29,358 bases of DNA from a virus (IMGVR_UViG_3300020404_001543:1-29358), one strand, 5' to 3'; shown: positions 1 through 29,358, numbered from the stretch's first letter. The notes: generated by a model not told the origin, from the sequence alone. Translations and numbers: made by a program.

Positions 1-9
1 ACAATTTTA

Positions 10-114
10 ATGTTAGAATTTTATATTTGGCACGGAGTGCTTATGACTGCTGTTGTTGGCGGTAGTTTTGTTGCAGGATTTTATACTGCAAAAAGGAGAT
101 TAGATGCTAAGTAA
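10..114 (+). CDS. Small single-pass membrane protein, hypothetical
   Basis: This is a 34-residue open frame starting MLEFYIWHGV and ending RRLDAK. Residues 2-26 are hydrophobic and aromatic with a small-residue patch (AVVGGSFVAG), followed by a basic end (KRR), so it could be one short membrane helix with a cytoplasmic basic tail. The stop overlaps the start of the next gene by 11 bases, the same packing used throughout the window, which supports it as a real gene. The upstream region is cut by the window edge, so no ribosome-binding site can be judged. I do not recognise a family. Confidence 0.5.
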   Translation: MLEFYIWHGVLMTAVVGGSFVAGFYTAKRRLDAK

Positions 115-313
115 AAAATGTAAATTACATTTAGAAGAAGTAGGCGAAACTGGTTTACAACACATGAGCAAGGCACTTTATATTGCTTTAAAATTACAGT
201 TACTTGTTCCTATTGTAATCATCCATAGTGTTGCACCAAGATTTTTTACCAAAACAGCAACTAATGTAATGCGGAGTATATTGAATGAAAGAACACAAGA
301 CACTGATAAATGA
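104..313 (+). CDS. DUF6356-like small protein
   Basis: The 69-residue protein begins with a polar N-terminus rich in Lys, His and Glu (HLEEVGETGLQHM), followed by a hydrophobic stretch at about residues 26-45 that may be a membrane helix, and a polar C-terminus. The motif HLEEVGETGxQHM followed by a helix and APRFF resembles, from memory, the DUF6356 family of alphaproteobacteria and their phages; no function is known to me. AAAAGGAG lies just before the start. It overlaps both neighbours. The family name is a recollection; the reading frame itself is well supported. Confidence 0.6.
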   Translation: MLSKKCKLHLEEVGETGLQHMSKALYIALKLQLLVPIVIIHSVAPRFFTKTATNVMRSILNERTQDTDK

Positions 314-467
314 TATTGTAAGAATAAGCGTATTAGAAGAAGAAATAGCTTATTACAAAACATTATTACGCACTCACGATACAGGACATATCCATACTAC
401 AATAGGATTCCTAAGTCAAAGACTATCAAATTTAAAAGGAGAATTAGCTGAATGGCCGTTCGCTTAG
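285..467 (+). CDS. Hypothetical 60-residue protein
   Basis: A short polar protein with a heptad-like N-terminal half (INDIVRISVLEEEIAYYKTLL), probably helical or coiled coil, then a TTIGFLSQRLSNLKGEL helix. It overlaps the upstream gene by 29 bases and thyX by 16 bases. GGAG about 8 bases before the ATG could act as ribosome-binding site. No family is recognised. Its place just before thyX suggests co-transcription only. Confidence 0.55.
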   Translation: MKEHKTLINDIVRISVLEEEIAYYKTLLRTHDTGHIHTTIGFLSQRLSNLKGELAEWPFA

Positions 468-1144
468 TAAGTTACACACAGCCCACAGACGAGTGGAAAG
501 AAGAAGGACTGGATAATGTGCAAGATCTTATAGCATTTTGTGCTAAAGTATCTAATCCTGCCGCACAAATCAACAAAGAGACTAGTGAGCGTTTGATAAA
601 ATATCTAATAAAACATCAACATTGGTCACCACTAGAAATGGCTAATGCAGTTTTAGAAATAGAAACAACAAGAGATATTGCTCATCAAATTGTTAGACAT
701 AGAAGTTTTGCATTCCAAGAATTTTCACAGCGTTACGCTGAACCAGGGGAAATGGGCGAAGTATTTGTAACAAGTGAAGCACGTTTACAAGATAATAAAA
801 ACAGACAAAATTCTATTGATATTGATCTTAGTGAAGAAGGAATGGCTGAACTTATTACCAAGTGGGAAGAATTGCAACAAGATGTTTGTTACACAGCAGG
901 TCGTGCGTATGATTGGGCAATACAAAACGGTATAGCAAAAGAAGTTGCCCGCAAAGTTTTACCAGAAGGTTTAACCAAAACAAGATTATATATGAACGGC
1001 ACTATTCGTAGTTGGGTGCATTATATTGAGCTTAGGAGTGCCAATGGAACACAAAAAGAACACATGGAAATCGCTTGGGAGTGTGCTAAAGTCATTGCCA
1101 ATATATTCCCATTGGCCGAAAATTATAATGCCACAAACACTTGA
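452..1144 (+). CDS. thyX: Flavin-dependent thymidylate synthase ThyX
   Basis: ThyX makes dTMP from dUMP using FAD, NADPH and methylenetetrahydrofolate, and in phages supplies thymidine nucleotides for genome replication. The 230-residue length is normal. The family signature RHRxxxxxExSxR is present at residues 82-94 (RHRSFAFQEFSQR), which binds FAD and dUMP. AAAGGAG 9 bases before the ATG supports this start. It is the third of four overlapping + strand genes, and its end overlaps the next gene by 17 bases. ThyX is common in marine T4-like phages, where it can replace or supplement host thymidylate synthase. Nothing looks broken. Confidence 0.96.
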   Translation: MAVRLVSYTQPTDEWKEEGLDNVQDLIAFCAKVSNPAAQINKETSERLIKYLIKHQHWSPLEMANAVLEIETTRDIAHQIVRHRSFAFQEFSQRYAEPGEMGEVFVTSEARLQDNKNRQNSIDIDLSEEGMAELITKWEELQQDVCYTAGRAYDWAIQNGIAKEVARKVLPEGLTKTRLYMNGTIRSWVHYIELRSANGTQKEHMEIAWECAKVIANIFPLAENYNATNT

Positions 1145-1427
1145 AGTAGATATAGAATGGACAGAACTATACGCCTGGCTTCCTACTAGAAGTAGTTGGA
1201 GTAAAAAAAGAATCTGGTTTAAAAAATATTGGCAAGGTGAAATATACTATGACGCAATGGGCAGGCCTCCAATTAAGGGTAAATCGTGGAAACTTGTTTA
1301 TACTGAAAATGAATACTTAATGTATCTTTTAAAGAAAGATGAAGATGCTACAAAGGATATACGAGGCGAGTGGATGCCCCGTTATCCCTCAAGAATTAAG
1401 CAATGGAAACATATGATGAAAGAGTAG
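1128..1427 (+). CDS. Conserved hypothetical phage protein
   Basis: The frame is open further upstream, but the ATG at 1128 (MPQTLEVDIEWTELYAWLPT) is the better start because it leaves the short overlap with thyX usual here. The 99-residue product is rich in Trp, Tyr and Lys (WSKKRIWFKKYWQGEIYYD), with a basic C-terminus (YPSRIKQWKHMMKE). It has no membrane segment or known catalytic motif. It resembles small hypothetical proteins of marine T4-like phages, but I cannot name a family. Its stop codon directly abuts that of the convergent phoH gene. Confidence 0.65.
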   Translation: MPQTLEVDIEWTELYAWLPTRSSWSKKRIWFKKYWQGEIYYDAMGRPPIKGKSWKLVYTENEYLMYLLKKDEDATKDIRGEWMPRYPSRIKQWKHMMKE

Positions 1428-2144
1428 TTACACGTCTCCGTATACTTGTAATACTTCTTTTACAGCTTCATGTCTTTCTATATCTCTTTGTTTGAAATAA
1501 ACAGCTGATATTAATTTGCTGTCATGCTCTTTTAAATTATTGACAAAATCTAATAATCCATTATCTTTTATGCGGTCAGCTTGTGCCAGATCTCCTGTAA
1601 CACACATTTTACTATTTGAACCTATACGTGTAAGTAGCATTTTCATTTGGTTAGGTGTTGCATTTTGCATTTCATCTGCTATAACAAAACTGTTTTTGAA
1701 CGTTCTACCACGCATATATGCAAGTGGTGATATTTCAATTACACCTTCTTTGATCATGCCTTCAATCTCATTTGCATAAAAATATTCTCTAAACACATCA
1801 AAAATAGGGCGTGTCCACGGTGCCATTTTTTCTTCTAGTGTTCCTGGCAAAAAGCCTAAATCTTCGTCCGCACTAACTGCTGGTCTTGTAACTATAATTT
1901 TATCTACAGTGCCATCAAGAAATGCTTTTACTGCAACTTGACATGCCAGCATGGTTTTACCTGTTCCAGCAGGACCAATACCAAAAACGATATCTTTAGA
2001 ATCGTCCATTAGTTCTAGCATATAATTTTCTTGACTTATGTTTCTTGGGATGATGTTTACGTTACGTGTTTTTTTTGGAAGGAATGAATTTAATCTAACA
2101 ACGTTGTTGTTATGTTGCCTTTTGGCTGATTTTGCTTTACCCAA
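1428..2144 (-). CDS. phoH: PhoH-like P-loop ATPase
   Basis: PhoH-family proteins are cytoplasmic P-loop NTPases related to the N-terminal half of superfamily 1 helicases; some act on RNA. They are widespread in marine phages and in bacteria can belong to the phosphate-starvation regulon, but their role in infection is unsettled. The 238-residue protein has a basic N-terminus (GKAKSAKRQ), a Walker A motif GPAGTGKT at residues 57-64, a Walker B-like FVIADEMQNATPNQMK and the VTGDLAQ motif. GGGAGA about 10 bases upstream of the ATG supports the start. It is the only convincing minus-strand gene, so it must have its own promoter between it and the divergent gene at 2304; I could not identify a clear one. 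Confidence 0.95.
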   Translation of the reverse strand: MGKAKSAKRQHNNNVVRLNSFLPKKTRNVNIIPRNISQENYMLELMDDSKDIVFGIGPAGTGKTMLACQVAVKAFLDGTVDKIIVTRPAVSADEDLGFLPGTLEEKMAPWTRPIFDVFREYFYANEIEGMIKEGVIEISPLAYMRGRTFKNSFVIADEMQNATPNQMKMLLTRIGSNSKMCVTGDLAQADRIKDNGLLDFVNNLKEHDSKLISAVYFKQRDIERHEAVKEVLQVYGDV

Positions 2145-2175
2145 TATTTGTCTCCCTTTGTTGGATTACAGGGAT

Positions 2176-2208
2176 AATTTCCTTTGCAGGAAATTTCCTT
2201 CCCTGCAA
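2176..2208. promoter_or_regulatory. Overlapping inverted repeats in the phoH leader
   Basis: Three nested palindromes occupy the region 36-68 bases upstream of the phoH start. AATTTCC (2176-2182) pairs with GGAAATT (2189-2195); AGGAAATTTCCT (2188-2199) is a perfect 12-base palindrome; TTGCAGG (2184-2190) pairs with CCTGCAA (2202-2208). The arms overlap, so the hairpins would be mutually exclusive in RNA, and the palindrome could equally be an operator for a dimeric protein. No T-run follows on either strand, so a classical terminator is unlikely. A regulatory role is inferred from structure and position only. Confidence 0.4.
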
Positions 2209-2275
2209 CTGTATTTAACAAATGAGGCATAAAGTTAAATGCGCATTGAATAATTTTATTAATGGCTTTCTTTAT

Positions 2276-2283
2276 CATAAATA
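2276..2283 (+). promoter_or_regulatory. T4-type late promoter motif (CATAAATA)
   Basis: CATAAATA matches the T4 late promoter TATAAATA at 7 of 8 positions and ends 20 bases before the ATG at 2304. The same motif precedes three other gene blocks in this window at similar distance, and the extended ATAAATAGTATA is identical in the copy at 15594. In T4 such sites are read by RNA polymerase with gp55 and gp33 coupled to the gp45 clamp. Assignment is by sequence match and position. Confidence 0.65.
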
Positions 2284-2303
2284 GTATAAAGCGGAGAACT
2301 ACC

Positions 2304-2858
2304 ATGCCAAATATTCTGGACACATTAGACGTTATACAAAATTTAGAAACGATCTATGAGAACGACCGTGCTTTTCAAGTGTTAAAAGATTTCGAACGAG
2401 TAATAGATGAACTAGGTTTATATGTCTATGATAACTGGGATATGGGAGAACTAGCCGAAGGACCAATTATACAACGTCATTGGGTATCATGCACATTTAT
2501 GTGGCCACGTAAAAAAATGCCAGACCCAATGGGCGGCAAACGTTTGTTAGATTATGATTGCAAAGTAAGTTACACCAAATCTGCCATTTTAAAACCAAGA
2601 CCTATAAGGAAACCAGGAGATATACGTCCTGGAACCAAAAAAGGCAAATTAGATAAGCATCCTATTTGGTTGGTTAAAATAGACATGCCAAAAAAATTAA
2701 TTGTAGATATATATGGTGGGTCAATGGAGAATATCGAGTTGCCTGATGCAAAACCAAATGCACCAGCAGGAGCACCTCCAGCACCACCAATTGCTGCACC
2801 AGTAGCACCAGCAGCACCAGCAGCAGGTGGCACACCACTTCCAGGAGCAGCAGTATGA
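2304..2858 (+). CDS. Conserved marine T4-like phage protein, possibly virion
   Basis: The 184-residue product starts MPNILDTLDV; this ATG is chosen over an upstream in-frame one because the late-promoter motif and GGAG lie between them. Residues 1-145 form a compact, aromatic-rich domain (YVYDNWDMGELAEGP, HWVSCTFMWPRKKMPDP) and residues 149-184 are a Pro/Ala-rich flexible tail. It overlaps the next gene by 4 bases (ATGA), suggesting coupling. It resembles proteins conserved in marine T4-like phages whose function I do not know. The late promoter makes a structural or assembly role more likely than an early one. Confidence 0.65.
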   Translation: MPNILDTLDVIQNLETIYENDRAFQVLKDFERVIDELGLYVYDNWDMGELAEGPIIQRHWVSCTFMWPRKKMPDPMGGKRLLDYDCKVSYTKSAILKPRPIRKPGDIRPGTKKGKLDKHPIWLVKIDMPKKLIVDIYGGSMENIELPDAKPNAPAGAPPAPPIAAPVAPAAPAAGGTPLPGAAV

Positions 2859-3568
2859 CGTATAGAGCAGGTGACTTACAACACTTAGTTGATTCAATTT
2901 TTGAAGTAGATGCTTTCAAAAGTAAAATGGGTGATGACGAAGATATAGTTGTTGTAAGTTTTACAGTCAACGAAACCAACGCTGCAAAAGACTTAGTAGA
3001 TTTTATCGAAAAAGGATATGATTTTGTTTTAGATGCTGACAGCACACCTGGTGAAATAGACAATGGGAAATATAAAGTTTTTGTTGAAATGGAACGTAAT
3101 CGCAATGTAGCAACAAATATAATGGAACTACTAGATGGTGTAGGAAAAATTAGCGAAATCGATGCGTTCAAATATAGATATCACAAAGGCTTTAAAAGCA
3201 ACGATGCAACAGTAGAAAATTTGAGCAAAGTTCCTACTGATACGACAACATATTTGAATAGTGTAAATGAAGGCACATTAGACAATTATAAAAACTTTTT
3301 TAGCAAGAGCTTTTTAGAATCTTCAGAAATACTAGGCAACAATTTATATATGAAAAAGCAATATGCAGATCCATTAGGATTTATTATTAAAGATTTTAGC
3401 AACACTAATATTATAAATGAAAGCATAGAAGAAAAAATAAATGTAAATGACTATGCAGAAATAATGTTCTTAACAAAATATATTGGAGATTACAATATTA
3501 TGAAATTTGGGCAAAAAACACTAACTTTTGAAAATGAGGGATATACATTAGTAGTTGAAAGGATGTAA
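2855..3568 (+). CDS. Conserved marine T4-like phage protein, possibly virion
   Basis: A 237-residue acidic soluble protein starting MTYRAGDLQHLVDSIFEVDA. The N-terminal ~110 residues alternate strands and helices (KMGDDEDIVVVSFTVNET, GKYKVFVEMERNR), and the C-terminal part ends in a beta-like segment (KFGQKTLTFENEGYTLVVER). No signal peptide, membrane helix or catalytic motif is visible. The start overlaps the upstream gene (ATGA) and the stop overlaps the next one (TAATG), so the three are probably translationally coupled from the late promoter at 2276. I recall similar proteins in T4-like cyanophages listed as hypothetical or structural, but cannot name a T4 counterpart. Confidence 0.65.
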   Translation: MTYRAGDLQHLVDSIFEVDAFKSKMGDDEDIVVVSFTVNETNAAKDLVDFIEKGYDFVLDADSTPGEIDNGKYKVFVEMERNRNVATNIMELLDGVGKISEIDAFKYRYHKGFKSNDATVENLSKVPTDTTTYLNSVNEGTLDNYKNFFSKSFLESSEILGNNLYMKKQYADPLGFIIKDFSNTNIINESIEEKINVNDYAEIMFLTKYIGDYNIMKFGQKTLTFENEGYTLVVERM

Positions 3569-3726
3569 TGCAAACCCATTGCGAAAATTGTGGTAAACCA
3601 AGTCATTGTGGAACACCATTATACGAAGAACTTCAGAACTATAACGAGCCGCCAATAATAATAAAAACATGTCAACATTGCAGATGCGGCCACTGCACTC
3701 AAGAAAACAAGGAAAGAAACTTATGA
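3568..3726 (+). CDS. Small Cys-rich probable zinc-binding protein
   Basis: A 52-residue protein with seven cysteines: C5, C8, C14, C35, C38, C40 and C43. The pairs CENC and CQHC, about 27 residues apart, form a typical two-knuckle zinc ribbon, with extra Cys and His (H4, H13, H37, H42) nearby. The start overlaps the upstream stop (TAATG) and the stop overlaps the endolysin start (ATGA), so it sits exactly in the gap between two convincing genes. Function is unknown; zinc binding is inferred from the cysteine spacing. Confidence 0.7.
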   Translation: MQTHCENCGKPSHCGTPLYEELQNYNEPPIIIKTCQHCRCGHCTQENKERNL

Positions 3727-4607
3727 GCTTTGATTTTGACTTTCGCGGTCGCCACTTGGCACAGATATTAAATATGGACAAGGACACCGCACTAAAATGG
3801 TATGCAGCATTAGCTGATATCTTACCAAAATATGGTATAACAACTGAACGTAGAGTAGCACACTTTTTAAGCCAGTGTGGTCATGAAAGTGCAAACTTTA
3901 AACGTTTAGAAGAAAATTTAAACTACAGTGCAAAAGCACTTAGAGCAGTGTTTGGACGTTATTTTGGTTCACCTCCTAAGCGTGATGCTGATGAGTATCA
4001 TAGACAACCAGAAATGATTGCAAATTATGTATATATGGATGAGTTTCGTAAATACAAAATGGGCAATGTAAATGAAGGTGATGGATGGCGCTTTCGTGGA
4101 CGTGGTTTGAAACAATTAACAGGACGTCATAACTATACTAAATTTGGTGAAAGTGTAGGCATGAGTGCAGAAGAAGCAGCAGAGTATGTTGCAACAGAAC
4201 AAGGTGCTGTAGAGTCAGCATGTTGGTTCTGGGATACTAATAATTTGAATCGTATTGCTGATACAGATAATGTGGTCAAAATGACAAAAGTTATCAATGG
4301 TGGTAACATTGGTTTAGAAGATAGACAAAGACGTTATAAACATGCAATGGAAGTATTAGGCATGGATGTAGACGACCTTGGACAAGATGACGAAAGTATT
4401 GAAGATATTTTAGATGATATCGGCGTATTACGTAAAGGTGCTAAAGGCGAAGGCGTAAAAATAATGCAAGAAGCACTTGGTATTACAGCAGACGGAGATT
4501 TTGGTCCAGGCACAGAACGTGCGTTAAAAAAGTGGCAATCTGCTAATGGCTTGACAGCTGATGGAATAGCAGGCCCTGCTACATTTGCGAAACTTATGGA
4601 GGACTAA
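3723..4607 (+). CDS. Endolysin: GH19-like glycosidase plus peptidoglycan-binding domain
   Basis: A lysis enzyme that cleaves cell-wall glycan at the end of infection. The ATG at 3723 (MSFDFDFRGR) is chosen over an upstream in-frame start because it gives the usual 4-base overlap. In the 294-residue protein, residues ~10-215 resemble glycoside hydrolase family 19 (chitinase class I-like): HFLSQCGHESANF with likely catalytic E55, and E63 after it, then GRGLKQLTGRHNY. Residues 236-294 are a peptidoglycan-binding type 1 domain (LRKGAKGEGVKIMQEAL, DGDFGPGTERALKKWQ). It has no signal peptide, so it needs a holin; several small membrane proteins follow. It is the first gene of the lysis block. Confidence 0.92.
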   Translation: MSFDFDFRGRHLAQILNMDKDTALKWYAALADILPKYGITTERRVAHFLSQCGHESANFKRLEENLNYSAKALRAVFGRYFGSPPKRDADEYHRQPEMIANYVYMDEFRKYKMGNVNEGDGWRFRGRGLKQLTGRHNYTKFGESVGMSAEEAAEYVATEQGAVESACWFWDTNNLNRIADTDNVVKMTKVINGGNIGLEDRQRRYKHAMEVLGMDVDDLGQDDESIEDILDDIGVLRKGAKGEGVKIMQEALGITADGDFGPGTERALKKWQSANGLTADGIAGPATFAKLMED

Positions 4608-4802
4608 ATGGCTGAATCAGATGACAAAGGTAAATTAGAAGTAAGTGTGCGCATACTTGGTAACGAGCTTGTAGCTTTACGCATGGATGTAGACGACTTT
4701 AAAATGAAATGGTTAGCAATGGGTGTTATTGCTATTGTTGCTCTAGGATGGGCAGCAGGTAGTTTTGGCCCGCCACTAATGGAGATGTTTTCAGGATCGT
4801 AA
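4608..4802 (+). CDS. Small single-pass membrane protein in lysis cassette
   Basis: A 64-residue protein with an acidic, polar N-terminal half (residues 1-34) and one strong membrane helix at about residues 35-53 (WLAMGVIAIVALGWAAGSFG). It starts directly after the endolysin stop, with TATGGAGGAC just upstream as ribosome-binding site. Such small one-helix proteins beside endolysins may be pinholins, antiholins or accessory membrane proteins; the sequence alone does not decide. The segment LRMDVDDFKMKW could pack as an amphipathic helix. Confidence 0.7.
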   Translation: MAESDDKGKLEVSVRILGNELVALRMDVDDFKMKWLAMGVIAIVALGWAAGSFGPPLMEMFSGS

Positions 4803-4803
4803 T

Positions 4804-5286
4804 ATGAGACTTGCAGGTATATTTTTTGTAATAATGTTAATGATGGGACTAGCTGGCTATTGGTATTATAATGATACACAAGAACGTTTGGCTATTCTAC
4901 ATGAAAATAATGCAAAATTAGAAACAGCAGTAGCTACCAATGAACAAACTATAAGTTCGCTAGAAACAGATTATGCAAAAGCATCTAGCGAACTTGCAAC
5001 ACTTAATGAACAATACACTGCAATACGCAGACAAAATCAAAGACTTGCAGATAAACTACAAGAAATAGATTTAACAGCAGCAGCTATTGCTAATGCAGAA
5101 AGTATTGAAAAAGCAGTAAATAGAGGCACTGTAAATGCAGGCAGATGTTTTGAATTATTGTCGGGGGCAGAACTAAATGAAAAAGAAAGGAACGCTAAAA
5201 ATGGCATCGCTTTTAACAAAGAGTGTCCTTGGCTTTACGATACTTATAAGTCTCGCGGCATGCTCGACGAAACCACAGCAAATTGA
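4804..5286 (+). CDS. Rz: Rz-like inner-membrane spanin (i-spanin)
   Basis: The i-spanin links the inner membrane to the outer-membrane partner and helps disrupt the outer membrane after the wall is cut. The 160-residue protein has an N-terminal signal-anchor (residues 2-20, GIFFVIMLMMGLAGYWYY) followed by a long coiled coil (about residues 29-90) and a C-terminal globular part containing two cysteines (C118, C141). This is the classic Rz layout. Its 3' third contains the start of an out-of-frame lipoprotein gene (5177), the hallmark of embedded spanin pairs. It lies one base after its upstream neighbour. Confidence 0.8.
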   Translation: MRLAGIFFVIMLMMGLAGYWYYNDTQERLAILHENNAKLETAVATNEQTISSLETDYAKASSELATLNEQYTAIRRQNQRLADKLQEIDLTAAAIANAESIEKAVNRGTVNAGRCFELLSGAELNEKERNAKNGIAFNKECPWLYDTYKSRGMLDETTAN

Positions 5287-5593
5287 AGTCACTACAAAGC
5301 CTGTAGAAAAACCAACGTTGACATTGCCAAATGTTGATGAATTAAATATGCGTGAAGTTGAGTGGATTGTCCTTAATGAAGCAAACGTTGACGCAGTTAT
5401 AACAAAACTTAACAGCGAAGGCAAAGCATTTGCATTGTATGCACTAACAGGCGAAGGCTACGGAAACTTAGGTTTAAACTTTTCAGATATACGAGCATTG
5501 GTGCAACAGCAGCAAGCTATAATTGCAGCATATGAAGGTTACTATGCAAAAGCAGAGGAAGCACTAGAAGGCGCAGTAGTTGTAGAAGAATAA
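5177..5593 (+). CDS. Rz1: Rz1-like outer-membrane lipoprotein (o-spanin)
   Basis: The predicted lipoprotein begins with a basic n-region (MKKKGTLK), a hydrophobic core and a lipobox LAAC at residues 26-29 with lipidated Cys29. The mature part starts STKPQQIEVTTKPVEKP, a Pro-rich stretch typical of o-spanins, and ends in an acidic helix. The first 110 bases lie inside the i-spanin gene in another frame. An alternative ATG at 5201, with AGAAAGG 10 bases upstream, would leave only one Lys before the hydrophobic core; 5177 gives the better signal peptide, but the choice is uncertain. At 138 residues (about 110 mature) it is longer than lambda Rz1. Confidence 0.75.
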   Translation: MKKKGTLKMASLLTKSVLGFTILISLAACSTKPQQIEVTTKPVEKPTLTLPNVDELNMREVEWIVLNEANVDAVITKLNSEGKAFALYALTGEGYGNLGLNFSDIRALVQQQQAIIAAYEGYYAKAEEALEGAVVVEE

Positions 5594-5596
5594 ATA
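5589..5596 (+). promoter_or_regulatory. T4-type late promoter motif (AATAAATA)
   Basis: AATAAATA overlaps the stop codon of the o-spanin gene and ends 21 bases before the ATG at 5618. It matches the T4 late promoter at 7 of 8 positions and has the same spacing as the copies at 2276, 10570 and 15594. It would let the two membrane-protein genes behind it be expressed late independently of the endolysin. Confidence 0.55.
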
Positions 5597-5617
5597 CACA
5601 TATATTATGAGGGCAAT

Positions 5618-5899
5618 ATGTGGGAAATGATTGAAAGAATGGCTAGCGATCGCTTGTGGATTTACACGGCGCTTGCTGGTAGTGTGTTTGGTGCTATATT
5701 TGTAGCATACATAAGCACAACACGTATCGGTCTATGGGGTTACGCCAAAGTAGACAGAGCGATTGATTATCTTGTAGAACGTTGGGGACTTACATGGCTA
5801 GAACAGCCAGCAGACGCATGGCGTAAAAAGTATCCTAAAATTACAGCAAAGATAGACGACTTAGAAAGTCGTATTGCCAAACTTGAGGGAGACAAATAA
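5618..5899 (+). CDS. Small membrane protein, possible holin component
   Basis: The 93-residue protein has one membrane helix at about residues 13-31 (LWIYTALAGSVFGAIFVAY), an aromatic middle (ERWGLTWLEQPADAWRKKYP) and a helical, coiled-coil-like end (ITAKIDDLESRIAKLEG). GAGGGCAAT before the ATG is an adequate ribosome-binding site. It overlaps the next gene by one base. The position after the spanins suggests a lysis role such as holin or antiholin; a virion or membrane-remodelling role is not excluded. No family is recognised. Confidence 0.7.
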   Translation: MWEMIERMASDRLWIYTALAGSVFGAIFVAYISTTRIGLWGYAKVDRAIDYLVERWGLTWLEQPADAWRKKYPKITAKIDDLESRIAKLEGDK

Positions 5900-6294
5900 T
5901 GGCAGCAGCAAAAAAACTAGATGTAGATTCTAAATATGCACACTTAGATGCAGATGGCGATGGTGTAATTACAGACGCAGAAATGGCCAAAGCTGAACGT
6001 TTAATGGAACTTGAACAAGACCGTGCTAGGTTTGAAAACGAAGATAAAAAAGAAGATCAGATAAGAGCAATGGCATGGTTTGCACTTTGGGGTATGTTGT
6101 TGTATCCAGTGCTTATACTTGCAACAAGTATTTTAGGTGTTGACAAAGCAGCGCAGATTATTGGTGACATAGCACCAACATATTTTGTGGCTATTGCAGG
6201 TTTGGTAGCAGCATTTTTTGGCGCACAGGCTTATACAAAAGGCAAGTCAGGAAGCAGTTCTAAACCAGCAGCTAAAAAAGACGATAACTGGTAA
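5899..6294 (+). CDS. EF-hand membrane protein, holin candidate
   Basis: The 131-residue protein joins a canonical EF-hand calcium-binding loop at residues 17-28 (DADGDGVITDAE; ligands D17, D19, D21, T25, E28) to a charged helix (residues 29-56) and two membrane helices at about 57-80 and 94-114, ending in a basic, Lys/Ser-rich tail. Two-helix proteins with charged ends near endolysins are often holins, so this could be a holin whose soluble domain binds calcium, which is plentiful in seawater. It overlaps the upstream membrane gene by one base. The EF-hand is seen directly; the holin role is inferred from topology and place. Confidence 0.75.
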   Translation: MAAAKKLDVDSKYAHLDADGDGVITDAEMAKAERLMELEQDRARFENEDKKEDQIRAMAWFALWGMLLYPVLILATSILGVDKAAQIIGDIAPTYFVAIAGLVAAFFGAQAYTKGKSGSSSKPAAKKDDNW

Positions 6295-6337
6295 TCAGTA
6301 ATACATAAAAATAGTAGTTCATGCAATAAGTAATTGT

Positions 6338-7147
6338 ATGAATTACTATTCCGTTTTGGGCGTTCCAAAAAACGCATCTGATAAAGATATAAAAACTGCA
6401 TTTCGTAGACTTGCAAAAGAACATCATCCGGACAGAACTGGTGGTGATGATACACGTTTCAAACAAATAAATGAAGCATACGATACTCTTAAAGATCCAG
6501 ATAAGCGTAGCATGTATGACAATCCACAAAGACAAAATAGTTATAATTTTAACAGTCAAAATGTTAATGACATTTTTAGTAGTTTTTTTGGCAATATGCA
6601 ACAAAGGCAAAGACGTAATGCAAATATAGGTTTATCCGTAAAAGTGTCTTTAGAAGATATTGCAGCAGGAAAAAATGTTGTAGGCAGATATGCACTTAAT
6701 AGTGGAAAAGAAGAAATAGCAACTATACGTGTTCCTAAAGGAATAGAAAGCGGAACAACTATGCGTTTTCAAGGACTAGGAGATGATAGTATTAGTCAAG
6801 CACCTAGAGGTGATTTACATGTAAAAATTATTGTAGAAAATCATCCAAGATTTACAAGAGATAGGTTGCATTTGAAAACAAAATGTAGTATAAATGTATT
6901 ACAGTTAATTTTAGGCACAGAAATAGTAGTTGACAAATTAGGCGGTGGTCCGCTTGTTGTTAAGATACCCCCAGGCACAAATCCAGGCACTGTATTAAGC
7001 GTAGCAGGACATGGACTTCCTGACATGAACAGTGGACGCATGGGTAATTTATATTTAGAAGTAAAAGGTATTACACCAAAAATAAATGATTATGAAATAT
7101 TACAAAAGGTTAATGATTTAAATGATGAAATTGATAAAAGCACCTAA
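6338..7147 (+). CDS. DnaJ/CbpA-like J-domain co-chaperone
   Basis: J-domain proteins stimulate the ATPase of DnaK (Hsp70) and deliver clients. Here residues 1-62 are a complete J domain with the HPD motif at residues 30-32 and YDTLKDPDKRSMYDNP after it. Residues ~65-95 are a short Asn/Phe-rich linker (FSSFFGNMQQRQRR), and ~97-260 match the C-terminal substrate-binding domains (VSLEDIAAGKNV, PRGDLHVKIIVENHPRF, VPKGIESGTTMRFQGLG). The CxxCxGxG zinc repeats are absent, so it is a type B/CbpA-like protein. At 269 residues it is somewhat shorter than CbpA (about 306). It overlaps the deformylase gene by 26 bases and must act with host DnaK, since none is seen here. Confidence 0.93.
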   Translation: MNYYSVLGVPKNASDKDIKTAFRRLAKEHHPDRTGGDDTRFKQINEAYDTLKDPDKRSMYDNPQRQNSYNFNSQNVNDIFSSFFGNMQQRQRRNANIGLSVKVSLEDIAAGKNVVGRYALNSGKEEIATIRVPKGIESGTTMRFQGLGDDSISQAPRGDLHVKIIVENHPRFTRDRLHLKTKCSINVLQLILGTEIVVDKLGGGPLVVKIPPGTNPGTVLSVAGHGLPDMNSGRMGNLYLEVKGITPKINDYEILQKVNDLNDEIDKST

Positions 7148-7643
7148 TACAATGCTTGAAAATAAAGTTCAAAGATTTGATTTGGATAATGTTCATCCTG
7201 CACCTATTGCTTTGGAAATGTTAGATTTGATGGTGAAAGAAAAAGGCATAGGAATAAGTGCTAATCAAGTAGGATTTGACGGACAAATATTTGTAATGAA
7301 AGCACAACATAATAAAAAACATGGTGATTATGTTACAGTGATAAATCCAGTGATAAAAGGATTAAGCAAAGAATTAGAAATAGGAAAAGAAGGATGTTTG
7401 AGTCATCCGGGATTATTTTTGAAGGTAAGACGTCCTATTAGTGCAATGGTGGAGTTTGATACACTTACACCAGACATGAAAAATACAATGCACGTTGAGG
7501 CAAAATTTGACGATGAAGATGCTAGAGTATTTTTACATGAATATGATCATTTATATGGTATTCAGTTTATAGATAGAGTAAGCAAACTTAAACTTGAAAT
7601 GGCTGAACGTAAAAGAAATAAAAAAAGGAAAGTCAATGGTTGA
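7122..7643 (+). CDS. def: Peptide deformylase
   Basis: The enzyme removes the formyl group from the initiator Met of new proteins. All three motifs of the metalloenzyme are intact in the 173-residue protein: GIGISANQ at residues 42-49 (GxGxAAxQ with Ser in place of one Ala), EGCLS at 90-94 with metal ligand C92, and HEYDH at 139-143 with two His ligands and the catalytic Glu. The C-terminus carries a basic tail (ERKRNKKRKVNG). An adjacent second ATG (7125) is equally possible. The gene overlaps dnaJ-like and clpA-like genes at its two ends. Phage deformylases are known from marine phages. Confidence 0.95.
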   Translation: MMKLIKAPNTMLENKVQRFDLDNVHPAPIALEMLDLMVKEKGIGISANQVGFDGQIFVMKAQHNKKHGDYVTVINPVIKGLSKELEIGKEGCLSHPGLFLKVRRPISAMVEFDTLTPDMKNTMHVEAKFDDEDARVFLHEYDHLYGIQFIDRVSKLKLEMAERKRNKKRKVNG

Positions 7644-9882
7644 ACCAAGTAAAGAACTACAAGCAGTTTTTGAAAAAGCTATGAAAGATGCAATTAAGTT
7701 AACACATGAATATGTGACACTTGAACATCTTTTATATGCAATGCTCTGTGAAGATACTTTCGGCACTATAATTACAGGATATGGCGCCGATGTTGAGCAT
7801 ATGAAAAAAGAATTAGAAAACTTTCTAAAAACAAAATTAGATGATATCAAAACTAATCAAAAAGCACACAAGCCTAAAAAAACGCAAAGTGTAGAAAGAG
7901 TGCTTAACAGGGCTTTTACACAAGTATTGTTTAATGGACGTAATAACATAGAAATAGTTGATGTATTTTTAAGTATATTAAGTGAAAAGAAAAGTTGGTC
8001 TTATTTCATTACGCAAAAAGTTGGCATACAAAAAGAAAAATTTGTTGATTATATGAGCAACGAAGCATTTGATATCATTGAAGGTGATGATGATATCAAT
8101 ATGGGAGCTGCAAACAGAGCTCTTAGAGATTTTACAACTGATTTGAATCAACAAGTAAAGTTAAACAAAGTTGACCCTGTAATTGGCAGAACAGAAGAAA
8201 TTGAACAAGTATCACTAGCATTAGGCAGAAGAACAAAATCTAATGTATTGATGGTAGGCGATCCTGGTGTAGGTAAAACTGCGATTGCTGAAGGATTAGC
8301 TTTTAAAATTGTTAACGAAGATGTGCCAGAGTTTTTGAAAGAATATAATGTGTTTACATTAGATATAGGAAGTATGCTTGCAGGTAGTAAGTATAGAGGA
8401 GACTTTGAAGAACGTTTTAAATTAGTTTTACAAGCACTTTCAAAAAAAGGTAAAACTATTATGTTTATTGATGAAGCACATATGATAAGCGGTGCAGGTG
8501 CCGGCGGAGGCAACAGTGCAAATGATCTAGCAAATATGCTAAAACCAGCACTAGCTAAAGGAAATATCAAAGTTGTAGCATCAACAACTTGGGAAGAATA
8601 TAGAAAGTATTTTGAAAAAGATCGTGCATTGATGCGTAGGTTTCAAAGAGTCACAATCGACGAGCCAAGTAGAGAAAACACTGTTTTGATATTACAAGGT
8701 GTAAAAAAATATTATGAAGATTATCATGCAACTGAGATAACAGAAGATGCGATAGAAGCAGCAGTAGATCTTAGTATTAAATATCAAACTGATAAGAAAT
8801 TACCGGATAAAGCTATTGATTTAATTGATGTTGCATGTGCTAGATTCAAAGTAAACAATCAAACAGAAAACAAAATAGTTGCAGAAGAAAATATACAATT
8901 CGAACTTGCTAAAATGGTGAATTTACCAGAGGAACAAGTAAAAGAGCGAGAAAGCGAAAACCTAGCACACTTGGAGGATAACTTGAAAAAAGTTGTTTAC
9001 GGACAAGACAAGGCTATTGAAGATATTGTTGATAAAATTTTGGTTGCACAAGCTGGTTTGAAAAGTGAAAACAAACCAGTAGGTAGTTTTGTGTTTATGG
9101 GTCCAACAGGTGTTGGTAAAACAGAACTTGCTAAACAATTAAGCACTCAATTAGGTGTAAAACTAGTGCGTTTTGATATGAGTGAATATCAAGAAAAACA
9201 TAGCATCAGTAAATTAATAGGATCTCCTCCTGGTTATGTAGGATATGAAGATAATGCAGGTGGTTTGTTAATTGATAAATTACAAGAAAATCCTAATTGT
9301 GTTTTATTATTAGATGAGATAGAAAAAGCACATCCTGATGTAAGCAGTATACTATTACAAATTATGGACAACGGAACAGTAACAGGTAGTAATGGTAAAG
9401 AAGCAGATGCACGTAATTGCACACTTATTTTGACAACAAATCTTGGCGCACAAGAGGCAGAAAAAAATGCAATAGGTTTTGGTGAAGACATGGATAAAGA
9501 TTATGAAGACACTGAACTCAAAAAATTCTTTGCGCCTGAATTCCGTAACAGACTAGATGGTGTAATTACATTTGGAAAATTAGACAAAAATACTATGATG
9601 AAAATTGTTGGTAAGTTTTTAGTTGAATTGAAAAATCAAGTAGTTGCAAAAAATATTTCATTAACACTTACTGATGAAGCATTAGATTATCTTGTTGATA
9701 AAGGCTTTGATAGAAAGATGGGAGCTAGGCCTTTACAACGTGTGATTGATTCTGACATAAAACGTCCTTTGAGTAAGAAAATGCTATTTGGAGAACTTAA
9801 AAATGGCGGCAGTGTTATCATTGACTTTAGAGAAGATGAAATAAAACTCGATTGTGTTACTGATGAACTTGAAACTATTTGA
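7636..9882 (+). CDS. clpA: ClpA-like AAA+ unfoldase
   Basis: ClpA unfolds proteins and feeds them to ClpP. The ATG at 7636 (MVEPSKELQAVFEKAM), with AAAAAAGGAAAG ahead, is preferred over an upstream in-frame ATG inside the deformylase gene. The 748-residue protein has a Clp N domain (about 1-145, THEYVTLEHLLYAML), a first AAA module with Walker A GDPGVGKT and Walker B TIMFIDEAH, and a second with GPTGVGKT, LLLDEIEKAHPDV and FAPEFRNRLD. There is no long ClpB middle domain. The tripeptide IGF at residues 613-615 matches the position of the ClpP-docking IGL/IGF loop of ClpA/ClpX. No clpP is seen, so it would use host ClpP. Confidence 0.93.
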   Translation: MVEPSKELQAVFEKAMKDAIKLTHEYVTLEHLLYAMLCEDTFGTIITGYGADVEHMKKELENFLKTKLDDIKTNQKAHKPKKTQSVERVLNRAFTQVLFNGRNNIEIVDVFLSILSEKKSWSYFITQKVGIQKEKFVDYMSNEAFDIIEGDDDINMGAANRALRDFTTDLNQQVKLNKVDPVIGRTEEIEQVSLALGRRTKSNVLMVGDPGVGKTAIAEGLAFKIVNEDVPEFLKEYNVFTLDIGSMLAGSKYRGDFEERFKLVLQALSKKGKTIMFIDEAHMISGAGAGGGNSANDLANMLKPALAKGNIKVVASTTWEEYRKYFEKDRALMRRFQRVTIDEPSRENTVLILQGVKKYYEDYHATEITEDAIEAAVDLSIKYQTDKKLPDKAIDLIDVACARFKVNNQTENKIVAEENIQFELAKMVNLPEEQVKERESENLAHLEDNLKKVVYGQDKAIEDIVDKILVAQAGLKSENKPVGSFVFMGPTGVGKTELAKQLSTQLGVKLVRFDMSEYQEKHSISKLIGSPPGYVGYEDNAGGLLIDKLQENPNCVLLLDEIEKAHPDVSSILLQIMDNGTVTGSNGKEADARNCTLILTTNLGAQEAEKNAIGFGEDMDKDYEDTELKKFFAPEFRNRLDGVITFGKLDKNTMMKIVGKFLVELKNQVVAKNISLTLTDEALDYLVDKGFDRKMGARPLQRVIDSDIKRPLSKKMLFGELKNGGSVIIDFREDEIKLDCVTDELETI

Positions 9883-10570
9883 AACTAAAAAATTACATTA
9901 TGGAAAATACTTATACAAGGTAGTTTTATACAATAGCCAAGCTACTATTTTTCGTATGGAGTTTCAAGGCAAAAATTTAAACTATGCACGAAGCAAATTA
10001 GATGATTTACATATGGCATATCATGCTGCCAAACAAAAAGATCATATGATTAAAATTTTCAAAGTGCCTTGGAGATTATCATATGAAGAATATGTAAAAA
10101 CCGATCATTTTTTTGATGCTATAAATTTATATAGGATATTAAAAAAATATAAAAAAGAATATAAAGTAAGAGTAGAACAAAGTAATGCAAGTATCTATAC
10201 AAATGATAGAGAATTAGTAAAAACACTTATAAATTCACTTCACACTGTTGTAGAATTTTGGGAACCAGATCCACAAAATATAGATACACTTTCCAAAAAC
10301 AAAAATATTATTTTAGTTGATAAAACACCAAAATACAGATACAAATTAACACTGGGGCCTGCTAAAGGTGTTCCTGGATTGGCAAAGTGGATTGATGCAA
10401 ATCCAAACTTAGCTAAGGCTGGTGATAAAGCAAAAAGAGAAATGTATAATAACGGTTTCGTCAAAGGATATTATTTCTATGTAAAGAACGAGAAAGCAAT
10501 GATTTTTGCGCAACTGTTAGTAGGTGATAACATACAAAGAATAGATGAGCTCCTATATAATCAAACATAG
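9863..10570 (+). CDS. Hypothetical protein downstream of clpA
   Basis: A 235-residue basic, aromatic-rich soluble protein starting MNLKLFETKKLHYGKYLYKV. An in-frame GTG at 9854 is possible, but the ATG gives the usual overlap (20 bases) with clpA; no clear ribosome-binding site is seen, so translation may be coupled. The C-terminal half contains YRYKLTLGPAKGVPGLAKWI and GFVKGYYFYVKNEKAM, a strand-rich pattern that could bind nucleic acid, but no family is recognised. It is the last gene before the late-promoter motif at 10570, so it may be the end of the proteostasis operon. Confidence 0.75.
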   Translation: MNLKLFETKKLHYGKYLYKVVLYNSQATIFRMEFQGKNLNYARSKLDDLHMAYHAAKQKDHMIKIFKVPWRLSYEEYVKTDHFFDAINLYRILKKYKKEYKVRVEQSNASIYTNDRELVKTLINSLHTVVEFWEPDPQNIDTLSKNKNIILVDKTPKYRYKLTLGPAKGVPGLAKWIDANPNLAKAGDKAKREMYNNGFVKGYYFYVKNEKAMIFAQLLVGDNIQRIDELLYNQT

Positions 10571-10577
10571 ATAAATA
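10570..10577 (+). promoter_or_regulatory. T4-type late promoter motif (GATAAATA)
   Basis: GATAAATA begins on the last base of the preceding stop codon and ends 27 bases before the ATG at 10605, where it would drive the large peptidoglycan-binding-domain protein and the overlapping genes behind it. It matches the T4 late consensus at 7 of 8 positions. TAAAGGATTAATA before the ATG supplies the ribosome-binding site. Confidence 0.65.
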
Positions 10578-10604
10578 CATACAACATCTGTTAAAGGATT
10601 AATA

Positions 10605-12863
10605 ATGGACCATTTTATAAACGTAATATTTTCAAAACAACTTAATGAAGATAAAAGAGACATTGTTTTAGACACAATGATTAGCACGGCTAGAGTAGGA
10701 CTTACAGAAGATTCTGTAGAATATGAACTAATAGAAAAAAGCAATAAAACTACTTTAAGATTACCTTTATCTTCTCCTATAGAAGAAAAAAATCAACAAG
10801 CATTTGTTGAGGCGTTGGCAAATAAATTATTTGATAAAGGTCATAATAATTTTGAAATAGAATTAACAGAAGCAACCTTAAGAAATGGAAGTAGAGGTCC
10901 AGCAGTAAAAGCATTACAACAAATGCTTGGAATGCCACCAGCAGAACAAGATGGTATATATGGACCAAAAACAGAAGCAGCAGTGAGGAAATTCCAACAA
11001 CGTGCTGGTATACAAGTAGATGGAATAGCAGGAGGACAAACTCAATCAGCATTAGCAGCTGGTGGAGCTCCAAGAAATGCAGGACCAGTAAGACCAGCCG
11101 AAAGACCATTTACTCCTGGTAGCGGTTCAACTACACAAGCACCTCCGCAGAATCAAAATCAAGGTGTAACAGGTTCTAACAGAGGAATGGATGTAGATGC
11201 ATCCGGACCTATAGATGCAGTCAGACAAATGGCACAAGATCAACAGGCTCAACAAGCAGATGTAGATCCTAGGCTACAGAATCAAAGAGGATTTACACCC
11301 GGACAACAGACACAACCAGAAGATCCTAGACTACAAAATCGAAGAGGATTTACACCTGGACAACAAACAGAACCAAATGCCGCAGCAGCACAAAATAATG
11401 ATAGGGTAGGAGTAGACACTGGAACAGTAGATGGTCCTGTTGGAAGAGGGATGGTTCAAGCAGATACACCTCCGAACAATACAAATCCAGATGCAAATGA
11501 TCCACGTGCAGGTAATGCAGATAGTGGTTTCAGAGCACCACCGCCTACAGTGTCAGTAACAACACAAGATCAAGCAAATAGTATTTTGCAAAATCCAGAT
11601 GCTACAGAAGAAGAAATACAAGCTGCACGTGAGTTCTACGGAGCAGAACCGCCATCTAATCAAGCACCTAATGTAGACACAGATGCAGGTGCAAATGCTC
11701 AATCAGGACTAGGACAAAATGATACAAGTTCACAACAAGGTGCTACAATAGATAATACTGATGATCAGGCTGTAAATAGAGGTATTCCTCCTGTGTTACA
11801 ACAACCAGAAAATAATGATACAGCAACAGATTTCGCAGCAGCAGTAGAGCCAGCAGATCAAGGAGGCGCTAATAGAGTATTATCTAATAATATGCCACCA
11901 GAAGTATTCCAAGCAGCAGAAGCCACAGCAGGCGACTTAACAAGTGATAATGTTGATAATTTAAAAAGTGTTATTGATAATGCAGATATGCCTCCAATAC
12001 TATCACAAACTACATTACAATATTTGGATCAAATGTATCCAAATGAAGATTTAGCAGATCCAGAAATACTAGCAGATGCTAGTGAAGATGAAAAATTAGC
12101 AGCACAGGCATTGCTTGATTTGAAAGCTTCATTGGGTGGTGCAGCACAAGATGTAAATATTGATACAAGTCCGCCAGCAAGTTTAGATCAAACAGGCACA
12201 GCAGGCGGAATTGATGCGGATGTAAATGCAGCAACTTCTGCACCACAATTCCATAACATACAACAAAACGGTAGAGTATTTAGAGTAATAAATCCAGGAG
12301 GACAAATGGTAGGTAAATCATATAGAACTGCACAGCAAGCTAGATCAGCAGCACAAGCATTGAATAGAGAAGCAGGTGCATTTGCAACAGATCCAGTTGA
12401 TCCTAGACCAACAGGTGTTTTCAATAACAGAGCAAAAAACGATTGGGATGCACAATTTGGCATCACGCATAACAGAGACGGATCTCCTATAACAGAAACA
12501 ACTTGGAATAGAAAGCCAATACTTGCTGAAAATATTGAACAGCATGAAGTAACATATAATGATGATGATCGTTTCTATGAAGACTATGGAGTTCTTTGGT
12601 TTAACGAAGATGAAATGGTTGACGAAGCTGAATATCAAGGACGAAAAGTTAAACTTGGCAAGCCAATGGCAGGTGACGTCAAAAAGTTTAAAGTATATGT
12701 CAAGAATCCAAAAGGCAATGTAGTTAAAGTAAACTTTGGTCAAAAAGGTGCTAAAATTAAAAAGTCTAATCCCGAAAGACGTAGAAGTTTTAGAGCAAGA
12801 CACAACTGTGACAATCCAGGACCTAGACATAAGGCAAGATATTGGAGTTGTAGAAAATGGTAA
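10605..12863 (+). CDS. Large probable virion protein with peptidoglycan-binding domain
   Basis: The 752-residue protein has four parts: an N-terminal domain (1-90) of alternating helices and strands; a peptidoglycan-binding type 1 domain (about 91-152, LRNGSRGPAVKALQQML, DGIYGPKTEAAVRKFQ); a long low-complexity region (about 155-600) rich in Asn, Gln, Pro, Asp and Ala with a tandem 19-residue repeat; and a C-terminal region ending in a basic Cys-containing tail (ERRRSFRARHNCDNPGP, ARYWSCRKW), which resembles DUF5872. The flexible middle and late-type promoter suggest a structural or injected protein that contacts the cell wall. It overlaps the next gene by 7 bases. No catalytic motif is visible. 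Confidence 0.8.
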   Translation: MDHFINVIFSKQLNEDKRDIVLDTMISTARVGLTEDSVEYELIEKSNKTTLRLPLSSPIEEKNQQAFVEALANKLFDKGHNNFEIELTEATLRNGSRGPAVKALQQMLGMPPAEQDGIYGPKTEAAVRKFQQRAGIQVDGIAGGQTQSALAAGGAPRNAGPVRPAERPFTPGSGSTTQAPPQNQNQGVTGSNRGMDVDASGPIDAVRQMAQDQQAQQADVDPRLQNQRGFTPGQQTQPEDPRLQNRRGFTPGQQTEPNAAAAQNNDRVGVDTGTVDGPVGRGMVQADTPPNNTNPDANDPRAGNADSGFRAPPPTVSVTTQDQANSILQNPDATEEEIQAAREFYGAEPPSNQAPNVDTDAGANAQSGLGQNDTSSQQGATIDNTDDQAVNRGIPPVLQQPENNDTATDFAAAVEPADQGGANRVLSNNMPPEVFQAAEATAGDLTSDNVDNLKSVIDNADMPPILSQTTLQYLDQMYPNEDLADPEILADASEDEKLAAQALLDLKASLGGAAQDVNIDTSPPASLDQTGTAGGIDADVNAATSAPQFHNIQQNGRVFRVINPGGQMVGKSYRTAQQARSAAQALNREAGAFATDPVDPRPTGVFNNRAKNDWDAQFGITHNRDGSPITETTWNRKPILAENIEQHEVTYNDDDRFYEDYGVLWFNEDEMVDEAEYQGRKVKLGKPMAGDVKKFKVYVKNPKGNVVKVNFGQKGAKIKKSNPERRRSFRARHNCDNPGPRHKARYWSCRKW
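11265..11378 (+). repeat. Two tandem 57-base in-frame repeats
   Basis: Units 11265-11321 and 11322-11378 each encode a 19-residue unit of pattern DPRLQNxRGFTPGQQTxP within the low-complexity region of the large peptidoglycan-binding-domain protein (residues 221-239 and 240-258). The units differ mainly at third codon positions and by Gln/Arg, Gln/Glu and Glu/Asn changes, so the duplication is not very recent and the protein sequence appears conserved. Confidence 0.9.
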
Positions 12864-13384
12864 AAATAAACGAATTTAATGATCTGGATATTCCTAACGA
12901 AATACTGCCAAAACCTGACTTTGATGTGCCGGCAGATTTGTTAATTTATATGCGTAACGATCCTTTGTTTTATCGAAAAAACTTTTTTCCTGCTGTAGAA
13001 GAATTTAGACAAAATAAGAAGAACACAGCACCTATAGAAAATATGATCAATAAAGGTTTTGATCAATATTGTAAAAAATTCAATGTCATGAATAAAAAAG
13101 AAGACATATTTAATATAGGTGATGTAAAACGTTTGGTTGCTGAAATTATAGCAGATGAAATGAAAGATTTAGACGAAGGTGTTATGGATTTTGTTCAAAA
13201 TATAGGTAACAGAATTATGCATGGCGCTAAAGATCCATTTAAGGATTATATGAGATATGCACAAAAACGCTTAAATTACAAAACAGACAAACAGTTACTT
13301 TCTGATATGAGAAGACAATTTCCAAAAGCTGCACCAGCTGATCTAGCTAGAGCAATAACACAGGCAAGAAAAGCAGCAGCATAA
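12857..13384 (+). CDS. Putative capsid-packaged protein with MxKINE N-terminus
   Basis: A 175-residue soluble protein beginning MVKINEFNDLDIP. The first half is Phe/Asn/Lys-rich (MRNDPLFYRKNFFPAVEEF), and the C-terminal half contains DEGVMDFVQNIGNRIMHG, like the tail segments of small phage structural proteins, ending in an Ala/Lys/Arg-rich helix. Its start resembles those at 13605, 14090, 15022 and 16846 (M-[KR]-hydrophobic-x-acidic-hydrophobic) and contains I-N-E, a possible prohead-protease site. It overlaps its upstream neighbour by 7 bases and the next by one. No catalytic motif is recognised; the packaged-protein idea rests on the shared N-terminal motif. Confidence 0.65.
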   Translation: MVKINEFNDLDIPNEILPKPDFDVPADLLIYMRNDPLFYRKNFFPAVEEFRQNKKNTAPIENMINKGFDQYCKKFNVMNKKEDIFNIGDVKRLVAEIIADEMKDLDEGVMDFVQNIGNRIMHGAKDPFKDYMRYAQKRLNYKTDKQLLSDMRRQFPKAAPADLARAITQARKAAA

Positions 13385-13608
13385 TGGACATTGCGGACTT
13401 ACAACACCTAGCAGGTATACGTAATAAGTTCACAGGATTCACACCATATGTTCCTGAAAACATAAGTCATACAGGAACAGAAAAAGCAAAGATACAACGT
13501 AAGAATAATATTAAAGCTGGTGATTTAGATTGGTTTAAATTATGGTTTAGTCGTCCTTATTGGAAAGGTCAAGAGTATCCTCCGGGCTTACGAGGTAGAA
13601 AAAAATGA
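13384..13608 (+). CDS. Small hypothetical protein with DxxxLAGI motif
   Basis: The 74-residue protein starts MDIADLQHLAGIR, a short helix that recurs as DFAALAGIS in the protein at 16225. The rest is basic and aromatic (DWFKLWFSRPYWKGQEYPPG) with an Arg/Lys end. It overlaps both neighbours by 1-4 bases. In marine T4-like phages short proteins starting with a DxxxLAGI-type helix are frequent around structural genes, from memory; their function is unknown to me. Confidence 0.65.
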   Translation: MDIADLQHLAGIRNKFTGFTPYVPENISHTGTEKAKIQRKNNIKAGDLDWFKLWFSRPYWKGQEYPPGLRGRKK

Positions 13609-14093
13609 GAATATATCACTTAGACGAAGGTGTTGGTAGAATTGTTAAAGGTGTAAACACAACGCCCGATGTAGGCACAGATGAAATAAAAACACAAGCA
13701 GCTAAATTTGGAAACAAAGTAGACAAAGACGGACGACCACCTGTGCTACGTAAAAAAACTAGAGGCAGTAGCACTAATGTTCTATTTAATTTAGGAATGG
13801 CAGAAAGCACCGAACCACGTTACACAGCAACTGAATGGGCTATTATGGAAGGTGGACATACACTAGAAGAACCACAACCAAAAAAACCAGGCAGAATATT
13901 TACAGCATTAGAAAACTTTGCCGATGGTAAGAAAAAAGGCAAAAGCAGACCAGGGCGTGTAAAGCGTTCAGGTGCTAGTTGTAATGGGAGTGTTACAGAT
14001 TTACGTAAACGTGCTAAAAAAGCAAGCGGTGAAAAGGCTAAGATGTATCATTGGTGTGCAAACATGAAGAGCGGACGAAAGAAGAAAAAATGA
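13605..14093 (+). CDS. Putative packaged protein with basic Cys-containing tail
   Basis: The 162-residue protein starts MRIYHLDEGVGRIVKGV, containing L-D-E near the N-terminus. The middle (residues 48-75) is basic and Ser-rich (LRKKTRGSSTNVLFNLGM). The C-terminal 45 residues form a compact, very basic module with two cysteines (RPGRVKRSGASCNGSVTDL, EKAKMYHWCANMKSG) ending in KKKK, like a short tail I recall at the ends of several T4-like cyanophage proteins. The tail may bind DNA or zinc. It overlaps neighbours by 4 bases at each side. Function is otherwise unknown. Confidence 0.7.
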   Translation: MRIYHLDEGVGRIVKGVNTTPDVGTDEIKTQAAKFGNKVDKDGRPPVLRKKTRGSSTNVLFNLGMAESTEPRYTATEWAIMEGGHTLEEPQPKKPGRIFTALENFADGKKKGKSRPGRVKRSGASCNGSVTDLRKRAKKASGEKAKMYHWCANMKSGRKKKK

Positions 14094-14887
14094 AGCTGCA
14101 TGAAATCACCGAAGACATACAAGGTATAAATGATACTCAACATGCAATAGAGCGTGTCAAAGTTGCAGCTAATCTTTGTTCAAAATTAGGTAACGATCCA
14201 ATTATATATAGAGCTATGAAAGGATTAGGAACTTTTTACGGTGGCAAAAAATATAATCTAATACACAAGATAAACAACCCTCCTAGAAAATCTGTAATGG
14301 GTAATATGATAAATCCTATACAGGCAGCAGTGTTTGAAGGCTTAGATATAAAAAGTCCTGCACAAGCAACTACAGTCGCACCTAGTAGCACTAGCAGTTA
14401 TTTCGGCACAAATCATATTATGATTCCAGGTGGAGATTTTACTGCTTATTGGAATCCTGACATTGAAGACTTAGGCGGATTTAAAGGATATGATCCAAAA
14501 TACGCTCAAGGTGCTGGTGACGGAGGCGCAACTATAAGTAGAACAGATGCGCCACCAGAAGAAGAAATGGAAAAAATAATATCGGGCTATCAGACTGGTA
14601 TCCCAGATTATAAAGAACACAAAGGAGAAGTAATAGTAGACACTCCTTTTTATTATATGCTAAACTTAGAAACATTTTTAGGTAGCTTTGCAGGTAAAAA
14701 AGTTAAAGACCTAATATCAATAGATAATAGGAAATCTTTTGCTCCTATTAAAGCAGAATTGTTAGCAGCAAAATTTAAAACATATCGCGACATTGGATGG
14801 TATCTTGAAAATCCTGCAACAAATATGCTAAAGTGGATAGCGGATAAGGAAAATGAAAGTGGGGACAATAGGCGAAGAATATCCTGA
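14090..14887 (+). CDS. ADP-ribosyltransferase-like protein, possible Alt analogue
   Basis: The 265-residue protein starts MKLHEITEDI at 14090; the frame is open upstream, but this ATG gives the usual 4-base overlap. Features reminiscent of R-S-E ADP-ribosyltransferases are IIYRAMKG with R41, S-T-S at residues 100-102 followed by SYFG, and KGEVIVDTPF with E180 where a catalytic Glu would sit. The first acidic residue of the usual E-x-E is Lys here. IMIPGGDFTAYWNP (110-123) resembles a strand segment seen in phage ART-like proteins. T4 Alt is an injected ART with an N-terminal targeting peptide, which fits the start of this protein. The assignment is tentative; the gene itself is firm. Confidence 0.6.
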   Translation: MKLHEITEDIQGINDTQHAIERVKVAANLCSKLGNDPIIYRAMKGLGTFYGGKKYNLIHKINNPPRKSVMGNMINPIQAAVFEGLDIKSPAQATTVAPSSTSSYFGTNHIMIPGGDFTAYWNPDIEDLGGFKGYDPKYAQGAGDGGATISRTDAPPEEEMEKIISGYQTGIPDYKEHKGEVIVDTPFYYMLNLETFLGSFAGKKVKDLISIDNRKSFAPIKAELLAAKFKTYRDIGWYLENPATNMLKWIADKENESGDNRRRIS

Positions 14888-15035
14888 TGGATATAGTAAA
14901 GAATGGCTTGAGTATAAGGGTATAGAAAATTTAGATTATGCTCATTATATAGCTAAATACAAAGAGCACGAAGCGAACAGGACTAGCACCAACGAGCGCA
15001 ACGAATATTGGAGAAAATACAATGAGAATAAATGA
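14853..15035 (+). CDS. Small acidic hypothetical protein
   Basis: A 60-residue, Tyr/Glu/Lys-rich protein (MKVGTIGEEYPDGYSKEWLEY) that overlaps the ART-like gene by 35 bases and the next gene by 14 bases. AAGGA lies only two bases before the ATG, so initiation may be coupled to upstream translation. Without this frame there would be a gap of about 130 bases between well-supported genes, which favours it being real. No family is recognised. Confidence 0.55.
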   Translation: MKVGTIGEEYPDGYSKEWLEYKGIENLDYAHYIAKYKEHEANRTSTNERNEYWRKYNENK

Positions 15036-15585
15036 ATTTGTTGAAGATAATTTTGACATGACACCCCAACAACGTATGATGGCAAATATTGGCAGAGTTT
15101 TAATGTCACAAGCAGAACAAGTAAAAGATGATGCGCTTGCAAATACAATGGCAAAAGTTGGTGATGAAATGACTAACATGGGTGCATTGTTTGCTCCTAA
15201 TAGTTTAAAAGACATAGAAAAGAAAACTGACGTTCCTGTAGCCGTAATACAAAAACTTATACAGTATGGTAAAAAAGTTCATGATGCTACAAAAGATATA
15301 AAAGCTGATCACAAAGACGGCGGACTTAACGATAACATAGAAGAAAAAGAGAAAAAAGGTCTTTACTATTATGTTAACAAACGTAAACAAGCAGGCACAA
15401 GCCGTGACAAAGATCATCCAGATGCGCCAAGTAAAAAAGATTGGGAAAATGCTGCAAAAACTGCTAAAAAAGAGAATGTAGAAGAAACTACAAGTGCAGG
15501 CAGTGTAGCAGCAGTAGCAATGCCTATGGGTGATATGCAAAGTCGAACTGGCCCAAAGAAGCGTAAGAAAAAGAAAAAGTCCTAA
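15022..15585 (+). CDS. Putative packaged protein with GLYY-NKRK basic tail
   Basis: The 187-residue protein begins MRINEFVEDNFDM, nearly identical in its first residues to the start at 12857, and contains I-N-E. Residues 15-100 are helical and charged. A basic module at about 111-150 (KKGLYYYVNKRKQAGTSRD, DWENAAKTAKKE) resembles a short domain I recall at the ends of many phage proteins, followed by TTSAGSVAAVAMPMG and a run of Lys/Arg. GAGAAAATACA before the ATG could serve as ribosome-binding site. It is the last gene before the late-promoter motif at 15594. Confidence 0.7.
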   Translation: MRINEFVEDNFDMTPQQRMMANIGRVLMSQAEQVKDDALANTMAKVGDEMTNMGALFAPNSLKDIEKKTDVPVAVIQKLIQYGKKVHDATKDIKADHKDGGLNDNIEEKEKKGLYYYVNKRKQAGTSRDKDHPDAPSKKDWENAAKTAKKENVEETTSAGSVAAVAMPMGDMQSRTGPKKRKKKKKS

Positions 15586-15593
15586 AGCTCTTA

Positions 15594-15601
15594 GATAAAT
15601 A
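15594..15601 (+). promoter_or_regulatory. T4-type late promoter motif (GATAAATA)
   Basis: GATAAATA sits in the 45-base gap after the 15022 gene and ends 29 bases before the ATG at 15631. The following bases GTATA are shared with the copy at 2276, giving an identical 12-base ATAAATAGTATA core in both. It is the only sizeable gap in this part of the cluster, so it probably starts a second late transcript. TTTGGAGCATTATA before the ATG supplies the ribosome-binding site. Confidence 0.65.
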
Positions 15602-15630
15602 GTATAGTAATTACTATTTGGAGCATTATA

Positions 15631-16134
15631 ATGAAAGACAAAATCAAAGAAGGTTTGGCCGCACTAGCTGACGTAGCCGAGCGTGACCACGAAGTGCAAA
15701 TGGCACGTAGCGACCTTTATAAAATTGCCAAGTATGCTATCAAACTACACGAGATGATGAAAAACGTAAGTGAAGCTGAGGGTATTGAAGGATGGCAACA
15801 AGCTAAAATCACTAAAGCAGCAGACTACCTTAGTTCAGTATATCATGCACTCGATTACGAAACAAAGTTTGAAAGTGTAGAAATACCTCAACAGGCGAAA
15901 GTAAAAAGAAATAAGCCTGTAATGAGCGAAGAAGAATTTAAAACATATAAGGGAAGTTTAGCTATGAAAATGAGAGAAATAACAGAGTCAAAAGACTTAT
16001 GTCCTGATTGTGGTAAGCCAAGTTACACCACATTAGATGAAGAAAAGAAAAAAGGAAGCCACGGCAAAGTATGCTGGAAAGGCTATCGTAGAGGGAAAGG
16101 CAATAGTTGTCATAAAGTAAAAGGCGACGGCTAA
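15631..16134 (+). CDS. Conserved marine T4-like phage protein with zinc-knuckle tail
   Basis: The 167-residue protein has a helical N-terminal domain (about 1-90) with the segments MARSDLYKIAKYAIKLHEMM and GWQQAKITKAADYLSSVYH, which I recall as conserved in T4-like cyanophages. The C-terminal ~45 residues carry CPDCGKPSY, a Lys-rich segment, VCWKGYRRGKGNSCHK and four cysteines in all, consistent with a small zinc-binding basic module. An internal MKMREITES lies just before it. It follows the late-promoter motif at 15594 and shares the basic-tail pattern of its neighbours. Function is unknown; a virion role is likely from context. Confidence 0.75.
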   Translation: MKDKIKEGLAALADVAERDHEVQMARSDLYKIAKYAIKLHEMMKNVSEAEGIEGWQQAKITKAADYLSSVYHALDYETKFESVEIPQQAKVKRNKPVMSEEEFKTYKGSLAMKMREITESKDLCPDCGKPSYTTLDEEKKKGSHGKVCWKGYRRGKGNSCHKVKGDG

Positions 16135-16146
16135 CGAGGAGATATT

Positions 16147-16212
16147 ATGAGTTGCGACAAACCAAATTGTAAATGCGGTCCAACATGTGATTGCAAAAAT
16201 TGCGACTGTTAA
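16147..16212 (+). CDS. Metallothionein-like 21-residue peptide
   Basis: MSCDKPNCKCGPTCDCKNCDC has 7 cysteines in 21 residues (C3, C8, C10, C14, C16, C19, C21), arranged as repeated CxC and CxxC motifs typical of small metallothioneins that chelate Zn, Cu or Cd through thiolates. A strong ribosome-binding site, GAGGAGAT, lies 5-6 bases before the ATG, and the gene exactly fills the gap between two convincing genes, so it is very likely expressed. It is far below the usual gene-calling length. Metal sequestration or delivery is inferred from composition. Confidence 0.75.
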   Translation: MSCDKPNCKCGPTCDCKNCDC

Positions 16213-16224
16213 AAGGAAGAAGTA

Positions 16225-16845
16225 ATGGACTACAATGCACTACAACACAAACTGTTTGCTATGGATCCTACAGACCCAGCAGAAGACTTAGCTAAACTTA
16301 GAGCACAAGCAGGTGGTAATGCTCCAGCACCTGAAGCAAAAGTTGACTATATCGCAGAAAGTGCGTCAGTGCCAGAAGGTTCATTACAAATGGATAAAGA
16401 CTATAGTGTAAATGACTTTGCTGCACTTGCTGGTATAAGTTTAAACGAAAAACAAAAAATGGGCAGTGCAGGACAGGCAAAAGGCAAAGATAAAATGCCA
16501 AAAACAAGCAAGCCTAGTGCAACTGGTGAACAACCTCATCCATTAAAAGATAAACTTGTTGGCGAAGGCGAAGAAGATCGTATTGCTGCACTAGAACGCA
16601 GAATTGAAGCACTAGAAGCAATGTTAAGCGAACGTGAACTTACCAAACCAGAAGAAAAAGAAAAAGAACGTCTAGTCAAAGGTATGAAGAAAAACAAAAG
16701 TGATTTCAAAAAACGTTACGGAGATGATGCAGAAGCAGTAATGTATGCTACTGCTACAAAAAATGCAAAAGCAAATGCAAGTATAGACACAAGCGATATA
16801 AAGAATAGATTATACGATGCACTAAGTAAAAAAATGGGTGTATAA
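16225..16845 (+). CDS. Conserved marine T4-like phage protein
   Basis: The 206-residue acidic protein starts MDYNALQHKLFAMDPTDPAE, a conserved N-terminus I recall from T4-like cyanophage structural regions. It then has the DFAALAGIS helix (residues 64-72), a charged low-complexity stretch, a coiled-coil segment (DRIAALERRIEALEAML) and a basic module (KPEEKEKERLVKGMKKNKS, KRYGDDAEAVMYATATKNA) that recurs at the C-termini of other phage proteins. AAAAGGAAGAAGT precedes the ATG. Its stop directly abuts the next gene. The combination of a coiled coil and a basic tail suits a scaffold or internal head protein, but no T4 equivalent is assigned. Confidence 0.7.
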   Translation: MDYNALQHKLFAMDPTDPAEDLAKLRAQAGGNAPAPEAKVDYIAESASVPEGSLQMDKDYSVNDFAALAGISLNEKQKMGSAGQAKGKDKMPKTSKPSATGEQPHPLKDKLVGEGEEDRIAALERRIEALEAMLSERELTKPEEKEKERLVKGMKKNKSDFKKRYGDDAEAVMYATATKNAKANASIDTSDIKNRLYDALSKKMGV

Positions 16846-19386
16846 ATGCGTGTTTTAGATATCCTTGAAAATTTTAGTCCCTTAGATGCAGGACAAATAG
16901 GCACTCAAAATGTTCGTCCTATAAGTAGGACAGATCATATGCCTAATCAAGTTATTGCAATAAAACAAAATCTCAAAAGACATACACTTGTAACAAATAG
17001 AACACAACAAGGACCACAGTTAGGTGGTAAAGCATGGTCTGGAACTGAGTCTGGTGAATGGACACAAGCATTAGATAATGCATTATTAGCGTGGAAGAAA
17101 AGTATAAACTTACAAACTCCTCCGTATCGAATAGACAGTCCTTTGTCAACAACAACACCACCAACACTAAGAGCAATAGACATAGACTTTTTACAAAAAC
17201 GTGAGCTTACACGTAACGGTTTACTCAAAAGTGATGAGTCTAGACGAACTATACAAACCAAAGGTATATTTGATGGATTTACATATGAACAAAAAATACC
17301 TGGAAAAGTAGAAGACGCAATAGATACAAATACAATGTTGGAAGCAGTTGGTCCATCAGCATGGTGGAGAATAGCAACTGAAATAGAAGAAAGCAAACGT
17401 TCATCGCCTGGTGACAGTTGGTTAGATAAAACATCTAAAGAGGAAGTTTCTAGAATTGTCCAAGAGTTAGCACTTTACATTTATACACGAGATCGTGACA
17501 TGACATATAGTGACGAAGCATGGCAAACAACATTTGACAGAAAAGCAAGACAAACAACAGCAGTTTATGCAGACGGCACAGAAGAACAAATTGCTTCAGG
17601 CTCAATTACTATACGTCCTGACCAACAATTTACAAAATATTCTAATATGGCAATAAAGCTATGGGAAAAGGACAACATTAAATTACAAGCTCGTCAAGAC
17701 GAAGTTGATCGAGCAGAAAACACTGCTACAACCTCTAGCACATTAGATGATACTACATTAAGAGCAATGGCAACTGCGTTGAACAAGGCCTTCGAAAATA
17801 GCATGGTAGCTGCACTACCTGGAGGTAGAAGTTTTTTTAATGATATAGAAGCTATAGCAGCACAACTAAGAAATCTTAACACAGCTAAAGACTTTGATGA
17901 TTTAGCAACAATATATCAACAGATGTTTAACGAAGAATTACATGAAAGAATACATAGTGAATTGTCTAAAGAAGATTATGCAAGTATTTTTGTAAGTCGT
18001 ATGATTGGTATACAAAGGATTGCACCTAGCTTTTTACATGCAAGTATAAATTTTGCTCAGAATACTGAGGTTGAAACTAATTATGAAGGTAATACTTATA
18101 CAATAAGCAAAGAAGATAAAGTTGGATTACAATCTGAATTAGATCATCATGTCACTAATTATAACGATTATAATGTAATAGTAGTAGATGGCATATATCG
18201 CAAAGCAATAGAAACATCAGGTGGAGTTATGCCTGATTTTGATGTGGCAGCAGAGCCTGAACAAATTAGAGATGCGCAAGTTCTTTTTATAAATGTTATT
18301 AACACCAGTTATCCTGAAATGGTAGCATTTTATGTAAGAGCAGAACCGTTTGATGCAGCAAGTGTAGATTTAGGTGGAGCTAGATTAAAAAATATTATAA
18401 ATGATGCTGCAAAACTTATGACTTCTCCTGACGATGCAAGACGTTACATTACAGAACAAATAGCAGATGACAGGGGTTGGTTGACTGGCGAAGATGGCGG
18501 AGAACCTGGAGCAAATATATATTTTGATGAGAAGTATTTGGCTGAAGGATTGAACGATCGTAACTTCCCAGTGTTAAGTGCTGATGACAAAGCAGAGCTA
18601 GATGGTGCAGAAACTCAGCTGTCAGATCAAATACTAAGCAGTGACGAGGCAACTGTAAGAGCAGCAGTTGATGAATTATTACAATTACCCGATGGTGAAG
18701 AAAAATGGAAAAATATTTACAGAGACGCTGCTCCAGGCACATGGTTAGATTTACTGCCAACAATGGGTGATGGTAAAAATGACGTAAAAGAATTTATTGA
18801 AAATGCAACAAATAGTAATAGCCCTATATTAAGAGTAGCAACTACATATGATTTAGCTGTAGCTGCGCCAAGAGCGATGGCAGAACTATTTAAAGATGCA
18901 ATGAAATTTGCAATTAGCACAGGTGGCACAGATGAAGATTTAATAACTGCGTTAGTTGCTCAAATTAAAGATCGTGAAGATTATGAATTAATAGACGAAC
19001 GTTACAAACAATTACCTGGAGTAAATGATAGCCTTATTGATGACTTAGCAAGTGAACAATTATTTGGCATGTTTGGATATGGCTGGTATGGACAACTTGC
19101 GTCTATAATAGGTGAACCAGAAAGACTAGAAGCTATACGTGTAGAACTAGATAGTGAAACTATTGATGCACTACAAGACCTAGAAAATGATCCATCTATA
19201 GAACATATAGAAGCAATGAAAAGAAGAACTTCTAACAACGCTATAAAAAGCAATGAAGATCAATTAGAATTAATTGTTGATAGATTAGAAGCAACATTAG
19301 GTGGTTTTGCAAACACAGGGTCTGCAGAATATGTAATGTTGATGGATTATTATAGAGAACTTAAAGAAGCTCTAGACGAGTTGTAA
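16846..19386 (+). CDS. Large hypothetical protein, probable virion component
   Basis: An 846-residue acidic soluble protein starting MRVLDILENFSPLDAG, with I-L-E at residues 6-8, resembling the N-termini of its neighbours. It has no membrane helix or recognisable catalytic motif. The N-terminal part is Thr/Gln/Arg-rich (GGKAWSGTESGEWTQAL, similar in feel to peptidoglycan-binding repeats), and the rest alternates helices with long acidic stretches and ends in Leu/Glu-rich helices. Such size in this cluster suggests an internal head or injected virion protein. It follows its neighbour with no gap and overlaps the radical SAM gene by one base. I do not recognise it. Confidence 0.7.
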   Translation: MRVLDILENFSPLDAGQIGTQNVRPISRTDHMPNQVIAIKQNLKRHTLVTNRTQQGPQLGGKAWSGTESGEWTQALDNALLAWKKSINLQTPPYRIDSPLSTTTPPTLRAIDIDFLQKRELTRNGLLKSDESRRTIQTKGIFDGFTYEQKIPGKVEDAIDTNTMLEAVGPSAWWRIATEIEESKRSSPGDSWLDKTSKEEVSRIVQELALYIYTRDRDMTYSDEAWQTTFDRKARQTTAVYADGTEEQIASGSITIRPDQQFTKYSNMAIKLWEKDNIKLQARQDEVDRAENTATTSSTLDDTTLRAMATALNKAFENSMVAALPGGRSFFNDIEAIAAQLRNLNTAKDFDDLATIYQQMFNEELHERIHSELSKEDYASIFVSRMIGIQRIAPSFLHASINFAQNTEVETNYEGNTYTISKEDKVGLQSELDHHVTNYNDYNVIVVDGIYRKAIETSGGVMPDFDVAAEPEQIRDAQVLFINVINTSYPEMVAFYVRAEPFDAASVDLGGARLKNIINDAAKLMTSPDDARRYITEQIADDRGWLTGEDGGEPGANIYFDEKYLAEGLNDRNFPVLSADDKAELDGAETQLSDQILSSDEATVRAAVDELLQLPDGEEKWKNIYRDAAPGTWLDLLPTMGDGKNDVKEFIENATNSNSPILRVATTYDLAVAAPRAMAELFKDAMKFAISTGGTDEDLITALVAQIKDREDYELIDERYKQLPGVNDSLIDDLASEQLFGMFGYGWYGQLASIIGEPERLEAIRVELDSETIDALQDLENDPSIEHIEAMKRRTSNNAIKSNEDQLELIVDRLEATLGGFANTGSAEYVMLMDYYRELKEALDEL

Positions 19387-20234
19387 TGTCTAAAATTCAA
19401 ATTCCTATTGCACAATGGTATATCAGCCATACGTGTAATCTGTCTTGTGCTAATTGTCTTAGTTATAATAATTTTAACATATCCGGACACGAACGTTGGG
19501 AAGACAACAAGGATGACGTAAAACGCTGGGGAAGTCTAGTAACTGTTGATGACTTTAGCATAATCGGCGGCGAACCTTTAGGAAATCCAGATTTGGATTT
19601 ATGGGTAAAAGGCATAAGCAAATACTTTGACTCAAAACAATTCAAAATATGCACAAACGGAGTGCAATTAGACCGTTGGACTGATCGTATTTTAGAATGG
19701 ACAGAATTAGGAGCAATATTAGAAATACACACAAAAGATCCTAAACATTTATCTACTACTTGGAAGGTTATATACGATATATTTGGAGACAATATTGTTT
19801 GGTCAAAAGGCACAGAACACCATAATATTGGAAAACTAAATGGTAAAGTAGTTGTATATCAATCTATGGATGCAAGTTTTTTTACATGGGGCACAAAAGG
19901 AAAAAATGATTATGGTGAATACGAACTATTTGAAACTAATCCTAAACATACACACAATTTGTGTCCTTGGAGTCATTGTCATTATTTTTATCAAGGTGCA
20001 TTATGGAAATGTGGCACTATGGTTGGCGCACAGGAATTTGTAAAGAAATTTCCTGTAAAAAAAGAACACAAAGATATAATTTTAGATTACAAACCTATAC
20101 AAATTACTGCCGAACTTGAACAAGATATAAAAAATTTAAAATATATGTTGCCACAGTGTGGCCTTTGTAACAATGTTCTTAAAACACATAATAGATTAGA
20201 AGCAACACAAAAGAAAATAAAAGAAAATGTTTGA
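19386..20234 (+). CDS. Radical SAM enzyme with auxiliary-cluster cysteines
   Basis: Radical SAM enzymes use a [4Fe-4S] cluster to cleave S-adenosylmethionine and start radical chemistry. The 282-residue protein carries the CxxxCxxC motif as C17-NLS-C21-AN-C24, and GGEP at residues 61-64, which positions SAM. The C-terminal third has five further cysteines (C193, C198, C209, C258, C261), consistent with a SPASM/twitch-like auxiliary iron-sulfur cluster. Proteins of that kind often modify peptides or sugar-linked substrates; the substrate here is unknown. It overlaps the large upstream protein by one base and the next small gene by 8 bases. A QueE role is unlikely given the extra cysteines. Confidence 0.88.
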   Translation: MSKIQIPIAQWYISHTCNLSCANCLSYNNFNISGHERWEDNKDDVKRWGSLVTVDDFSIIGGEPLGNPDLDLWVKGISKYFDSKQFKICTNGVQLDRWTDRILEWTELGAILEIHTKDPKHLSTTWKVIYDIFGDNIVWSKGTEHHNIGKLNGKVVVYQSMDASFFTWGTKGKNDYGEYELFETNPKHTHNLCPWSHCHYFYQGALWKCGTMVGAQEFVKKFPVKKEHKDIILDYKPIQITAELEQDIKNLKYMLPQCGLCNNVLKTHNRLEATQKKIKENV

Positions 20235-20730
20235 AGAATCTGTAAGAAAATGGATAACAAATTTTTTGACTATAGCAAATCCAGCCTTTAATGATTTACC
20301 TCCATGTCCTTTTGCAAAACAAGCAATGTTAGATAATAAAATTGTTTATCATTTTTTAAATCCAATAGATAGTTTAACTATGCCAGAATATATTGCCTGC
20401 GAACTTGAAAATTTTAGTTACCACTGGCCTAAAGGAAAAGAAGTTGTAATTATTGGTTGTAAAAAAGAAAATATATCAAGTGACGATTTGAGCGATTGTG
20501 TAGAAGATAGTATGGAACGTTTTTTAACAAAACGTGGATATATTGCTTTAGAAGATCATCCTAATGCAGAAGAAAAAGTTTTGGATGTATGTGTAAATCA
20601 AGGAGAATTTGTTTTAGTTTTATTACAAGAAAAAGAAAAACTGCAAAGAGCAAGAAATATTTTGAAGAGGCAAAACTACTATAAATACTGGACGAAAGAT
20701 TATTATGAAGATGTTGTAAATGATTTGTAG
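20227..20730 (+). CDS. Small protein with CPFA motif, candidate radical SAM partner
   Basis: The 167-residue protein starts MFEESVRKWITNFLTIANPA and contains FNDLPPCPFAKQAML at about residues 21-35. The Pro-Pro-Cys-Pro-Phe-Ala motif is superficially like the LCPFA motif of DUF1415 proteins, but the rest does not obviously match. Four more cysteines occur (residues ~59, 78, 91, 123). It directly overlaps the radical SAM gene and the next gene, so the three are probably a unit. Its role could be as substrate or partner of the radical SAM enzyme; this is inference from position. Confidence 0.65.
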   Translation: MFEESVRKWITNFLTIANPAFNDLPPCPFAKQAMLDNKIVYHFLNPIDSLTMPEYIACELENFSYHWPKGKEVVIIGCKKENISSDDLSDCVEDSMERFLTKRGYIALEDHPNAEEKVLDVCVNQGEFVLVLLQEKEKLQRARNILKRQNYYKYWTKDYYEDVVNDL

Positions 20731-21172
20731 AATAGATTTAGAAAAAACTAATTACAAACAAATTGATTTCACATTACTTGGTTTACAAGATTTTCCTGCC
20801 TGCGAAAATATATATAAAAAATATATTGACCACAACGAAATAGAAAATCCTCATCCTGTCTTTGAAGAAGAATGGAATAAAGAAGCAAAATATAATGCAG
20901 ACGTATTTGGTTATTTTGATGATAAAACATTGATTGCTTGGAGTCTTACATATAAGTTTCCTAGTAAAAAAACAGTTATAGCAGATCAATTTGCTTGGGA
21001 TTATAATAATCCTAAACTAAAATTAGGTTATAGAACTATTAGAAGCGAATGTTCATACTATAAGCAAAAAGGATATAAATATTTTATATTAGGCGACCCT
21101 GATAAGTATAAAGAAGAATTACAAGGATATGAAATTATAGAAAGAGGTATGGATGGCATTTTTAGTTCATAA
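20720..21172 (+). CDS. Hypothetical protein, weakly GNAT-like
   Basis: A 150-residue protein starting MICRIDLEKTNYKQIDFTLL. The middle (FGYFDDKTLIAWSLTYKFPS) and later part (GYRTIRSECSYYKQKGYKYF followed by ILGDPDKYKEEL) have the strand-helix-strand order of GNAT acetyltransferases, although the acetyl-CoA loop R/Q-x-x-G-x-G/A is not evident. It overlaps both neighbours (11 and 20 bases). It may belong to the radical SAM unit. The GNAT suggestion is tentative; the protein may simply share the fold. Confidence 0.6.
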   Translation: MICRIDLEKTNYKQIDFTLLGLQDFPACENIYKKYIDHNEIENPHPVFEEEWNKEAKYNADVFGYFDDKTLIAWSLTYKFPSKKTVIADQFAWDYNNPKLKLGYRTIRSECSYYKQKGYKYFILGDPDKYKEELQGYEIIERGMDGIFSS

Positions 21173-21797
21173 TTTACCACTGCAAAGTGTATATGTAAGA
21201 AAAGAATTTTTATATGATCACGAACGTGGACATGGAGAGTTTACACCTGGCATTTGGGTAAGTGTCAAAAGCATTGAAGCAAAAGCATTGTATTTCGAAA
21301 CACTATTAACAGATTATGGAGCATTATATGATAAACTACCTATTTCAGCATTTGTTTGGAAAACAGATCATGGTGATCTTTTACCTTTGGATGTTCTTCA
21401 GCTTTGGGACTGCTTCGATTATGATATTACAGTTATCCAAAAGCCCCTACTGTCACGCTGCGAGTTTTTCGGGAAAGACAAACATATGCATCCAGGAGAA
21501 TACTGTTTCACAATAGACAATGCACATCGTGATCATTCTATACTTGACACAAACTTTAGTGAACACGACCCTGAGCACAAATCGTTCAATGTTATAAAAC
21601 TAGACAATGGTCAATTTGCTGCACAACCCAATAACAGAGTCATATGGCGTGATAGCTCTTTGACACCAGAAAACCTACTTACACCAGATTTCAAAGTTTG
21701 CACACAGAACTACAAAGTTGAAACTGAACCAAAATGGAGTGTTGGACATACTGATGAATGGCAGTATAAAACACTTGACGAAGAGTCAGAAAAGTAG
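21153..21797 (+). CDS. Conserved marine T4-like phage protein
   Basis: The 214-residue protein begins MAFLVHNLPLQSVYVRKEFL and contains ALYFETLLTDYGALYDKLPI, HPGEYCFTID and VCTQNYKVETEPKWSVG. I recall this protein as highly conserved in T4-like cyanophages, without a known function; it lies before the dsbA-like and polymerase genes. It has no membrane helix or recognised catalytic motif. It ends just inside the sigma-70 promoter that drives the next gene. Codon use at 21400-21480 looks less AT-rich than around it, but this is not marked. Confidence 0.75.
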   Translation: MAFLVHNLPLQSVYVRKEFLYDHERGHGEFTPGIWVSVKSIEAKALYFETLLTDYGALYDKLPISAFVWKTDHGDLLPLDVLQLWDCFDYDITVIQKPLLSRCEFFGKDKHMHPGEYCFTIDNAHRDHSILDTNFSEHDPEHKSFNVIKLDNGQFAAQPNNRVIWRDSSLTPENLLTPDFKVCTQNYKVETEPKWSVGHTDEWQYKTLDEESEK

Positions 21798-21803
21798 TAT
21801 AAT
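21775..21803 (+). promoter_or_regulatory. Consensus sigma-70 promoter for dsbA-like and gp43 genes
   Basis: TTGACG (21775-21780) and TATAAT (21798-21803) are separated by exactly 17 bases. The -35 differs from consensus at one position; the -10 is perfect. The -35 and most of the spacer lie in the 3' end of the upstream gene. The expected start near 21810 gives a leader of about 20 bases containing AAAGGAG before the ATG at 21831. A strong promoter for unmodified host RNA polymerase here fits early expression of the replication genes. Confidence 0.9.
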
Positions 21804-21830
21804 AAAAAATAATCATTAAAGGAGTATTGC

Positions 21831-22097
21831 ATGAGCGATAGAGTCTATGGTGCCGAAGAGAAGGCAAAGTTAGAGCGGCTTGTAAAAGAAGGCGTCACAG
21901 TATTACAAGAAATAGAAGATTTACAAGGCGGATTAAAAGAAACAGTAAAAGCCGTATCTGAAGAGCTAAATGTAAAATCATCGCTAATTAATAAAGCAAT
22001 AAAGATTGCTAAGAACAGAGATTGGCACAATGTTGCAGATGCTCATGAAGATCTCGAAACACTTGTTGCTACATTAGGATATGATAAGGAGGCTTAA
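21831..22097 (+). CDS. dsbA: DsbA-like double-stranded DNA-binding protein
   Basis: The 88-residue protein (MSDRVYGAEEKAKLERLVKE, LQGGLKETVKAVSEELNVKS) is helical and charged, matching the size and pattern of the T4 DsbA family, a small dsDNA-binding protein that in T4 affects late transcription. In T4-like cyanophages a homologous-looking protein sits near gp43, as here. A strong ribosome-binding site AAAGGAG precedes the ATG and a consensus sigma-70 promoter lies upstream. The stop overlaps the polymerase start by one base. The family assignment is from recollection of the pattern rather than a distinctive motif. Confidence 0.6.
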   Translation: MSDRVYGAEEKAKLERLVKEGVTVLQEIEDLQGGLKETVKAVSEELNVKSSLINKAIKIAKNRDWHNVADAHEDLETLVATLGYDKEA

Positions 22098-24760
22098 TGC
22101 CATACGTTGACGCATTTTTTGATAGAGATGCAGACATTATACGTGCAGTTGAGCGCCGTGATGGCAAACGCCATTATCAAGAATATCAAGCAAAATATAC
22201 ATTTTATTATGAAGATCCAAAAGGCAAATACAAAAGCATATATGATGATCCACTAACTAGAATTGTATGCAAAAATACAAAAGACTTTCGCAAAGAACTT
22301 GCTATAAACAAAGGCAAGAAAATGTTTGAAAGTGATGTGAATCCAATATTTCAATGCTTGAGTGAACATTATCTTAATCAAGATGCTCCAAAACTTAATG
22401 TTGCATTTTTTGACATCGAGACTGACTTTGATCCAGAGCGTGGCTTTGCTGATCCAAGCGATCCTTTTATGCCAATTACTGCTATTACTGTGCATTTACA
22501 ATGGTTAGATGCATTGGTAACATTTGCATTGCCGCCAAAGACACTTACTATGGAAGAAGCACAAGCAGAATGTGCAGATTTTGACAACACATACTTGTAT
22601 GCAAATGAAGGAGATATGCTTGAAGCATTCCTTGATATAATAGAAGATGCAGATATTATAAGTGGTTGGAACAGTGAAGGGTATGATATTCCTTACACTG
22701 TAAATCGTGTTTCTCGTGTGTTGAGCAAAGATGATACTAGACGTTTTTGCTTGTGGAGACAACTGCCAAAGCGTAGAGAGTTTGAAAAGTATGGCAAAAC
22801 TGCTGAAACGTTTGATACTATCGGTCGTGTGCATATGGATTATCTTGAACTGTATCGTAAGTATACATATGAAGAACGCCACACATACAGACTAGATGCT
22901 ATTGGTGAAATGGAAGTTGGTGAAAACAAGACTGTGTATGAAGGCACACTTGATCAGCTTTACAACAACGATTTTAAAAAGTTTATCGAATACAATAGAC
23001 AAGACGTTGCACTATTAGATAAAATCGATAAAAAGTTACGCTTTATTGATCTTGCAAATGAAATTGCACATGACAATACTGTGCTACTACAAACAACAAT
23101 GGGTGCGGTAGCTGTTACAGAACAAGCTATTATCAATGAAACACACAATAGAGGATTTATTGCGCCAAATAGAAAAGAACACGAAGGTGGCACAGCGGCT
23201 GCTGGTGCATATGTTGCGTTTCCGAAAAAAGGTGTGCATGAATGGATTGGATCAATGGACTTGAACAGTCTATATCCAAGTGTGATTCGTGCAATGAATA
23301 TGGCGCCTGAAACTATTGTTGGTCAAATAAGGCCTGATCTTACAGATGAGATGTTGCACAATGCTACAACACTTGAAAAGAAATCATTTGCTGCTGCTTG
23401 GGAAGGTCGTTTTGGCACACTTGAATATGAAGCAGTAATGGATGAACGTAAAGACATTTCGTTAACATTAGATTTGGAAGACGGCACTAGTCATGTGCTT
23501 AGTGGTGCAGAAATATATAAGTTAATTTTTGACAGTCAACAACCTTGGATGCTGAGTGCAAATGGAACTATATTTACATATGAAAAAGAAGGTATTGTTC
23601 CTGGTTTGTTAAAACGTTGGTATGCAGAGAGAAAAGAATTACAAGCAAAAATGCGCAAAGCAATCGCAGCAAACAATGATACAGAAATAGCATTTTGGGA
23701 CAAAAGACAACTTGTTAAAAAGATTAACTTGAACAGTTTGTATGGTGCTATTCTTAATCCAGGTTGTAGATTCTTTGATAAACGTATTGGACAGTCAACT
23801 ACACTTACTGGCAGACAAATTGCAAAACATATGAGTGCCGAAGTTAACAAAATTATCACAGGAGAATATGATCACGTAGGAAAAGCAATTATATATGGTG
23901 ACACAGACTCTGTTTACTTTAGTGCATATCCAGTATTACAAGAAGAAATCAAACAAGGTCAAGTTCCTTGGGGCAAAGACAATGTAATTACACTATATGA
24001 TCAAATTTGCAACCAAGCAAACACTACATTTCCAGACTTTATGATGCAAGCATTTCATTGTCCAAAAACAAGAAGTGATGTTATTGCGGCAGCAAGAGAA
24101 GTTGTTGCAGATACAGGCTTGTATATTACAAAAAAACGATATGCAGTGCGAGTGTATGATTTAGAAGGTGATAGAAAAGACAATGACGGTGCATTAGGTA
24201 AAGTAAAAGCAATGGGCTTAGACTTGAAACGTAGTGATACTCCAGTGTTTATGCAAAACTATTTGAAAACTTTGCTTGATATGGTATTACAACTAAAAGA
24301 CGAAAAAGAACTGTTAGAAAGTATTACAGAGTTTCGACGTGAATTTAAAGAACGTCCAGGATTTGAAAAAGGTTCACCAAAACGTGCAAACAAGATTGGG
24401 CACTATCAGCGTCTTGAAGAAAAACAAGGCAAAGCAAACATGCCCGGACATGTAAGAGCAAGCATCAACTGGAATACACTTAAACGTATGAATGGCGATA
24501 AGTATTCGCAAGAGATTGTTGATGGTATGAAAGTTATTGTATGTAAACTAAAACAGAATCCACTAGGCTACACAAGTGTTGCGTATCCTACAGATCAATT
24601 ACGTCTGCCGGATTGGTTTAAAGAACTGCCGTTTGATGGTGATGCAATGGAAGAAGTAATTATTGACAATAAATTAGGAAACCTAATTGGTGTGCTAAAT
24701 TATGATCTAGAAAGCACAAAACAAAAAACAACATTTAGTAATTTATTTGAATGGGATTAA
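22097..24760 (+). CDS. 43: T4-like family B DNA polymerase (gp43)
   Basis: The replicative polymerase of the phage, with 3'-5' proofreading. At 887 residues it is close to T4 gp43 (898). Visible motifs in order: exonuclease I FFDIETDFD with D106/E108; motif A DLNSLYPSVIR from D388; motif B KKINLNSLYGAI from K541; motif C YGDTDSVYF with D602 and D604. All catalytic residues expected are present. The C-terminus ends NLFEWD; T4 gp43 also ends in an aromatic/acidic tail that contacts the clamp gp45. AAGGAGG precedes the ATG. The clamp gene lies about 3 kb downstream, beyond the sugar-nucleotide module. Confidence 0.98.
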   Translation: MPYVDAFFDRDADIIRAVERRDGKRHYQEYQAKYTFYYEDPKGKYKSIYDDPLTRIVCKNTKDFRKELAINKGKKMFESDVNPIFQCLSEHYLNQDAPKLNVAFFDIETDFDPERGFADPSDPFMPITAITVHLQWLDALVTFALPPKTLTMEEAQAECADFDNTYLYANEGDMLEAFLDIIEDADIISGWNSEGYDIPYTVNRVSRVLSKDDTRRFCLWRQLPKRREFEKYGKTAETFDTIGRVHMDYLELYRKYTYEERHTYRLDAIGEMEVGENKTVYEGTLDQLYNNDFKKFIEYNRQDVALLDKIDKKLRFIDLANEIAHDNTVLLQTTMGAVAVTEQAIINETHNRGFIAPNRKEHEGGTAAAGAYVAFPKKGVHEWIGSMDLNSLYPSVIRAMNMAPETIVGQIRPDLTDEMLHNATTLEKKSFAAAWEGRFGTLEYEAVMDERKDISLTLDLEDGTSHVLSGAEIYKLIFDSQQPWMLSANGTIFTYEKEGIVPGLLKRWYAERKELQAKMRKAIAANNDTEIAFWDKRQLVKKINLNSLYGAILNPGCRFFDKRIGQSTTLTGRQIAKHMSAEVNKIITGEYDHVGKAIIYGDTDSVYFSAYPVLQEEIKQGQVPWGKDNVITLYDQICNQANTTFPDFMMQAFHCPKTRSDVIAAAREVVADTGLYITKKRYAVRVYDLEGDRKDNDGALGKVKAMGLDLKRSDTPVFMQNYLKTLLDMVLQLKDEKELLESITEFRREFKERPGFEKGSPKRANKIGHYQRLEEKQGKANMPGHVRASINWNTLKRMNGDKYSQEIVDGMKVIVCKLKQNPLGYTSVAYPTDQLRLPDWFKELPFDGDAMEEVIIDNKLGNLIGVLNYDLESTKQKTTFSNLFEWD

Positions 24761-24761
24761 T

Positions 24762-25046
24762 ATGGAACGAATCAAAGGCTTCGAAGAACGTATTATTTAC
24801 ATAGATGGCGATAGTGTTGCGTGTAGTGGTGACAACAATGACCACCCAAAAGTTTATCTTAGAATACCTCATGACGGACATTATGTAGTATGTGGATATT
24901 GCGATATAAAATATGCAAGGAAAGATCCTGATATACCAGAACAAAAAGTTTCAAAAGAAAAAGCCAAAGAATACGGTGGTCCAAAAGAGGCTGAACCAAC
25001 AAGATACGGAACTTGGGAATATAAAGGAAGAGAGATAGACTTTTGA
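24762..25046 (+). CDS. Zinc-finger CHCC (NDUFS6-type) protein
   Basis: The 94-residue protein carries C21, H28, C44 and C47 spaced C-x6-H-x15-C-x2-C, with HPKVYLRIPHDGHYVVCGYC, the signature of the zf-CHCC family. Members include the NDUFS6-like subunit of respiratory complex I and small zinc proteins common in alphaproteobacteria. Its job in a phage is unknown. The ATG at 24762 is chosen over an in-frame TTG at 24747 because it starts right after the gp43 stop. The C-terminus (EAEPTRYGTWEYKGREIDF) is polar. It overlaps the next gene (TTGA). Confidence 0.85.
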   Translation: MERIKGFEERIIYIDGDSVACSGDNNDHPKVYLRIPHDGHYVVCGYCDIKYARKDPDIPEQKVSKEKAKEYGGPKEAEPTRYGTWEYKGREIDF

Positions 25047-25537
25047 AAATTGCAATTACTGGACACACTAAAGGTATTGGAAAAGCTGTATTTGAAAAAA
25101 ATAGTAATGCAAAAGGCTTTAGCCTAACAAGTGGATATGACATAAAAAATAGTGTTGATAGAAACAATATAGTAGATCAAATACAAGATTGTGATGTTTT
25201 TATTAACAATGCGTTTGATAATTACGCACAATGTAACATGTTATTTGATATTTGGAAGTCTTGGAAAGATACAAATAAAATCATTATATCAATTGGCAGC
25301 GATGTAACCAAATACACTATGTCAACAAAACGTCTTGAAATTTTGGATTACTATAATTATAAATTAACTCTAAAAGATCTACATGAAAGGTTGCAAAATC
25401 TAAATACAAGTGTTAATATGAAATATATAAGTTTTGGTTATGTTGCTACAGAAAAATCTATACAAATGAATATACCAGAAAACATGATGATTTCAGTAGA
25501 CGAAGCAGTTGAAAAAATAATGGAGTTATGTAAATGA
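25043..25537 (+). CDS. Short-chain dehydrogenase-like Rossmann protein
   Basis: The 164-residue protein shows the SDR landmarks: TGHTKGIG at residues 6-13 (nucleotide-binding TGxxxGxG), NNAF at 55-58 (where NNAG is usual) and Y103-xxx-K107 (catalytic YxxxK), with S83/S86 upstream. It is much shorter than standard SDRs (about 250), so the substrate-binding part is reduced. It begins with TTG overlapping the upstream stop, with GGAAGAGAG ahead. It is in the sugar-nucleotide gene run, suggesting a role in modifying nucleotide sugars; the reaction is unknown. Confidence 0.8.
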   Translation: MKIAITGHTKGIGKAVFEKNSNAKGFSLTSGYDIKNSVDRNNIVDQIQDCDVFINNAFDNYAQCNMLFDIWKSWKDTNKIIISIGSDVTKYTMSTKRLEILDYYNYKLTLKDLHERLQNLNTSVNMKYISFGYVATEKSIQMNIPENMMISVDEAVEKIMELCK

Positions 25538-25941
25538 AAGTAGGATTTACATGTTCAACATTTGATTTATTACATGCAGGGCATGTGCAAATGTTACGTG
25601 AAGCAAAAGAACAATGTGATTATTTAATTTGTGCATTGCAAATGGATCCTAGTGTTGATAGAGCAGAAAAAAATGCTCCTGTGCAAACCATTGTAGAGCG
25701 TTATACACAACTAAAAGGTGTAAAATATGTAGATGAGATTATACCATATGGCACCGAAAAAGACCTAGAAGATATATTGACAATGTATCATATAGATGTT
25801 AGAATACTAGGAGAAGAATACAGAGACAAAGACTTTACTGGTAAGGATATTTGCCGAAAACGTGAAATTGATTTGTATTTTAACAAACGTGATCATAGGT
25901 TCAGCACAAGTGATCTAAGAAGAAGAGTATGCGAAGTATGA
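25534..25941 (+). CDS. Cytidylyltransferase (TagD/RfaE-like)
   Basis: This family transfers a nucleotidyl group from CTP or ATP to phosphorylated alcohols or sugars. The 135-residue protein has the catalytic HAGH at residues 14-17 within FDLLHAGHVQML and a C-terminal RFSTSDLRRR resembling the ISTT.I.R motif. Length matches TagD-type enzymes (about 130). It overlaps both neighbours by 4 bases. Glycerol-3-phosphate cytidylyltransferase or a sugar-1-phosphate nucleotidyltransferase are both possible; the substrate cannot be read from sequence. It fits with the phosphomannomutase-like and dehydrogenase genes beside it. Confidence 0.88.
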   Translation: MKVGFTCSTFDLLHAGHVQMLREAKEQCDYLICALQMDPSVDRAEKNAPVQTIVERYTQLKGVKYVDEIIPYGTEKDLEDILTMYHIDVRILGEEYRDKDFTGKDICRKREIDLYFNKRDHRFSTSDLRRRVCEV

Positions 25942-26102
25942 TTTGGACTTTATGGATAATAAGTTCTATTACTGGACTAGAAGAACCTAAATATACCATG
26001 TATGGAAACTATGAAAAAGCAATAGAATGTTATCAAGCATGGTATGAAGTAACAATTAATTTTACTGAAGGGGAGGTAGCATACTGTGGAACAAGCACAT
26101 AA
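25938..26102 (+). CDS. Small hypothetical protein, 54 residues
   Basis: It begins ATGA over the stop of the cytidylyltransferase gene (MIWTLWIISSITGLEEPKY) and ends by overlapping the GTG start of the next gene by 17 bases. The sequence is Trp/Tyr-rich with two Cys. A pattern of NYEKAIECYQAWYE resembles the short domain seen in marine phage proteins of unknown role. It exactly fills the space between two convincing genes, so it is probably real. Confidence 0.55.
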   Translation: MIWTLWIISSITGLEEPKYTMYGNYEKAIECYQAWYEVTINFTEGEVAYCGTST

Positions 26103-26808
26103 ATTTATATTTGATGTAGATGGCACATTGACGCCTAGTAGAGGTAAAATAGATTTAGAATTTAAGACATTTTTCGACACATTTTGCAAGTTAAACGATG
26201 TATATCTTGTAACAGGATCCGATAGAGATAAAACTATTGAACAAATAAGCGAAGAAACTTATAATCTTTGTCAGCGTGTGTATAATTGTTCTGGAAACGA
26301 TGTATATGAAAAAGATCAACATATTCGTTCTGCACAATTTTGGCCAAGTAAAGAATTATGCAAATTTATGCATAGTTGGCTCAACACTAGCAGTTTTCCT
26401 CTACGCACAGGTAATCATATCGAACAACGAACAGGCACTCTTAACTTTAGTATAATTGGACGTAATTGCACATTAGGTGAACGTATGTTATATGTTAAAC
26501 ATGACTTAGCAAATAGAGAAAGAGAAAGTATTGCGTTTCAAATTAATTTAGATTTTCCTGAAGTTTCTGCAACAGTAGGTGGCGAAACAGGTATAGACAT
26601 ATATAAAAAAGGTGCTGACAAAAGCCAAATATTAAGTGACTTTGAATCTACAGACAAGATATACTTCTTTGGCGACAAATGCGAACAAGGTGGTAATGAC
26701 TTTCCAATAGCACAAAGATTAGACACAAAAAAAGTATGTAATGTTAAAGATTGGAAAGATACATATGAACGTTTACAATATTTTCAAGAGGCAAAGTTAG
26801 CAGCATGA
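26086..26808 (+). CDS. HAD-family phosphomannomutase-like enzyme (eukaryotic PMM type)
   Basis: Phosphomannomutase interconverts mannose-6-P and mannose-1-P, feeding GDP-mannose. The 240-residue protein has DVDGTLTPSR with nucleophile D10 and acid/base D12, and further motifs like those of eukaryotic PMM: VTGSDRDKTIEQI, NFSIIGRNCTLGER, GGETGIDIYKKGADKSQIL and FFGDKCEQGGND. These indicate the HAD type IIB PMM subgroup rather than the bacterial alpha-phosphohexomutase family. The start is GTG, chosen because GGGGAGG lies 9 bases upstream. The enzyme overlaps the next gene by 4 bases. Length is near the PMM norm (about 245). Confidence 0.88.
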   Translation: MEQAHKFIFDVDGTLTPSRGKIDLEFKTFFDTFCKLNDVYLVTGSDRDKTIEQISEETYNLCQRVYNCSGNDVYEKDQHIRSAQFWPSKELCKFMHSWLNTSSFPLRTGNHIEQRTGTLNFSIIGRNCTLGERMLYVKHDLANRERESIAFQINLDFPEVSATVGGETGIDIYKKGADKSQILSDFESTDKIYFFGDKCEQGGNDFPIAQRLDTKKVCNVKDWKDTYERLQYFQEAKLAA

Positions 26809-27566
26809 TTATAGCAGGTTATGGCTTCGTAGGCAAGGCGCACGAGCTATTATTTAAAAATCATAGACGTGAAATTCAAATATATGATCCGCCTAAAGGT
26901 ATGGAAGCAGACTTACAAAATACAAGTGCAGTTATTGTTTGTGTTGCTACACCTCAAGCAGATGACGGAACTTGTGATATGAGTGCAGTTTATGATGTTG
27001 TATCAAAAATACCCGATCACACACCAATAATGATCAAAAGCACAATAAGTTTAGATGGTTGGAACAATCTAAGAAAAAAGTTTTCTAATCATACACTTTG
27101 TTTTAGTCCTGAATTTTTGAGAGCTGCAAACTTTATGAATGATGTAAAAGATCTTGATAATGTTATACTAAGCGGTGACACAGATTATTGGCGTGATCAA
27201 TACAGTTATAATTGGCCTAGAATAAAATTAGTTATTGTAGAGCCAGAAGAAGCTATTGCTATCAAATATTTTAGAAATGCTTTTTTAGCCACTAAAGTAA
27301 GTTTCTTTAATGAAATTTTTGATTTTTGTGAAGCACACAATATAGATTTCAAGCAAGTTAGGGCCGGAGTAGCAGACGATAAGCGCATAGGTGATAGTCA
27401 TACTTATGTATGGCCAGAAGATAACATAAGAGGATGGGGTGGATTTTGTTTTCCAAAAGACACTAGTGCGTTATTAAAAATGGCAGCAGAAAAAAATATT
27501 AATCTAAATACACTATCAGCAGCAGTGTATTACAACACTAAAATAAAACTTGACAATGACAAATAA
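26805..27566 (+). CDS. Nucleotide-sugar 6-dehydrogenase, short form
   Basis: The 253-residue protein resembles UDP-glucose/GDP-mannose dehydrogenases, which oxidise a nucleotide hexose to a uronic acid with two NAD+. It has the N-terminal Rossmann GYGFVGKA, VATPQADDGTCD, FSPEFLRAANF, and the catalytic Cys motif GGFCFPKDT. It ends at the central domain and lacks the C-terminal UDP-binding domain of the ~430-residue family, so it is either a natural short form or truncated. Upstream phosphomannomutase suggests GDP-mannose as substrate, giving GDP-mannuronate, but UDP-glucose is not excluded. The 3' end contains the -35 of the gp45 promoter. Confidence 0.85.
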   Translation: MIIAGYGFVGKAHELLFKNHRREIQIYDPPKGMEADLQNTSAVIVCVATPQADDGTCDMSAVYDVVSKIPDHTPIMIKSTISLDGWNNLRKKFSNHTLCFSPEFLRAANFMNDVKDLDNVILSGDTDYWRDQYSYNWPRIKLVIVEPEEAIAIKYFRNAFLATKVSFFNEIFDFCEAHNIDFKQVRAGVADDKRIGDSHTYVWPEDNIRGWGGFCFPKDTSALLKMAAEKNINLNTLSAAVYYNTKIKLDNDK

Positions 27567-27578
27567 AGGCAGTATAAT
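27550..27578 (+). promoter_or_regulatory. Perfect consensus sigma-70 promoter for the clamp gene
   Basis: TTGACA (27550-27555) and TATAAT (27573-27578) are both perfect and exactly 17 bases apart. The -35 lies within the dehydrogenase gene. The predicted start near 27585 leaves a leader of only about 12 bases, with AGGAG (27586-27590) at its very 5' end before the ATG at 27597. This is expected to be a strong early promoter for host RNA polymerase, separate from the polymerase transcript. Confidence 0.95.
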
Positions 27579-27596
27579 ACTACATAGGAGAAAAAC

Positions 27597-28325
27597 ATGA
27601 AAGATATTCTACAAGACATTGTATCGCATACACATTCTTTAGGCTTTATTACAACACTTAAAGTTACAGCCGAAGCTGACACACAGATTGAAAGTATGGC
27701 AGATGACAGAAGTGTTATAATGAGTGCAACAACACATTCACCAGTTGGCGAATTTTCTGGTGTGTTTGGTATGCCCGACTTAGGCAAACTTGCATATCAT
27801 TTGAAGAATCCAGAATACAAGGAAGACGCAAAGATTGATGTTGTAACTGATGAGCGTAACGGAGAAGTTATGCCAACACATATCCACTTTGAAAACAGAA
27901 GTGGTGATTTTGAAAATGATTATCGCTTTATGAACAAAGCAATCATTGAAGAAAAACTAAAAAGCGTAACATTCAAAGGCAGTGGCTGGAATGTTGAACT
28001 TGAGCCAAATATTGCAAGTATTGAGCGTATGAAACTTATGGCTGGCGCACACAGTGAAGAAACTGTGTTCAATGTAAAAACAGAAGATGGCAACTTGAAC
28101 TTCTATTTTGGTGATTTAAATACACATGCAGGTTCATTTACATTTATGCATGGTATTGAAGGCAAACTTACACATACTTGGGCATGGCCAGTTGCACAAA
28201 CTATAGCTATTTTAAGTCTTGCTGGTGACAAAACAATGAGTATTACTGATCAAGGTGCTATGATGATTAGCGTAGACAGTGGTATGGCAAAATATGATTA
28301 TATCTTACCGGCGCAACAAAAGTAA
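27597..28325 (+). CDS. 45: T4-like sliding clamp (gp45)
   Basis: The trimeric clamp keeps gp43 on DNA and in T4 also activates late promoters. The 242-residue protein (T4 gp45: 228) shows the expected duplicated-domain pattern: MSATTHSPVGEFSGVFGMPD in the first half, EKLKSVTFKGSGWNVELEPN and YFGDLNTHAGSFTF in the second. The match is by overall sequence pattern, since clamps lack catalytic motifs. It has its own perfect sigma-70 promoter and good ribosome-binding site. Its stop overlaps the PsiE-like gene. Because nATAAATA promoters exist here, the clamp may also couple replication to late transcription as in T4. Confidence 0.92.
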   Translation: MKDILQDIVSHTHSLGFITTLKVTAEADTQIESMADDRSVIMSATTHSPVGEFSGVFGMPDLGKLAYHLKNPEYKEDAKIDVVTDERNGEVMPTHIHFENRSGDFENDYRFMNKAIIEEKLKSVTFKGSGWNVELEPNIASIERMKLMAGAHSEETVFNVKTEDGNLNFYFGDLNTHAGSFTFMHGIEGKLTHTWAWPVAQTIAILSLAGDKTMSITDQGAMMISVDSGMAKYDYILPAQQK

Positions 28326-28726
28326 TGTTTGAAAATAATAGATTACACTGGACTACAGTTATGACAGAGAAAGGTATGCTTGCTATAATAGGCATACTTA
28401 CTGTTATTGCGGCTGGTTTGGATGTGTATGATATGGTTTTGAATCTCAAGATAGAGCTTGCAGATTTATTTTTGCTGTTTATATACACTGAGATTGTAGG
28501 AATGGTTGGCGCATATTTTATCAGCAATAGAATACCTGTAACATTGCCTATAATAATTGCAATGACAGCATTGTGTAGGTTAATTGTGCTACACAGCAAA
28601 GATGCAAGTCCTTGGGTGCTAGTTGCCGAAGCAGGTGCAATTTTGATTCTTGCAGGAGCTGCATATGTAATGAGCCAAAAAGATAAACTTAGTTTAGAAA
28701 AGAAAGCAATTAGAGATGCTAAATGA
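28325..28726 (+). CDS. psiE: PsiE-like membrane protein
   Basis: The 133-residue protein has four likely membrane helices (about 16-34, 42-64, 70-87, 96-115) and the motif ELADLFLLFIYTEIVGMVG followed by RIPVTLPIIIAMTALCRLIV, typical of the PsiE (phosphate-starvation-inducible E) family. The biochemical role of PsiE is unknown. With phoH in the same genome it adds a second phosphate-stress-linked family. It overlaps the clamp gene by one base and the next small membrane gene by 11 bases. Confidence 0.82.
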   Translation: MFENNRLHWTTVMTEKGMLAIIGILTVIAAGLDVYDMVLNLKIELADLFLLFIYTEIVGMVGAYFISNRIPVTLPIIIAMTALCRLIVLHSKDASPWVLVAEAGAILILAGAAYVMSQKDKLSLEKKAIRDAK

Positions 28727-28928
28727 TGTAGTTAAATGGATACTTGGCGGTAGTAGTATAACTTTAGCCATTGTATATACACTAGGACATATGATGATAG
28801 CAATCGCATGTGTAATGATTATAACAGGAGCAAGTATACAACTTGCTACAATAGATGCAATAGTAGAACCTTTAATCAATGGTGTTTGGTTTTATGTGTT
28901 ACATGAAACATGGAAGAAATTTCAATGA
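28716..28928 (+). CDS. DUF2061-like small membrane protein
   Basis: The 70-residue protein has two membrane helices (about 13-33 and 33-56 with a short turn) and ends FYVLHETWKKFQ. The pattern of helix, ASIQLATIDAIVEPLINGVW and an aromatic HExxW end resembles DUF2061 membrane proteins of unknown function. It is overlapped by its upstream and downstream neighbours (11 and 4 bases). It probably is expressed with the PsiE-like gene; a joint membrane function is possible but not shown. Confidence 0.7.
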   Translation: MLNDVVKWILGGSSITLAIVYTLGHMMIAIACVMIITGASIQLATIDAIVEPLINGVWFYVLHETWKKFQ

Positions 28929-29358
28929 AGGTCAACTTAACTGAAACGCAAAATGATTATGCAGTATTTTTGCCAAGTATTAGTGGCTTTTATGCTACAT
29001 TTATAGGCAAACAACGTTTTGGTGAGTATGTTGATTACAATCGTGTGCCTGCTGGATTGAATGGTGTAGAAGGACTAAACTTTTTGAATCCTGATAAAGG
29101 AGCATTTCACTACAAGTGGGCTTTGTATTCTGCAGGACATGCAGACTTGGATGTAAACAAACACGTAGAAAAAGAAGATATGTTACGCAACCGCGATAGA
29201 GAAAATAGTTGGTTGCTTGGTGACTCGGGTGGTTTCCAAATTGCTAAAGGCTTGTGGGAAGGTGATTGGACAAATCCTAATTGTCCAAAAGCACAAAAGA
29301 AACGTGAACTTGTTGTTAACTGGATGGAAGAATATATGGACTATGGAATGATGTTGGA
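28925..29358 (+). CDS. TGT-like protein with DSGGFQ motif (5' part)
   Basis: The gene runs off the window; 144 residues are visible from MKVNLTETQNDYAVFLPSIS. The motif LGDSGGFQI at residues 98-106 matches the active-site region of tRNA-guanine transglycosylases (DSGGFQV), where the Asp is catalytic. The remainder (FLNPDKGAFHYKWALYSAGH) does not obviously match typical TGT, and I recall the same N-terminus in T4-like cyanophages. It could be a TGT-fold base-exchange enzyme acting on tRNA or DNA (DpdA-like), or share only the motif. The start overlaps the upstream gene by 4 bases (ATGA). Confidence 0.75.
   Translation, partial: MKVNLTETQNDYAVFLPSISGFYATFIGKQRFGEYVDYNRVPAGLNGVEGLNFLNPDKGAFHYKWALYSAGHADLDVNKHVEKEDMLRNRDRENSWLLGDSGGFQIAKGLWEGDWTNPNCPKAQKKRELVVNWMEEYMDYGMML

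Follow-up and report, generated by a model that had tools for sequence, protein, structure and literature searches.

Viruses that infect bacteria, uncultured and for the most part marine, share the CPFA and ATEC genes as a two-gene module and probable functional unit. In the DNA studied here a radical SAM gene precedes them, but it is an accessory, optional neighbor, and the three genes are not one fixed trio. ATEC, named for its ATE_C-like sequence, is probably an aminoacyl-tRNA-dependent type of transferase, judged from its sequence and its predicted model, and CPFA is a distant relative of the DUF1415 family as supported by profile comparison.

The window, by which we mean the whole stretch that was analyzed, is an unplaced virus record from IMG/VR comprising 29,358 bases. 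Its radical SAM, CPFA, and ATEC ORFs are all intact (Table 1), with an overlap of 8 bases between the first and second and of 11 bases between the second and third. The original prediction had read this tight overlap as the sign of a pathway, but overlaps are the rule in the window, occurring at 26 of the 39 consecutive boundaries listed, so the arrangement carries little information and alone is no argument for one. The ORF listing of this tightly packed three-ORF locus contained no small precursor-peptide gene. The large upstream gene, for which Pfam gave no family match, directly precedes either the radical SAM or the CPFA gene in related contigs. The DNA polymerase of the window is closest to the polymerases of Sinorhizobium phage Phosso and Agrobacterium phage Atu_ph07 (50% identity), both of which are very large phages, and relatives of the locus lie on contigs of up to 256 kb. 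The window also holds a cluster encoding a cytidylyltransferase, a phosphomannomutase-like HAD protein, and a UDP-glucose dehydrogenase, which suggests sugar-nucleotide metabolism.

Table 1. Features of the window discussed in the text, with coordinates counted from its first base.
Feature	Length (aa)	Coordinates	Strand	Basis or remark
Peptide-deformylase-like protein		7122-7643		ORF translation only
Clp-ATPase-like protein		7594-9882		ORF translation only
Upstream gene	846	16846..19386	+	No Pfam match; left edge of variable site
Radical SAM protein	282	19386..20234	+	CX3CX2C, GGEP, C-terminal twitch-like motif; accessory at the site
CPFA protein	167	20227..20730	+	Distant DUF1415-like protein, by profile-profile comparison and conservation
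ATEC (ATE_C-like protein)	150	20720..21172	+	Probable aminoacyl-tRNA-dependent transferase, from sequence and model
PHROG 3704 protein	214	21153..21797	+	phrog_3704, E=1.5e-104
DNA polymerase		22097-24760		Closest to Phosso and Atu_ph07
Sugar-nucleotide-type cluster		25534-27566		Three genes named in the text

Linkage of the CPFA and ATEC genes

When viral contigs were scanned with the CPFA protein alone, 49 loci were recovered and ATEC was adjacent in 49 of 49. In the alignment-based scans, the best 80 of 515 confirmed CPFA matches and the best 80 of 484 ATEC matches were kept. After loci with identical pair proteins were dropped, the comparison set consisted of 81 distinct loci, which were recovered in part with CPFA and in part with ATEC as the query and therefore under-count single-gene loci where contigs are short. 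The two genes are adjacent in 65 of these and separated by exactly one gene in 16. Adjacent genes run in the order CPFA-ATEC on one strand at 58 of the 81 loci and lie on opposite strands at 7; with one gene between them, they run in the order ATEC-x-CPFA at 15 and lie on opposite strands at 1. The intervening gene encodes the PHROG 3704 protein in one lineage and a DUF6614 protein in another. Phage lineage, gene order, strand, and neighbors all vary around the pair, and a linkage that outlasts changes in order, strand, and neighborhood is good evidence for a functional connection between CPFA and ATEC. Such a link between these two proteins is the part of the original prediction that is supported.

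CPFA relatives that have no adjacent ATEC were found in cyanophages and in Puniceispirillum phage HMO-2011. The members of the pair have also been shuffled: the CPFA and ATEC proteins of one locus (L055) are 56% and 86% identical to those of the window, and at another (L007) the values are 70% and 51%. Divergence of CPFA against ATEC gave r=0.64 overall, which is about the same as for CPFA against DNA polymerase, and a correlation this moderate does not indicate a tight complex. A search of the open-access literature, a scope that leaves out subscription papers and preprints, turned up no previous account of a phage ATE-like pair.

Relationships of the two proteins

The third protein of the locus had been described as GNAT-like, which fits its predicted fold, but it is better placed with the aminoacyl-tRNA-protein transferases than among CoA-using GNAT enzymes. 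Pfam ATE_C (PF04377) matches 30 of 33 aligned ATEC members with a best E of 2.3e-6, and three members from three phage groups exceed the cut-off of 25 bits (L060, 28.7; L033, 26.6; L052, 26.2), with the window copy just short of it at 23.7. In the PDB, the family profile finds the yeast-type arginyltransferase 7wfx (E=0.0097), and when it was compared with a profile of ATE_C proteins of bacterial genomes, the alignment ran colinearly along the full length (probability 87%). The acetyl-CoA pyrophosphate loop, [QR]xxGx[GA], occurs in 0 of 54 non-redundant ATEC members. From these observations, together with its model, we read ATEC as a probable transferase of the aminoacyl-tRNA-dependent type, and its sequence supports placing it as a minimal relative of the catalytic half of the arginyl/leucyl-tRNA-protein transferases. 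With the ATE1/Bpt proteins it shares an ATE_C-type sequence, the block LG...S...E...G..Y...G......YK, and a predicted GNAT-like fold; it differs from them in being half the usual length, in its shortened C-terminal loop, in being viral and always found with CPFA, and in having no ATE_N, the cysteine-rich N-terminal domain for which Pfam gave no match in the 150 residues. Searches of isolate phages with three different ATEC members gave no match.

The AlphaFold2 model of ATEC is confident, with a pLDDT of 91.7. In Foldseek searches with this model, lysyl-phosphatidylglycerol synthases (MprF and DUF2156) took the top ranks; ATE1 and FemX were significant too, and these best matches, with Sbb17 among them, are transferases that depend on aminoacyl-tRNA. 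Because GNAT acetyltransferases reach comparable scores, the choice between these families cannot be made from the fold by itself. MprF/DUF2156 and FemX reach TM-scores of about 0.6 by query length but have no sequence-level match to ATEC, and they are enzymes of membrane lipids or the cell wall whose domains are larger or in tandem.

The PPCPFA motif that was noticed in the second protein is real: C27, P28, and A30 are present in 60 of 60 sequences of the expanded, non-redundant CPFA family, as are W9, Q134, Y151, and Y152, while D110, H111, and N124 are near-invariant. The several cysteines reported alongside the motif are present too, but C27 is the sole one that is conserved. Profile-profile comparison aligned CPFA with DUF1415 over 130 columns (probability 92.8, score 48.3), bringing both the CPFA motif and a His-Pro motif into register, and 52 decoy families used as a control scored at most 25.5. 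The two families share the W...CPFA start and the His motif, but CPFA has no NRSPYP block, and the Pfam model of DUF1415 (PF07209) did not match the CPFA family consensus at E up to 5. DUF1415 is a bacterial family for which we know of no function.

A second, weaker likeness is to DUF6875 (PF21780), the "cytochrome P422" heme proteins. Matches were found in 23 of 34 CPFA members, which are mutually related and so do not count as independent evidence; other families match one or two. The scores lie below the 24.5-bit cut-off (12.6-14.4 bits where shown, 14.4 for the consensus, with a best single-member E of 0.0065), and no single CPFA sequence matched any Pfam family above cut-off. This sequence likeness covers only the N-terminal third of CPFA, including the CPF region. 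DUF6875 proteins are reported to be heme-binding, tryptophan-oxidizing enzymes (2026 paper, PMC13307353). By comparison, the invariant Cys27 and the near-invariant His111 of CPFA may bind heme or a metal. DUF6875 reference sequences were found in 0 of 296 Bacteroidota genomes. A scan of genome contigs with CPFA gave one relative (L061), 31% identical and beside a terminase-like protein in a contig filed as a Bacteroidetes MAG; this contig probably comes from a phage and ended up in the bin of a bacterium.

The predicted CPFA model is confident (pLDDT 94.4) but had no convincing fold match in the PDB, and in the viral library it matched only other uncharacterized phage proteins. Methyltransferase folds among the PDB matches were rejected because of their low TM-scores (0.25-0.36). 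We also considered that CPFA might be the missing ATE_N half of a split ATE, an idea dropped by eye since CPFA aligns with DUF1415 instead.

The radical SAM gene and other neighbors

The radical SAM protein carries C17-x3-C21-x2-C24 together with GGEP, the combination that defines the superfamily, and the five additional cysteines that had been pointed out are C193, C198, C209, C258, and C261; ICTNG contributes a ninth cysteine, which is not part of this C-terminal set. Among 50 non-redundant relatives, C17, C21, C24, C193, C209, C258, and C261 are kept in all 50 and C198 in 32, so the extra cysteines are, with that exception, conserved as the original prediction required. GGE is present in 50 of 50 and the proline in 48. 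The Pfam Radical_SAM model matches the window copy just below cut-off (E=2.9e-6) and the family consensus above it (34.4 bits against 29.5). Auxiliary clusters are held by seven cysteines in SPASM domains and by four in twitch domains, both of which had been raised as candidates for this protein. The C-terminal motif C193-x10-G204-x4-C209 ... C258-x2-C261 is invariant, and its four cysteines (CX10GX4C ... CX2C) fit a predicted twitch-type auxiliary cluster; the full seven-cysteine SPASM pattern was not found in the 50 relatives compared. CX3CX2C, GGEP, and a four-cysteine C-terminal set are also shared with MoaA, NifB, and BtrN-type twitch enzymes. Relatives in viral contigs were found only by alignment search, a single radical SAM sequence having returned none. 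The nearest relative in an isolate phage, from Synechococcus phage S-SCSM2R (25% identity), sits among glycosyltransferases and an amidinotransferase.

Co-occurrence of the three genes across phages, a check suggested with the original prediction, holds for the pair but not for this gene, an outcome that goes part of the way toward refuting the trio. A radical SAM gene of the window type lies directly upstream of the pair only in the window and in five other contigs (L017, L019, L020, L021, and L022), and in L019 and L021 it is a cut-off gene. Relatives with 59-73% identity occur without the pair in L211, L213, and L214, where other genes come next, and relatives with 38-43% identity elsewhere often follow a small gene before DNA polymerase or lie in unrelated neighborhoods. 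By motif-based count, any radical SAM gene falls within 5 kb of the pair at 16 of 81 loci; among the 28 loci whose flanks are complete the count is 8, and a gene of the window type is that near at 6 of 81. Another family, rSAM71, adjoins ATEC in L018, L195, and L207, and an overlapping radical SAM gene is present in L088. The radical SAM genes that turn up again and again near the pair belong to different families. A variable site, which extends from the 846-aa gene or the gene in its place to DNA polymerase, swaps radical SAM genes (L211, L213, L214, and L221-L238); in contigs of the L222 type it also holds one 167-aa and two 330-340-aa genes of no assigned family.

The PHROG 3704 protein, represented in 114 phage records and widespread in cyanophages, is a frequent neighbor of the pair, and in the gene order of one lineage (L125-L147) it alone separates ATEC from CPFA. 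PHROGs labels it "ferredoxin," as do some cyanophage records, but its sequence, inspected by eye, does not show an evident ferredoxin arrangement of cysteines, and the label may be wrong. In another viral group (L018, L023, L033, L169, L195, L203, and L207), DUF6614 and a gene resembling glycine amidinotransferase adjoin the pair. A nitroreductase-like gene and several radical SAM genes, of the SPASM or another type, accompany them, and this neighborhood is possibly a larger metabolic island. DUF6614 and the amidinotransferase-like gene also lie beside the pair in L052, L053, and L204.

Possible functions of the pair

In the mechanism we propose, ATEC would take an amino acid from an aminoacyl-tRNA and join it to an acceptor amine, most simply the N terminus of a protein or peptide. 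CPFA would then modify the acceptor or the product of that step, perhaps by redox chemistry at a heme or metal that involves Cys27 and His111. The radical SAM protein would be an independent enzyme of the twitch type whose gene comes and goes at the variable site of the pair, and its substrate may be theirs or a different one. That the pair attaches an amino acid from a charged tRNA and then modifies it, possibly by oxidation, is a tentative reading that falls somewhat short of an even chance, and most of that weight comes from the transferase half. The fuller version, in which the pair of marine phages adds the amino acid to a host or phage protein or a small molecule and a DUF1415/DUF6875-type enzyme oxidizes the added residue, is unlikely to hold in all its parts. 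In one phage group (L027:7007-7867 and L030), the gene immediately upstream of the pair encodes a 286-aa core like that of class II aminoacyl-tRNA synthetases (in L027, Pfam tRNA-synt_2 matches at E=1.7e-15), a neighbor that may be counted in favor of transfer. The idea resembles the pearlin (PEARL) system, whose first step is an aminoacyl-tRNA-dependent addition (PMC9505594), in that an added residue would then be oxidized. PEARLs, however, are LanB-like rather than GNAT-fold proteins and use a precursor peptide, which was not seen at this locus.

Several other explanations account for part of these observations. ATEC may be an N-degron writer whose N-terminal Leu, Arg, or other tag sends host or phage proteins to Clp degradation, with CPFA preparing or regulating the substrate. 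The similarity to ATE_C favors this, as do the peptide-deformylase-like and Clp-ATPase-like genes of the window, but such genes are common in marine phages and so add little, ATEC has no ATE_N domain, and ClpS was present in 0 of 12 viral records with the pair or part of it, several of them fragments, although host ClpS could serve. We consider this reading rather doubtful. Still more doubtful is a reading of ATEC as a plain GNAT-superfamily N-acetyltransferase that has CPFA beside it as an unrelated neighbor. Several small-molecule acetyltransferases do appear among the fold matches with similar TM-scores, and Acetyltransf_1 weakly matches four ATEC members, but only ATE_C reaches its curated cut-off, the CoA loop is missing throughout the family, and lasting pairing with CPFA is not expected of unrelated neighbors.

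A single natural-product-like pathway of all three genes, acting on a peptide or a sugar-linked substrate, was the original suggestion and now seems very unlikely. Radical SAM genes of several families do recur within 5 kb of the pair, as do DUF6614 and the amidinotransferase-like gene (15-16 of 81 loci), but at most of the pair loci no radical SAM gene is close by, those that are present come from different families, the nearest relatives of the one in the window are also found where the pair is not, and the locus contains no small precursor-peptide gene. The pair might instead be a counter-defense or host-takeover module whose biochemistry only resembles aminoacyl transfer. It is small and mobile, and in one lineage it occupies the variable site between a large gene and DNA polymerase, a placement typical of accessory phage genes; even so, we regard this as highly improbable.

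If the pair does add an amino acid and then oxidize it, it would be a virus-encoded protein modification not described before. Should the transferase reading of ATEC be true, hundreds of uncultured viral contigs would encode a relative of the N-degron transferases that is minimal and stands alone, together with a dedicated partner. Amino-acid tagging would then be one more means, beside those already known, by which phages remodel their hosts, and the pair would offer a tractable handle on DUF1415.
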